NCBI RefSeq assembly: GCF_024399475.1
Contig: NZ_CP101620.1
Location: forward strand, 1,655,608 to 1,719,607
DNA from: Allocoprobacillus halotolerans
GTDB lineage: Bacteria > Bacillota_I > Bacilli_A > Erysipelotrichales > Coprobacillaceae
Length of the DNA: 64,000 bases
Reading direction: 5' to 3'
A program made the position numbers and the translations under genes. Position 1 is the stretch's first letter; every line of letters starts with the position of its first letter. Below the pieces are notes generated by a model. It searched no databases, was not told the DNA's origin, and saw only the letters and a list, made by a program, of their open reading frames with translations. This document shows positions 1 through 64,000 of the stretch, in pieces.

Positions 1-566
1 CATATGGTGGTGATTTTTATATTGCAATTATGACAATCATTAATTCAATCAGAGAAGTCATATCTTTGCCTGGACAAGGTTTAGCCAATGCATCCCAGCC
101 TGTTTTAGGTTATAATTATGGTGCTAAACAATATCAAAGAGTTTTAAAAGCTATTCGTTTTACAACCATTACATGCTTTTTCACAAGTTTTCTTTTATGG
201 TTGAGTATTACTTTATTTCCTCAGTTTTATATTCAAATATTCAGCCATAATACAGATATTTTAGCTGATGGCATACAAGCTATTCATTTGTATTTCTTTG
301 GTTTTTTTATGATGGCTTTTCAAATGAGTGGACAAGCTGTAGCTGTAGGATTAGGAAAATCTAAACAAGCTGTTTTCTTTTCTGTTTTTAGAAAAGTGAT
401 GATTGTTGTGCCATTGACTTTGATATTGCCTTTGTATATTGGCATTGATGGTGTATTTATAGCTGAAGCCATTAGTAATTTTATAGGTGGAGGTGCTTGT
501 TATATCACAATGCTGTTGACAATTGGAAAAGATTTAAAGAAAAAGAGTCAATCTGTTGATAATTGA
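1..566 (+). CDS. MATE family efflux transporter, C-terminal part
   Basis: The reading frame is open from the window edge, so the start lies upstream and about 188 residues are visible. The visible part reads as the C-terminal half of a multidrug/toxic-compound extrusion (MATE) membrane protein: the motif QPVLGYNYGAKQYQRVLKAIR is followed by hydrophobic segments typical of the last transmembrane helices. Family knowledge: these are Na+ or H+ driven exporters of cationic drugs. A second, complete MATE gene lies at 31725-33074. Family call is firm; substrate is unknown. Confidence 0.85.
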   Translation, partial: YGGDFYIAIMTIINSIREVISLPGQGLANASQPVLGYNYGAKQYQRVLKAIRFTTITCFFTSFLLWLSITLFPQFYIQIFSHNTDILADGIQAIHLYFFGFFMMAFQMSGQAVAVGLGKSKQAVFFSVFRKVMIVVPLTLILPLYIGIDGVFIAEAISNFIGGGACYITMLLTIGKDLKKKSQSVDN

Positions 567-628
567 TGATATATTCTTAAGCATAAAGACATTTCTTTTT
601 TCATATAAATAAACGGGTGATGATTCAT

Positions 629-1297
629 ATGAAAAAAATGATGTCTTTTATTATTCTTTTTGCTTTGTGTACATGTTTATATAAACCAGTTATTCATGTT
701 TCATCATCTCAGTTATTAAGCAAGAGAGTGATTGTTTTGGACCCTGGTCATGGTGGGCTTGATAATGGAGCGAGTGTGGCGGGAGTAAATGAGGATGAAT
801 TGAATTTAAAGATTAGCTTTGCTTTAAAAGAAGAATTAGAAACACGTGGAGCTACGGTATATATGACAAGAACTGATGATCAGGATATGACAAGAAGGGA
901 TTATAATTATTCTAAGCAGGATGATATGTATTTAAGAGCTTTGAAAGTTGATGAATATCAACCAGATTTGTTTTTAAGTATTCATTTAAATTCATCCTCG
1001 TCCAGTGCATGGGGTTCTCAGGTCTTTTACTATAAAAAAAGTGAGGAAGGACAAAGACTGGCAAGTTGTATTCATGACCAGATGAAAACTTTAACAGGAA
1101 CAAGAAAGAATATTTCATCGAGTAGTTTTTATATTTTAAGAGCAACTCAATCATTAGGCGTTTTGATTGAATGTGGTTTTCTTTCTAATGCTAATGAAAG
1201 AGGACAATTAAAAAATAAGGCTTATCATAAAAAATTAGCATCTGCCATCAGTGATGGTATTGAAGATTATTTTCATTCATTTTCGGCTCCTTTTTAA
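629..1297 (+). CDS. N-acetylmuramoyl-L-alanine amidase (Amidase_3, CwlD-like)
   Basis: Predicted zinc amidase that cuts the bond between N-acetylmuramic acid and L-alanine in peptidoglycan. A hydrophobic N-terminal segment (MSFIILFALCTCLY) should export or anchor it. Zinc/catalytic motifs of Amidase_3 are visible in order: DPGHGG, a Glu in NEDELN, SIHLNSSS and ECGFLSN. I prefer the ATG at 629, which has GGGTGATG seven bases upstream, over the GTG at 617 and the ATG at 620. About 222 residues, the usual size for a single-domain CwlD-type enzyme. Whether it acts in sporulation or vegetative wall turnover cannot be told from the sequence. Confidence 0.88.
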   Translation: MKKMMSFIILFALCTCLYKPVIHVSSSQLLSKRVIVLDPGHGGLDNGASVAGVNEDELNLKISFALKEELETRGATVYMTRTDDQDMTRRDYNYSKQDDMYLRALKVDEYQPDLFLSIHLNSSSSSAWGSQVFYYKKSEEGQRLASCIHDQMKTLTGTRKNISSSSFYILRATQSLGVLIECGFLSNANERGQLKNKAYHKKLASAISDGIEDYFHSFSAPF

Positions 1298-1324
1298 AAA
1301 TATGCATAAAAAATAAAAAAAGTA

Positions 1325-1353
1325 TTGACGAAAAAAGTTGCCTATGCTAATAT
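1325..1353 (+). promoter_or_regulatory. promoter of the tRNA-Ile/Ala cluster
   Basis: TTGACG at 1325-1330 and TAATAT at 1348-1353 are separated by 17 bases, close to the sigma-A consensus, and sit about 20 bases before the first tRNA. Confidence 0.75.
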
Positions 1354-1371
1354 ATTAGGGCAGTTGTTAAT

Positions 1372-1448
<77 letters not shown>

Positions 1449-1472
1449 TTAATTACTGTTTATATATAACAT

Positions 1473-1549
<77 letters not shown>

Positions 1550-1562
1550 TGTTATAAAAAAT

Positions 1563-1638
1563 GGGGCTTTAGCTCAGCTGGGAGAGCGCCTGCTTTGCAC
1601 GCAGGAGGTCAGCGGTTCGATCCCGCTAAGCTCCACCA
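1563..1638 (+). tRNA. tRNA-Ala(TGC)
   Basis: 76-base tRNA with encoded CCA; acceptor GGGGCTT pairs with AAGCTCC, anticodon TGC in loop TTTGCAC. Ile-Ala tRNA pairs are usually found in rRNA spacers; here no 16S or 23S sequence flanks them. Confidence 0.97.
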
Positions 1639-1650
1639 TTAGAAATTTAT

Positions 1651-1677
1651 GCCTATATCATATGATATGGGCTTTTT
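1651..1677 (+). terminator. terminator of the tRNA cluster
   Basis: GCCTATATCATATGATATGG followed by GC and TTTTTT forms a stem with a T run, 12 bases after tRNA-Ala. Confidence 0.8.
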
Positions 1678-1775
1678 TATTTATCTTTTAATGAAAAGGA
1701 TAAAATATATAAATACTTTCATGGTGAAATACGATATTATGATTTGTAATAAGGAAACTATGGAAGGAAAATTCT

Positions 1776-1973
1776 TTGAAACAAATCAATACAGAAATTA
1801 ATGATTTTAAAGAATTATTAGATAATGATTGTTATTATGTAGATAAGACAATGCTTATTGAAGATGTATTAAGTGATAAGGTTATGTGGTATACCAGGCC
1901 AAGATGTTTTGATAAAAACACTCAATATGAGTATGTTTTATTATTTTTTTCCTACAAAGAAAGCACTAAATGA
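1776..1973 (+). pseudogene. fragment of an AAA-ATPase-like (DUF1703-type) protein
   Basis: A 65-codon frame reading DFKELLDNDCYYVDKTMLIE and then TRPRCFDKN resembles the N-terminus of the large AAA-ATPase-like/DUF1703 family, where the Walker A region is normally TRPRRFGKT. Here the key Arg-Phe-Gly-Lys part is altered (RCFDKN), the frame stops at 65 residues instead of about 500, and there is no proper start codon with a ribosome binding site. I read it as a decayed remnant. The family match is from memory of the motif. Confidence 0.6.
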
Positions 1974-1995
1974 TGTATTTTCTCATTTAGTGCTT
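1961..1995. repeat. 13-bp perfect inverted repeat (hairpin)
   Basis: AAGCACTAAATGA at 1961-1973 and its exact complement at 1983-1995 with a 9-base loop. It lies at the end of the ATPase fragment and just past the end of the RelE-type gene on the other strand, so it could serve as a two-way terminator. Confidence 0.6.
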
Positions 1996-1998
1996 AAT

Positions 1999-2324
1999 TT
2001 ATAAATGTCGTCCTTGATATTGTATCGTTACCACATAAACGGTTTTACGAAGTTCATCAATGTGGAATATGGCTATATAGTTATCAATAGTAATTGACGG
2101 TATTCTTTTCTGGCATATCTTCTCTCATTTCGTTCTTGGTGAGATTGTGGAAAAGTATCTAGGCTTAAAATGGCATACTTAATTCTATCAGGTTGTCTTT
2201 TAGCATTTTCGGGAGCTAATTTTTCACTTGCAATATATTTATAAATGTGGTCTAATTCACGGATTGCTTGAGGGTTAATCTTTACTTTATATTTATTCAA
2301 AATGTTTTTTCTCCAATTCTGCAA
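1999..2324 (-). pseudogene. RelE/ParE-type toxin, frameshifted
   Basis: Toxin half of a type II toxin-antitoxin pair; RelE/ParE toxins are mRNA interferases or gyrase poisons. The frame begins inside the antitoxin gene; KYKVKINPQAIRELDHIYKY matches the family N-terminus. After RKEYRQLL the frame breaks near 2088: one missing base leads to an early stop at 2073. Shifting frame restores DNYIAIFHIDELRKTVYVVT and then IQYQGRHL, ending at 1999, which is a normal C-terminus. Two glycines I would expect in the conserved strand appear as Arg and Glu (RRYARKEY). It may be truly inactive or may share the sequencing-type frameshifts seen elsewhere in this window. Confidence 0.75.
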
Positions 2325-2544
2325 AAACTAACTGAGCGTCAACAGCTTCAGATTCGTTGGTAATTTCTTGTCCAGATTCAAATATGGCTTGGTCAATACG
2401 ATTTATTTTTACATATTTATCATACAATTCACTGCTCATTATAACCAAGTCACTATATCCATTATTTGTAATAAAAATAGGTTCCTGTGCATTGTGTGCG
2501 ATATTAGAAATCTCGGTTGTATTGCGTAAATCTTTAATGGGCAT
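2293..2544 (-). CDS. Phd/YefM family antitoxin
   Basis: Antitoxin of the adjacent RelE-type toxin; such proteins bind the toxin and repress their own promoter. MPIKDLRNTTEIS followed by EPIFITNNGYSDLVIMSSELY is the classical Phd/YefM fold. The ATG at 2544 has GAGGAG eight bases upstream; the GTG at 2553 is too close to that site. The end overlaps the toxin gene start, the usual arrangement for coupled translation. 83 residues, normal length. Confidence 0.87.
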   Translation of the reverse strand: MPIKDLRNTTEISNIAHNAQEPIFITNNGYSDLVIMSSELYDKYVKINRIDQAIFESGQEITNESEAVDAQLVFAELEKKHFE

Positions 2545-2553
2545 ATGTTTCAC

Positions 2554-3250
2554 TCCTCGAACATAATTATAACATAATTGTGTTCAAGAAAGGCAATGTG
2601 GGTATATAGTATATTGTTGGCTTTATAAAAATAATAACACAAAGTAGTCAGTATCATTAAATGACATAAGTTAATGAATTTTCTTAGTATAAATTCATTT
2701 GTAGTATTAAAGATGATGGGTAGGTATTACTTTTTACATTATACTAGAGAAATCTTTTGGAAACAGATATTCGTATTTTAAGAAAAAATTTCTAGTTCTC
2801 GAATAATCAGAAAGATCATATAAACATTTTATAAAATGAAAATCAGTCAAATCATTTTATAATAGAACATCTTAACATGGGTTATTATAATTCTTTGTTT
2901 TAGAAAGGTAGCAAATATTTTTGAGCTAAATGTTGAGTTATTTTCAAATGGGTATGAAATGGTGAGTCTCTAATGATTGACCGTTTTTTTCATAAGAAAT
3001 TTCAAGTCTTTTATTTATAACGATGATATGACATAGAAGAATCGTTATTCTAATCATTTTTATAATATTGATAATTTAATTTTTTGGAATAGTGTTCTTG
3101 TTATAGTAAAAGATAGAATAAAGCTTCTTTTAAAGAAAAAAACTTTTTTGTTAAGTGATGGATAAAATGAGTTGTTTATTTTCGCTCATAAAAATATTAA
3201 AAATAAAACATTTTCAACAAAAAAACTCATGTATACTTGGATTAGAAAGA
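2554..3250. other. gene-free stretch
   Basis: About 700 AT-rich bases with no convincing frame, ribosome binding site or RNA gene. It contains a 14-base palindrome at 2825-2838 (CATTTTATAAAATG). I see nothing else beyond a possible -10 (TATACT, 3232-3237) for the PTS gene downstream. Confidence 0.5.
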
Positions 3251-3273
3251 GAAATGATAGCGCTATGAATTTC
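3251..3273. promoter_or_regulatory. palindromic operator (cre-like) before the PTS gene
   Basis: ATAGCGCTAT (3257-3266) is a perfect palindrome, extended by GAAAT and ATTTC on the outside. TGATAGCGCTATGA matches the catabolite-responsive element pattern at 12 of 14 places. It sits 20 bases after TATACT and just before the ribosome binding site, where a repressor or CcpA would block transcription. Which protein binds is inference. Confidence 0.55.
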
Positions 3274-3293
3274 ACAATAAAGGAGGAAAAATG

Positions 3294-4583
3294 ATGAATT
3301 TTTTTAATAAGCTACAAACAGGCTTAGAGAAAGTGGTTGGACCATTTGCAACAATGGTAGCTAACAGTAAATATATTAAAGCCTTAACAGAAGGTTTTAT
3401 GTATACAATGCCAATAACTTTAGGGGTTGCTTTTATTGCTGTTTTATCAAATTTACCTATTGATCCATGGGTTGATTTTCTTAATAGTATAGGTTTATAT
3501 ACTATTGGACAAGAAGTTGTTTCACTGACATTATCTTTACTTGCAATATATGTTGTAGGGGCAATTGGATATTGCTTTACAAGAAATGAAGGAGAACAAG
3601 GTATTATTGGGGCTGTGATGTCAACAGCAGCATTTATTATTTTGATGCCAATTCAAACTTTTACTAATGAAGCAGGAAGTTCTGTTTCCACTCTAGCAAC
3701 AAGCTATATGGGTAGTGATGGAATTTTCTTGGCATTAATTTTAGGACTCTTTATTCCTAGATTATATTGCTTTTTAATGAGTAAGAATTTAAAATTAAAA
3801 TTACCAGATTCAGTACCACCAATGGTCGCTCAATCATTAGCACCAACATTTGTAGCGATGATTATCTTTACATTTGTGTTCGCTTTAAAATATGTTTGTA
3901 CATTGACACCATATGGTAATGTCTTCAATGTTGTTTCAACATTGATTGGAAAACCTATTTCTTATTTTGGAGCATCTCCAATTTCACTTATTATTGTCTT
4001 TTCATTAATGAATTTAATTTGGTTCTTTGGTATTCATCCTAATGCGATTTTAATGCCATATATGCCAGTCTTAATGATGGCATCAATGGCAAATACAGAA
4101 GCATTCTTAGCGGGGAAAGCCATGCCTTATCTTGTTTTTGGAATCATTGGAACATGTGTACAAATTGGTGGGGCAGGAAATACTTTAGGATTATGTATTG
4201 CGACCTTATTTGCAAAATCTGAAAAATATAAAGCTATGCGAAAACTTGTGATTCCGGCAAATATTTTTAATATCAATGAACCAATCATCTTTGGATTCCC
4301 AATCATGTTGAATCCATTATATGTGATTCCAATGGTCTTTTCACCAGCTGTTTCAGGACTCGTTGCATGGGCATTAATTGGTGTTTTCCCAATTTCATTT
4401 AACCCAACCATTTCAATGCCGTGGGTTACACCAGGATTTATTACAACATTCTTCCAAGGTGGTGTATTCCTATTGTTGTTATGGTTAATAAGTTTGGCTA
4501 TTCATTTTGTGATGTATTTACCATTCTTCTTAATTGATGACAACAATGCTTTAAAACAAGAACAAAAAATGAAAGCTGAATAG
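3294..4583 (+). CDS. PTS system IIC component, lactose/cellobiose family
   Basis: Membrane permease subunit of a phosphotransferase system importing and phosphorylating a disaccharide, probably a beta-glucoside. 429 residues with about ten hydrophobic segments; GGAGNTLGL and NEPIIFGFPIMLNP are the conserved IIC motifs of the lactose/cellobiose family. AGGAGG lies 7 bases before the ATG at 3294 (another ATG at 3291 is 4 bases away). No IIA or IIB gene is present in this window, so partner subunits must be encoded elsewhere. Downstream GH1 and esterase genes support a beta-glucoside role; an IS element now separates them. Confidence 0.92.
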   Translation: MNFFNKLQTGLEKVVGPFATMVANSKYIKALTEGFMYTMPITLGVAFIAVLSNLPIDPWVDFLNSIGLYTIGQEVVSLTLSLLAIYVVGAIGYCFTRNEGEQGIIGAVMSTAAFIILMPIQTFTNEAGSSVSTLATSYMGSDGIFLALILGLFIPRLYCFLMSKNLKLKLPDSVPPMVAQSLAPTFVAMIIFTFVFALKYVCTLTPYGNVFNVVSTLIGKPISYFGASPISLIIVFSLMNLIWFFGIHPNAILMPYMPVLMMASMANTEAFLAGKAMPYLVFGIIGTCVQIGGAGNTLGLCIATLFAKSEKYKAMRKLVIPANIFNINEPIIFGFPIMLNPLYVIPMVFSPAVSGLVAWALIGVFPISFNPTISMPWVTPGFITTFFQGGVFLLLLWLISLAIHFVMYLPFFLIDDNNALKQEQKMKAE

Positions 4584-4608
4584 AAGTTTGTTTCGACAAA
4601 CTTCTTTT
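4583..4608 (+). terminator. terminator after the PTS IIC gene
   Basis: GAAGTTTGT, TTCG tetraloop, ACAAACTTC, then TTTT; begins at the stop codon. Confidence 0.85.
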
Positions 4609-4611
4609 AAA

Positions 4612-4669
4612 AGACAAACTATTAAATGTCAATAATTAATTTAAAAAAATGATTTTAATAGTGTTTGTC
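4612..4669. repeat. imperfect inverted repeat beside the IS end
   Basis: GACAAACTATTAAA (4613-4626) faces TTTTAATAGTGTTTGTC (4653-4669), a stem with a two-base bulge. The GACAAAC segment also occurs in the right-hand inverted repeat of the neighbouring IS element, so this may be part of its target or of an older insertion. Confidence 0.5.
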
Positions 4670-4687
4670 CTGATTTAGAGGAGCAAT
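4663..4687. repeat. left inverted repeat of the IS1111-like element
   Basis: Reads GTTTGTCCTGATTTAGAGG plus AGCAAT; its reverse complement matches 6233-6257 at 23 of 25 bases. Confidence 0.85.
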
Positions 4688-4788
4688 CCGATGTTCTTTG
4701 ATGTTTTTAGTGGATTTTTGGGTGCACTAAAAACAACTTCTCAAAACTCAGTGTTTGAAAGCTCTTACATTTTAGGTTTTCTTTGTTT
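4688..4788 (-). ncRNA. candidate guide RNA region (seekRNA/bridge RNA) of the IS
   Basis: The 101 bases between the transposase stop and the inverted repeat are non-coding and contain a 10-bp stem (GTTTTTAGTG, 4704-4713 region, facing CACTAAAAAC) around a 12-base loop. In IS1111-type elements a short structured RNA encoded downstream of the transposase specifies the target. Position and hairpin fit, but I cannot run a covariance search, so this is a hypothesis. Confidence 0.35.
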
Positions 4789-6192
4789 TTAAGCTACTGA
4801 TTCCGTTGCTTCGTTCCTATAAACAAAGCGATGGATTTCACCATTGATATCAGAATACTGATAAATCTGTTTTCTGGTATTCTTTGGAAAATCTAAAGAT
4901 ATTGAATTGAAGAACGTATTTCGGGTTTCTTCTGGTAATCGCATGATATTTTCATGCATGATTATAAAACTGCTTTCGTTTTTCATGATTGAATAGATAT
5001 ATCTGGCAATGCGATTGGCAACTGCAATGACCGCTAATTTATGACGCTTTTTATTTCCGTTCTTCACTCTTTCAAATAAGTGTTTAAGAACAGGATTATG
5101 TCGTCTGGCAAATTCGGCAATCATGTAAAGAGCGTGTCTCAGGTATTTTGAGCCTTTCTTGGAAATCTTGCCCATGATTTCCACAGACTTGCCAGAACGC
5201 TTGTTACGTGGTGATGAACCACTGTAAGAGACATAATGATCAGCATTTTTGAATCTGAAGATGTCTCCGGTTTCAGCGATGATAACAGCGGCAGTCAAAG
5301 GACCACAGCCAGTGATGGTCAACAGCAGACTGTAAACATTAAAAGTGGCAGCAAGCTTTCTGATATCTTTTTCAATCAGTTTCAATTGTGTACGAATATG
5401 GATGATGCTTTCAACAGTGTTGGAAATAACATATCTCATATGATCGGATACATGTGGAACCAGTGTATCCTGAGCATAATTGAAAAGCTTATCAATCTTA
5501 TCCATACTGCAGCGATGTTTAGTTGCTTCGTAAACAAGATGAAACACTTCATTTTTGGAAGCATTTATGATATCATGCGAAGTAGGATATTGAGATAAGA
5601 CAGCCAGGAAAGCAGCTGATTTAGGTTCAAAAACATACTGAAGTTCAGGGAAATAACAATCACAAAGGGCAATGAGACGGTTAGTTTCCTGAGAATAGAG
5701 TTTTTTAATCTGATAGTGTCTGTGAACGAGAGCCTTAAGATCTTGATATCCGTTTTTGTTTTCAAAAACAGAATCTGAAACATATTTGACCTGATCATCA
5801 GTACCGATAATGGAACAGATGGTTTGAGCATCCAAAGGATCAGATTTAGATATATTATGGCTTTCTCTCCATTTATTAACGAAATCCGTATTAAGCTGAT
5901 GGATTTCTTCATCGCTATTACAGTTTTGTTTAATAAAGGTGTAGATATTAGTAGAATATATGCCAGTGACTTCCAAAGCAAAATAAGTGTGGAGACAGTA
6001 CTGATCACTGGAATACTTTCTAACAGTATTTAAAAACTCAACAACTTCAGATTTAATAAACTTAAAAGATAATTTTTTTCTAAGGAAATGAGGTTTGACC
6101 GATCTTAATTCAGGGACAGCCAGAACAGCAGCATCAGCCTTGCCTTTAGAGACATCAATGCCAACATAAAGATTGTAATTGTAATTTTTCAT
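4789..6192 (-). CDS. IS110/IS1111 family transposase
   Basis: 467-residue recombinase. The N-terminus has the DEDD RuvC-like fold (YVGIDVSKGKADAAVLA, and LEVTGIYS with a catalytic Glu; NISKSDPLDAQTI carries the late Asp residues). The C-terminal Transposase_20 domain is seen at LLTITGCGPLTAAVIIAETG through KRSGKSVEIMGKISKKG, including the catalytic Ser region (SYSGSSPRNKRSG). The gene is intact and the start ATG at 6192 has GAAGGTC-type purines upstream. An active element is possible. Antisense frames inside it are shadows. Confidence 0.95.
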   Translation of the reverse strand: MKNYNYNLYVGIDVSKGKADAAVLAVPELRSVKPHFLRKKLSFKFIKSEVVEFLNTVRKYSSDQYCLHTYFALEVTGIYSTNIYTFIKQNCNSDEEIHQLNTDFVNKWRESHNISKSDPLDAQTICSIIGTDDQVKYVSDSVFENKNGYQDLKALVHRHYQIKKLYSQETNRLIALCDCYFPELQYVFEPKSAAFLAVLSQYPTSHDIINASKNEVFHLVYEATKHRCSMDKIDKLFNYAQDTLVPHVSDHMRYVISNTVESIIHIRTQLKLIEKDIRKLAATFNVYSLLLTITGCGPLTAAVIIAETGDIFRFKNADHYVSYSGSSPRNKRSGKSVEIMGKISKKGSKYLRHALYMIAEFARRHNPVLKHLFERVKNGNKKRHKLAVIAVANRIARYIYSIMKNESSFIIMHENIMRLPEETRNTFFNSISLDFPKNTRKQIYQYSDINGEIHRFVYRNEATESVA

Positions 6193-6232
6193 AAAAAATG
6201 ACCTTCTTTCTAAAGTATGTAAATGGTTTTGA

Positions 6233-6257
6233 ATTGCACCTCTAAATCAAGACAAAC
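6233..6257. repeat. right inverted repeat of the IS1111-like element
   Basis: Begins ATTGCACCTCTAAATCAAG and ends ACAAAC; 40 bases upstream of the transposase start. Partner of 4663-4687. Confidence 0.85.
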
Positions 6258-6430
6258 GCAACCTCGTAAATGCGGAGACAAGTGAGAATACACTGCTGCA
6301 ACAAACTCATTCGGGTATAAAGTACGCCTTGAACAGAGGATTAAGTCTTTTAGAAGCGAACATAACAAGATGGCCGCAGGAGAAAAGAATAAAACCTTGA
6401 TTCAAAACGAAACTATTATCTTAAAAGAGA
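6258..6430. other. non-coding stretch, visibly less AT-rich than its surroundings
   Basis: No frame of note. Short runs such as CGCAACCTCG, GGCCGCAGG and CATTCGGG stand out in this AT-rich window. It may be a structured leader RNA, a bridge-RNA-like region read on the minus strand ahead of the transposase, or a leftover of another element. I recognise no known riboswitch. Confidence 0.35.
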
Positions 6431-6509
6431 GTGTAGAAGCAAGGATTTTTTAAACAACTGAGATATCTCAGTTGTTTAAAAAGAGAAATCCTTAATTCAA
6501 ACTTCTATA
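6431..6509. repeat. 79-bp nested palindrome
   Basis: The core at 6450-6479 is a perfect 30-base palindrome centred on GAGATATCTC. It is enclosed by AAGGATTT (6441-6448) facing AAATCCTT, and further out by GTGTAGAAG facing CTTCTATAC. It ends 24 bases before the esterase start. No T run follows on either strand, so it is not an ordinary terminator; an operator, a small palindromic mobile repeat or a recombination target are options. Confidence 0.75.
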
Positions 6510-6533
6510 CATATTATACGAGGAGAGATATAT

Positions 6534-7268
6534 ATGGCGAAAATACAATGTAATGTGATTTCGTATACTTTAATGAGAACGGTTGATATTGATGTGATTT
6601 TACCAACTGTAACAATTCCTGAAAGTTTGATGAATCAGGGAAAAGTGCATCATGACTATCAAAAGAAATTTCCAGTTTTATATCTTTTACATGGGTTTGG
6701 AAACAATCATGCACAATGGTGTGGCTATACTAATGTAGAACTTTATGCTGAGGAAAGACAAATCGCAGTCGTGATGATTTCAGGTGAAAACAAAAAGTAT
6801 ATTGATCAAAATGAAGATTTGTTTGCGAATTTTATTGCTTATGAGCTTCCTGAGTTTATTACGCAAGTTTTCCCAATTTCTACAAGAAAAGAAGATACTT
6901 TTATTGCAGGACTTTCAATGGGAGGATTTGGAGCTTTATATCATGGTTTAAGTCGTCCTGAGAAATATAGTGCTATAGGAGCTTTTTCACCAGGAATCAA
7001 AATGCAAGGAAATCCAATAGATCTTTATGAAGTATTGGAATCATGTGATCAAAAGATTCCTATCTATATGGCTTGTGGTGAAAATGATTTCCTTTATGAT
7101 ACAAATGTTGAATTTGTAAAAAGTCTTCAAGACAAACATATGCCATTAACATGGTTGAGTGTACCAGGTTATGAACATGAGTGGCGTTTCTGGGATAAAT
7201 GTATTGAAGAATTTTTAGATTGGATACAGCGCAGTGATGCCTATGCCAATGCAAAAAGAAAAATTTAA
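6534..7268 (+). CDS. alpha/beta-hydrolase esterase (EstA/esterase D type)
   Basis: Predicted cytoplasmic serine esterase of 244 residues, likely removing acetyl or other acyl groups from sugars. Oxyanion/strand motif PVLYLLHGFGNN near residue 45, nucleophile elbow GLSMGG near 126, acid in CGENDF and histidine in GYEHEWRFW near 220. AGGAGA sits ten bases before the ATG. It is followed 12 bases later by a GH1 gene, so the pair should form one operon acting on acylated glucosides. Deacetylation is inferred from context; the fold is firm. Confidence 0.85.
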   Translation: MAKIQCNVISYTLMRTVDIDVILPTVTIPESLMNQGKVHHDYQKKFPVLYLLHGFGNNHAQWCGYTNVELYAEERQIAVVMISGENKKYIDQNEDLFANFIAYELPEFITQVFPISTRKEDTFIAGLSMGGFGALYHGLSRPEKYSAIGAFSPGIKMQGNPIDLYEVLESCDQKIPIYMACGENDFLYDTNVEFVKSLQDKHMPLTWLSVPGYEHEWRFWDKCIEEFLDWIQRSDAYANAKRKI

Positions 7269-8747
<1,479 letters not shown>

Positions 8748-8801
8748 TATGTAAGTTGATGTGATATCCAAAAATATGTTAGAATGTTGCTGGTGATAAA
8801 A

Positions 8802-9644
8802 ATGCGATTAATTTTTGATGAAGAATATGAAGATATTGATAGTAGCGTGAGAAACTATGATAATAATAAATATTGCTTATTTATAGATTCGGCAGGGTAC
8901 AATGAAACATCATCAATAATAGATGTTCATTGGCATGAATGGTTAGAAATTGTACATATCATTGATGGTCATATGACAACATTGACACCCTCAGGGGCAT
9001 TTGAAGTGGGAGCAGGCGATGTGATTATAATTGGTATGCAGTCATTGCATAAAATGATTGGTAATGCTGGGAACTTTCGTTTTCAGTGCTTACATATCAA
9101 TATTGGATTTATTTTACAACATATGCCTTCAACATTATTAATTGATAAAGTGTTTATGATTCAAAATCAAAAGGTTTTTATTGACTTGCTTTCACAAGTT
9201 ATTTTAAAAATGAATCATGATGATATTATTTCCCAATTAGAATACAAAGCATCCCTTCTTTCTTTATTAGCACAATGTTTGCAAGAAAGTCATTATGATC
9301 CAACCTCTTATCATCATGAAAATAATGATACATTTTCAAGGATTCTCTTTTATGTCAGTACTCATTATCGTGAAGATATTTCTTTAGCACATCTATCTGA
9401 GCATTTTGGATATACAACACAACATATTTCATTAATGTTTAAACGTTATTTAAACACAAATTATTATACTTATCTTACAAAACTACGTTTAGATAGAGCT
9501 AAATTTTTATTAATGACATCACAAAAACGTATTATTGATATTGCGTTTGAATGTGGTTTTTCAAGTGAACATGTATTAATTAATCATTTTAAAAAATGGT
9601 ATGCAATTACACCATCACAATATCGTAAACAGGAACATTCATAA
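8802..9644 (+). CDS. AraC family transcriptional regulator
   Basis: About 280 residues. N-terminal cupin-like sensor domain (DVHWHEWLEIVHIIDGH, GDVIIIGMQSLHKMIG) and C-terminal double helix-turn-helix (ISLAHLSEHFGYTTQHISLM, then IIDIAFECGFSSEHVLINHF). GGTGAT just upstream supports ATG 8802; an ATG at 8784 adds six residues. Placed directly after the GH1 gene, it is the natural regulator of this sugar operon, probably an activator responding to the imported sugar. Confidence 0.9.
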   Translation: MRLIFDEEYEDIDSSVRNYDNNKYCLFIDSAGYNETSSIIDVHWHEWLEIVHIIDGHMTTLTPSGAFEVGAGDVIIIGMQSLHKMIGNAGNFRFQCLHINIGFILQHMPSTLLIDKVFMIQNQKVFIDLLSQVILKMNHDDIISQLEYKASLLSLLAQCLQESHYDPTSYHHENNDTFSRILFYVSTHYREDISLAHLSEHFGYTTQHISLMFKRYLNTNYYTYLTKLRLDRAKFLLMTSQKRIIDIAFECGFSSEHVLINHFKKWYAITPSQYRKQEHS

Positions 9645-9647
9645 ATG

Positions 9648-9684
9648 ACAAGGACCTTTTCTTTAAGAAAGTGTCCTTGTTTTA
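9648..9684 (+). terminator. terminator after the AraC regulator
   Basis: ACAAGGAC (9648-9655) pairs with GTCCTTGT (9673-9680), with inner pairing CTTT/AAAG and a following TTTT. It also lies in the leader of the ROK gene, so partial read-through may feed that gene. Confidence 0.75.
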
Positions 9685-9697
9685 TAAGGAGGGCAAA

Positions 9698-10627
9698 ATG
9701 GAAGAAAAAGTATTAGTCATTGATGTGGGAGGAACTTTTATCAAATATGGTTTGATTGATGAACAATGTCATTTGACACAGACATCAAAAATCAAAACAC
9801 CTTATCAATCACAGGAACATTTTTTAGAAACTTTACAAAATATTTATTTATCTTATCAAAACGTACATATTCAAGGAATCGCCATGAGTGTGCCAGGTAA
9901 GATAGATGTTATGCAAGGCGTGATGCTGACAAGTGGAGCGTTGGTGTACCTAGAAGGATTGAGACTTGCCAAAAAGTTATCTGCTTTATGTGATCATGTG
10001 CCTGTATCAGTTGAAAATGATGGCAAAGCTGCGGCTTTATGTGAGTCGTGGGTAGGACAGGCAAAAGACTGTCAAAGCTGTGTTGTTTTGATTTTTGGTT
10101 CTGGTATTGGTGGAGGTATTGTCATAGAACATCACGTTTTACGAGGCTTAGATTTAATAGCGGGTGAATTTAGTCCGGTTTTTATTGATTTACATAAAGG
10201 CCATTATCAAAATTTTGCTGAAACCTATTCGACTTTATCAATTGTAAAAAAGGTACAACACATGAAACAAAACGAACATATTGATGGTGAATATATGATG
10301 CAACTTTATCGTCAACAAGATCAAGATATTGTTTCTATTTTAGATGATTGGTTTGAAGCTATCGCTAAATTTTGTTATAACATTGATTGTATGATTAATC
10401 CAGAATGTATTTGTATTGGTGGGGGCATTAGTCAGGATGTTTTATTTGTTGAAAAAATAAAGGAAAAGATTGATGAAGTTTTTGGTAAAGCATATCTTTT
10501 TAGAAAACCGCAAGTGAAGTCTTGTCAATATCATAATGATTCTAACTTAATTGGTGCGTATTATACATATCGTCAATTATTTTCAAAGGATGGTGAAAAG
10601 AATGAAAATAATTTTAAGGGCAGATGA
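9698..10627 (+). CDS. ROK family sugar kinase
   Basis: 309-residue ATP-dependent sugar kinase. ATP motif DVGGTFIKYGLID at the N-terminus, SVENDGKAAALCE with the catalytic Asp region, and FGSGIGGGIV glycine loop. The zinc-binding cysteines of the usual ROK signature are only partly seen (CICIGGG). AAGGAGG seven bases before ATG 9698. Beside GH1 genes, beta-glucoside kinase or glucokinase activity is likely, but ROK substrate cannot be read from sequence. Its last 26 bases overlap the YdjC gene start. Confidence 0.88.
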   Translation: MEEKVLVIDVGGTFIKYGLIDEQCHLTQTSKIKTPYQSQEHFLETLQNIYLSYQNVHIQGIAMSVPGKIDVMQGVMLTSGALVYLEGLRLAKKLSALCDHVPVSVENDGKAAALCESWVGQAKDCQSCVVLIFGSGIGGGIVIEHHVLRGLDLIAGEFSPVFIDLHKGHYQNFAETYSTLSIVKKVQHMKQNEHIDGEYMMQLYRQQDQDIVSILDDWFEAIAKFCYNIDCMINPECICIGGGISQDVLFVEKIKEKIDEVFGKAYLFRKPQVKSCQYHNDSNLIGAYYTYRQLFSKDGEKNENNFKGR

Positions 10628-11357
10628 TTTAGGCATCAGTGAAGGTGTGAATTATGGCATTTTTAAAGCCGTTTATGATGGGATGGTTAGTTGTGTTGGA
10701 TTGATGCCCAATATGGAAAGTGCTAGACATGGTTATGATTTGATAAAAGATTTAGATATTTGTTTAGGACAACATACCAATATCTGTTTAGGTAAACCAG
10801 TGAGTGATCCTTTGAAGATTCCATCTTTAGTTAATGAAAACGGAGAATTTTATATAAGTCGTGAAATTAATCATCGTCAACAAGATACGGTAGACATTTT
10901 AGAATGTGAATTGGAAATTGAAGCACAACTTCAAAGGTTTATAGAAATTACAGGAAAGAAACCAGAGTATTTTGAAGGACACGCAGTGTTTTCAAAAAAT
11001 TATTTTCAGGCACTCAAAAACGTGGCGAAAAGATATCATCTTTTCTATGATCATCCAATGGATGAAAACTGGCAGAAACAATATCATATTCAATCTTTAG
11101 ATTACTTTTCATTGGATGATAGAGGTTTGTATGATCCTTATCAATATTTTGAAAGTCAATTACCAAATATTCAAAAAAATGAGTGTAGTTTAGTTGTTTT
11201 TCATCCCGGTTTTTTAGATCAATATATTTTGAAACATTCTTCTTATACTTTGATTAGACCCATGGAATGTGCATTTTTATGTAGTCAGTGGTTAAAAGAC
11301 TGGTTATTAAAACATCATATTGAAATTGTAGATTTTCGTAACTATCAAAAGGAGTAA
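10602..11357 (+). CDS. ChbG/YdjC-type carbohydrate deacetylase
   Basis: Metal-dependent deacetylase of N-acetylated oligosaccharides, 251 residues. Metal ligands are visible: RADDLGIS near the N-terminus, GQHTN, and EGHAVF; HPGFLD closes the active site. Start ATG 10602 lies inside the end of the ROK gene with a GGTG site ahead, so the two are translationally coupled. Suggests that the locus handles amino-sugar containing oligosaccharides such as chitobiose-like or glycosaminoglycan fragments. Confidence 0.88.
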   Translation: MKIILRADDLGISEGVNYGIFKAVYDGMVSCVGLMPNMESARHGYDLIKDLDICLGQHTNICLGKPVSDPLKIPSLVNENGEFYISREINHRQQDTVDILECELEIEAQLQRFIEITGKKPEYFEGHAVFSKNYFQALKNVAKRYHLFYDHPMDENWQKQYHIQSLDYFSLDDRGLYDPYQYFESQLPNIQKNECSLVVFHPGFLDQYILKHSSYTLIRPMECAFLCSQWLKDWLLKHHIEIVDFRNYQKE

Positions 11358-11369
11358 TGCTCCTTTTTT
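11347..11369 (+). terminator. terminator of the sugar operon
   Basis: AAAAGGAG, TAATG, CTCCTTTTTT; the stop codon of the YdjC gene is in the loop. Confidence 0.85.
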
Positions 11370-11422
11370 CTTGCTTAATCATGAAAACAAAGTATAATAT
11401 CTTTATACAAAAGGAGTTTACT

Positions 11423-12171
11423 ATGGAAAAATATATCAGTGCTTTGATAATCACTTTTTATATATATGGTTTTGCTGGATGGATATGGGAATCATTTGTT
11501 TGCCCGATTCTTACACGACATAAAATCAAAAACAGTGGTTTTTTAAATGGCCCTATTGTTCCTATTTATGGGGTTGGGGCATTAACAGTATCGTTATTGT
11601 TTTCGGCTAAAGAAAGTTATCTTTCTATTTTTATTGAAGGAGCTTTTGTGGCTTGTGTGATTGAATATATCACATCTTGGGCGATGGAGAAGCTTTATCA
11701 TCGCCGTTGGTGGGATTATTCAGATAAAGCTTTTCATGTCAATGGAAGGGTTTGTTTAGAAGGTTTTTTAATCTTTGGTCTTTTTAGTGTGGTGGCTGTC
11801 AAATATGTTCAACCAATGTTGTTAGAAAAAGTGATGCAATATGGTTTAATTACATTGGTTATTATTGCAACGATGTTGACAACATTACTTGTAATAGATT
11901 TAGTTTTCACGGTTGTTTCTTTAACACATTTAGATGAACGTTTAGATGCTTTAAGAAAAGATTTAGAATTAACTGTACAAACTTTGATTGATAATGTTGA
12001 ACAAAGCAAACATGATTTTGATGAAATTATGGAATTATGGAAAGAAAATGATCTTGCAAGTTATCGTCAATGGTTCCATGAAAAGTCTATCAATGAACGA
12101 CGTATTATGAAAGCTTTCCCAATGTTAATGAAACATCAGGATAAAGGGGAGAAAAAGATGGTAAGAAATAG
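11423..12171 (+). CDS. putative ABC-transporter-permease-like membrane protein (CmpB family)
   Basis: Membrane protein of the PF06541 type: YGFAGWIWESFVCPILTRH, then SGFLNGPIVPIYGVGA and WWDYSDKAFHVNGRVCLEG are family hallmarks; four to five membrane helices and a charged coiled tail. AAAGGAG precedes ATG 11423. As given, the frame runs straight into the next gene with no stop. Adding one A to the A5 run at 12153-12157 gives a stop at 12169-12171, overlapping the next ATG, which I consider the true structure. Function of the family is not well established. Confidence 0.75.
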
Positions 12172-13172
12172 ACATGAAAATTATTTATCACGTACCTGTC
12201 ATGGGTTGGCTTGTGGCTATTTTGTAAGTTTTGTTTTAGGGACAATATGCAAGGAGCTTGGACAGATTGTACATTTTTCTATATTATATCAATGGGGAGT
12301 CATGTTGACTTATATGATGGGACCTGCAATTGGTATTGCGATGGCATGGTGTATGGAAGCCAAAGGAATCAATTTATTAGCTGCTGTACTTGCTGGAAGT
12401 ATTGGGGCAGGAAGTATTGTCGTGGATGGCAGCCAGGTGTCATTGGCGATTGGGCAACCTTTTTGGCTTATTTGGCAGTTATATTAGCTGTTGAAGTCAT
12501 TCGCTTGATTCAAGATAAAACATCATTCGATTTGTTGCTTGCACCTATACTGGCTATGTTATGTGCTGGTTTGATGGTTTGGTTGATGAAACCTTTTTAT
12601 CTTCAGTTGGTACATTGGTTTGCTGGAATTATTCAACAATGTAGTCATATGCATTCCGTTTTGCTAGGAATATGTGTGGCATTACTGGCAGGAATGATTG
12701 CAACATCACCTCTGACTTCTTTATTTTTAATGTCAGTTTTGAGTGAATCAAACAGTCTTGTTTTAGCTACAGCCATGGCTGGTGTTTGCAGCCAAATGAT
12801 TGGTTTGGCAGTGATGTCTATACGTGATAATCATTTTGGAAATGTTTTTGCTATTGGACTAGGAACAAGTCTTCTACAGTTTAAGAATATTATCAAACGA
12901 CTGTTGGTTTGGTTACCACCCCTTATAGCAAGTATGTTAAGTGGAGTTATAACTGTTTTCTCTCTTTACATTGTACAGTTCAGGGAGCATCGCTAGGTTT
13001 AATGGGACTTGTTGGACTCAGTGATATCATCAATAAAATGCAACCAACTTATTGGTTTATTTTTATCTTGGTTGATATTGTTTTACCAATGGGAGTTTGT
13101 TATAGTATGTATAAAGTATTGAGAAAATTAAATTATATCAAGAGTGGAGATATGCATATATCTGGAATATAA
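12158..13172 (+). CDS. PTS IIC-like membrane protein (PTS_EIIC_2 type), two frameshifts
   Basis: Starts at ATG 12158 after AAAGGGGAGA. HENYLSRTCHGLACGYFVSF and repeated Gly-rich hydrophobic segments (MMGPAIGIAMAW; LGLMGLVGLSDIINKM near the end) suggest the IIC-like family of stand-alone membrane proteins. The frame breaks once near 12430-12450 and again near 12974 (CAGTTCAGG; one more T restores QFQGASLG). Both need one extra base. About 338 residues when repaired, with some nine helices. Family call moderate; substrate unknown. Confidence 0.6.
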
Positions 13173-13190
13173 AAAGAATGGGTGAGGAAA

Positions 13191-14642
13191 ATGAAATTAG
13201 AGGGATTATTAAAGGAATTAGATTATCAATTGATACAAGGACATTTAGATGAAGAAGTGTCACAAATTGATTATGATTCAAGACAAGTCAAAGAGGAAAG
13301 TTTATTTGTTTGTATACCTGGTGCTAAGGTGGATGGACATTCTTTTATTGATCAAGTGATTGAAGCTGGTGCGAAAACAATTGTGATTGAACATCCTATT
13401 GAATACCAGCCAGGAATCACTTATGTGTTAGTTGAAAATGCCAGAAAGGCATTGGCTTTATTGTCATGTGCCTTCTTTAATCATCCTAGTCGTGAGATGA
13501 CAGTGATTGGTTTAACTGGGACAAAAGGAAAAACGACAACATCTTATATGGTTGCATCTATTTTAGAAAAAGCACATAAAAAAGTAGGCATTATTGGGAC
13601 AATAGGTTCAATTGTCAATGGTGAATTTAAGAAAACAAAAAATACAACACCAGAATCTTTTGAGTTACAGCGTTTAATGCGAGAAATGGTGGATGCTGGT
13701 TGTGAATATTGTGTGATGGAAGTGTCATCACAAGGTTTGATGTTAGATCGTGTCACAGGTATTGATTTTGATATTGGGGTATTTACCAACTTATCACCTG
13801 ATCATATTGGAGAAAACGAACATCGTTCTTTTGAACATTATATGTCATGTAAAAAGAAATTGTTTCAAATGTGTCATATAGGCTTATTTAATAAAGATGA
13901 TGAACATTATAAAGATATGATTGATCAGGCACAATGTGAAATCAAGACTTATTCTATTCAACAGCCAAGTGATTTGCAGGCATCACATATTGTCTTATAT
14001 CAAGATAAAAATATTTTAGGAACAACATTTGATACAAAGGGAGTCATTTCATCTTCATTCCAAACAAATATTCCTGGTCAATTTAGTGTCTATAATTCAT
14101 TAGTTGCGATTATGATTTGTTATTTATTGCATATTGAAGTTCCATATATTCAAGAGGCATTAAAACAGGTCAGTGTCAAAGGACGTGTCGAAATGGTACC
14201 AGTTCCTCGACCTTATACAGTCTTGATTGATTATGCACATAATGCCTTATCATTTGATAGTATTTTATCAACTATGAGTGAATATCAACCTCATCGTATT
14301 TACTGTGTTTATGGTTTAGGTGGGCATCGTGATCCTCATCGCCGCTATGATGCTGGATCGATTGTCGCTAAATATCATGCTTTCTCTGTTTTAACGGCTG
14401 ATAATCCTCGAGGAGAATCAGTTCAAGATATTTGTAATGATATTATTGAAGGAATTAATGAATATCAGGGTGAATATATTGTCATCGAAGATCGTCGTGA
14501 AGCCATTCATTATGCTTTGAAACATGCTAGTGAAGGTGATGTGATTTTGTGTCTAGGTAAAGGTCATGAGGATTATCAAATCTTAGATGAAGAACCATTA
14601 CCTTTTAGCGAAAGACAAATCATTGAAGAATATTTTCAATAA
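13191..14642 (+). CDS. murE: UDP-N-acetylmuramyl-tripeptide synthetase (MurE)
   Basis: Cytoplasmic Mur ligase that adds the third amino acid to UDP-MurNAc-L-Ala-D-Glu using ATP. N-terminal uridine-binding domain (IDYDSRQVKEESLFVCIPG), ATP loop GLTGTKGKTTTSYM near residue 107, carbamylated-lysine region, central CVMEVSSQGL, and LIDYAHN in the C-terminal domain. The specificity motif reads DNPRGES; DNPR is generally linked to meso-diaminopimelate addition, while lysine-adding enzymes differ. 484 residues, normal. ATG at 13191 preferred, though GGTGAGG is very close. Confidence 0.9.
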   Translation: MKLEGLLKELDYQLIQGHLDEEVSQIDYDSRQVKEESLFVCIPGAKVDGHSFIDQVIEAGAKTIVIEHPIEYQPGITYVLVENARKALALLSCAFFNHPSREMTVIGLTGTKGKTTTSYMVASILEKAHKKVGIIGTIGSIVNGEFKKTKNTTPESFELQRLMREMVDAGCEYCVMEVSSQGLMLDRVTGIDFDIGVFTNLSPDHIGENEHRSFEHYMSCKKKLFQMCHIGLFNKDDEHYKDMIDQAQCEIKTYSIQQPSDLQASHIVLYQDKNILGTTFDTKGVISSSFQTNIPGQFSVYNSLVAIMICYLLHIEVPYIQEALKQVSVKGRVEMVPVPRPYTVLIDYAHNALSFDSILSTMSEYQPHRIYCVYGLGGHRDPHRRYDAGSIVAKYHAFSVLTADNPRGESVQDICNDIIEGINEYQGEYIVIEDRREAIHYALKHASEGDVILCLGKGHEDYQILDEEPLPFSERQIIEEYFQ

Positions 14643-14646
14643 AAGG

Positions 14647-14707
14647 ACTAAAAAAGACTTTTGATTCATATAGTATTTTGGTGATACATATGAAAAAGTC
14701 TTTTTTT
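14647..14707 (+). terminator. terminator hairpin overlapping the next gene start
   Basis: AAAAAAGACTTTTGATTCATAT pairs (with small bulges) with CATATGAAAAAGTCTTTTTT; the second arm contains the ATG at 14690 and the T run lies in codons 4-7 of the deacetylase gene. It can end murE transcripts and could also attenuate the downstream gene. Confidence 0.7.
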
Positions 14708-16085
14708 ATAGTCTTATAGTTATAACATTTTTCTTCATTTTTATTTATATTTATTTTCAACCAAAAATTATTTTTGTAGATAAAGAAATTCATTTGGCAC
14801 TTTATCAAGAAGTTGAGCCACTTCAATATATTGAAAAACTTTCACATATTGAAGAAAATGATATTCAAATAGATAATCAGGTAGATAATGGAAAATTAGG
14901 GGAATATCAGATTCTTTATTCTTATCATCAAAAAGTCTTTGCTTTAACAGTTTATATTGATGATATGTTACCACCTCAATTTGAAACTCAAAATAAAACA
15001 ATATTAATCAATGAAAAAGTTTCCCCAAAAGAATTAGTCAAAAATATAGAAGATGATTCCAAGACAAAAGTTTATTTTCCAAAAGAGTATGTTTTTGACA
15101 AAGAAAAGACATATAAGGTTGTCGTTGTTGTAGAAGATAGTTATGGCAATAAAACTGAGAAAAATGCTTATGTGCAAGTACAGGCAAAAGATGAACAACC
15201 TCCAGTTGTCAGTGGTTTAACACCAATAACTTTATTGATTGGGGATGAAATTGATTTGAAAAAAGATGTTGTGGTTAAAGATAATCATGATGATTCACCA
15301 ACTTTAACGATTGATGATTCGCAGTTAAATATTCGTAAAATTGGTGAATATGAAGTTTATTATCATGTCAAAGATGTTTCAGGTAATGAAGATACTTTCA
15401 CAAGAAAAGTGGAAGTTTTGAGTCAATATGATAATCGTGAAGCCATCAAAGATGGAATTAAGACTTGTTATTTAACTTTTGATGATGGTCCTTCACAAAA
15501 TACCAAGGAAATATTAGATATTTTAGATGAATATCAAATCAAAGCAACATTCTTTGTGACAGGAACATCACCTCAACATTTCCATTATATTAAAGAGGCT
15601 TATCAAAAAGGACATACGATTGGTTTGCATACGTATAGTCATGATTATGAATATATTTATAGTTCATTAAAAAATTATATTAGTGATTTGAATAAGATTA
15701 AAGATGTTGTTTATCAACAAATTGGAAAGAATGTTGATTTCATACGTTTTCCTGGTGGATCAAGTAATCTTGTTTCTAAAAAATATAATGATGGCATTAT
15801 GACACGTTTAACAAAAAAGTCATTGATTTGGGTTATCAGTATTATGATTGGACTTCTATTAATGGTGATGGGGAGGGTATTAAAACTGTAGAGGGGTTAA
15901 AGAAAAAGGCGATAGAAGAAATTGGAGATCAGGAAGATATTATGTTTTTGATGCATGATAGTGGTACACAAGAAAATACTGTCAAAGCGTTACCAGATAT
16001 TTTAGATTATCTGATTGAAAAGGGATATGTTTTTCAAGTTTTAGATAAAACTTCACCCACTTTTCATCATCATGTACAAAATTAA
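14690..16085 (+). CDS. secreted polysaccharide deacetylase with Ig-like domains, two frameshifts
   Basis: N-terminal membrane anchor or signal (MKKSFFYSLIVITFFF after repair), two Ig-like beta modules (LPPQFETQNKTILINEKVS region and PPVVSGLTPITLLIGDEIDL region), then a NodB catalytic domain: TFDDGPSQNTK with the catalytic and metal Asp, HTYSHDY metal histidines, FPGGSS and MHDSG. It should remove acetyl groups from peptidoglycan or another polymer outside the membrane. The frame is broken at the T7 run 14701-14707 and the A6 run 15813-15818; one added base each repairs it. GGTGAT precedes ATG 14690. Confidence 0.85.
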
Positions 16086-16093
16086 ATTTTTTC

Positions 16094-16124
16094 TTGCTGA
16101 TAACGTGACGTTATCCTCTATAAT
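16094..16124 (+). promoter_or_regulatory. MerR-type promoter with dyad in a 19-base spacer
   Basis: TTGCTG (16094-16099) and TATAAT (16119-16124) are 19 bases apart, the over-long spacing typical of MerR-activated promoters. The spacer starts in a perfect 17-base dyad, GATAACGTGACGTTATC (16099-16115). A MerR-type gene starts 23 bases downstream, so autoregulation is strongly suggested. Confidence 0.75.
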
Positions 16125-16147
16125 AATATCATGGGAGGCGTTCATTG

Positions 16148-16686
16148 GTGGAAAAGAAAACATATACAAGTGGAGAAATCGCAAAAATTTGTCACGTTAG
16201 TATCAGAACAGTTCAGTATTATGATTATGAACATATCGTCAAACCATCACATTTAGATGAAAGTGGTAGAAGACAATATTCTATTGAAGATTTACAGCAT
16301 TTTCAACTGTTTTGTTATATAAGGATTTGGGTTTGTCATCAAAAGAGATTCGTCAGATTTTTCAAGAGAATCATCATTATTATCTGTTAGTACAAATGTT
16401 AAAATACCAACATCAAAAAAATGATCAACATCTTCATCGTTTACAAAAACAAAATGAAAAAATAACTATTTTATTAGAAGAACTTCAAACCAAACAGAAA
16501 TTAACAGTTTTTAATCATGATGATTTACATTATCTTGTTTTAGATACACAATATCAAAAAACAACTCATTTAACTTATTTATTATTGTTTTTTTACTTCT
16601 TAATTATGATTTTTACAATTATTATCATAGCTTTAACACATCTGTATTTTCTTGTTTTACTGGATGTTATTTTACTATTATTATGA
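16148..16686 (+). CDS. MerR family transcriptional regulator, frameshifted
   Basis: Winged-helix regulator: YTSGEIAKICHVSIRTVQYY then RRQYSIEDLQHFQLF is the MerR DNA-binding domain, followed by a dimerising coiled coil (HQKNDQHLHRLQKQNEKI) and a hydrophobic segment (two helices, HLTYLLLFFYFLIMIF). The frame shifts at the T4 run 16310-16313; one more T restores LFLLYKDLGLSSKEIRQIFQ. GGGAGG lies nine bases before the GTG at 16148. A stop at 16684 is followed in frame by YICPHCRRRYW, so the original protein may have been longer with a zinc-ribbon tail. Confidence 0.8.
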
Positions 16687-17420
16687 GTTAAATTTCATTC
16701 TCAACGTTATGCTTATATATGCCCACATTGTCGTCGCAGATATTGGATGCAAGAAACTTATCGTGAAAATTTTTGAAGGATTTGTAATCGTATAAATTTT
16801 ATATATGGAATAAATAAGATAAAAAACATCTCTTTATTGTATTATCCTGAAAAGAAAGATTTATTTTTTATAGAATTGGAACAATGGTTTTTTGAAGAAT
16901 ATCATATCCGTCTTTATGATTATAGTTATGATGTCACACATGAACATAAAACACGTTTAAAGCTAATTGTATGGGATAATTATAAATGGTTTGTAGGTGT
17001 AAATGCACAAGAAATAAAAACTGAGATTCAAAACTATTTCTTTGAATTATGTCAAAAATATCATCATGAGATACAAATAAAACCTGAAATTATCATGTTT
17101 GATACTTTAAAAGATGAAGTCAAAAAAGAATTTTAAAGCAAGTTTCTAGCTTAATTCAAAGTATTGAATATCCTGAAATATGGAAAATAGAAATTATTTT
17201 TGAGCAGGTTCATGTTTTCTTTGAAACCGATGAACAATGTACTCACTGTCAAGCATCAGGGATAACTAATCAAATTAATCACAAGATATTAGAGATTGTG
17301 AGTCCTTATGATGAATTTCATGTTTTTGATAATGATTTTTCTTGTGTTTTTACAAGTCATCAAACATTGAATGAGAATATCAAGGAAGTATGTTTTTCTA
17401 TACGAGATAAATTCAAGTGA
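16687..17420 (+). pseudogene. unrecognised coding remnant with Cys pairs
   Basis: In frame with the MerR gene, but interrupted by TGA codons at 16684 and 16774 and a one-base loss at the T4 run 17131-17134. The conceptual product has CPHC near its start, a middle part FFIELEQWFFEEYHIRLYDY and a late CTHCQ pair. No own start codon with ribosome binding site is visible. I do not recognise a family. It may be the C-terminal part of the MerR protein or a separate decayed gene. Confidence 0.45.
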
Positions 17421-17427
17421 TTTTTAA

Positions 17428-17440
17428 TTGAAATTCAAGT
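17428..17440. promoter_or_regulatory. TTGAAATTCAAGT motif before the second GH1 gene
   Basis: Contains the palindrome TTGAAATTCAA. The same 13 bases occur exactly at 19988-20000 before the PL8 gene, and variants occur at 18857-18868 and 18880-18890 before the LacI gene. A half copy (AATTCAAGT) lies at 17410-17418. Likely operator of a shared regulator. Confidence 0.55.
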
Positions 17441-17484
17441 AAAATAAAGCGAAAATACGAATGGATATGAAAGGAGTCACGAGA

Positions 17485-18827
<1,343 letters not shown>

Positions 18828-18858
18828 AAGCTGTGTATAAAACATGGCTTTTTTCATT
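18828..18858 (+). terminator. terminator after the second GH1 gene
   Basis: AAAAGCTGTGT, ATAAA, ACATGGCTTTTTT; stem with a mismatch and a six-T tail. Confidence 0.65.
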
Positions 18859-18890
18859 GAAATTTCAAGCAATTAGATATTGCAATTCAA
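18857..18890. promoter_or_regulatory. two palindromic half-sites before the LacI gene
   Basis: TTGAAATTTCAA (18857-18868, perfect palindrome) and TTGCAATTCAA (18880-18890) resemble the TTGAAATTCAA motif before the GH1 and PL8 genes, 23 bases apart, about two helix turns. Confidence 0.5.
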
Positions 18891-18942
18891 GAGTAAATCA
18901 TTGAAAATAGAATTAGTAAATACTCTTGAAAGGAAAAAGCCT

Positions 18943-19961
18943 ATGAAAGTGACAATGAAAGATATTGCGAAAAAATTAAATATTTCAATTAATGCTGTAT
19001 CTATTGCTTTAAATGACAAACCGGGTGTGAGTGATGAAATGCGTTGGTTGATATTAAAAACGGCTGATGAAATGGGTTATATTAATGAAAAAAGAAAATA
19101 TTTATCTGTTTTTTCGAGAACGAATATTTGTATCCTGATGCAAAGCTATTATGCTAATACGGGTCATTTTTATTCCATTGTATTACGTTCCATTGTAGAT
19201 GAAGCAAAGAATCTAGGATATTCGTCTATTATGAATTATTTTGAAGATGAACATATGGATATGCCTGAATGTATTGTGGAAAGAAAAGTGGCAGGGATGG
19301 TCGTTGTTGGAAAAATCTCTGATGTGAATTTAAAGCAATTAAAAAAGACTGGAATACCGATTGTTTTGGTTGATTTTACATCTTTATATGATAGCTGTGA
19401 TTGTGTACTCACCCATAATAAACAAGGTGGCTATATGATAACCAATTATGTATTACAAAAAGGTTATCAAAAGATTGGCTTTTTTGGTGATTTGAATTAT
19501 TCGATGAGTTTTCAAGATCGTTTTATAGGTTTTAAAGAGGCTTTAATGAAACATCATATCATACAAGGATATTGTGATGATGCTTATATTCGTCAATATT
19601 CTTTTTAGAAAATATAGAAACCTTTATTTTAAATCAACAGATTGATGAAATTATTCATTTATTACAATCAAAGCCATTGCCTGAAGTTTTGATTTGTGCC
19701 AATGATTCTAATGCTTTTGTAGTGATACAGGCATTACATACAATGGGATTAAAAATACCTGATGATATAGGTGTGACTGGTTTTGATGATACCCCTTTGG
19801 CAGAAAAATTTATCCCATCATTAACAACATTACAAGTGCAAAAGGAAAGTATGGGAAAAGAAGCTGTTCATCGTTTGGTTGATCGTATTCAAAGAAAGGA
19901 CTATATTCAAAAAACGGAATTGTTAAGTGTGAAGATTATTGAAAGAACTTCTGTGAAATAA
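18943..19961 (+). CDS. LacI family transcriptional regulator, frameshifted
   Basis: Helix-turn-helix MKDIAKKLNISINAVSIALN at the N-terminus followed by a periplasmic-binding-like sensor domain (VERKVAGMVVVGKISD, DDIGVTGFDDTPLAEKFIPS). The frame breaks at the T5 run 19602-19606; one more T joins RQYSF to LENIETFILNQQ. AAAGGA eight bases before ATG 18943. About 339 residues. Lies between a GH1 and the PL8 lyase and should repress both; a LacI/cre-type operator sits before the lyase. Confidence 0.88.
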
Positions 19962-19973
19962 CAGGAGTTTTTT
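19947..19973 (+). terminator. terminator after the LacI gene
   Basis: ACTTCTGT (19947-19954), GAAATA, ACAGGAGT (19961-19968), then TTTTT; one G-T pair. Confidence 0.65.
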
Positions 19974-19987
19974 CAAGTATTTTTTTG

Positions 19988-20000
19988 TTGAAATTCAAGT
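19988..20000. promoter_or_regulatory. TTGAAATTCAAGT motif before the PL8 lyase gene
   Basis: Exact 13-base copy of the motif at 17428-17440; 55 bases before the lyase start codon. Confidence 0.55.
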
Positions 20001-20025
20001 GAAAATATCAAAAAATAATAATATA

Positions 20026-20037
20026 GTAAGCGTTTAC
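20026..20037. promoter_or_regulatory. cre/LacI-type operator before the PL8 gene
   Basis: GTAAGCGTTTAC is the core of a catabolite-responsive or LacI-family operator with the central CG. It lies just after an AT-rich -10-like region (TAATAT, 20019-20024) and 17 bases before the start codon. Confidence 0.65.
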
Positions 20038-20054
20038 GGATGGGAGGTAAACAT

Positions 20055-23000
20055 ATGATGAAAAAGATATTGAAGATTATATTATCATTCATGATGTCTT
20101 TAGGGCTTTTTTTAAGTTCAATCAATGTGTCTTTTGCAAGTGCAAATGATTTTGAAATTATTAAAACACGTTTAAAAGATTTTATGATTTCTCAAGATAC
20201 TTTTGATGATGGCGCAAAAGTTGAAACATGTTATGTTTCTAAAGCAGGAGATTATCTTGATATGATACAGGAAGATGGTTCTTTTGATGATGTGGACTAT
20301 ACAATGACAGGGAGTGCAGCCAATGGTGGAGCGTGGGAACCTTATTTGGCTTTAGATAGACTTCAAGCTATTGCGATTGCTTATCATGTACAAGATAATG
20401 AACTTTATCAAAGTAAAGAAGTTATTACAAAATTGAATCAAGCAATCAAACATTGGACAATTGCCAATAATGGTAAAGAACCGACTAATAAAAATTGGTG
20501 GGAAGTACAAATAGGTATTCAATTGAGATTTTCTCGTATTGCTTTGATGTTAGATGGTGTTGAAGGAATTGAAGAAAAAACTATGAATACTTTACTTTAT
20601 AAATTATTAGAAAAGACACCTGTGAAAAAGGGTACAGGTCAAAATAATTTATGGTTTGATCAAAATTATGTTTATTACGCTATTATTACAGAAAATGGCA
20701 CAAAATATAAAAATTCGCTTGGATCAAGAAAAATGATTGATTTAAAAGAGTTGGTTGATAATTATTTAAGTTATTGTCTAGTTGTACAAAAAGATGATAA
20801 CACAGCTGAAGCTGTACAAGTTGATAATAGTTTCTATATGCATGGTAGACAGTTTTATTCTAATGGATATGGTTTATCTATGTTTAGAGATATGAGTTAT
20901 TGGCTTTATATGTTAAATGATACACAATTTGCATTTAATCAAAGTATTGTTGATTTAATGGCTGATTATATGCTTGATGGAACAAGCTGGACAATTAGAA
21001 ATGATATTATGGAATTATATTTAGGCTATCGTCCTTATGACTCGGATATTGGATATAAAAATTACGCATCTGCTTATATTTTGCCATTAGAAAGAATGAT
21101 GGAAGTAGATAGTGAACGTGCTGAAGAATACCAAAAGATATTGAATAATGTCAAAGGTAAAAGTTCTACAAATGGTAAAAATGGAAATTATTATATGTGG
21201 CGTTCTGCTTATGCTTCGCATATGAGAAATAACTATGGTGTCAATATCAAAATGGATTCTAATCAAGTGATTGGTGGAGAATGGAGAGGAAGCTGGACTG
21301 GACAAAAAGATGGTGGACAGTTGATTTATTGGACATCTTCAGCTTCATCTGCAATCACTGTTGATGGAAATGAATATATTAATGTTTATCCAACTTATGA
21401 TTGGGCACATGTGCCAGGAACAACAACAGCTGCACGTATAGTAGAGGATTACTCTAATTCAGGTCGCTTTACAAATGGAACTGAACATACAATCGGTGTT
21501 TCTAATGGAAAATATGGTGCAACAGCTTATGATATGAGTAAAAAAGGGACGACGGCAAAAAAAGGATATTTCTTCTTTGATGATGAATTTGTTGCTTTAG
21601 GATCAGGAATTAGTTCATCAGAAGATGTGAATATTCATACAACATTAAATCAAAGTGAAGCCAAAGATGTCAATGTTGGTGGTCAAACAGTAGCTTCAGG
21701 GACTGTTAATCAAAAATATACAACAAAATGGTTGTATAATGATGATATTGGATATGTATTTTTAGATGATACTGATGTTGTTATTAGTAATGCAACGCAA
21801 AAAGATAATCCTTCATTATGGCAACAGGAAGATAAAGATAACGCTGCTGCAACATTTAAAGCCTATATTGATCATGGATTAAAACCAAAAAATGGAAGTT
21901 ATGCTTATATTGTGATACCAAATAAAGATGCTAGTCAAACTCAAGAATATGCTAATAATATTCCAGTGACTGTTATTGCCAATACAAGTCAAGTTCAGGC
22001 AGTAAGACATGATGGATTGAAGCAAACACAAATCAATTTCTATAAAGCAGGTTCATTGGAATATAAGGATGGTTGTACAATTACAGTTGATAAGCCATGT
22101 AGTATAATCATTGATGAATCAAAGGATGTTAGACAAATTTCTTTGGCTGTTAGTGATACAAGTGCTAATGAAGAAGTTCATGTGAAGATACAAGCTGATA
22201 ATCAATCATCTACAACATCATTTGTATCTGGAGCATTACCTTATGCAGGGCAGACAATGACATTAACTGAAAATTCAGATAATCGTTATGATGCTAGTTC
22301 AATGATTGATGAACATGAAATTGAAAAAGCATTTGATGGTGATGAAAGTACATATTGGCAAAGTGAAAATAATGAAAATCAATGGATAAGTATGTTCACT
22401 GAAAATAAAAAGCACTTATCTACTATGGATATTATCTGGGGTGATAACTTTGCAAGTGACTATGATGTGTATGTATCACAAGATGGAAAAGTTTATCAAT
22501 TATTAACTTCTATTACAGATGGAAATGGTGGAATTGATACGGTTGATTTAAATGGTGTATATCCATATATAAAAATTACATTCCAAGATAGTATAAGAAG
22601 TAATTATCAAATCAAAGAAATTACATGGCAAGCGAGTGAATCGTTAGCCTTAAAAAAGAAGTAGAAGTCAGTAGCACATCAACAAATGATCCAGAAAATA
22701 CAAAGGATAAAGCTGTCGATGGGAATACAGGAACAAGATGGAGTTCTCTACGAAACAAAGATGATAATTGGATTATTGTTGATTTAGGAAAATATGCTCA
22801 AATTGATGCTTTGAGTGTTTTATGGGAAGGTGCATGCTCAGATGATTATGATATTCAAGTATCAAGTGATAAAGTCAATTGGGTAACAGTTGAAGATGGA
22901 AAGAAAACATCTGATGATTTACTTGATGAATATAACTATGATGAACCAGTATATGGTCGTTATGTAAAAATTCATTCTCATAAATCAACACAATTGAAAT

Positions 23001-25726
23001 ATGGTATAAGTATTTATGAGATTTCAGTTTATGGAAATTATGTTAATGAAGATATTGTTGCAAATAAAAATGTTTTCTCTAGTACAATTAAAGATTTCAA
23101 TTTCCCTACAAATGTTGCTGATCATAAGGCTAATACATCTTGGATTTCTAAAGATTCAGGAGAACAATGGATTTACGTTGAATTAAAAGGTATTTATGAA
23201 ATTTCTAGTATGTCTATTGATTGGGGAAATAGTTGGGCAACTCATTATGAAATTCAAATATCAGATGATGCTCAAAATTGGGAAACAATTCAAACTGTTA
23301 CTGATGGGAAAGGTAATAGCGAAACTATTGACGATTTAAAAGATAAAAAAGCCAAATATGTACGTTTGAAATTGAATCAATGTAGTGGTTTGGCATATGA
23401 AATCATTCAATGGTCAGTTTACGGGAATTTGATTGAAGCAGATATTAAGGAAAATATTGCTTTTAATAAATCGGCAACAGCCTCATCAAGCTATAACAAT
23501 AAGTATCTTGCATCAAAAGCATTTGATGGAAGTTTTGATGGAACAAGTGGAAGTGAATCAAGATGGGTATCAAATAGAAAGTCTAATGATGAATGGATAT
23601 ATGTTGATTTAGAAAATGTTTATGATTTAACAGGTGTGAAACTTTATTGGGAAGGTGCGTGTGGTAAAGAGTATAAAATTCAAGTTTCTAATGATACGAA
23701 AGAATGGACAGATATTGCACATGTTACAGATGGAAAATCTGGTATTATTGAATTTGAATTGGAAAATGTGAAAGCGCGTTATGTCAAAATGCAAGGTATT
23801 GAACCTATTGGACAATATGGTTATTCAATATGGGAGTTTGAAGTTTATGGCACTTTATATCAAGAACCTATCCAACCTAAAGTGAATATAGCATTAAATA
23901 AAGATTCAGTAGCAAGTAATGAATTTGTGGATGGAAAAAAGCATTTTACATCTTCATTAGCATTTGATGGTAAAGGAATCAATGAAGAGGTTGATGGAAC
24001 ACCTTCTCGCTGGGTTTCTTTAAGAAAGAAGAATAATGAAGATAAGGATTATAATAATCAATGGATTTATGTTGATCTTGGAGCTAATTATGATATTTCA
24101 AAGGTTGTTTTGAACTGGGAAGGAGATCAAAAATTAACATTAGATTATAAGATTCTTGTTTCAGATGATGCAAAAGAATGGAAAGAAATTGAAAGTGTTG
24201 TTAATCGTGAAAGAGGTATTCATGAGTTTGAATATAAAAATGTAACAGGTCGTTATGTGAAAATGCAAGGAGTAAGAGTTGGTTCGGATTATGGATATTC
24301 GTTATGGGAATTTGAAGTGTATGGAAATACAATATTAGAATCGAATAGTCCTAATGAAAATATTTCACTTAATAAAGATTCTGTGACGAGTTCAGAATAC
24401 ACTGATTCTAAAGATGGGAATAAAACATATAAATCACTGCTAGCTTTTGATGGTTTGGGAATAAATCAAAAAGTTAATGGTCAAGATTCAAGATGGGTAT
24501 CTCGTCGTGATTGGTCAGATGATGAATGGATTTATGTTGACTTAGGTGGAGTTTCTAGTATTAATAAAGTTGTCTTGGAATGGGAAGGTGCTGGAGCTAA
24601 AGAATACAAGATTCAGGTCTCAAATGATGCCATAGAGTGGACAGATGTTATTCATGTTAAAGACACTTCAAATGGAGTTGCTGCATTAGCTGTTGATGAA
24701 GAAATACAGGGGAATAATCGTATTCATGAATTAACATTTGATACTGTACAAGCGCGTTATGTGAAAATGCAAGGTATCCAAGTCGCTAGTCAATATGGTT
24801 ATTCATTATGGGAATTTGGCGTTTATGATACAACATATCAAACAATGCTAGAAGAAACATACAATAAGTATAAAGATTTAGATGTTTCTAAGTACACTCC
24901 TGCAAGTGTAGAGTTGTTTACAAAAGCCTTGAATCAACTTGTTATTATTGGTAATGATACAAATTCTACAAATGAAGATATTGAAAAAGCAATTGAACAA
25001 TTAGAAACAAGTGTCAAGGGATTAGTAAAACAGGTTGATAAAACAGAATTAGAAGATGCTATTATTTTGGCAAGTCAGGAATTTGATACAACAAAATATA
25101 CGCCTGAATCAATAGAAAAACTTTCTTCAGCATTACAAAAAGCAAGAATGATTTTATTGGATGGAAATGCAAGTAAAGAAGAGGTAAATGAAGCCATTCA
25201 AGCTTTAAATGATGTTATGGATGGACTTGTTAAAAAAGCCAATAAAGATAATTTAACATCTATTTTCAATGAAGCTTATCAATTAGATCAAGATAAATAT
25301 ACTGCTGAAAGTCTTGCAAAAGTCAACACATTATTAAAAGATGTTGAAGCGCTTATAGATGATGATAATGCATCACAGGATGAAGTTGATAAAATGTATG
25401 AACAATTACGTCAAGCAATTGCTCAACTTGAAAGTAAACCAAATGATAATATAACACCACCTCAAACAGAGAAACCAGAACATACGGAAAAACCTGAAGG
25501 AAATGAAAATGAGACAAATTCTAATCAGTCTGAATCTGATATTGAAATAAGTGTTGTACCTGATTCAAAACCGCAGAATAATCAAACTTCAGTGAATTCA
25601 GTAGCACAAGAAACACAAACAGTCAAAACAGATGATACAACGTCTACGATACCATTTGTGATTATGTTCATGATTTCTGGTGTTGGATATTATTTTACAA
25701 AGAAAAGTTCATTATTGAAAAAATAA
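20055..25726 (+). CDS. large secreted polysaccharide lyase family 8 protein, frameshifted
   Basis: About 1,890 residues after repair at the A6 run 22652-22657. Signal peptide (KKILKIILSFMMSLGLF... ends near ASA, residue 30). PL8 lyase domain: NKNWWEVQIGIQ, TGQNN near residue 195, FYMHGRQFYSNGYG near 262 (His and Tyr of the catalytic set), and YPTYDWAHVPGTTT near 450. Then six F5/8-type-C carbohydrate-binding modules (about 22290-24840, each with a FDG...WVS...WIYVDL core), three FIVAR repeats (24845-25435), a Thr/Asn-rich linker and a C-terminal TVKTDDTTST, hydrophobic helix and KK tail resembling a variant sortase signal. PL8 enzymes cleave hyaluronan, chondroitin or xanthan; which one is not resolvable here. 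ATG 20055 has GGGAGG seven bases upstream. Confidence 0.88.
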
Positions 25727-25730
25727 AAGA

Positions 25731-25760
25731 AACACGGTGCATTTGATGTACCGTGTTTTT
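25731..25760. terminator. two-way terminator between PL8 and gltX
   Basis: AACACGGT (25731-25738) pairs with ACCGTGTT (25750-25757), inner GCAT/ATGT; A run on one side and TTTTT on the other, so it serves both converging genes. Confidence 0.85.
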
Positions 25761-27170
25761 AAGAAAGATTATTTTTTAAATCATGAATGGTTTGATTCAA
25801 ACGTTTCAATGTTTCATTCTTACCAAAAATATGAACAAGCTCAACAGCACCGCCAGCACTAGAACGCTTATGTGTTAAAGCGGCTCTGACGGGTTCCATA
25901 ACTTGACCATTTTTTAAATGATTATCTTTAGCAATCGTCATAAAAAATTGAAGAATCAAATCATCATCTTGAAAATCTTTAAGATAGGGAAGTTGTTCTT
26001 GAACCAATAATAAAGCATTTAAAGATTTTTCAGGGGTTGTTTTAAACTTTTTATGTGAAAAAATAGTGATATCAAAGGGATAGGGTTGATTTATAAAATC
26101 AAGCATATCCTGAATAATATCTTGATTCACTTGGAGTAAACGTGGTTGTAAAACACGTGAGATTTCTAATAAGTCAACTGGTTGTTTTATAAAATTATAA
26201 TAAGGTCGTAATAATTGATGAAAGGTTGATAAAGGCATTTGTCTTAGATACATACCATTCATCCATTTGAGTTTTTCTATATCAAAAATAGCTGGAGATT
26301 TAGAAATATGTTTAATATCAAATTGTGTGATTAAATCTTGTAAAGAAAGCATTTCATCTTCTTGAGGTGACCAGCCAAGTAATGCAATATAATTGATGAT
26401 TGCCTCAGTGAGAAATCCTTGACTTTTTAAGTCTTGGTAAGAAGCGTCACCATGACGTTTGCTTAATTTATGCGTTTCATCTTTATTCACACTTGGAAGA
26501 TGAATATAAACAGGAATATCCCAACCAAATGCCTGATAAATTAGATTATATTTAGGTGTACTTGAAAGATATTCGTTTCCTCTCACAACATGAGTGATTT
26601 GCATCAAATGATCATCTATGACATTGGCAAAATTATAAGTTGGATAACCATCACTTTTAATTAAAATTCCTTCATTTAAGGTATTGTTTTGAACTTCAAT
26701 GTGTCCATAAACTTGATCATCAAAAGAAGTTATACCTGTTTGTGGAATGGTTTGTCTAATGACATAAGGTTCACCATTTGCGATTCTTGTTTGAATCTCT
26801 TGTTGACTTAAATGTAAACAAGGGTCTTGATCTTCTATTTCATCTAAACAAAAGCAATAATGAGCACCACCTAATTCAATAAGCTTTTTAGCATAATCAT
26901 GATAAATATCTAATCGTTGAGATTGAATATAGGGACCAAATGTTCCACCCGTTTGTGGACCTTCATCCCATTGTAAACCTGTTTCTTTTAAAACTTGATA
27001 AATCAAATCAATGGCATCTTTGACTTCCCTTTTTGATCAGTATCTTCTATTCTTAAAATGAAATCACCGTTATCTTGTTTTGCAATAAGATAACTATATA
27101 AAGCCGTTCTTAAATTACCTATATGCATATAGCCAGTTGGACTTGGTGCGAATCGTGTTCTAATTTTCAT
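25759..27170 (-). CDS. gltX: glutamate--tRNA ligase, frameshifted
   Basis: Charges tRNA-Glu (and often tRNA-Gln) with glutamate. N-terminus [20 protein letters not shown] holds the HIGH-type motif; HKLSKRHGD is the KMSKS-type loop. The frame breaks at 27027-27034: one missing base between AAAAA and GGG, after which DQ...[18 protein letters not shown] follows normally. The gene is normally essential, so the break is most likely a sequence error. About 471 residues. AAGGAG eleven bases before ATG 27170. tRNA-Gln is next upstream on the other strand. Confidence 0.92.
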
Positions 27171-27218
27171 TTTTCTCTTTACTCCTTTTTAAAAAAGATA
27201 TATAATATAGTCTGTGAT

Positions 27219-27294
27219 TGGGGTATAGCCAAGTGGTAAGGCATCAGACTCTGAATCTGACATTTCCTTGGTTCGAATCCAAGTACCCCAGCCA
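27219..27294 (+). tRNA. tRNA-Gln(CTG)
   Basis: 76 bases with CCA; acceptor TGGGGTA pairs with TACCCCA, anticodon stem TCAGA/TCTGA and loop CTCTGAA give CTG. TATAAT lies at 27201-27206. Confidence 0.93.
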
Positions 27295-27307
27295 TAGAGT
27301 CAATTGA

Positions 27308-27330
27308 GAATCCTGAGGGATTCTTTTTTT
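27308..27330 (+). terminator. terminator after tRNA-Gln
   Basis: GAATCC, TGAG loop, GGATTC, then seven T. Confidence 0.88.
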
Positions 27331-27527
27331 GTATAAAAGCTATTGTTATCATGATATAAAGCTCTTAATGATTTGTCAAATATTTATGTGTTTTTATTTA
27401 TAATTATGATATGATATGCATGAGGATGAGAGCAATATAATTTGAAGATTTATAAACATTATTGTATGAAAGAATACGTTTTCTTATCTTCAAAAAAGAT
27501 ACTAAAATCATAAACGGAGGTGAGAAA

Positions 27528-28861
27528 ATGGAAAGGAGAAATCGTATGCAATTACATGTAGAAAACTTTGCTAAGATTAAAGAAGCGGATATTGAAATTG
27601 AAGGAATTACTGTCATTGCTGGAGAGAATAATACAGGAAAAAGTACGATAGGAAAGCTATTATATTGTTTTTTTAATGTCTTTTATAATTATGAAGATAG
27701 ACTTTATAAACAAAAAGTGTCTGCCTTGAAAGAAAGAATAAACAACAGTATTAAAGTCACACAGATAATAAGTTCACAAGGAAGAATAGTTAGAAAACTT
27801 GGGAATTTTAATAAGGATTTACTTGATAAATTTGTTGATTTATTTATTTCACATTATCATATGGATATATCATTAAAAGAATATGCTGATGTTTGTCAGG
27901 CTTTCTTTCAAAGTAATGAAAATTATCATATTGAAGTTGATGATTATGATGTTTTTATAAAACAGATTTTTTTATTTTATCAGTTGAAAAAGATAAGGAA
28001 ATTAATCAATTGATGTTATTATCTTTAAATACAGAGTTTCATAATCAGTATTTACCTTTAGATAATACAAATGATGTTCATGTAACATTAGAAATAAAGA
28101 GTGGAAATATTTCATTTGATATAACAAACTCACAACAATTTATGAATGTGAAAACGTATAGAGTACTTCATAATGAAATCATTTATTATGATAATCCTTT
28201 CGTTGTAGATAAACTTTCCAAAGAATCATTTTCTCATGTTATGAAATTTGCTCTTGATAATGAAAAAGAAGGGATATTTGTTAATCATTTAGATTATATG
28301 TCTATTCTTTTAAATAAACCTTCTTACATGAATAAGTCAAATATATATAATCAAATTTTAAGTGATAATATTATATTGGATATTGAAAAAGAAATTATGA
28401 CTTCAGTTCATGGTGATATTGTGTATGAAGATGGTGAATTTAAATTTAAGGAAAAGAATCTAGATGTTGCACTCAATATGTGTAATTTATCAACAGGTGT
28501 GAAAAGTTTTATTGTGTTATTGAAATTAATCAAAGATTTTAAGATTGTTGAAAATGGAACGATTATTTTAGATGAACCAGAAATTCATTTGCATCCAAAA
28601 TGGCAATTAAAATATGCAGAATTATTAGTTTTATTACAAAAAACTTTGAATCTACATATCTTGATTAATTCTCATAGTCCTTATTTTATAAATGCTATTG
28701 AGGTCTATTCAGCAAAACATAAAATAGCTGATAGATGTAAATATTATTTAGCAGATTTAGATAAAGAAAATAGAGCTTATTTTGAAGATGTGACAACAAA
28801 TATTGATAAAATATATTGTAAATTATCACAACCTTTATTAGACTTGGAGGATGTTTTATAA
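27528..28861 (+). CDS. ABC/OLD-type AAA ATPase (AAA_21-like), frameshifted
   Basis: Stand-alone ATPase of about 444 residues. Walker A GENNTGKSTIGK near residue 33, a degenerate ABC signature LSTGVKS, Walker B TIILDEPEIHLHP and H-switch NSHSPYFINAIE: the pattern of OLD/AAA_21-type ATPases found in phage-defence and toxin systems. The frame breaks at the T7 run 27967-27973; one more T joins DVFIKQI to FFILSVEKDKEINQLM. Start ATG 27528 has GGAGGTGAG; a second ATG at 27546 with GAAAGGAG is possible. The stop overlaps the next start by one base (TAATG), so the two genes act as a pair. Confidence 0.85.
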
Positions 28862-29418
28862 TGAAAGTTCGCTTTATAGATTATTTAGATTCATTAAAAA
28901 ATACTTCTTATGATAAAACGAATAATGCGTATATGGTTAATAATATTCATCAAGTTATTAATTTTGATCAATTTCAAGAGGCTTATTTTTCACAATATAA
29001 GAAACCTGTGACTTGTTCTATTGATGCGTTGAAACAACATAATCGTGAATGGTTCTTTATTGAATTTAAAAATGGCAAAATAGATAATAAGACAAAGAAA
29101 AACATAAGCGAAAAAGTTGGGCATAGTTTATTTTCTTTTTTAGATGTTTTAAATGAGAAAATAGATTATTGTCGTAAGAAAGTAAATTTTATATTTGTCT
29201 ATAATAAAGAAAATAATTCTCAATCAGGTCATAGACTTTCTTGTGATGACTATCAATTGTCAATAGAACGACAAAAGCTTAAATCTCTTTTGCTAGGAGT
29301 CAAAAAATATATACCTCTTTTTCAAATGGGGAGATATGAAGATGTTTATTTTAAAAATGTCTATACATATGATCAAGAACAGTTTGAGAAGTTTGTTAAT
29401 GAAAATTTTGATGATTAA
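28861..29418 (+). CDS. unrecognised nuclease-like partner of the ATPase
   Basis: 185 residues with no family I can name. CSIDALKQHNREWFFIEFKNG has the layout of a PD-(D/E)XK nuclease core: an Asp, then a Glu-x-Lys (EFK) 14 residues later on a hydrophobic strand. A later VNFIFVYNKEN strand fits the same fold. GGAGG nine bases before the ATG, which overlaps the ATPase stop. Pairing of an OLD/AAA_21 ATPase with a small nuclease between two tRNA genes suggests a defence module. Nuclease activity is inference. Confidence 0.6.
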   Translation: MKVRFIDYLDSLKNTSYDKTNNAYMVNNIHQVINFDQFQEAYFSQYKKPVTCSIDALKQHNREWFFIEFKNGKIDNKTKKNISEKVGHSLFSFLDVLNEKIDYCRKKVNFIFVYNKENNSQSGHRLSCDDYQLSIERQKLKSLLLGVKKYIPLFQMGRYEDVYFKNVYTYDQEQFEKFVNENFDD

Positions 29419-29572
29419 AAAAATGGATTGATTTTTAATAGAGAATTTTGTGATATTTAAAACAAGTGTTTTGTGTACTTTGATGAATTATCAAGAAGTT
29501 ATACCAGGAGTTATTATATTTTTTATAATCCAGGAATTATGTAAATAAGAGTAAGTATCGAAAAATCATGAA
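29419..29572. other. non-coding tail after the ATPase/nuclease pair
   Basis: AT-rich; a short frame (MNYQEVIPGVIIFFIIQELC, 29483 on) has no ribosome binding site. I see nothing more. The nuclease message probably ends at the hairpin that follows. Confidence 0.4.
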
Positions 29573-29608
29573 GAAAGAGAACTGTTGGAGTCGTTCTCTT
29601 TCTTTTTT
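29573..29608 (+). terminator. terminator of the ATPase/nuclease operon
   Basis: GAAAGAGAAC (29573-29582), ten-base loop, GTTCTCTTTC, then TTTTTT; perfect 10-bp stem. Confidence 0.88.
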
Positions 29609-29685
29609 AGGTTATATCGACTATTAATAACATAGAAGTTTTAAAGTGTTTTTTCCAAATGAGTGTCGCAGACGTTTCTAAAATG

Positions 29686-29714
29686 AAAAAAACCCTATTT
29701 TATCAGGGGTTTTT
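29686..29714 (-). terminator. terminator of tRNA-Glu
   Basis: Read on the minus strand: AAAAACCCCT, GATAAAAT, AGGGTTTTTTT, ten bases after the tRNA end. Confidence 0.75.
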
Positions 29715-29723
29715 GATTTCTAT

Positions 29724-29799
29724 TGGTAGTCCGTAGGGGTTTCGAACCCCTGAATGCTAGGATGAGAACCTAGTGTGTTGACCACTTCACCAACGGACC
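29724..29799 (-). tRNA. tRNA-Glu(CTC)
   Basis: 76 bases with encoded CCA; acceptor GGTCCGT pairs with ACGGACT (one G-T pair), anticodon stem CTAGG/CCTAG, loop TTCTCAT gives CTC, T arm AGGGGTTCGAACCCCT. Confidence 0.9.
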
Positions 29800-29987
29800 A
29801 GATAAACTATAATATAAGTATATCACGACTTAATAAAGTGTAAAGATTTTTTTCGAATTTATGCAATAAAAAGAGATGAAAAAGCATTAATAATAATGAG
29901 TTATTAAATTTTAAAGAAAAGTCATAATAAGATTGAGTGTCTATCATTTGAATGTTATAATGAAAGCGAAAAAATTGTGAAATTGTT

Positions 29988-30016
29988 TTGATATTGACGA
30001 CACATATGTGTATAAT
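29988..30016 (+). promoter_or_regulatory. murA promoter
   Basis: TTGATA (29988-29993) and TATAAT (30011-30016), 17-base spacer. The start codon is 77 bases further on. Confidence 0.78.
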
Positions 30017-30093
30017 CTCATTGAAAAGAGAAAAAGTGTCATAAATAAGAGATTGATTGGATATATATAAAGAGATAGAAAGGAAATAAACAC

Positions 30094-31359
30094 ATGGCAG
30101 AAGTAATTGCGATAGATGGTGGATATAAATTAAATGGAACAGTAAGAATTAGTGGGGCAAAGAATGCAACAGTTGCTTTAATTCCAGCAGCAGTATTATC
30201 AGAGGGACCAGTAGAAATATTAGGAGTTCCTGAAATTTCAGATGTTGCAGCTTTAGCAACACTCTTAAAAGAATTAAAATGTGATGTAGAGATAGATGGA
30301 GAACGTATTAAAGTTGATCCAACACATATGGAAGATATGCCATTGACAAGCGATGCAGTTAATAAATTAAGAGCATCTTATTATTTTATGGGTGCATTAT
30401 TAGGTAAATATAAACGTGTTAAAATTAAAATGCCTGGAGGATGTTATTTGGGACCTCGTCCTATTGATTTGCATTTAAAAGGATTTGAAGCTTTAGGGGC
30501 AAAAATTACTTATGAAGATGATACGTATTTATTAGAAGCTGATGAATTAATTGGTACTTCTATTTATTTAGATTTTGCATCTGTAGGAGCAACAATTAAT
30601 ATTATGTTGGCAGCTGTTAAAGCACAAGGAAAAACAATTATTGAAAATGCAGCAAAAGAACCTGAAATTATTGATGTTGCTAACTTACTTACAAAAATGG
30701 GCGCAAAAATTAGAGGTGTCGGTACGGATACGATTACAATTGAAGGGGTAGAACATTTAAATGGAACATTCCATGAAATTATACCTGATCGTATTGAGGC
30801 AGGAACATTTTTGATTATTGCAGCAGCAGCTGGAGAAAAAGTCATTGTCCAAAATATTATTCCTCAACATTTAGAAGCATTAATATCTAAATTAAAAGAA
30901 ATGGGTATCAAAATGGATGTTGTTGGTGATAGTATTGTGGTTTATGGTAGAGAAGGGGATTTGAAAGTGATCAATATTAAAACGCAAATTTATCCAGGGT
31001 TTGCGACTGATTTACAACAACCATTGACAACTCTTTTAACACAGGCCAATGGTGATTCTCATGTGGAAGAAACAATCTATATTGAACGTTTTAAGCATTG
31101 TCCTCAATTAGATAAAATGGGAGCCAATATTGATTTAGAAGAAGCTCAAAGTATTGTTCATGGTTCTACACCATTACATGGTGCTAGAGTTGAAGCGACA
31201 GATTTAAGATGTGGTGCAGCTTTAGTTGTGGCTGGTTTGATTGCTCAGGGAAGAACAGAAATTACCAATGTTTATCATATTGATCGTGGATATGATAATA
31301 TTGACCATAAATTAATTACATTAGGAGCTCATATTACAAGATACAATATAGATGAATAA
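30094..31359 (+). CDS. murA: UDP-N-acetylglucosamine 1-carboxyvinyltransferase
   Basis: First committed step of peptidoglycan synthesis, transferring enolpyruvate from PEP to UDP-GlcNAc in the cytoplasm. 421 residues, standard length. ISGAKNATVALIPAA near the N-terminus, catalytic Cys in PGGCYLGPRPIDLHLKG (usual form GGCAIGSRP) and late YPGFATDLQQP. AGAAAGGA site before ATG 30094. Target of fosfomycin; the reactive Cys is present, so sensitivity is expected on that ground alone. Frame intact. Confidence 0.96.
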   Translation: MAEVIAIDGGYKLNGTVRISGAKNATVALIPAAVLSEGPVEILGVPEISDVAALATLLKELKCDVEIDGERIKVDPTHMEDMPLTSDAVNKLRASYYFMGALLGKYKRVKIKMPGGCYLGPRPIDLHLKGFEALGAKITYEDDTYLLEADELIGTSIYLDFASVGATINIMLAAVKAQGKTIIENAAKEPEIIDVANLLTKMGAKIRGVGTDTITIEGVEHLNGTFHEIIPDRIEAGTFLIIAAAAGEKVIVQNIIPQHLEALISKLKEMGIKMDVVGDSIVVYGREGDLKVINIKTQIYPGFATDLQQPLTTLLTQANGDSHVEETIYIERFKHCPQLDKMGANIDLEEAQSIVHGSTPLHGARVEATDLRCGAALVVAGLIAQGRTEITNVYHIDRGYDNIDHKLITLGAHITRYNIDE

Positions 31360-31460
31360 AAAATAAAAAAACTATTGTGTTTATTGTCAAGAAATGATAT
31401 TATAATTGAGCAACTTACTTTGAAGTAGCAAATATTTCAAGGCGGAAGGAGAAAAGAAAA

Positions 31461-31664
31461 ATGAAAAAAGGAATTCATCCAGATTATAAAAAAGTAAAAG
31501 TAATCTGCACATCTTGTGGAGCTGAATTTGAAAGTGGATCAATTTTAAATGAAATTCGTGTTGATACATGTTCAAATTGTCATCCATTCTATACAGGAAA
31601 ACAAAGATTTGCAAGTGCTGATGGACGTGTAGAAAAATTCAATAAAAAATACGGACTTAAATAA
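31461..31664 (+). CDS. rpmE: 50S ribosomal protein L31
   Basis: 67 residues, starting [20 protein letters not shown]. Both zinc cysteine pairs are present (CTSC and CSNC), so this is the zinc-containing C+ form. GGAAGGAG upstream. Own terminator follows directly; no paralogue lacking cysteines is seen in the window. Confidence 0.96.
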
Positions 31665-31666
31665 TA

Positions 31667-31689
31667 AAAACCTGCCTAAGCAGGTTTTT
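31667..31689 (+). terminator. terminator of rpmE
   Basis: AAAACCTGC, CTAA, GCAGGTTTTT. Confidence 0.88.
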
Positions 31690-31696
31690 CATTTTG

Positions 31697-31723
31697 AAAA
31701 AGCTGTTTCACGACAGCTTTTTT
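31697..31723. terminator. terminator of the MATE gene (two-way)
   Basis: AAAAAGCTGT, TTCACG, ACAGCTTTTTT; works on the minus strand for the gene ending at 31725 and backs up rpmE. Confidence 0.8.
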
Positions 31724-31724
31724 G

Positions 31725-33074
31725 TTAAGATGGCATGAGTGCATCAAGTTGTTTTTTAATACGATTAAATAAGATGGTTGAAATAATCACAGCGACGAGT
31801 TCTGCGATTGGAAAAGCTAACCATATCAGATTTAATTGTCCAAATAAAGAAAGAACAAAAGCACAAGGTAATAAAACAAATAATTGACGAATTAATGAAG
31901 ATAATAAACTATATGTTCCTTTACCAACAGCTTGGAAAACAGCACTACATACAATTGAATATCCTGCTAATACAAAGTGAATCGCAATGATTCTTAAAGC
32001 TGGTGTTCCAATCTCAATCATTGCATCAGAAGCATTAAAAAAGCCAAGTAAGATTTCAGGAATAGATTCAAAAACAATCACACCGATTACCATTAATCCA
32101 ATTGCATACATCATTGCTAAACGAATCGTTTTTAACATACGGTTTTTTTGTTTGGCTCCTAAGTTGTAAGCAATAATCGGAATCATACCATTATTTAAAC
32201 CAAAGATTGGCATAAATACAAAGCTTTGAAGTTTAAAGTAAACACCAAATACAGCTGTGGCTGTTGTTGAAAATTGAATTAAAATCGTATTCATACCAAA
32301 AGTCATGATACTTCCAATAGATTGCATAATAATGGAAGGAATACCAACAGAATAAATTTGTTTAATAATATGTAAATTCGGTTTAAATTGACGAAAATAA
32401 AATTGAATATCGTGATTAAAGCGAAGATTAAAAAATAAAGCTAATAAACAGGCAATGATTTGTCCGATAACTGTAGCTATAGCAGCTCCAGCTACACCCA
32501 TTTTAGGTACACCAAATAATCCAAAAATAAAAATTGGATCGAGAATAATATTGATGATAGCTCCTAATCCTTGTGTAAACATTGTAAATAATGTACGTCC
32601 TGTGGCTTGTAATAAACGTTCAAATAGAAATTGACAAAATAAACCAATAGAACATCCTGTTACAATCATGGCATATTGTGTTCCAGCTGTGACAATTTCA
32701 CTGTTTTGTGTTTGAACAGTAAAGAAAGTATGAGAAAGTGTTAAACCACCAATCATAAATACAAGCGTTGTTATTAAGAAAATAAAAATGGCATTCAAAG
32801 CAGTCTGATTGACATGATTTTGATTCTTTTCACCTAAACTTCTTGATAATAAAGCATTCACACCAACAGCTGTTCCTCCTGCAAAAGCAATCATTAAATT
32901 TTGCAAAGGGAAAGCGAGAGATACAGCAGTCAATGCATTCTCGCTTATTTGTGCCACAAACACACTATCAACAATATTATACAATGCCTGAACAAGCATT
33001 GAAATCATCATTGGTAAAGACATTGAAATTAAAAGCTTATTAACGGGCATAGTACCCATTTTATTATCTTCCAC
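31725..33074 (-). CDS. MATE family efflux transporter
   Basis: About 450 residues, twelve membrane helices in two halves. Typical MATE segments: MPVNKLLISMSLPMMISMLVQ, SVFVAQISENALTAVSLAFP, and GVPKMGVAGAAIATVIGQI. Na+ or H+ coupled export of drugs or metabolites. I prefer the GTG at 33074, which has AAAGGAG six bases upstream, over longer starts; it then overlaps the end of the cytidylate kinase-like gene by 11 bases, so both are one operon. Confidence 0.92.
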   Translation of the reverse strand: MEDNKMGTMPVNKLLISMSLPMMISMLVQALYNIVDSVFVAQISENALTAVSLAFPLQNLMIAFAGGTAVGVNALLSRSLGEKNQNHVNQTALNAIFIFLITTLVFMIGGLTLSHTFFTVQTQNSEIVTAGTQYAMIVTGCSIGLFCQFLFERLLQATGRTLFTMFTQGLGAIINIILDPIFIFGLFGVPKMGVAGAAIATVIGQIIACLLALFFNLRFNHDIQFYFRQFKPNLHIIKQIYSVGIPSIIMQSIGSIMTFGMNTILIQFSTTATAVFGVYFKLQSFVFMPIFGLNNGMIPIIAYNLGAKQKNRMLKTIRLAMMYAIGLMVIGVIVFESIPEILLGFFNASDAMIEIGTPALRIIAIHFVLAGYSIVCSAVFQAVGKGTYSLLSSLIRQLFVLLPCAFVLSLFGQLNLIWLAFPIAELVAVIISTILFNRIKKQLDALMPS

Positions 33075-33657
33075 GTTGTTCTCCTTTTTGATATAACGCA
33101 ACGATAATATCAGCTACTTCTTCAATACCAAAATCACTATTGATCGTTAAATCAAAATTCTTTAACTGACCCCATTTTTTTGTTGTATAGTAATTATAAT
33201 AATTACTTCTAGCTTTATCCTTTTTCATAACAAATTTCTTATAATCATCATGTTCTTCTTTGTAATCTTCTTTGACACGTCTAACTCTTGATTCAAATGG
33301 TGCATGAATAAAGATAGTTAAAACATCATCAAAATCTTCCAAAATATAATCAGCACAGCCACTGACAATAATACAAGTATCATTTTGAGCAATATGACGA
33401 ATAATCTTAGATTGCATAGCAAAGACTTGATCGTTCAATGGTAAAGTAAATGCTGTTGAAGATAAAGTATACATAAAACTTGATGATTTTTCTTCTGATA
33501 CTCTACGAATAGTATCTACATCAAATCCTAATTCTCTTGCTGCCAGATCAATAATTTCATTATCATAATAAAATATTCCTAGTTTTTCAGCAACACGTTG
33601 AGCAATTAAACGACCACCAGATCCATATTCTCTTGCTATTGTAATAATTCTAGGCAT
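33064..33657 (-). CDS. cytidylate kinase-like protein
   Basis: 197-residue P-loop kinase-like protein: ITIAREYGSGGRLIAQRVAEKLG at the N-terminus is the Walker A of the cytidylate kinase-like family (PF13189), distinct from true Cmk. DVLTIFIHAPFESRVRRVKEDY and SNYYNYYTTKKWG follow as in the family. Its substrate is not firmly known. Overlaps the MATE gene downstream, as seen in related Firmicutes. Confidence 0.87.
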   Translation of the reverse strand: MPRIITIAREYGSGGRLIAQRVAEKLGIFYYDNEIIDLAARELGFDVDTIRRVSEEKSSSFMYTLSSTAFTLPLNDQVFAMQSKIIRHIAQNDTCIIVSGCADYILEDFDDVLTIFIHAPFESRVRRVKEDYKEEHDDYKKFVMKKDKARSNYYNYYTTKKWGQLKNFDLTINSDFGIEEVADIIVALYQKGEQRGR

Positions 33658-33730
33658 AAAATACCCCTCCTTTATAATCTTATTTTACCATATTTTTAAA
33701 TTCATGTTAAATTTTTCATATATGAAAAAG

Positions 33731-33759
33731 TTGTTTTTTTATGTTTGAATTTGTATAAT
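33731..33759 (+). promoter_or_regulatory. promoter of the walJ/rlmH operon
   Basis: TTGTTT (33731-33736), 17 bases, TATAAT (33754-33759); 22 bases before ATG 33782. Confidence 0.72.
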
Positions 33760-33781
33760 AGATACACAAAGGAGTTGAACT

Positions 33782-34531
33782 ATGGAATTTCATGTTTTAG
33801 CAAGTGGATCAAAAGGTAATGCAACATTTATATATGATCAACAATGTGGGATATTGATTGATTGTGGTATTACCAGAAAACAGCTTTTATTTAAATTAAA
33901 TCAGTTAGGATTTCAACAAGAGGATATTACTTATGTCTTTTTGACACATGATCATTATGATCACAATAAAAATATTCATATTTTTGATGCTGGTAAAGTA
34001 TATAGTGCTAAGAAGAATATTCAAGATTTAGATGAATATCATACATTAGTTCCTTATACTCACCGTCAATTTGGTGTTTTTGATGTTTTGACATTAAGAA
34101 CTTCTCATGATGCCAGTGATCCCATTGGTTTTGTCATAAGCAGTGGCAATGAAAAATTATTGTATATGACGGATACAGGATACGTTTCTCAAAAAAATAG
34201 ACAATATATGAAAAACTTAGATTATTATATTATTGAAAGTAATCATGATATTGAAATGTTAATGGCTACCAAAAGACCAATGTTTCTAAAAAATCGTATT
34301 TTGAATGATATGGGGCATTTAAATAATGAATATAGTGCACATTTAATGTGTGAAATGATAGGGGAAAACACGAAGGAAATTGTATTAGCGCATTTATCTC
34401 AAGAAGCCAATACGAAAGAGATTGCATTAGCAACATATCAAAGAATATTCAATGAAGAACAGATTGTTTTTTCAAATATTAAAGTTGCGAGTCAAATTGA
34501 TGTTGTATCTGGAGGAAACTATGAAAATTAA
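33782..34531 (+). CDS. MBL-fold metallohydrolase, WalJ/YycJ type
   Basis: 249 residues, metallo-beta-lactamase fold with the metal motif FLTHDHYDHNKN near residue 60 and further histidines in RTSHDASD. N-terminus FHVLASGSKGNATFIY is typical of YycJ/WalJ, which in other Firmicutes accompanies the WalRK cell-wall regulon and has 5'-exonuclease-like activity. Here WalRK is absent and it is coupled (11-base overlap) to rlmH, an order common in Firmicutes chromosomes. Confidence 0.9.
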   Translation: MEFHVLASGSKGNATFIYDQQCGILIDCGITRKQLLFKLNQLGFQQEDITYVFLTHDHYDHNKNIHIFDAGKVYSAKKNIQDLDEYHTLVPYTHRQFGVFDVLTLRTSHDASDPIGFVISSGNEKLLYMTDTGYVSQKNRQYMKNLDYYIIESNHDIEMLMATKRPMFLKNRILNDMGHLNNEYSAHLMCEMIGENTKEIVLAHLSQEANTKEIALATYQRIFNEEQIVFSNIKVASQIDVVSGGNYEN

Positions 34532-35000
34532 ATTAATTTGTGTTGGAAAATTAAAAGAAAAATATTTACATGATGGAATTAAAGAATATTTAAAAAGATT
34601 ATCAGCTTATAGTGATGTAGAAGTCATTGAAGTAGCTGATGAAAGAATACCTGATCATCCTTCATTAGCTCAGGAAACAATTGTGAAATCAAAAGAAGGA
34701 CGACGTATTTTAGATAAAGTTAAACAAGATGATTATATGATTTTATTAGATGTACAAGGAAAAGAAGTTGATTCTGTTCAATTTGCTAAGCATATTGAAA
34801 ATTGTATGTTGAATGGAAAGAGTACGATTGATTTTGTGATTGGAGGATCATTAGGACATGGAGAAGATGTTTTAACAAGAGCTAATGTCCGTATAAGTTT
34901 TTCACCAATGACTTTTCCTCATCAGTTAATGCGTTTAATTTTGGTGGAACAAATTTATCGTGCCTTTAAAATTATGAAAAAAGAAACTTATCATAAGTAA
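34521..35000 (+). CDS. rlmH: 23S rRNA (pseudouridine1915-N3)-methyltransferase RlmH
   Basis: 159-residue SPOUT methyltransferase, full length. MKIKLICVGKLKEKY at the N-terminus, knot motif DFVIGGSLGHGEDV and conserved C-terminus FPHQLMRLILVEQIYRAF. GGAGG six bases before ATG 34521. Modifies helix 69 of 23S rRNA. Confidence 0.96.
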   Translation: MKIKLICVGKLKEKYLHDGIKEYLKRLSAYSDVEVIEVADERIPDHPSLAQETIVKSKEGRRILDKVKQDDYMILLDVQGKEVDSVQFAKHIENCMLNGKSTIDFVIGGSLGHGEDVLTRANVRISFSPMTFPHQLMRLILVEQIYRAFKIMKKETYHK

Positions 35001-35020
35001 CCACAATCATGTGGTTTTTT
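34999..35020 (+). terminator. terminator of rlmH
   Basis: AACCAC, AATCAT, GTGGTT then TTTT; begins in the stop codon. Confidence 0.82.
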
Positions 35021-35095
35021 CTTTTGGGAAAGATGTTTTTAATGAATTTCACATTTTAACATTATATAATAAAAGAAAGAGGAGGATGAAAAATC

Positions 35096-35815
35096 ATGAA
35101 ATTAGTTATAGAGAAAGACGTTAAAGCTATGAGTGAAAATGCAATGTACATCTTACTTGGAGCGATGTTGCAAGATAAAAGAGTCAACATTTCTTTAACA
35201 TCAGGACGTACGCCACGCCAATTATATGAAATGATGATTCCACTTGTGAAAGATCAAAAGAAGTTTAAAGATATTGAATATTATTTGTTTGATGAAAATC
35301 CATTTATTGATGAACAATATGGAACAAATTGGGCTGAAATGAAAGAAATGTTTTTTGAACCTGCGCATATTGATGAAACACATATTCATCGTATAACTTT
35401 AGATAATTGGATCGATTATGATTGGCAGATTCGTCAAGCTGGTGGTCTGGATGTGATGATTATAGGATTAGGTCATGATGGTCATTTTTGTGGCAATTGT
35501 CCACGCTGTACACAATTTGATAGCTATACATATTGTATGGAATATAAAGATAAATTAGCGGTAAATCCAACTTATGGTGAACGTCCAAGACAACCTTATA
35601 CAATTACAATGGGAGCAAAAAGTTTAATGCGTGTTCAACATCTTGTCATGATTGTTAATGGAAAAGAAAAAGCAGAAATTTTTAAGCGTTTTATTGAAGA
35701 ACCTGTCAATGAAGAAGTGCCTGCAACGATTTTAAAACTGCATCCTAATTTTACAGTGATTTGTGATGATGAGGCAGCATCTTTGTTGTCAATTGAAGAT
35801 GAATCTCGATTATAA
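35096..35815 (+). CDS. glucosamine-6-phosphate deaminase-like isomerase (NagB family)
   Basis: 239 residues in the NagB/RpiA/6-phosphogluconolactonase fold. ISLTSGRTPRQLYEMM is the phosphate-binding loop, YYLFDENPF the acid motif, and IIGLGHDGHFCGN aligns with the deaminase motif, though with His where NagB often has Glu. It could deaminate GlcN6P or act as a lactonase-type paralogue. AGGAGG is close to the ATG. Confidence 0.8.
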   Translation: MKLVIEKDVKAMSENAMYILLGAMLQDKRVNISLTSGRTPRQLYEMMIPLVKDQKKFKDIEYYLFDENPFIDEQYGTNWAEMKEMFFEPAHIDETHIHRITLDNWIDYDWQIRQAGGLDVMIIGLGHDGHFCGNCPRCTQFDSYTYCMEYKDKLAVNPTYGERPRQPYTITMGAKSLMRVQHLVMIVNGKEKAEIFKRFIEEPVNEEVPATILKLHPNFTVICDDEAASLLSIEDESRL

Positions 35816-35842
35816 AAAGCGATAGTTTATTCTATCGCTTTT
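35815..35842. terminator. two-way terminator
   Basis: AAAAGCGATAG (35816-35826), six bases, CTATCGCTTTT; shared by the NagB-like gene and the converging LURP-type gene. Confidence 0.85.
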
Positions 35843-36311
35843 AATGATATTCTGAACATTTTTGGGCATCAATAGCTAAGACAATCATTAAAACATACAA
35901 AGCATTTTCAGGTTTGACAATATCTAAAACATAAGTATCTGTTAAATGATAAATATCTTTAGAAATATCTGCAATAACAACTCCATGACGATCCTTAATT
36001 TGATAATTCCATTCCAACCAATTTCCTTCAACAGTCCAATCATTGCAATCTAAAACAAATTTAGGTTTAAATATAGTGATTTGCTTTTTAATGCATCCTA
36101 CATATTCATCTTGAATAAACATCTCAAATTGGGGTTTTAATGTAAGAACAACTTCTTTTAATCTCCCCACTTTTTGATCATTTTGATAAATGTCTAGACA
36201 ATGTCCAAAACTTAATTTACCATTTACACTATATATTGTATGCTCATGTTCATCATAAATATCATAGCTATCTAGCCATGAAAATAAACGTTGTTTAAAA
36301 AGTAGTTTCAT
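35841..36311 (-). CDS. LURP-one-related (tubby-like, DUF567) protein
   Basis: 156 residues of beta-rich sequence: LFSWLDSYDIYDEHEHTIYSV then GKLSFGHCLDIYQ and a final hydrophobic helix ALYVLMIVLAIDA are the family pattern. Family members are phospholipid-scramblase-like beta barrels of unclear function in bacteria. AAAGGAGG seven bases before the ATG. Confidence 0.8.
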   Translation of the reverse strand: MKLLFKQRLFSWLDSYDIYDEHEHTIYSVNGKLSFGHCLDIYQNDQKVGRLKEVVLTLKPQFEMFIQDEYVGCIKKQITIFKPKFVLDCNDWTVEGNWLEWNYQIKDRHGVVIADISKDIYHLTDTYVLDIVKPENALYVLMIVLAIDAQKCSEYH

Positions 36312-36342
36312 AGAAAGCCTCCTTTCAATCAGTATATCAAAA

Positions 36343-36371
36343 ATAAAAAGACATCACAATCATGATGTCTA
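36343..36371 (-). terminator. terminator of the NlpC/P60 gene
   Basis: Minus strand: AGACATCA, TGATTG, TGATGTCT, TTTTTA; overlaps the stop codon. Confidence 0.82.
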
Positions 36372-37741
36372 ATATAAACGTCGGCATGTATACCATTCTC
36401 TTTGCCAATAACTATAATTTAAATTTGCAACCTGAATGGCTTTTCCAGTTGAAGGGGCATGAACCATTTTATTATCTCCAATATAGATACCAACATGATG
36501 CACACCACTGGCTTTACCATTATCACTGAACAAGATAATATCCCCAGCTTGTAACTGGCTCTTAGTTACACCTTTTCCAGCATTAATTAATGATCCTGTG
36601 TAATGAATACGACCTAAATCAACACCTGCTTGATAATGTGCCCAATTGACTAATCCAGAACAGTCAAATTGTGTCCAGTTAGGATTTTTAATACTACTCC
36701 AGCTATGTCCTCCACCCCAGACATACATATAACCTTGACGTGTTAAAGCTTTATTAGCAATCGCCAATCCTAATTCTTCACTTGATGTTAAAGTGTTATC
36801 AGAAGAAGTGTTATTGTTTTCTTCTTGTGAAGTATTGTTGTTTTCTTGATTAGAACTATTGTTTTCTTGATTCGTATTGCTAGACTGATTATTATCAGTA
36901 CTTGGTTTTTGTGGTTGAGAAGGTTTGGCAGCTGGTTTTTTATTAGGTGTTGCCTGAGTCACATTGTTTACTTTTGAGGCATCAGAAGCTTTCTGAATAG
37001 CAGCTAAGTTTTTTTGAATGGATTCAATGGACTCTTGATTAGCAGCAGCCTCAGATGTATTGTCAGCCACAGTTTTATTTTGTTCTGTTAATTTTGCCTG
37101 GAATGTTTTTTGTAGGCTTGCTTGTTCTTTTTTATCTTCTTCTAAAGATGCTTTTAAATTCTTTAAAGTTGTTTCCTGTTTTTGAACTTCTTTTATATTT
37201 TCATTAATTTGAGCTATAAGTTCGTTATCATAATTTGTAATTTCTTTAATATTCATGACACGACCCATAAAATCTGATATTGTATCAGCACCAAAGATAT
37301 ATGTTGTAAAAATATTGGAATTAATAGTTGTTTGCATACTATACAAACGTTCTTGAAGTTTTTCGCTTTGTTCTTCAACTTCTTTTTTAATTTTTCAATA
37401 CTTTTCTGGATATAGTTTAATTCACTTTTTGCAGATTCTATTTTTGTATCAATCTGTGTAATCTTTTCAGCAATCTTTGCAATATCTTCTTTTGTATCTT
37501 GAGCATCTTTTTTAGCCTGAGAGGCTTCTTCTTTAAGTTCTTTGTTTTTATCATATAAATAACTGTTAAATTCTTTACATGTTTTTTGTTGACTGTTTGT
37601 CAATTTTGAAGAAGAACATAATTTGATATATTTTGATTCTTTGCCTTCAAAATCTGTAGCGTTCACACTATACAGTGATGCAAAGAGACAAACTAACATG
37701 CTTAATGACAAAAACGATGCGACAATCTTCTTTTTAAACAC
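36369..37741 (-). CDS. secreted coiled-coil NlpC/P60 peptidoglycan hydrolase, frameshifted
   Basis: About 458 residues after repair at the T6 run 37383-37388. Signal peptide (KKKIVASFLSLSMLVCLFAS), PcsB-like coiled coil (to about residue 240), a Pro/Ala then Asn/Gln/Ser-rich linker of low complexity, and an NlpC/P60 domain with the catalytic Cys in FDCSGLVNWAHY, His in GVHHVGIYIG and a third polar residue in VHAPSTG. It should cut peptide cross-bridges during cell separation. GTG start with AGGAGG eight bases upstream. PcsB-like proteins are often controlled by FtsEX or by WalRK; neither is here. Confidence 0.9.
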
Positions 37742-37849
37742 TTAGATTTCCTCCTTTATTGACTTCCTACTTTCTATTCTAAAGCATTTTTAAAAACTGT
37801 CAAATGAAATAGAGAAAATATTATTGGAATTTTATGGGAATTCATGTGA

Positions 37850-37884
37850 AAAAAGGAAATAACAAATTTTGTCATTTCCTTTCT
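37850..37884 (-). terminator. terminator of the EF-G-like gene
   Basis: Minus strand: AAAGGAAATGAC, AAAATT, TGTTATTTCCTTTTTT; stem of 12 bp with G-T pairs. Confidence 0.78.
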
Positions 37885-37887
37885 TTA

Positions 37888-39951
37888 TTATTGATGGTTT
37901 GCAATCACACGTTTTGTTACATGATCAGGTGCAAACTCATAACCTAGAAATTCCATATCAAAGAAGCCTTGACCTTGTGTCATTGCTCGTAAATCAACAG
38001 CGTAATTCATGACTTCTTCCTGAGGAGCTTCAGCAGTAATCTTAATTAAACCATCTTCTAAGATTTCACTACCCATCACACGTGCACGTTTTTTATTGAA
38101 ATGTCCCATAATATCTCCCGTAAATTTTTCATCAATATAAACATGCAAAGTCATAAATGGTTCTAATAAAGCAGGTTTTGCTTTTTCCATTGCTTCTTTA
38201 AAACACATAATAGTTGCTGTTTTAAATGCCATCTCAGATGAGTCAACACTATGATATGAACCATCAATTAAAGTTGCTTTAATACCTAAAACAGGATATT
38301 GAGCCAAAATACCATGTTTTGTTGCTTCAATCAAACCTTTTTCAACAGCTGGGAAGTATGCTTTAGGAACGGCACCACCAAAGATCTTTTCTTCAAAGAT
38401 AAATGGGATAGTATAATCATGAGAAGGTTCAAATGTCATTTCAACATCACCATATTGCCCATGACCACCAGATTGTTTCTTATATTTATAACGTTGTGTC
38501 ACTTGACCACGAATTGTTTCACGATAAGGAATAATAATATTATCTAAAGTGACATCAATATTAAATCTTTCTTTTAATTTAGAAACAACACTATCAATAT
38601 GAATATCACCAATTCCATAAATACATTGTTGTTTGGTTTCACCATTATTTTCAAATTTTAATGTTTTATCTTCTTCTAAAAGCTTATTTAAAGCATTTGT
38701 AATCTTTTCTTCATTCGCTTTACCAACTGGTTTAATAGCCTTACCATAATAAGGTTGAGAGAATAAAATTGTTTCATAAGTGATACGATAATCTAAAGTA
38801 CATAATGTGTCATTTGTTTGGGTATATGATAATTTAGATAAAGCACCAATATCACCAGCATTTAAACAATCTGTTTCAATTAAATCTTTACCTTTCATGA
38901 CATAGATTTTATTTAATTTTTCAGCTTCTTTTTTCTGAACATTAAATAATGTCATACCTGAACGAATGGATCCCGTACAAACTTTAAATAAAGAAATACG
39001 TCCAACAAAAGGATCAGCAATTGTTTTAAAAACAAATAAAGAAGGTGCAAGTGATTCATCAAAACCAATTAAATCATCTTCATCTGTTTCTTCATTATGC
39101 ACAACCATTGAATTGACCATATCTCCAGCAGCACTAAAGAAAGCAACCATTGAATTTAAAATAATTTGAATACCTATCTGGTTTGTACCACATAAAACAG
39201 GAATTAATGTTTTATTCATAACACCTTGACGTAAAGCCCAAGAAATTTCTTCTTTAGTGAATGGTTCTTCATTAATATATTTTTCTAATAATTCATCATT
39301 CGTATTTGCAACAGCTTCGTCAATCATGTTTTTGATAGGTGTGATTTTATCCCACATATCATCAGGAATAGGACAAGGATGTGTTTGTTCACCATCAAAA
39401 TAACGTCCTTCCATTTTCGCAACATTGACATATCCCACCATCTTTGAACCTTCCATGATTGGAACTTGGATTGGAGCAATCGCTTTACCATATGTCATTT
39501 TTAAATCTTCCAATTTTTGTTGATAAGCCGCATTTGGATAATCTAATCCACTGATATAAATCATTTTGGCTTTGTCATACGCTTTATGCATGGCTTCTTT
39601 TGTGCCAACACTAATACCTTCTGTAGCAGGTACAACAATTAAGGCACTTTCTGCAACTTTTAAAGCAGCTTCTACTTCACCTACAAAGTCAAAAGAACCA
39701 GGTGTGTCTAATAAGTTGATTTTACAGTTATTCCATTCTAATGGAATAACTGATAATCCAACCGAAGAATGTCTTTTGATTTCTTCAGGTGAATAATCAC
39801 TAAGGGTATTCCCATCTTCAATTTTTCCAATACGATTTGTTAAACCAGCACGATAGGCCATCGCTTCAATCACGCTGGTTTTGCCACTCCCAGAGTGACC
39901 TAACACAACGACATTTCCAATTTCGTTTGAGTGATAAGCTCTCATTATCAT
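37888..39951 (-). CDS. elongation factor G-like GTPase
   Basis: About 687 residues with all EF-G domains: GTP-binding GHSGSGKTSVIEAM, switch II NLLDTPGSFDFVGE, then domains II-V ending RGQVTQRYKYKKQSGGHGQYGDVEMTFEP and GFFDMEFLGYEFAP. The P-loop (GHSGSGKT instead of AHIDAGKT) and ISGLDYPNA instead of NKxD identify it as the divergent EF-G-like group rather than the housekeeping FusA. Role is uncertain, perhaps ribosome recycling or stress. Two closely spaced ATGs (39951, 39945) follow AAAGGAG. Confidence 0.9.
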   Translation of the reverse strand: MIMRAYHSNEIGNVVVLGHSGSGKTSVIEAMAYRAGLTNRIGKIEDGNTLSDYSPEEIKRHSSVGLSVIPLEWNNCKINLLDTPGSFDFVGEVEAALKVAESALIVVPATEGISVGTKEAMHKAYDKAKMIYISGLDYPNAAYQQKLEDLKMTYGKAIAPIQVPIMEGSKMVGYVNVAKMEGRYFDGEQTHPCPIPDDMWDKITPIKNMIDEAVANTNDELLEKYINEEPFTKEEISWALRQGVMNKTLIPVLCGTNQIGIQIILNSMVAFFSAAGDMVNSMVVHNEETDEDDLIGFDESLAPSLFVFKTIADPFVGRISLFKVCTGSIRSGMTLFNVQKKEAEKLNKIYVMKGKDLIETDCLNAGDIGALSKLSYTQTNDTLCTLDYRITYETILFSQPYYGKAIKPVGKANEEKITNALNKLLEEDKTLKFENNGETKQQCIYGIGDIHIDSVVSKLKERFNIDVTLDNIIIPYRETIRGQVTQRYKYKKQSGGHGQYGDVEMTFEPSHDYTIPFIFEEKIFGGAVPKAYFPAVEKGLIEATKHGILAQYPVLGIKATLIDGSYHSVDSSEMAFKTATIMCFKEAMEKAKPALLEPFMTLHVYIDEKFTGDIMGHFNKKRARVMGSEILEDGLIKITAEAPQEEVMNYAVDLRAMTQGQGFFDMEFLGYEFAPDHVTKRVIANHQ

Positions 39952-40084
39952 CACGCTCCTTTAATATTTTTTGGAATATCTTTCTTCTATTCTAACACAT
40001 TTACAAAATAATGAAAACGGTTACAGCATAATTATAGTGAAATTTATAGAAAAAGATGTTATGATAACACTAGGAGGATAAAAC

Positions 40085-40327
40085 ATGGAAGTTGGATTAA
40101 TTATTATATTGTTTTTATCAAATGCTTTTGCATTGGATTGTCTTTATAATAAAAGAATAAAAACAACAGGCGCTTTATTGATTTTGAATTTATGTTTAAC
40201 TGTAGCTTTGGCATACCAATTTGAACAAATGGAAAAGATTGTTCATTTGTTGTTAGGATGTATTGCCTTAATTATTTTATTTTTTGGTGTAAAATTTTAT
40301 TTAAAGAAGAAAAAGAAGATACGATGA
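40085..40327 (+). CDS. small hypothetical membrane protein
   Basis: 80 residues with three hydrophobic stretches (VGLIIILFLSNAFAL, LLILNLCLTVALAY, LLLGCIALIILFFGV) and a Lys/Arg tail. AGGAGG six bases before the ATG supports translation. No family recognised. A hairpin (ATACGATGA facing TCATCGTAT) overlaps its stop codon and precedes the cyclophilin gene. Confidence 0.65.
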   Translation: MEVGLIIILFLSNAFALDCLYNKRIKTTGALLILNLCLTVALAYQFEQMEKIVHLLLGCIALIILFFGVKFYLKKKKKIR

Positions 40328-40367
40328 ATACAAGTCATCGTATGATTGAAGAGAAAGAGGATGAACT

Positions 40368-40849
40368 ATGAAAACAATTGATTTTGAAATTGAAATGGAA
40401 AATGGAGAAGTGATGTCGGGTGAGTTATATCCTGAGATTGCCCGCGTACGGTGAAAAATTTTGTGGACTTGATTGAAAGTCATTTTTATGATGGATTAAT
40501 TTTCCATCGTGTCATTGCTGGATTTATGATACAAGGAGGTGGGTATGATAAAGATATGCATATTCATGAAACACCTGCCATTAAAGGTGAATTTAAAAGT
40601 AATGGAATTGATAATCCATTGTTGCATACCAGAGGTGTGCTTTCAATGGCCCGTACGATGATAAAAGATTCTGCGAGTTCACAATTCTTTATTATGCATG
40701 AAGATGCTCCTCACTTAGATGGCGATTATGCAGCGTTTGGTAAGATTACCAAAGGAAAACATGTCATTGATGAAATTGCTAATGTTGCTACAGATGCCAG
40801 AGATTGTCCATTAGAACCAGTCGTTATTAAAACAATGAGGTTAATCTAG
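40368..40849 (+). CDS. cyclophilin-type peptidyl-prolyl isomerase, frameshifted
   Basis: About 161 residues after adding one C at the CCC run 40441-40443 (YPEIAPRTVKNFVDLIE). Cyclophilin core: GLIFHRVIAGFMIQGG, GVLSMART, SASSQFFIM and LDGDYAAFGKI. The catalytic Arg is in FHRV. Cytosolic, no signal peptide. AGAGGATG precedes ATG 40368. A folding helper; next gene follows by one base. Confidence 0.9.
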
Positions 40850-40850
40850 T

Positions 40851-41113
40851 ATGAAACTATTTTATTTAAAGAATTGTCCATATTGTCGTCAGGCATTAAC
40901 GTGGATTCAAGAGTTATATCAAGAAGATGAAAAATATCAGCAAGTTCCATTAGAAATGATTGAAGAAAGTGAACAGAGTGAATTGGCTGATCGTTATGAT
41001 TATTATTATGTTCCTTGTTTTTTGAAGATCAGAAAAAACTTCATGAAGGAGCAGCTTCTAAAGACATTATTCAAAAGATATTTGAGGACTATTTAAAGGA
41101 GGAAAACAAATGA
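40851..41113 (+). CDS. glutaredoxin/thioredoxin-like protein, frameshifted
   Basis: 87 residues after adding one T at the T6 run 41018-41023. LFYLKNCPYCRQALTWIQ gives a CPYC redox centre and YYYVPCFFEDQKK the cis-proline. Stop TGA overlaps the ATG of galE by 3 bases, so these genes are one operon. Likely reduces disulfides. Confidence 0.78.
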
Positions 41114-42111
41114 AAATTTTAGTCACAGGAGGGGCAGGCTATATTGGCAGCCATACAGTTGTAGAATTAATGCAGGAAGGTCATGAAGTTGTGATTGTTG
41201 ATAACTTTTATAATTCTAAACCAGAAGCATTGGATAATATTACCAAGATTACTGGAAAAAGACCGACTTTTTATGAAGTGGATTGCTTAGATGAAATGGC
41301 TATGGAAAAGGTTTTTCAGGAACATCATATTGATGGAGCTATTCATTTTGCTGGTTATAAAGCGGTTGGTGAATCCGTTCAAAAACCAATGGAATATTAT
41401 CAAAATAACTTGATGAGTACGCTAGTTTTATGTCAGTTATTAAGAAAATATAACTGTAAGAATTTGATTTTTTCATCAAGTGCAACAGTTTATGGAAATC
41501 CTCATACTGTTCCAATCAAAGAAGATTTCCCATTAGGACCAACAACAAATCCTTATGGTACAACAAAATTAATGATTGAAAATATTTTAAGAGATATTTA
41601 TATTTCTGATGATGAATGGAATATCGTCTTATTAAGATATTTTAATCCAATTGGTGCTCATGCCAGTGGATTGTTAGGTGAAGATCCTAATGGTATTCCT
41701 AACAATTTGGTGCCTTATATTTCAAAAGTTGCAGTTGGAGAACTTGAATGTTTAGGTGTCTTTGGAAATGATTATGATACACCTGATGGAACAGGAGTCA
41801 GAGATTATATTCATGTGGTTGACTTAGCCAAAGGGCATGTTAAAGCGTTGAAAAAATTAACTGGAGATCATGGTGTCTATACTTATAACTTAGGGACAGG
41901 ACATGGTTATAGTGTTTTGGACATTGTTAAAGCATATGAAAAAGCCAATGATGTGAAAGTTAATTATGAAATCAAGCCAAGACGTGCGGGTGATATTGCG
42001 ACTTGTTATGCTGATCCAACAAAAGCCAGAGAAGAACTTGGTTGGGTGGCTGAAAAAACATTGGAAGATATGTGTAAAGACGCATATCACTTTATCACAA
42101 AGAATCGTTAA
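41110..42111 (+). CDS. galE: UDP-glucose 4-epimerase
   Basis: 333-residue short-chain dehydrogenase-fold enzyme interconverting UDP-glucose and UDP-galactose with bound NAD. GGAGYIGSHTVVEL dinucleotide loop, catalytic SSSATVYG and YGTTK (Tyr-x-x-x-Lys), and RDYIHVVDLAKGH near the C-terminus. AAAGGAGG precedes the ATG. Supplies UDP-Gal for wall or capsule sugars. Frame intact. Confidence 0.95.
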   Translation: MKILVTGGAGYIGSHTVVELMQEGHEVVIVDNFYNSKPEALDNITKITGKRPTFYEVDCLDEMAMEKVFQEHHIDGAIHFAGYKAVGESVQKPMEYYQNNLMSTLVLCQLLRKYNCKNLIFSSSATVYGNPHTVPIKEDFPLGPTTNPYGTTKLMIENILRDIYISDDEWNIVLLRYFNPIGAHASGLLGEDPNGIPNNLVPYISKVAVGELECLGVFGNDYDTPDGTGVRDYIHVVDLAKGHVKALKKLTGDHGVYTYNLGTGHGYSVLDIVKAYEKANDVKVNYEIKPRRAGDIATCYADPTKAREELGWVAEKTLEDMCKDAYHFITKNR

Positions 42112-42135
42112 AAGTATCTTTCGGGATACTTTTTT
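42110..42135 (+). terminator. terminator of galE
   Basis: AAAAGTATC, TTTCG, GGATACTTTTTT; starts in the stop codon. Confidence 0.85.
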
Positions 42136-42171
42136 CATAACAAAAACTTCCCTGCATAAGTCAATAGGGAC

Positions 42172-42201
42172 TTGCAAAAAAGTCGGGGGGGGGTATATAA
42201 T
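42172..42201 (+). promoter_or_regulatory. promoter with a nine-G spacer tract before the ABC operon
   Basis: TTGCAA (42172-42177) and TATAAT (42196-42201) with an 18-base spacer that holds nine consecutive G (42185-42193). Long G tracts are exceptional in DNA this AT-rich. A change of one G would alter the spacer to 17 or 19 and so promoter strength; candidate phase-variable switch. Confidence 0.6.
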
Positions 42202-42218
42202 AGAAGTGAGGAGGATAT

Positions 42219-43052
42219 ATGATGAATGAAAATGTCATTGAAGTCAAAAAGCTATCTAAACAATTTGCCACAACGATTGCTTTAGAGAACTGTGATTTGA
42301 TGATAAAAAAAGGAGAAATTTTTGGCTTTTTAGGGCCCTCGGGAGCTGGTAAGACAACGACAATTAAATTGTTGACGGGGCAATTAAAAAATGATAGTGG
42401 CGATATTTTGGTTTTGGGTGAAAATCCTTTTTCATCGAAGATGAAACAAAAGATTGGAATTATGAGTGATAACAGTGGATTATATGAGAAGATGAGTGTT
42501 TATGATAATTTGTTGTTGTTTACAAAAATCTATGATATTGATAAAAGTTGTATTGAAAAAGTTTTAGCAGAAGTTGATTTGTTGGATGTTAAAAATCAGC
42601 AGGTCAGTCAATTATCAAAAGGAATGAAACAAAGATTAATTTTTGCAAGAACAATTATTCATTCACCATCACTTTTGTTTTTGGATGAACCCACAGCAAA
42701 CCTTGATCCTTCAACAGCTCAAGAAGTCAGAGAGATTATAAAAAAATTAAATGCAAAGGGAACAACCGTCTTTTTAACAACACACAATATGGAAGAAGCA
42801 GATGAAATGTGTCATCGTGTTGCTTTCTTGAATCATGGACATATTATTGAAAGTGGCGAACCAGAGGCTTTGAAGTTAAAGTATTCAAAACAATTGATTC
42901 GTATAAAAACGGATAAAAAAGATTATACGATTCCTTTAGATAAGCCCCTTTTAAAACAGGAATTAGAACAGATGAATGAATTATTAATGATTCATTCTAT
43001 TGAACCAAGTTTAAAAGAAGTCTTTTTAACACTTACAAAGGAGGAATCATAA
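42219..43052 (+). CDS. ABC transporter ATP-binding protein
   Basis: 277 residues. Walker A GPSGAGKTTTIKLL, signature LSKGMKQRL (variant LSxGM common in ABC-2 exporters), Walker B LLFLDEPTANLDP, switch His in LTTHNME. GGAGG before ATG 42219 or 42222. Its stop overlaps the permease start. Likely drives export of a drug, lipid or polysaccharide. Transcribed from the promoter with the G tract. Confidence 0.93.
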   Translation: MMNENVIEVKKLSKQFATTIALENCDLMIKKGEIFGFLGPSGAGKTTTIKLLTGQLKNDSGDILVLGENPFSSKMKQKIGIMSDNSGLYEKMSVYDNLLLFTKIYDIDKSCIEKVLAEVDLLDVKNQQVSQLSKGMKQRLIFARTIIHSPSLLFLDEPTANLDPSTAQEVREIIKKLNAKGTTVFLTTHNMEEADEMCHRVAFLNHGHIIESGEPEALKLKYSKQLIRIKTDKKDYTIPLDKPLLKQELEQMNELLMIHSIEPSLKEVFLTLTKEES

Positions 43053-43813
43053 TGAATATACGTATTTGTAAAGCTTTATTTATGAAAGATTTAAAGAATT
43101 GTTTTGTGAATAAAAATGTCTTTTTGATGTTAGCTTTACCAGTCTTATTTGGTGCGATGTATAATTTTTTATTGAGTGATATATTAGAAGGAGCGACTGG
43201 TAGTTTTGTTATTGTGCTTTGTATTGTCATGACAATATCAATTGTACCTTTGAATGTTCTAGCTAATATGGTTGCTGAAGAAAAAGAAAAACATACATTA
43301 CGCTCATTAATGCTTGCAAATGTCAGTGCGACAGATTTTTTAGTAAGTAAAGCAATGGTTGCTTTAGGATTAATGTTAATTGATGGTATACTTATTTTTC
43401 TTGTCTGTGGACAACCTTTAGGGCAATTAGGATATTTTATATTATTTTTTGTCCTTTCATCTTTAGGTGTTCTTTTCTTTGGCGCTTTAGTTGGTTTATT
43501 GGCTAAAGATCAAATGAGTGCTGGGACATTAAGTTCACCATTAATGATTTTCTTAATGTTACCACCAATGTTTAGTCAGTTTAATGAAGTGATTGGAAAA
43601 GTGGCATTATTGTTTCCTACTACATCTTTTCAAACATTATATTTACAATTATCTCAAACATCGTTTTGGAATCAAGATGTATTTATTGCGATGGTTGTTT
43701 GTTTGATTTGGGTTATTGTTGGAATTATTGCTTTTATTTACGGTTATCGAAAAAAGGATTGGATGATTAGAGAAATCTTGAGGGTTTTTCTTTTTTTCAT
43801 TTTGATAAGATGA
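43052..43813 (+). CDS. ABC-2 type permease
   Basis: About 250 residues with six membrane helices (for example FLMLALPVLFGAMYN, TGSFVIVLCIVMTISIVPLNVL). ANMVAEEKEKHTLRSLMLANVS is the conserved cytosolic loop of ABC-2 permeases. The C-terminal IREILRVFLFFILIR looks artificial: adding one A at the A6 run near 43751 would end the protein at a TAG about 43770, before a hairpin and T run. Partner of the ATPase just upstream. Confidence 0.85.
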   Translation: MNIRICKALFMKDLKNCFVNKNVFLMLALPVLFGAMYNFLLSDILEGATGSFVIVLCIVMTISIVPLNVLANMVAEEKEKHTLRSLMLANVSATDFLVSKAMVALGLMLIDGILIFLVCGQPLGQLGYFILFFVLSSLGVLFFGALVGLLAKDQMSAGTLSSPLMIFLMLPPMFSQFNEVIGKVALLFPTTSFQTLYLQLSQTSFWNQDVFIAMVVCLIWVIVGIIAFIYGYRKKDWMIREILRVFLFFILIR

Positions 43814-43839
43814 TAGAATAAAAGTAAGAAGGTGATAGG

Positions 43840-44109
43840 ATGGTTAGAAAACATATTATTTTTAAAGGACACGTTCAAGGTGTTGGCTTTCGTATTACAT
43901 TTTATCAACAGGCAACACGTCTTCATTTAACAGGCTGGGTCAGAAATTTAAGTAACGGTGATGTTGAAGCTTGTGTGCAAGGGGAATGGTCTTTGATTCA
44001 ACAGGCTATTATGCATATGCAAAGTATTCGCTATATTCGTATTGATCATTATGATATAGAAGATTTAGCTGTTTTAGAAAACGAAAAGAGTTTTGAAATG
44101 AAATATTGA
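43840..44109 (+). CDS. acylphosphatase
   Basis: 89 residues. KGHVQGVGFRITFYQQA contains the catalytic Arg, and GWVRNLSNGDVEACVQG the catalytic Asn; full family length. Hydrolyses acyl-phosphates such as 1,3-bisphosphoglycerate. GAAGGTGAT before the ATG. Confidence 0.93.
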   Translation: MVRKHIIFKGHVQGVGFRITFYQQATRLHLTGWVRNLSNGDVEACVQGEWSLIQQAIMHMQSIRYIRIDHYDIEDLAVLENEKSFEMKY

Positions 44110-44230
44110 TACTCATTTTGCTGGTTGAAAATGAGAAAATAATTTTCCGTCAAATTATCAGTTTTACTCTTTTATTTTGTCTATAAATAAGCTATAATGT
44201 TTCTAGATAATAAAATCAAATCATCGAGAT

Positions 44231-44271
44231 AAAATCAAAAAGTATTGATAAAATCAATGCTTTTTGATTTT
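44231..44271 (+). other. 18-bp hairpin in the nrdDG leader
   Basis: AAAATCAAAAAGTATTGAT faces ATCAATGCTTTTTGATTTT with a three-base loop and one G-T pair. It lies between TATAAT (44193-44198) and the nrdD start, with a weak T-rich tail. It may be a terminator/attenuator. No NrdR box of the usual form was found. Confidence 0.55.
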
Positions 44272-44375
44272 GTTTGTGAGATTTTTAAAAACTAGGGAGT
44301 GATGGTGTATATTCCTTTTCTTTAGATGATGAATATGATACACTAACTATTACAATAACAAGGAGGAAGGGTTTT

Positions 44376-46556
44376 ATGAAGATTATTAAACGTAATGGAG
44401 CTGAAGTGATATTTGACCAATCGAAGATTACAGCTGCTATTGAAAAAGCGAATAATGAGGTTGTCAGCAAGGATAGATTATCAGATGAAGATATTGATAA
44501 TATTACAAACAATGTGAAATATCAATGTGAAAAAATGAAACGAGCATTGAATGTTGAAGAAATTCAAAATCTTGTTGAAAATGAAATTATGAAATTAAAT
44601 GCTTTTGCGGTAGCGAGAAAATATATTACATATCGTTATATGCGTGCATTGGTGCGTAAATCTAATACGACAGATGAACAGATTTTAAGTTTGATTGAAT
44701 GTGCTAATGAAGAAGTGAAACAAGAAAATTCAAATAAAAATCCAACTGTTAATAGTGTTCAACGTGATTATATGGCAGGAGAAGTGAGTAAGGATATTAC
44801 GAAACGTTTATTGTTGCCAGGACATATTGTTAAAGCTCATGAAGAGGGGATTATTCATTTCCATGATTCAGATTATTTTGCACAACATATGCATAATTGC
44901 TGTTTAGTCAATCTTGAAGATATGTTACAAAATGGAACAGTCATCAGTGAAACAATGATTGAAAGACCAAAGAGTTTTTCAACAGCTTGTAATATTGCGA
45001 CACAAATTATTGCGCAAGTAGCCAGCTCACAATATGGAGGACAAAGTATCAGCTTATCTCATCTTGCTCCTTTTGTTGATGTCAGTCGTCAAAAATTTAG
45101 AAAAGAAGTACGTGAAGAATTTGAACAGGAAAATATTCCAGTGACAGAAGAACAGATTAATGAATTGGCTGAATATCGTGTGCGTAAAGAAATTAATCGT
45201 GGTGTTCAAATGATTCAATATCAGGTCATTACTTTAATGACAACAAATGGCCAGGCACCATTTGTGACAGTCTTTATGTATTTAAATGAAGTGCCTGATG
45301 GACAAGTGAAAGATGATTTGGCTTTAATTATTGAAGAAACATTAAATCAAAGAATTTTAGGTGTGAAAAATGAAAATGGTGTGTATGTCACACCAGCTTT
45401 CCCTAAATTAATTTATGTTTTAGAGGAAGATAATATTAGTGAAGATAGTCGTTATTGGTATTTAACAGAATTAGCTGCAAAATGTACAGCTAAACGAATG
45501 GTTCCTGATTATATTTCTGAAAAGAAAATGTTGGAATTAAAAGTGGATAAAAACAATGAAGGACATTGTTATACATGTATGGGATGTCGTAGTTTCTTAA
45601 CACCATATGTTGATCCAAAAACAAATCAACCTAAGTATTATGGACGTTTTAATCAAGGGGTTGTCACTATTAATCTTGTGGATGTGGCTTGTTCATCACA
45701 AGGTGATATGAAAGAATTCTGGCGTATTATGGATGAAAGATTGGCTTTATGTAAAGAAGCTTTAATGTGTCGTCATAATCGCTTAAAAGGAACAGTCAGT
45801 GATGTGGCACCAATTTTATGGCAATATGGAGCTCTTGCGAGACTTCAAAAAGGAGAAACACTTGATCAATTGCTTTATGGTGGTTATTCAACAATTTCAC
45901 TTGGTTATGCAGGACTTTGTGAATGTGTGAAATATATGACAGGAAAATCACATACTGATCCTGAGGCTACACCGTTTGCCTTAGAAGTGATGCAACATTT
46001 AAATGATGCTTGTGCTTTATGGAAAGCTCAAGAAAATATTGATTTTAGTTTATATGGTACCCCAATTGAATCAACAACATATAAATTTGCAAAATGTTTA
46101 CAAAAACGTTTTGGAAAGATTCCTGGTGTGACTGATAAAAACTATATTACAAACAGTTATCATGTCAATGTGACTGAAGAAATTGATGCTTTTACAAAAT
46201 TAACATTTGAATCACAATTCCAAAAATTATCACCAGGAGGAGCTATCAGCTATGTTGAAGTTCCTAATATGCAAGATAATATTGAAGCTGTTTTAGCGGT
46301 AATGAAACATATTTATGAACATATTATGTATGCAGAATTAAATACAAAGAGTGATTATTGTATGGAATGTGGCTATGATGGAGAAATTCAAATCAAAGAA
46401 GATAAAGATGGAAAATTGATTTGGGTATGTCCAAATTGTGGCAATACAAATCAGGATAAAATGAGCGTAGCCAGACGTACATGTGGATATATTGGAACAC
46501 AGTTCTGGAATCAGGGACGTACACAAGAAATTAAGGAACGTGTCTTACACTTATAA
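44376..46556 (+). CDS. nrdD: anaerobic ribonucleoside-triphosphate reductase
   Basis: Class III ribonucleotide reductase, 726 residues, makes dNTPs without oxygen. N-terminal ATP-cone (IIKRNGAEVIFDQSKITAAIEKA), core with HDSDYFAQHMHNCCLV, zinc cysteines CMECGYDG and CPNCG, and the C-terminal glycyl-radical motif RRTCGYIGTQFW. Strong AGGAGGAAGGG site. Indicates anaerobic life. Followed 2 bases later by nrdG. Confidence 0.97.
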   Translation: MKIIKRNGAEVIFDQSKITAAIEKANNEVVSKDRLSDEDIDNITNNVKYQCEKMKRALNVEEIQNLVENEIMKLNAFAVARKYITYRYMRALVRKSNTTDEQILSLIECANEEVKQENSNKNPTVNSVQRDYMAGEVSKDITKRLLLPGHIVKAHEEGIIHFHDSDYFAQHMHNCCLVNLEDMLQNGTVISETMIERPKSFSTACNIATQIIAQVASSQYGGQSISLSHLAPFVDVSRQKFRKEVREEFEQENIPVTEEQINELAEYRVRKEINRGVQMIQYQVITLMTTNGQAPFVTVFMYLNEVPDGQVKDDLALIIEETLNQRILGVKNENGVYVTPAFPKLIYVLEEDNISEDSRYWYLTELAAKCTAKRMVPDYISEKKMLELKVDKNNEGHCYTCMGCRSFLTPYVDPKTNQPKYYGRFNQGVVTINLVDVACSSQGDMKEFWRIMDERLALCKEALMCRHNRLKGTVSDVAPILWQYGALARLQKGETLDQLLYGGYSTISLGYAGLCECVKYMTGKSHTDPEATPFALEVMQHLNDACALWKAQENIDFSLYGTPIESTTYKFAKCLQKRFGKIPGVTDKNYITNSYHVNVTEEIDAFTKLTFESQFQKLSPGGAISYVEVPNMQDNIEAVLAVMKHIYEHIMYAELNTKSDYCMECGYDGEIQIKEDKDGKLIWVCPNCGNTNQDKMSVARRTCGYIGTQFWNQGRTQEIKERVLHL

Positions 46557-46558
46557 AA

Positions 46559-47080
46559 ATGAAGTATGCAACTATTAAAACTGTTGATATAGCCAATGGA
46601 ACAGGAGTGCGTGTGTCACTCTTTGTTTCTGGCTGTACCCATCGTTGTCCTGATTGTTTTAATGAAATTGCATGGGATTTTCAATATGGTCAAGATTTCA
46701 CGCAAGAAACGATAGATTTTATTTTAAAGGCACTTTCACCAGAACATATTGCTGGATTAACTCTTTTAGGTGGGGAACCAATGGAATTAGTCAATCAAGA
46801 AGGTTTGTTGCCTTTATTAAGACAAGTGCGCAATACTTATCCTGATAAAAATATCTGGTGTTATACAGGTTATTTGTATGAAGATTTGTTACCTGGTGGT
46901 AGAGCTTATGGTGAAAATACAGACGAGATTTTAAGCTATATTGATATATTGGTGGATGGTCCTTTTATTGTCAGTCAAAAGAATATTCGTTTAAAATTCA
47001 GGGGATCTGAAAATCAAAGAATTATTGATATAAAGCGAACAAATCAAGCTTGTCAAGTTGTTTTGTGGGATGAAAAGTGA
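46559..47080 (+). CDS. nrdG: anaerobic ribonucleotide reductase activating protein
   Basis: Radical-SAM activase, 173 residues, which generates the glycyl radical on NrdD. Iron-sulfur motif CTHRCPDCFN (CxxxCxxC) near residue 26 and LTLLGGEPM for SAM binding. No clear ribosome binding site of its own; the 2-base gap points to translational coupling with nrdD. Confidence 0.96.
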   Translation: MKYATIKTVDIANGTGVRVSLFVSGCTHRCPDCFNEIAWDFQYGQDFTQETIDFILKALSPEHIAGLTLLGGEPMELVNQEGLLPLLRQVRNTYPDKNIWCYTGYLYEDLLPGGRAYGENTDEILSYIDILVDGPFIVSQKNIRLKFRGSENQRIIDIKRTNQACQVVLWDEK

Positions 47081-47101
47081 TTAAAAAAATCACTTTTTTT
47101 G
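47073..47101 (+). terminator. terminator of nrdDG
   Basis: AAAAGTGATT, AAAAA, AATCACTTTTTTT; covers the stop codon. Confidence 0.87.
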
Positions 47102-47209
47102 TGTGAAAAATAAAAAATAAGATGATAAAAAATAAAAAAATCCTAAAATAAGTAGATATTTTTATGGAAATTATATATAATGTTAAATGCAGTGGAAGGA
47201 GGATTTTCA

Positions 47210-47824
47210 ATGAAGGAAGGCATTAGAAGAGAGTATAAAAAGCAATATGATGCTTCAACAAAAAGAATTGATGTTGTCGATGTGCCAGAATTTAATTTTC
47301 TGATGGTTGATGGAATCGGAAATCCCAATGTGGAAGAGTTTAAATTAAAAGCTGAGGCTTTACATATATTATCTAAAGCAATTAAAGATTATTTTAAAGA
47401 AAAGATGGATTTATTATATTTAATTTCTCCATTAGAAGGCTTATGGGATACATATGATAATAGCCAATTTGATGTCACAAGAAAGAAAATGATTAAATTT
47501 ACTTTGATGGTTGCACAACCAAAAGTCCTTGATGAACAGACTTTTGAAATGATTAAAGAAAATGTGGCTTTAAAAAAGGATAATCCATATCTTGTTGATG
47601 TGTATTTAAAGAAGTTTACAGAAGGACGTTGTGTACAAATGTTACATAAAGGGGCTTACAACACAGAAATTAATACAACCAAACAAATTATGGAATATAT
47701 TACAATTCAAGGGATGAAATTAAGTGGATTCCATCATGAGATTTATTTAAATGATCCAGAAAAGAATCCTGTTGATAAACTCAAAACAATTGTAAGATAT
47801 GCTATTGAGGAAGAGGGGGTATAA
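47210..47824 (+). CDS. GyrI-like small-molecule-binding domain protein
   Basis: 204 residues. FNFLMVDGIGNPN near the N-terminus and YLISPLEGLWDTYDNSQFD, then HHEIYLNDPEKNPVDKLKTIVRY at the C-terminus are features of stand-alone GyrI-like/SOUL-type proteins. They are ligand binders, sometimes drug hydrolases. ATG 47210 has AAGGAGG eight bases upstream. Confidence 0.85.
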   Translation: MKEGIRREYKKQYDASTKRIDVVDVPEFNFLMVDGIGNPNVEEFKLKAEALHILSKAIKDYFKEKMDLLYLISPLEGLWDTYDNSQFDVTRKKMIKFTLMVAQPKVLDEQTFEMIKENVALKKDNPYLVDVYLKKFTEGRCVQMLHKGAYNTEINTTKQIMEYITIQGMKLSGFHHEIYLNDPEKNPVDKLKTIVRYAIEEEGV

Positions 47825-47836
47825 CCCCTCTTTTTA
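47813..47836 (+). terminator. terminator of the GyrI-like gene
   Basis: GAGGGGGT, ATA, ACCCCTCTTTTT; in the 3' end of the gene. Confidence 0.85.
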
Positions 47837-47850
47837 AAAAGGAGGAAAAT

Positions 47851-48608
47851 ATGTTATTTGTATCATGGAATGTGAATGGTTTAAGAGCTTGTTTAAATAA
47901 AGGATTTCAAGATTTTTTCTTAGCTGTTGATGCAGATATTTTTGCAATTCAAGAAACAAAATTACAAAAGCAACAATTAGATTTACAATTTGATGGTTAT
48001 ATTTCGTACTATAATGATGCAGTGAAAAAAGGATATAGTGGAACAGCTATTTATACAAAAAAGAACCTTTGTCTGTAACCTATGGTTTAGGCAAAGAAGA
48101 ACATGATCAGGAAGGTCGTGTCATTACATTAGAATATGAAAACTATTATTTTGTGACAGTCTATACACCTAATTCTAAAAGAGGATTAGAACGTTTAGAC
48201 TATCGTCAAGTTTGGGAAGATGTTTTTAGAGAATATGTGAATCGTTTGAAACAGAAAAAATCAGTTGTGATTTGTGGAGATTTGAATGTAGCGCACAATG
48301 AAATTGATTTAAAAAATGATAAAACGAATCATAAAAATGCTGGTTTTACAGATGAAGAAAGACAAAAGTTTACAGAATTGTTGGAGAGTGGTTTTATTGA
48401 TACATTCCGTCATCAATATCCAACAGTAGAAAAGTATTCTTGGTGGTCATATATGTTTAAAGCGAGAGAGAAAAATGCTGGCTGGCGTATTGATTATTTT
48501 GTTGTGTCTGAGGATTTAGAAAAACAGATTCAAGATGCTTATATTTATAATGATGTTTTTGGATCTGATCATTGTCCTGTTGGGGTTGAATTGGAGGGAT
48601 TGAAATGA
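47851..48608 (+). CDS. xth: exodeoxyribonuclease III, frameshifted
   Basis: AP endonuclease/3' exonuclease for base-excision repair, about 252 residues. [18 protein letters not shown] with the catalytic Glu, [23 protein letters not shown] and GSDHCPVG complete the metal site. The frame breaks at the A6 run 48057-48062; one more A gives [20 protein letters not shown] before ATG 47851. Confidence 0.93.
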
Positions 48609-49144
48609 AATTAATGATTGTTTCAGATATTCATGGTTCTTATGATGATTTTAAAAGAGTGATGGATATTTATGAAGAGGAACAGGTTGATAAATTGATT
48701 TTACTAGGAGACTTGCTTTATCATGGTCCTAGAAATCCATTGCCTGAAGGTTATCAACCTAAAAAAGTTATTCAATTGCTTAATCAGTATAAAGATAAGA
48801 TTATAGCGGTGAGAGGAAATTGTGATGCAGAAGTAGATCAGATGGTTTTAGAATTTCCAATGCGAAGTGACTATATTGAAATGTATATTGATCAACATCG
48901 TTTCTTTTTGACACATGGACATTTATATGATGAGACACATTTACCGATGTTACAACAAGGTGATGTTTTTATGTATGGTCATTTCCATAAACCTGCATTA
49001 AAGAAAGAAAATGGGATTATTTTCTTTAATCCTTCATCTATTTCATTACCAAAAGCCGGAGAAAAAAGTTTTGGGATTTATGAAAATGGCGAGTTAAAGA
49101 TTGTTTCTTTGGGTAAAAAGTGTCTTCAAAGTATGAAAATATAG
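48605..49144 (+). CDS. phosphodiesterase, YfcE/MJ0936 family
   Basis: 179-residue calcineurin-like metallophosphoesterase: [32 protein letters not shown] and YGHFHKP are all five metal-binding motifs. ATGA overlap with the exonuclease gene. Acts on phosphodiesters; natural substrate unknown. Confidence 0.93.
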
Positions 49145-49211
49145 AAAAATAATAAAAAAACCGTGAAATTAAATTAAAAGTATGGTATTTTTATATTGGT
49201 GAGGTGAGTTT

Positions 49212-49920
49212 ATGGCAAAGTACAGAGATATTGCTGATGATATTCGTCAGAAAATTAAAAATCAAGAATATACTTTTGGTCAAAAGCTTCCTTATGAGTA
49301 TGTTTTATGCATGAGCTATCATTGTAATAAAGAAACAATGAAAAAAGCTTTAGATATATTAGTCAAAGAAGGATTGATTATTCGTCGACGGGGCAGGAAC
49401 TTTTGTGAAGGATTTTGATCCATTAATGGAAAGAGCTGTGAATAAATCAGCAAGAGGTTTAACAGCCCAATATCAAGGCATCAAAGAAGTGACAAGTGAT
49501 GTTTTAGAATTTGAAGTTGTTCCCGCTGATGAATTATTATCAGAGAAATTACAGATTGATGTTGGAGACTTTGTCTATCATATTATACGTTTACGTTTTT
49601 TAGATAAAATTCCTCATCTTATAGATATTACCTATATTCCTATTAGTGTCATTCCTAATTTGAAATTACAACATTTAAAAGGCTCAATCTATGGCTATAT
49701 TGAAAATGTCTTGAAATTAAAGATTCAAAGTTGCCATTTAACAATTCATGCAGCTTTATCCACACCTTTAGAACAACAATATCTTGGTTTAAAGGAAAAT
49801 GAACCCTATATTCAAGAAGAACAAATCTCTTTTTTAAGCAATGGTTCGATTTTTGAATATACTTTATCAAGACAACACTATGCCCATTTTGAATTTCAAA
49901 CAGTGATTGTTCAACAATAA
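49212..49920 (+). CDS. GntR family regulator with UTRA domain, frameshifted
   Basis: Winged helix (YRDIADDIRQKIKNQEYTFGQ, then KALDILVKEGLIIRR) with a UTRA ligand domain (SVIPNLKLQHLKGSIYGYIE, EEQISFLSNGSIFEYTLSRQHY). The frame shifts at the G4 run about 49389-49392; the expected join RRRGAGTFVKDF needs two added bases or one removed. Likely a sugar-phosphate responsive repressor; its targets are not apparent. GTGAGG precedes ATG 49212. Confidence 0.85.
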
Positions 49921-49922
49921 TG

Positions 49923-49949
49923 CGTTATCATGCTTTTGATAACGTTTTT
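49923..49949 (+). terminator. terminator of the GntR gene
   Basis: CGTTATCA, TGCTTT, TGATAACGTTTTT. Confidence 0.85.
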
Positions 49950-50007
49950 CTTTGCAAAAAAATATCTTTCATGTATAATAGAGTGGACTTGTCAAAAAGG
50001 AGAATGA

Positions 50008-51602
<1,595 letters not shown>

Positions 51603-51610
<8 letters not shown>

Positions 51611-51639
51611 GAGTGATTCTTAGCCTTTTGTGCTATAAT
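51603..51639 (+). terminator. terminator of the ABC-F gene, with -10 of the next gene
   Basis: AAGGTTAAGA, GTGAT, TCTTAGCCTTTT; then TGCTATAATG, whose TATAAT (51634-51639) suits the YbjQ-type gene at 51662. Confidence 0.65.
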
Positions 51640-51661
51640 GGAAGAAAGGAAGGTGGCTTAT

Positions 51662-51919
51662 ATGATTACATCAACATTATCTTCTTATCCAGGTAAGAAA
51701 GTTGTTAAAGATTTGGGTATTGTTTTTGCATATGATGATGCAATTCGTCCCACACGATTTGCAATGAATATGGAAGTGTATTTGAATCATGCTTTAAAAC
51801 GTTTAGGTGAAAAAGCAAAGGAAAAAGGCGCCAATGCAGTTTTGGGTGTTTGTTTTGATTTAAGAGATTCAATGAAACCTATGGTCATGGGTACGGCAGT
51901 TATTTTAGAAGATGAATAA
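51662..51919 (+). CDS. YbjQ family (UPF0145/DUF74) protein
   Basis: 85 residues. MITSTLSSYPGKKVVKDLGIV and KAKEKGANAVLGVCFDLRDS fit the YbjQ/heavy-metal-binding-like family. AAGGTGG precedes ATG 51662. Small pentameric proteins of unknown role. Confidence 0.75.
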   Translation: MITSTLSSYPGKKVVKDLGIVFAYDDAIRPTRFAMNMEVYLNHALKRLGEKAKEKGANAVLGVCFDLRDSMKPMVMGTAVILEDE

Positions 51920-51924
51920 AATAT

Positions 51925-52138
51925 TTATTCAATTGGAATCCAGATATTATGCCAGTTAAAGTATTCGTCTTCTGGTTTACTCATAGCAACAATTTGTGTG
52001 ATCATATCACCAGCTAAGTTGAGGTTGTTCTTGTTGATTAATAATTTCATCAATATCTGTTAAATTCTCTTTTTGTAAGATTTGAACTATTTCATCATGA
52101 ATTAACTTATCATAATAACAGATGATTTCAGCAGTCAT
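51925..52138 (-). CDS. small unrecognised protein, frameshifted
   Basis: Reading MTAEIICYYDKLIHDEIVQI from ATG 52138, the frame breaks near 52030-52050 and continues NLNLAGDMITQIVAMSKPED to a stop at 51925. About 70 residues after repair, no clear ribosome binding site. I do not recognise a family. Confidence 0.45.
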
Positions 52139-52347
52139 TTCCAAGATTCTTACTCATTTTCCACTTGTATAATACATAGAAAAACTAAGCTTTCAAATAA
52201 TTTGAGAGTTTTGATTCTATTTGATAAAAAAAGAACAGGAGTATGAATCTTGTTCTCTTTTCAGTTATTCTAAAATATGTTTTTCTAAGTTTAAGATAAA
52301 TTCTAATGTATATAATGGATAATAGTGAATTTGATGAGAGTTTTCTC

Positions 52348-53398
52348 CTATATTTTTTGAGAAAAACGAAAAGCAATGTCTGGGTGATATTGATCAATAT
52401 AGCTATCAAATGATTTTGAAGATGTATGGCGAGAAGATTTCACTTCCATAGGTGTCACTTTTCCTTGATAGTAAATCACAAAATCAATTTTTTGTGTTGG
52501 AGAAGGTTGATAATAATAAGTACTTTTTTGTTTTGAATGAAGTATTTGAGCGACTATATTTTCATATAATGCACCTTTAAAATAACCAATATCTCTACTT
52601 ATGAATGTTTTGATAACAGCCTCGTCAAATTGTGAAACAAGGAGACCGGTATCAGTCATATAGACTTTAAAAATATTTAATTCTTTATTGACTTCTAAAG
52701 GCAACTCAGGTGTTTTGAGTCGATATGTCTTGACAATCAGACCACTATCTTTTAACCAATCAAGACTTGACTCATAGTAACGAGCATTTCCCCCATTTCT
52801 AATCAATTTATATTGAAACTTTTTATTTTCTTTGGCAAGTTGCAAAGGTATGGAATCAAAACATTCTCGTGCTTTGATTCTCTCAGAACCATGAGCATAT
52901 TTCAGCATATCATTTCGATAATCATCCACAATCTGTCTTTGAATAAGTAAAGCATCACGGTATGATTTTGTTTTTAAGAATGTTTTGACAACTTCAGGCA
53001 TTCCACCAATAATCATATAATCTTTAAAAAATTGATTGAATTTTTCATGGATAGCTAAAGGAATAGAAGTGTTATTTTGAATACAATTATAAATCGTATC
53101 AATAATCGTTGGATTTACCCCCATCGCTTCAATAAATTCTAAAAAGGTCAAAGGGAACATATCCCATGTTTCAACATAACCTACTGGAAATGAAGAGCTT
53201 GAAGCAACCGCAACACCTAACATACTTCCAGAGCAGATAATATCACAAGGAAAATCTTCTGATAGAAATTTAAGAGCAGTCAAAGCATCACTACAAGCTT
53301 GAATTTCATCTAAAAAAGAAGTGTATTTTCATCAAAAGAGATATTCATATAAGTTAGTTCAAAATATTGGAGAATATCTAAAGCTGTTTTGGTATTTT
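52348..53398 (-). pseudogene. AAA_14/DUF4143 ATPase, C-terminal part, split by IS66
   Basis: With 55843-56034 this forms one ATPase gene cut by the IS66 element. This part has Walker B LLFLDEIQAC (after adding one base at the A6 run 53312-53317), ICSGSMLGVAV sensor region and the C-terminal DUF4143 nuclease-like domain (YYYQPSPTQKIDFVIYYQG, then MEVKSSRHTSSKSF, with an E-x-K). Once the IS and one target copy are removed the frames join as FKTLFQNTKTALDILQYF. Members of this family are common in gut bacteria and of unclear function. Confidence 0.85.
53391..53398. repeat. IS66 target duplication, left copy
   Basis: GGTATTTT, identical to 55843-55850 on the other side of the element. Confidence 0.92.
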
Positions 53399-53501
53399 GT
53401 AAGCGTCAAATAATAAAGCCCTATAAATAATGCTGAAGAAACACTATAATAGGACTGTAAGTATTTATTGGATTTCATTTAACGACTAAAAGATCGTATT
53501 T

Positions 53502-55084
53502 CTACGATTTTTTAGTCAGATATATGTTTTCTGGTAATGATTTTGACCATGGCATGATCTTTTCTAGTTCCTTGTCATCATTAATATCTATTTCAGTTAA
53601 TGCTGTTAAAAGATATTCAAAATAATCATATGGCTTGAGATTATTAAGTTTTGCTGTTTCAAGGAGCGAATAGATTGCTGCACTTGCTTCTGCTCCTTTA
53701 ACTGTGTTTGAAAACAGCCAGTTGCGACGACCTACGCAGAATGGACGAATTGAATTTTCTGCTCGATTGTTGGATATTTCAATACGACCTTCTTCAAGAT
53801 ACAATCTTAAGTTTTCTTCCTGGTTGATGCTGTATGTTAAGGCTTGGCTGAGTTTGGTCTTTTCAACTGCTACTTTTGCACATTCCTTGACATCCTTGAA
53901 GAAATCATCAATGATTGGCTTTGCTTCTTTTTGCCTTGTGTCTTTGATCTCTTCATAGCTTTTGCCTTTTAATTTCTTTTCAAGCGTAAAAAGCTTATTG
54001 ATCTTATGAAGAAGTCTGTAACTTGCAGTACCTTTTAGATCTGTATCAGATGGTGCACCATCAAGTGCTTCTAAATACTTTCGACGACAATGTGCCCAGC
54101 ATCCCATGTGTCTGATATCATCAAGTTTGTCATAGGCCTGATATCCATCTGTCTGAAGTATATTATGATATCCTTCAAGATGTTTCTTTGCATGTTCATG
54201 ACCTCTTGTGTTTTCATAAATGAAATGAACAATTTGCTTGTCTTCACTTCGTCCTGTCTTGTATACCCACATATAGGATTTTGTTGTTGGTTTCTGGTCT
54301 GGAACATTCAAAACCTGATTTGTTGTTTCATCCGCATGCAGATATTCACTTTGAAGAAGTGTCTTATGCATATAATCAGTCATTCTTTTGAAATATTCAT
54401 CATGAAGCTTGATCATCCAGTTGGCCATTGTCTGTCTTGATAGTTTCAATCCAATCTGATTGAACATCACTTCCTGTCTGTATAAAGGCAATGCCTTATT
54501 GAATTTATTATCAATAATATATGATAAAAGTGATGGTGATGCAAAACTCTTATAGATAACAGAAGCTTTCATATCTGCCTTGAATATTTTTGATTTTAAT
54601 GAATCTTCCTCACATCTGTCACAGGTATAGACATATTGAACATGCTCAATAACTTCATACCTTGCAGGATAATAGACAAGTTCTTTTCTGATGTTTTCAC
54701 CAATCTTTCTTAATGGTTCACCACAGTCAGGACAGTTCTTGTTTTCTAGATCATAAATCTTTGTTACAGCGGGTAATGATGAAATATCAATGCCACGTTT
54801 ATTGTTTTTCTTTTTTCGTTTATATGTCACTTCTTCAAGTTTTGGCTCTGCTTTGATTGGAGTTGATTCAATTTCAATTTCATCAAAAAGAGAAATCTGG
54901 TCAGGAAGAACAGTTTTTTCTGATGATGAACCAAAAGCTTCTTCTGCTGAAGTCTGATCTGCTGACTGTACCAGTTTAACTGTTCACTTAAAACATTGAT
55001 CTCGTTATCCTGTCTTTTGATTCTTTCTTCAAGCATATTGATTTTTTTGATTAGTTCTTCCTGACTTAGATTTCTCAGATTCAT
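53502..55084 (-). CDS. IS66 transposase TnpC, frameshifted
   Basis: DDE transposase of about 527 residues after repair. N-terminus MNLRNLSQEELIKKINMLEE with a leucine-zipper-like helix, zinc-finger NCPDCGEPLRKIGE, then LHADETTNQVL (first Asp), ILQTDGYQAYD (second Asp) and NNRAENSIRPF (Glu). Break near 54967-54975: TGGTACAG probably lost a C. GGAGTG eight bases before ATG 55084. Confidence 0.93.
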
Positions 55085-55150
55085 TGTATAATTCACTCCA
55101 TATATTAATAATTCAACGAATAGTATTGTACCATATTTCAATATGAATTA

Positions 55151-55498
55151 TTAGATGAGAAGCTGTTTTTCTTTGAATTTTTCTTCAAATTCAAGGCCTT
55201 CCAGAAGCCAGTTGAGCTGAGTGGAAGTTATTTTTCTTGTATTGGAATCATCATGTTCTTCAATCTTGAACCTGCCATGTTCAAGTCTTTTGATAAACAG
55301 CCAGAAACCATTGGATTCATAATAGAGTATCTTGATCCTGTTTCTGGCTTTGTTTGTAAAGATAAACAAACTATGATCAAGAACATTCATCTGAAAGTGA
55401 AGATTCACGATCTGTGTCAAACCATCAATCGACTTTCGCATATCAACATAATGGCTTGAAACATATATATTCTTGATTTCATCGGTGTTAATGATCAT
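55151..55498 (-). CDS. IS66 accessory protein TnpB
   Basis: 115 residues. IYVSSHYVDMRKSIDGLTQIV and LFIFTNKARNRIKILYYESNGFWLFIKRLE are the classical IS66 Orf2 motifs. Intact; start overlaps the tnpA stop by ATGA. Required for IS66 transposition; not the RNA-guided TnpB nuclease of IS200/IS605. Confidence 0.96.
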   Translation of the reverse strand: MIINTDEIKNIYVSSHYVDMRKSIDGLTQIVNLHFQMNVLDHSLFIFTNKARNRIKILYYESNGFWLFIKRLEHGRFKIEEHDDSNTRKITSTQLNWLLEGLEFEEKFKEKQLLI

Positions 55499-55758
55499 TT
55501 TAATGCACCAATGACTTTATCAAGCAATGAAGAATCAAATTCAACAGTATGACCATCAATATTCATCGATACAAGTGTTGGCATGTCATCAATAACTCCA
55601 ACAGGCAGAAAGATATCAGTAGAAACCGAATCCTTTTGAATCTTCCTTTTATTTTTATAGAAAGAGCTGAGAGCAAGATGATGTTCATCACAGTATTTAT
55701 TAACAGTGAGTCCACTGTTCAGCTGATCATCAATGATCTTTTTCCAATCATATTTCAT
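55495..55758 (-). CDS. IS66 accessory protein TnpA
   Basis: 87 residues with an HTH (DDQLNSGLTVNKYCDEHHLAL, then SSFYKNKRK). ATG 55758 has AAGGAGG nine bases upstream. Intact first gene of the IS66 operon. Confidence 0.92.
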   Translation of the reverse strand: MKYDWKKIIDDQLNSGLTVNKYCDEHHLALSSFYKNKRKIQKDSVSTDIFLPVGVIDDMPTLVSMNIDGHTVEFDSSLLDKVIGALK

Positions 55759-55842
55759 GTAGCTAAACCTCCTTTTCAATTGGTAGTTACATTTTATATG
55801 ATTTGTTTTATAAATATCAGTGCTATTTCATTTGACGCTTAC

Positions 55843-55850
55843 GGTATTTT
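55843..55850. repeat. IS66 target duplication, right copy
   Basis: GGTATTTT, identical to 53391-53398. Confidence 0.92.
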
Positions 55851-56034
55851 GAAATAATGTTTTGAATTCATCATCTCTTTCAAAATTAATCTCTATTAAA
55901 TGCTGATAATGATTTTTTGCAAATTCTCTGACAATATATGTTTTGCCCGTCTGCCTCGCTCCTTTAATAATAAGTGGTTTTTTTGTTGATTTATTTTTCC
56001 ATTGGATGAGATCATTATATATCGTTCTTTTCAT
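55843..56034 (-). pseudogene. AAA_14/DUF4143 ATPase, N-terminal part, split by IS66
   Basis: 64 residues of N-terminus, MKRTIYNDLIQWKNKSTKKP, then Walker A IIKGARQTGKTYIVREFA. ATG 56034 with AGGTGGTGAT upstream. The rest of the gene is at 52348-53398. Disruption by a clean IS insertion should inactivate the ATPase. Confidence 0.88.
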
Positions 56035-56185
56035 TTTTATCACCACCTGTACTTATTATATCATCTTTTTTATAAAAAATGCAAAATGCATAAAATTTAT
56101 ATGTAAAAAAATGCAAAATACATATTTTATTTATTTTTTAAAGAAATGACTATAAAAGAAAAAATGAGGTTAAAATAATAAGGTG

Positions 56186-56689
56186 TTATACCTTTTGGTA
56201 AACACCTTTTATTTTCGCAATATAGACATGATGATAATCTTTTTCAGGATACCATTTTTGATCTAAAGAAGTATCAATAAAATTCTCTGGTTTTATAATA
56301 TCTTCATAAATTTTTTCAACAATGAAAACAAATTTTGCTTCTTCAAAAGTAGGGACACCATCAATGAAAGTTGGATGAAAATCAACATTTTGAATCTTAT
56401 CTTGATCACGTCCAGAAACTGTTCCCAAAACAGAGAGTTCTTTTTTATAACCATCAAAAAATGATAATGAAAAGCATGATTGCTCGTCAACAAATTGTTT
56501 TGTATAGCGTTGAGGACGAATATAGGCTTGGACAACATTTTCTCCCCATAAAACACCCATACCACCCCAAGAAGCAGTCATAGTATTGATTTTATTTTGA
56601 TCACCTGCCGTTATCAACATCCAATCTTTGCCGATTGCCTGAAAAGTATTCATATCTAAATTTTGAATATCTATTTTTTTAAAAGCCAT
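56186..56689 (-). CDS. flavin reductase-like FMN-binding protein
   Basis: 167 residues with the split-barrel FMN fold: DWMLITAGDQNKINTMTASWGGMGVLW, YIRPQRYTKQFVDEQSCFSLSFF and SGRDQDKI match the flavoredoxin/flavin reductase family. AGGAGG precedes the ATG. Probably an electron-transfer flavoprotein; partner unknown. Frame intact. Confidence 0.9.
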   Translation of the reverse strand: MAFKKIDIQNLDMNTFQAIGKDWMLITAGDQNKINTMTASWGGMGVLWGENVVQAYIRPQRYTKQFVDEQSCFSLSFFDGYKKELSVLGTVSGRDQDKIQNVDFHPTFIDGVPTFEEAKFVFIVEKIYEDIIKPENFIDTSLDQKWYPEKDYHHVYIAKIKGVYQKV

Positions 56690-56763
56690 CTTTTTTCCTC
56701 CTTTCCATAATTATAACATAATATATGCATAAAATAGAAAATATAAGAGAGGTGCATCCAAAA

Positions 56764-57683
56764 ATGAAAAAATCAATCAAAATTATTCTCTGTTTTATTT
56801 CTGTTGTGGTTCTTTTTCTTGGAGGTATCACTTTCTATGTTGGTAATTATTTATATGATTATACATTAAATCCACTTTCACAACATTCACTATTTGAAAA
56901 TATGGTTTCATCAAATCCATCTGAATCTCATCAATGGTTAGAAACGCATGCTGTTCATACTTCTATTCAAAGCTATGATGATCTTTTTTTGCATGCTTAT
57001 TATATAGAACAGGATGCACCTGTATACGTTATTATGGTTCATGGTTATCGTAGTGATGGAACAAGTATTATTAATCCTATTAAGCGTTTTTATAAACAGG
57101 GTTATAATCTTTTGATTCCTGATTTAAGAGGTCATGGACAAAGTGAAGGTGATTATATTGGAATGGGCTGGGATGATCGTTATGATATTCTTGGTTGGAT
57201 TGATTATATTTTAACTAAAGATGCACATGCCCAAATTATCTTATATGGTGTGTCAATGGGTGGCGCAACGGTTATGAATGTTGCGGAGAAAAATTGCCAC
57301 CACAAGTGAAAGCCGTGATTGAAGATTGTGGTTATACCAGTGTCTGGGATGTTTTTCAATATCATATTTCCATGCAAAAATGGCAAAGTGAAATTGCTTT
57401 GCATATGGCAAGTTTTGTCACAAAAATACGTGCAGGTTATGCATTAGAAGATGTCAATCCTTTAAAACAAGTACAAAAAAGTCAGGTGCCCATGTTATTT
57501 ATTCATGGAAGTCAAGATGATTTTGTCCCTTGTGAGATGGTTGAAGAACTTTATCAAAATGCGACCTGTCCTAAAGAAAAGCTAATTGTTGAAGGAGCAG
57601 GTCATGCCCTGAGTTGTTCAACTGATGCATCAGTCTATTATCAGACCATCTTCCAGTTTATTGAACGTTATACAAAAAAATAG
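56764..57683 (+). CDS. membrane-anchored alpha/beta hydrolase, frameshifted
   Basis: About 306 residues. N-terminal hydrophobic helix (IKIILCFISVVVLFLGGITF), then HGYRSDGTS, PDLRGHGQSEGD, nucleophile GVSMGGATV, acid in IHGSQDDFVP and a final GAGHA histidine. Resembles lipase/BEM46-type extracytoplasmic hydrolases. The frame breaks at the GG 57285-57286; one more G gives NVAGEKLPPQVKAVIEDCGY. GAGAGGTG before ATG 56764. Confidence 0.87.
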
Positions 57684-57704
57684 ATGCTATATAACATCTA
57701 TTTA
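57678..57704. terminator. two-way terminator
   Basis: AAATAGATG, CTATATAA, CATCTATTT; shared by the hydrolase and the converging small gene. Confidence 0.7.
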
Positions 57705-57887
57705 TGCTCTTTGGATACGCATTTCATTTTTTAATTCATATAAAGCATGACGTGCTTCTTCAATATCTTCAATCACATCATAAATAGCTTGACGTTGTTC
57801 ATCATTCATATGCACATCTTGAGAAATATTTAAAAGCTTCTCTAATGCCTGATAAATAAAATCATTCGCAAAATCTATTCGTTCCAT
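57702..57887 (-). CDS. small acidic hypothetical protein
   Basis: 61 residues, helical and charged, e.g. NDEQRQAIYDVIEDIEEARHALYE. AAAGGAGG before the ATG supports it strongly. Last gene of the minus-strand ABC operon (12 bases after the membrane protein). No family recognised. Confidence 0.7.
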   Translation of the reverse strand: MERIDFANDFIYQALEKLLNISQDVHMNDEQRQAIYDVIEDIEEARHALYELKNEMRIQRA

Positions 57888-57899
57888 TGCTGCCCTCCT

Positions 57900-58352
57900 T
57901 TATAAAAATATGTGTATACCAATCATAATGACTACCATTGAGATATAATGATAACTCGAAATGTTATGAAATACAAGTGAAACTACAAAAGCAATCGTCC
58001 ATAAACCAAGCTGTAGAGTAAGTAAGGATAGAGGAATAGGAAGAGATAAAAAAGACAAGAGAATGATATGAATCAAAGCATAAAAAGCAAGATATTGTAG
58101 CCACTTTTTAAATAATAAAAGATAACGTTCTAACAATGATAGACGTAAGCGTATGAGAGTATTTAAACATAAATACTGATAAACAATTTGATAAAAAAGT
58201 AAACTCCAAAAGATTTGAATCAAAACAAAAATAAGATAACGAAAATCAAAAAAAGGATAATGAAATAAAAGATAAGGTGTTATATCCAAATAAAGATGAT
58301 TCAAAAAGCAAACAACGATACTATAAAATAAAAAGACTTTAATCCATTTCAT
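57900..58352 (-). CDS. hypothetical membrane protein of the ABC operon
   Basis: 150 residues, four to five hydrophobic helices, no known motif. Start overlaps the ATPase gene end by 14 bases. Probably a further transporter or immunity component. Confidence 0.65.
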   Translation of the reverse strand: MKWIKVFLFYSIVVCFLNHLYLDITPYLLFHYPFFDFRYLIFVLIQIFWSLLFYQIVYQYLCLNTLIRLRLSLLERYLLLFKKWLQYLAFYALIHIILLSFLSLPIPLSLLTLQLGLWTIAFVVSLVFHNISSYHYISMVVIMIGIHIFL

Positions 58353-58943
58353 CTAGATGAAGTTGTCCTTCTAAATGATAAATATGCGTATAATGAATAT
58401 CTGGTAAATAGTCATGAGCAGCAATGATAATGGTATGACCTTGAAGATGTAATTGATTAATGATTTGACAAAAAGTTTGAATAGATGCCTGATCTAAACC
58501 TCGGGTTGGTTCATCTAATAAAATCAAATCCTGTTTTTCCATTATGGCTTGAATAATACCTGCTTTTTGACGCATTCCAACTGAAAAGTTTTTTAATTTC
58601 ATACGACTATGAAAATCGAGTTGAAACTGTTGGCATAAATCTTCTATATATTCTGGATAATAATGATTGTTTAATGACGCTAAAAATTTGAGATTATAGG
58701 CTAGGGTTTCGTTTTCTAAAAAACCAGGATTTTCTATTAAGGCACCGATTTGTAAACCTTCTTTTTTTCAATGGTTCCAGATGTAGGTTTTAAGATGCCA
58801 CATATTAATTTAAATAATGTGGATTTACCAGAACCATTGATGCCATGAATATAAATCAATTCCTGTCCATGAAGATGTAAAGATAAATGTTGCAAGACAG
58901 AATGTTTATGAAAGTCTTTGCTTAAATCTTGAATATCTAACAT
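58339..58943 (-). CDS. ABC transporter ATP-binding protein, frameshifted
   Basis: About 202 residues after repair at the T7 run 58762-58768. Walker A GINGSGKSTLFKLICG, signature FSVGMRQKAGIIQA, Walker B LILLDEPTRGLDQ, switch AAHDYLPD. Small, no substrate domain, like ATPases of ABC exporters of lantibiotic-immunity type. Between two permeases and the membrane protein. Confidence 0.88.
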
Positions 58944-58952
58944 ATTTCCTCC

Positions 58953-59450
58953 TTAAAATAGTTTTGTATAAATAAGATGAAATAAAAAATTAATAAATAT
59001 AGGTAAAGCTAAATAAATAAAATTTTTCTTATGACCAATTTGTAAATAAATAATCGTAATTTCGATAAAAGTTATAATCAGATTTGTTATCATAAAAATA
59101 ACAGTGATGAATAAATCGTTTCTTGGTATGGCACCAAAAAAGAAACGATAACTGATATAAATGGTCAACGTATAAATTAAACTAACTAAGATTAAAAAGA
59201 GATAGGCAGTTATATAGGCTTTTTGTTCACTGACTCTGATAAGTATAGGTGATAAAAGACGATTGAATCTTGATATCCATTGATAAACCACCAACAAAAA
59301 GACATTATTCATATAGACAGCCAGATAATGAGAATAAATCAAACAGATTGTATAAGTGTTTTTGCCACATAATACTGGTGAAGCAATTAACATCAGAATT
59401 AATAATAAGACAACTCTTTGATCCAAAAGAGAAAACCATTTTCTAATCAT
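58953..59450 (-). CDS. hypothetical membrane protein, likely ABC-2 permease
   Basis: 165 residues, five to six hydrophobic helices (VVLLLILMLIASPVLCG, AYITAYLFLILVSLIYTLTIYISY, LFITVIFMITNLIITFIEITIIYL). No sequence motif; overlaps the upstream permease by 8 bases and precedes the ATPase by 9. Confidence 0.7.
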   Translation of the reverse strand: MIRKWFSLLDQRVVLLLILMLIASPVLCGKNTYTICLIYSHYLAVYMNNVFLLVVYQWISRFNRLLSPILIRVSEQKAYITAYLFLILVSLIYTLTIYISYRFFFGAIPRNDLFITVIFMITNLIITFIEITIIYLQIGHKKNFIYLALPIFINFLFHLIYTKLF

Positions 59451-60283
59451 TGCTTTCTCTCCTTATCAGCAGTACTTGAAAACATCCATAACAAATTCCT
59501 GCATAAATGATAAAACAAATCAAATACATAGACCAATGTGATAGACCATATGGATTTTCTCTTACATGTTCTAAACCTAAAGCCACAAGATTGTTGATTT
59601 GAATTAAAAAAGCACTCTCTGGATAAGGGAGATAACCTTGAATCAAAGCTGGGAATAAAACAAGTAAGATACCAATAATAACTCCACAACAACGATAAAC
59701 ATATTTGTTCGTTATAAAACTTTGTAGAGAAAAATTAAACCGGAAATAAGAGCATATCCTAAAGCTGTCATGATTAAAAAAGAATTAAATTCATACATTC
59801 ATTCGTACAAAGCAATTGTGTAGTGATGTAATAACCATCAGGATAAGTCATGCTTTGAAAATGAATCGGTGCTAATGTCAAATGACTAATCAATAATAAG
59901 CCTAATTGAATAATCATCACAATACAAAAAGTTAAAATGGTGTTCTTCAAATAAGTTTCCTGATAATAACATTTCCTAGATAGACGTGTTTCAATAGGAT
60001 AGGCTGCATGATTTTGATGCATATTTAAAAGGTCATAGGACATAATGTTTGGTAGCATCAACATCATTAAAATAAATAAAAATGGATTGGTTCCAATACG
60101 AAAAAGACTATAATAGAATTCCAGTCCAGCATTGGGATAGGCTTGTTGATAACCAGCTTGTGAAAAGATTGATTGTTGAAAACTATAAATCATGCTGATT
60201 ACCATCAACATAAAGACAACAATCACTAAAAATAGTTTTTCTTTTGAAAGAAATGCTTTCCATAGAAAACGGTGTTCTTTCAT
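59443..60283 (-). CDS. ABC-2-like membrane permease, two frameshifts
   Basis: About 281 residues if single bases are added at the A6 run 59776-59781 and A5 run 59730-59734, which rejoin LIMTALGYALISGLIF to SLQSFITNKYVYRCCG. Six helices; starts MKEHRFLWKAFLSKEKLFLV. Good GGAAGGAGG site ahead of ATG 60283. First gene of the operon divergent from the LytTR regulator. Confidence 0.7.
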
Positions 60284-60440
60284 AAAATCAAATTCCTCCT
60301 TCCTTATATGATTTCCTCTTTACCTTAACAAATTTATGTAAAAAATGATGGAAACTGTGTCAAAAATGCACAAGCAAGAGTAAAAGTGGCATTTTTTCTA
60401 TAAAACTGTATAGGTAAAATAAAAATGAGGAGTGAGAGTT

Positions 60441-61143
60441 ATGAAGATTTTAATTTGTTTAGATGACGAAGATTGTATTGAACGTTTATGTGAGTTATTG
60501 TATCAAACGCAAATTGATGAAGATATGATGATTGATAGTTATAGTGATTATATAAATATTTCGCGTTCGCCACAAAAAGAGAGCTATAACGTGGCTTTTA
60601 TTGGTGATACGATTGGTCAAAGAAGTGGATTTGAATTAGGAAGGGCGCTTCATGATGTGAATCCTGAATGTTTAATGATTTATATTGGTGATGATTATAC
60701 ACATATGCATGAAAGTTTTCGTGCATATGGTTTTCAAATGTTTTTAAAAAAGAGTTATCAAATTTATTAAAAGGAGAGTTTCAAAGAATATGGCAACACT
60801 ATCAGGAACTTTATCAGCAAGTTTTGTTTTATTTAGATGCGGGTGGAACCCGTCGTTTTTTACCAAGTGAGATTATTTATATTGAAACGAGTCGTTTTCA
60901 TACACAGCTGGTCACTCAAAGCCAACACTTTTTGGACATTTTCATGATATCAGTCGTACCAAAGATAAATTAATGGATTATTCTTTCTTTCAAATGCATC
61001 CTCATTATTTTGTCAATATGAATGAGATTTTATTGATAAGAAATGGGGAACTAGAAATGCGTAATGGAGATTGTATACCTACATCTATTATGAATAAAGA
61101 ACTTATTAATGATGCGATTCAATCTTTTGTTGGACGATTGTAG
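60441..61143 (+). CDS. LytTR response regulator-like protein, two frameshifts
   Basis: About 234 residues after repair at the A6 run 60746-60751 and T5 run 60929-60933. Receiver-like N-terminus ILICLDDEDCIERLCELL, and C-terminal LytTR DNA-binding domain (RRFLPSEIIYIETSRFHTQL, then HPHYFVNMNEILLIRNGELEM). In the receiver, VAFIGDTIGQRSGFEL puts Gly where the phospho-Asp usually sits, with Asp one place later, so phosphorylation is doubtful. TGAGGAG eight bases before ATG 60441. No histidine kinase nearby; probable regulator of the divergent ABC operon. Confidence 0.82.
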
Positions 61144-61369
61144 TTCATGAAATATTACGTTCAATATTTTTTTAAATGTTTGAAATGGTTATATGGATAT
61201 TGGTTGAAAAATATCCAAGAAATAGGCTTGAAATCAATGAGTTAGCTATTTTAAAACATATGATATATTTATATATTGGTGGAAGAATAAAGAATTTATT
61301 AAAGGATGAATCTAAGCAAAAAGATATATCTAAAAAACTTGATAAAGGAGCTTTAAAAAATATCAATAA
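61144..61369. other. gap between the LytTR gene and the ZTP leader
   Basis: AT-rich. A 66-codon frame (61176-61376) has no ribosome binding site and I do not accept it. Nothing else seen. Confidence 0.4.
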
Positions 61370-61399
61370 TTGTTGAAAAAAGAGTAGAAATGATATTAT
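61370..61399 (+). promoter_or_regulatory. probable promoter of fhs-pur operon
   Basis: TTGTTG (61370-61375) and TATTAT (61394-61399), 18-base spacer, just before the riboswitch. Confidence 0.5.
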
Positions 61400-61403
61400 T
61401 CAT

Positions 61404-61502
61404 GTAGTTATACAACTGACGGAAGTGGAATAGACCACATGGAAGTATAATGGGAAAGAGTCGACCGTCTGGGCAATCGTCTGGACGTTTAGACTCTTTT
61501 TT
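61404..61502 (+). ncRNA. ZTP riboswitch (pfl motif) with terminator
   Basis: Stem GTTATAC (61407-61413) with GTATAAT, then CAACTGACGGAAGTGG and ACCACATGGAAG, followed by CCGTCTGGGCA at 61465-61475. GACGG pairs with CCGTC as the pseudoknot; these are the conserved pfl features. The expression platform AGAGTC (61457-61462) faces GACTCT (61492-61497) and six T. Family knowledge: binding of ZTP/AICAR (folate shortage) lets transcription proceed into one-carbon and purine genes. Downstream are fhs, purE, purC, a classic target set. Confidence 0.9.
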
Positions 61503-61607
61503 GGTTTTTCATAAATTGACAGCGATATCAATAGTCAAAAGTATGAATTTATGGTATAAAGAAAGTGTTAAGAGGTCCACAAAATCAAAACAGAAAGGGT
61601 GTTAATG

Positions 61608-63277
61608 ATGTTAACAGATGTAGAAATTGCACAAAGTGCAAAAATGAAACCAATTCAAGAAATCGCAAAAAAAGTTGGATTAAGTGAAGATGATTTAGAG
61701 CTTTATGGAAAATATAAAGCGAAAATTTCTTTAGAAGCCATTAATCAACTTCAATCAAAAGACAATGGAAAACTTATTTTGGTAACAGCGATTAATCCAA
61801 CACCTGCGGGTGAAGGAAAAACAACAACGATGATTGGTTTATCTCAGGCTTTAAACCAATTAGGGAAAAAGCTGTTGTGGCAATGCGTGAGCCAAGTTTG
61901 GGTCCATGTTTTGGTATTAAAGGTGGTGCTGCTGGTGGTGGATATGCACAGGTTGTTCCAATGGAAGATATTAATCTTCATTTTACAGGGGATATTCATG
62001 CTATTACAACAGCGAACAATTTAATTGCAGCGATGTTGGATAACTCTATTCAACAAGGAAATCCTTTGGATATTGATACACGACAAATTGTTTGGAAAAG
62101 ATGTGTGGATTTAAATGATCGTGCTTTAAGACATATTGTTGTAGGACTTGGTGGCAAAGTTAATGGTGTGCCAAGAGAAGATGGTTTTGATATTTCGGTT
62201 GCCAGTGAAGTGATGGCGATTTTATGTTTGGCAACATCTTTAGAAGATTTAAAACAACGTGCAGGACGTATGATTGTGGCTTATAATCATGCTGGTGAAC
62301 CTGTTACTGTGGATGATATTCAGGCAACAGGTGCAGTCACATTATTATTGAAAGATGCGATTAAGCCAAATTTAGTACAGACTTTAGATCATACACCAGT
62401 TTTTGTTCATGGTGGTCCATTTGCCAATATTGCACATGGATGTAATTCAGTGATGGCGACAACTCTAGCCATGAAACTTGGTGACTATGCAATTACTGAA
62501 GCTGGTTTTGGAGCTGATTTAGGGGCTGAAAAATTCTTAGATATTAAATGTCGTCAAGCAGGATTAAAACCTGATGCAGTAGTCATTGTGGCAACAGTCC
62601 GTGCTTTAAAAATGCATGGGGGTGTAGCCAAAAAAGATTTAGGTGAGGAAAATCTTGAAGCTTTACGTAAAGGTATTGAAAACTTAGAAAAACATATTGA
62701 AAATATTCATAAATATCATTTACCTAGTGTGGTGGCTATTAATGCTTTCCCAACTGATACAGAAGCTGAACTTCAATTATTAAAAGATATTTGCTTAGAA
62801 AAAGGTGTGGATGTAGCGATTAGTGAAGTTTGGGCTAAAGGTGGTGAAGGTGGAGTAGAACTTGCTGAAAAATTATTGGATGTTTTAGAAACAAAAGAAG
62901 CCAACTTTGAACCTTTATATGATTTAGATTTATCAATTGCTGATAAGATTAAAGTGATTGCTAGAGAAATATATGGGGCAGATGATGTGACTTTCACAAA
63001 GAAAGTAATCAATAAAATGAAAAAATATGAAGCACAGGGATTAGGACATATGCCTATCTGTATTGCCAAAACACAATACTCACTTTCTGATGATCCAACT
63101 TTACTTGGTCGTCCTAGTGGTTTTGTGGTGAAAATTAATGACTTGATCCCAAATACTGGAGCTGGATTCTTGGTTGCGATTAGTGGCGATATTATGCGTA
63201 TGCCAGGTTTACCTAAACAACCTGCTGCAGTGAATATGGATATAGATGAAGATGGAAAAATTGTTGGATTATTTTAA
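61608..63277 (+). CDS. fhs: formate--tetrahydrofolate ligase, frameshifted
   Basis: Makes 10-formyl-THF from formate, ATP and THF for purine synthesis. About 557 residues. [19 protein letters not shown] loop, [20 protein letters not shown], then [15 protein letters not shown] at the C-terminus. The frame breaks at the A5 run 61866-61870; one more A gives [16 protein letters not shown] 61608 preferred after AAAGGGTG. Controlled by the ZTP riboswitch upstream. Confidence 0.95.
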
Positions 63278-63292
63278 GAAAGGAATGAAATA

Positions 63293-63778
63293 ATGAAAGT
63301 TGCAGTGATTATGGGTTCAACAAGTGATTTGCCTAAAGTTGAACCAGCGATTCAAATTTTAAAAGATTATGGTGTGGAAGTACAAGTGAGATGTTTATCT
63401 GCTCATCGTGCTCACGTTGGGTTAAGTGCTTTTATTGAAGAAGTCAACAATAATGGTACAGAAGTGATTATTACAGCAGCCGGCATGGCAGCTGCTTTAC
63501 CAGGTGTTGTGGCATCACAAACAGTCTTACCAGTTATTGGTGTACCACTTACAAGTGCCGCGTTGGATGGAATGGATGCCTTGTTGTCAATTGTCCAAAT
63601 GCCTTCTGGTATTCCCGTTGCAACAGTAGCGATTAATGGAAGTAAAAATGCTGCTTATTTGGCTTTACAGATGATGGCTATTCATCATAAAGAATTAAAA
63701 GATAAATTAGTGGCCTTCCGTCAGGACAATGAAAAACAGGCTTTAAAGGCTAATCAGGAAGTTATGGAAAAATATTAA
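63293..63778 (+). CDS. purE: N5-carboxyaminoimidazole ribonucleotide mutase
   Basis: 161-residue class I PurE. VIMGSTSDLPKVEPA nucleotide loop, SAHRAH and AAGMAAALPGVVAS then GVPL are diagnostic. Rearranges N5-CAIR to CAIR. AAAGGAATG before the ATG; 15 bases after fhs. Step 6 of purine synthesis. The usual SAHRTP reads SAHRAH. Confidence 0.94.
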   Translation: MKVAVIMGSTSDLPKVEPAIQILKDYGVEVQVRCLSAHRAHVGLSAFIEEVNNNGTEVIITAAGMAAALPGVVASQTVLPVIGVPLTSAALDGMDALLSIVQMPSGIPVATVAINGSKNAAYLALQMMAIHHKELKDKLVAFRQDNEKQALKANQEVMEKY

Positions 63779-63796
63779 TAAGAGGAGAAAAGAAAA

Positions 63797-64000
63797 ATGG
63801 CAAAATTATTATATGAAGGAAAAGCAAAACAAGTTTATGAAACAGAAAACCCTAATGAATACATCATTCATTATAAAGATGATGCAACAGCAGGAAATGG
63901 TGTCAAACATGATCAATTTGAAGGAAAAGGTGTTTTAAACAATACGATTTCTTGTATTATCTTTGATATGTTAGAAGAAGCAGGAATCAAAACACATATG
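63797..64000 (+). CDS. purC: SAICAR synthetase, N-terminal part
   Basis: The window ends within this gene; 68 residues visible. [20 protein letters not shown] is the ATP-grip N-terminus of PurC, and DDATAGNG the substrate region. AGAGGAG eleven bases upstream. Next enzyme after PurE, so the operon follows pathway order. Confidence 0.93.

Follow-up and report, generated by a model that had tools for sequence, protein, structure and literature searches.

A run of nine G residues lies in the -35/-10 spacer of the promoter of an ABC-2 export operon, and we consider it very likely that this G9 tract is a slipped-strand mutable element in a sigma-A promoter, giving phase-variable or rheostat-like control of the operon. 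The operon follows galE in the window, by which we mean the whole 64,000-nucleotide stretch of DNA analysed. The same layout recurs at other genes of the genome and in related bacteria, with tract lengths that differ between species.

Results

Anatomy of the ABC-2 operon promoter

The following features were identified around the tract.

42110-42135, + strand: galE intrinsic terminator, AAAAGTATC-TTTCGG-GATACTTTT then T (perfect 9-bp inverted repeat, T tail)
42172-42177, + strand: -35-like hexamer TTGCAA (4/6 consensus match; direct reading and pair scan)
42185-42193, + strand: G9 tract within the spacer, the proposed slipping element (direct reading)
42196-42201, + strand: -10 hexamer TATAAT (6/6 consensus match)
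42210-42214, + strand: Shine-Dalgarno sequence GGAGG (direct reading)
42219-43052, + strand: ABC transporter ATPase, ABC-2 export type, DrrA-like (Pfam PF00005, E 9.7e-31)
43052-43813, + strand: ABC-2 type permease of the same operon, overlapping the ATPase stop (Pfam PF12698, E 1.9e-17)

The galE gene ends at 42111 and the terminator separates it from the ABC operon, which therefore needs its own promoter. A consensus scan missed this terminator because its stem is A+T rich. TTGCAA and TATAAT enclose an 18-nt spacer, AAAAGTC-G9-TA (AAAAGTCGGGGGGGGGTA), and TATAAT is followed by AGAAGTGAGGAGGATAT and then by the ATG at 42219. No other -35/-10 pair in the stretch from the galE stop to the ATG equals its score of 10/12. 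From the position of the -10 hexamer, transcription is predicted to start at ~42207-42209; the leader would then be only ~10 nt long, with the Shine-Dalgarno sequence near its very 5′ end. As expected of a promoter of the porA type, the homopolymer lies wholly between recognisable -35 and -10 hexamers at near-optimal spacing. A consensus scan for sigma-70-like sites in 500 bp returned 2 sites against 1.4 expected by chance; the consensus match by itself is weak and not significant, and the site stands above chance through its tract and the recurring layout.

The sequence-only reading had placed the two hexamers 18 bases apart with G9 between them, in DNA otherwise poor in G runs. The arrangement can be read directly from the sequence, and the background is indeed poor, as no other G or C run in the 64-kb window exceeds five. 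A first-order Markov model predicts 0.016 G runs of nine or more in the window and one is seen, so that the tract, again in keeping with the porA type, is longer than composition predicts.

Two other explanations of the local sequence were considered and rejected. Phase variation of a coding frame (translational) at 42185 does not apply to a tract that is intergenic, with the galE stop at 42111 and the next start at 42219; the ORF that crosses it (41966-42229) shares bases with galE in a different frame. The inverted repeat GACTT..AAGTC, which surrounds the -35 hexamer, was spotted by eye as a potential operator; it is missing from the Massilimicrobiota genome G003 and no operator is proposed.

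The best NCBIfam match of the ATPase, TIGR01188 drrA, fell below cut-off, and in the family profile search no specific substrate family reached cut-off for either ATPase or permease. The ATPase is 84-86% identical to its closest database relatives, which are M. timonensis An13, Massilimicrobiota sp. An134 and two MAGs.

Poly-G tracts and -10 boxes across the genome

The window is part of a genome of 2,931,125 bp assembled as one contig (G000), in which pattern searches found two G runs of at least nine and seven of at least seven. In six of these seven a TANAAT -10 box begins 0-3 nt beyond the run, with a gene next.

349k: G10, spacer 16 nt, weak -35 TGGAAA; PTS EIIC, lactose/cellobiose family (PTS349)
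382k: G8, spacer 16 nt; secreted protein, tandem paralogue
384k: G7, spacer 17 nt; secreted protein, tandem paralogue
732k: G8, spacer 15 nt; second PTS EIIC (PTS732)
1302k: G7, spacer 16 nt; second ABC ATPase (ABC2)
1697.8k: G9, spacer 18 nt; the promoter described above (ABC1)
1885k (C1:1885343): G7, the seventh run, non-promoter, directly ahead of a small membrane-protein gene

Given that TANAAT occurs at 0.33% of window positions, the binomial chance of finding six of seven runs beside it is ~1e-10, a figure that is weakened, not removed, by the non-independence of the two secreted-protein paralogues. The products of the genes behind the six tracts thus form three pairs, of ABC ATPases, PTS EIIC permeases and secreted proteins. 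Searching for G6N{0,4}TANAAT gave 6 distinct sites in this genome and 0 for the reversed pattern, and in the genus Massilimicrobiota 12 sites against 1 reversed.

Several details of these loci are recorded here in their own right. A cre-like site, GAAAACGTTTACACG, follows the G10 promoter at ~349k, which suggests that the possible switch is overlaid by catabolite repression; the site is kept in the tractless orthologue of genome G002. At ~382.4k the secreted-protein gene downstream of the G8 tract meets a stop after 8 codons (A6 run after ATGAAGTCTATC), unlike its 384k paralogue, which reads through the signal peptide in frame. The early stop would be due to a frameshift, to an assembly error or to a second switch of poly-A type.

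Orthologous promoters between species

We compared G000 with the four other Massilimicrobiota genomes (G001-G004), a comparison between species only. Tracts and spacer lengths at the orthologous promoters were as follows.

ABC1: G000, G9, 18 nt; G003, GGAG7, 20 nt; G001, G9, 19 nt; G002, G5, 13 nt (16 nt if the -35 is TTATTA); G004, no tract
ABC2: G000, G7, 16 nt; G003, G8, 21 nt; G004, GGAAG6, 19 nt
PTS732: G000, G8, 15 nt; G002, G5AG5, 18 nt; G001, ordinary 18-nt spacer, no tract
PTS349: G000, G10, 16 nt; G002, ordinary 16-nt spacer, no tract

The -35 and -10 hexamers are kept while tract length or spacing differs. At ABC1 the tract is present in four of the five species with varying lengths or spacings, and TTGCAA is retained in G001 and G003 as well as at the ABC2 promoters of G000, G003 and G004. 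Conserved flanks around a tract whose length changes between related genomes are a further likeness to the porA type, seen here between species only. The orthologues without a tract support the view that these are real promoters with normal spacing, in whose spacers a G tract has apparently been gained or lost.

These data bear on the proposal in the sequence-only reading that the tract slips and alters promoter spacing, for which it had suggested counting reads of different G lengths in raw data and in related strains. Tract lengths or spacings do differ between species (ABC1 spacers of 18, 20, 19 and 13 nt) between conserved hexamers, and six of seven tracts abut a -10 box; both findings favour the proposal, of which slippage within a strain and its effect on transcription are the parts that we infer.

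The non-promoter tract at 1885k also varies, with G7 in G000, G8 in G004 and G10 in G002, which fits length-unstable G tracts in the genus. It occupies the Shine-Dalgarno position, it would also shift the frame of an ATG that stands ahead of it (ATGAC-Gn), and it may vary translation of the small membrane-protein gene. In G001, contig C3 carries four G9 tracts at ~6494-7941, ~470-500 bp apart and each ~60 bp before a small protein starting MANI(M/V)R; these are possibly phage structural genes with phase-variable tracts.

Wider occurrence of poly-G promoters

At the family level, G8N{0,4}TATAAT matched six distinct sites in 4 of 43 genomes against one reversed. At the order level, TTGACAN{5,16}G6N{0,5}TATAAT gave 7 sites against 0 reversed, two of them short G6 tracts ahead of a small heavy-metal-type protein. 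In the phylum sample, TTGACAN{4,15}G7N{0,4}TATAAT was found at 31 sites, spread over 15 of 392 genomes with a maximum of four in any one, against 0 reversed, and nearly all of them read TTGACA-N8/9-G8-11-TATAAT. Demanding perfect TTGACA and TATAAT makes these counts underestimates; only one of the six sites of the host genome itself passes. The downstream proteins are mostly lipoproteins, secreted proteins or membrane proteins as judged by a simple N-terminus heuristic, and such proteins are typical phase-variable cargo. Four viral contigs in IMG/VR carry the TTGACA-Gn-TATAAT layout as well, with G8-G11.

Over 33 sites the spacer averaged 18.1 nt (sd 1.8, range 14-22). The length of the tract did not correlate with that of the remaining spacer (Spearman -0.07, p 0.70), and permuting tracts between promoters left the spread of spacer lengths unchanged (1.77 vs 1.80), while the non-G part was strongly peaked, at 9 nt in 19 of the 33 sites. 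Together, the peak and the lack of correlation suggest that the promoters are built round a functional spacing with no tuning of single tract lengths, as would be expected of a freely slipping tract sampled at random times.

Discussion

Comparison with known phase-variable promoters

The closest model is porA of Neisseria meningitidis, whose -35 and -10 elements flank a poly-G tract (van der Ende 1995, as cited in PMC7864442 and PMC5084427). Transcription of porA is lost when a change in poly-G length brings the spacing below its optimum of 17 nt (PMC7864442). The promoter described here likewise holds its G tract inside a sigma-70 spacer, and the length of the tract determines how far apart -35 and -10 lie, around 17-18 nt. 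It differs from porA in its host, a gut commensal of Gram-positive lineage, in its cargo of transporter, PTS and secreted proteins, in the number of such promoters per genome, here at least six, and in being known from sequence alone. Poly-G in the promoter region has also been proposed to control transcription of the tpr genes of Treponema pallidum, a likeness to our case; at tprL the tract overlaps the -10 region and spacing is therefore unchanged (both from the portion of PMC7864442 on these genes), unlike the present tract, which is wholly within the spacer.

Promoter homopolymer length also controls surface genes at Mycoplasma hyorhinis vlp (poly-A) and Bordetella fim (poly-C), and vlp is the closest parallel known from a related lineage; the tract here is poly-G, unlike both. 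The vlp and fim promoters are referenced in an excerpt of PMC4081817. The best reading is that the poly-G promoter would work like porA, which would make it a candidate member of the proven phase-variable promoters.

Proposed mechanism

Replication slippage would add Gs to the tract or remove them, shifting the -35/-10 distance from the present 18 nt to 17 nt with G8 or 19 nt with G10. The change in spacing would raise or lower transcription of the ABC-2 export operon, as a reversible phase-variable or graded switch with a presumed role in bet-hedging. The promoter would belong to a set of at least six in the genome and to a type found repeatedly in the class. General sigma-70 spacing rules and the porA rule predict activity for G8 (17 nt) and G9 (18 nt), an intermediate level for G7 (16 nt) and weak transcription for G10 (19 nt) or longer. 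The earlier suggestion of ON/OFF or graded control of the operon is therefore reasonable. Orthologues with spacers of 13, 20 or 21 nt should be poor promoters; they could be OFF states or products of decay, or they could indicate that the -35 is not TTGCAA. The interrupted tracts GGAG7 and G5AG5 would slip less.

Alternative explanations

Observations that count against a slipping tract include the -35 match of only 4/6, the absence of a tract at the ABC1 promoter of the congener G004, the very short predicted leader, and the poor spacers and interrupted tracts of some orthologues. It is unlikely that the tract is instead a fixed promoter feature, either a preferred spacer sequence or a regulator site beside the -10. 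That would explain why the tract nearly always abuts the -10 (as TATAAT or TA-TATAAT) and is not placed anywhere in the spacer, but orthologues differ by several Gs or lack the tract while retaining ordinary spacers of 16-18 nt, and differences in the remainder of the spacer are not offset by the tract; a fixed site would keep its length.

We think it quite improbable that the tract is a chance, neutral homopolymer with no regulatory effect, the operon being transcribed by galE read-through or from another promoter. The terminator between galE and the promoter argues against read-through, and the layout shared by six of the seven genomic tracts argues against chance, as do the reversed patterns, absent from the genome itself, the order and the phylum sample and found once against 12 in the genus. 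In favour of neutrality are the imperfect -35, a consensus scan that finds about as many sites as shuffles, a congener that uses a different, tractless promoter and a promoter-like site further upstream in G003. It is hardly credible that the exact count of nine arose as an error of sequencing or assembly and that the true tract is shorter or fixed. Homopolymers are error-prone and the count may carry such an error, but independently assembled congeners and other families show G7-G11 at the same promoter position, and an error of one or two Gs would leave the pattern standing. A slipping tract in the promoter spacer is the reading that we retain.

Implications

The mechanism itself is known; for gut commensals of this class we came across no account of its use at several loci. 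Searches of the open-licence literature found no description of homopolymer phase-variable promoters in Massilimicrobiota or Erysipelotrichaceae, and nothing relevant on promoter-homopolymer phase variation in Firmicutes or Mollicutes, absences that are weak evidence. It seems reasonably likely that the class-wide TTGACA-N8/9-G(7-11)-TATAAT type forms multi-locus phasomes for surface, export and sugar-uptake functions in commensal gut Bacillota. These would include Massilimicrobiota and several other families, for which we found no homopolymer phasome described.

A 2025 review (section 8 of PMC11868660) raises as a major question why genomes with multi-locus phase variation seem confined to pathogens, and whether database bias is behind this impression. 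Six poly-G promoters in a gut commensal, and the layout in 15 of 392 genomes of the phylum, make that question testable with existing reads. The recurring layout points to a common and little-studied random on/off switching of membrane and surface genes in harmless gut bacteria. If this is true, sugar uptake and export in these bacteria would be switched at random, and isolates may therefore differ in phenotype at equal gene content.
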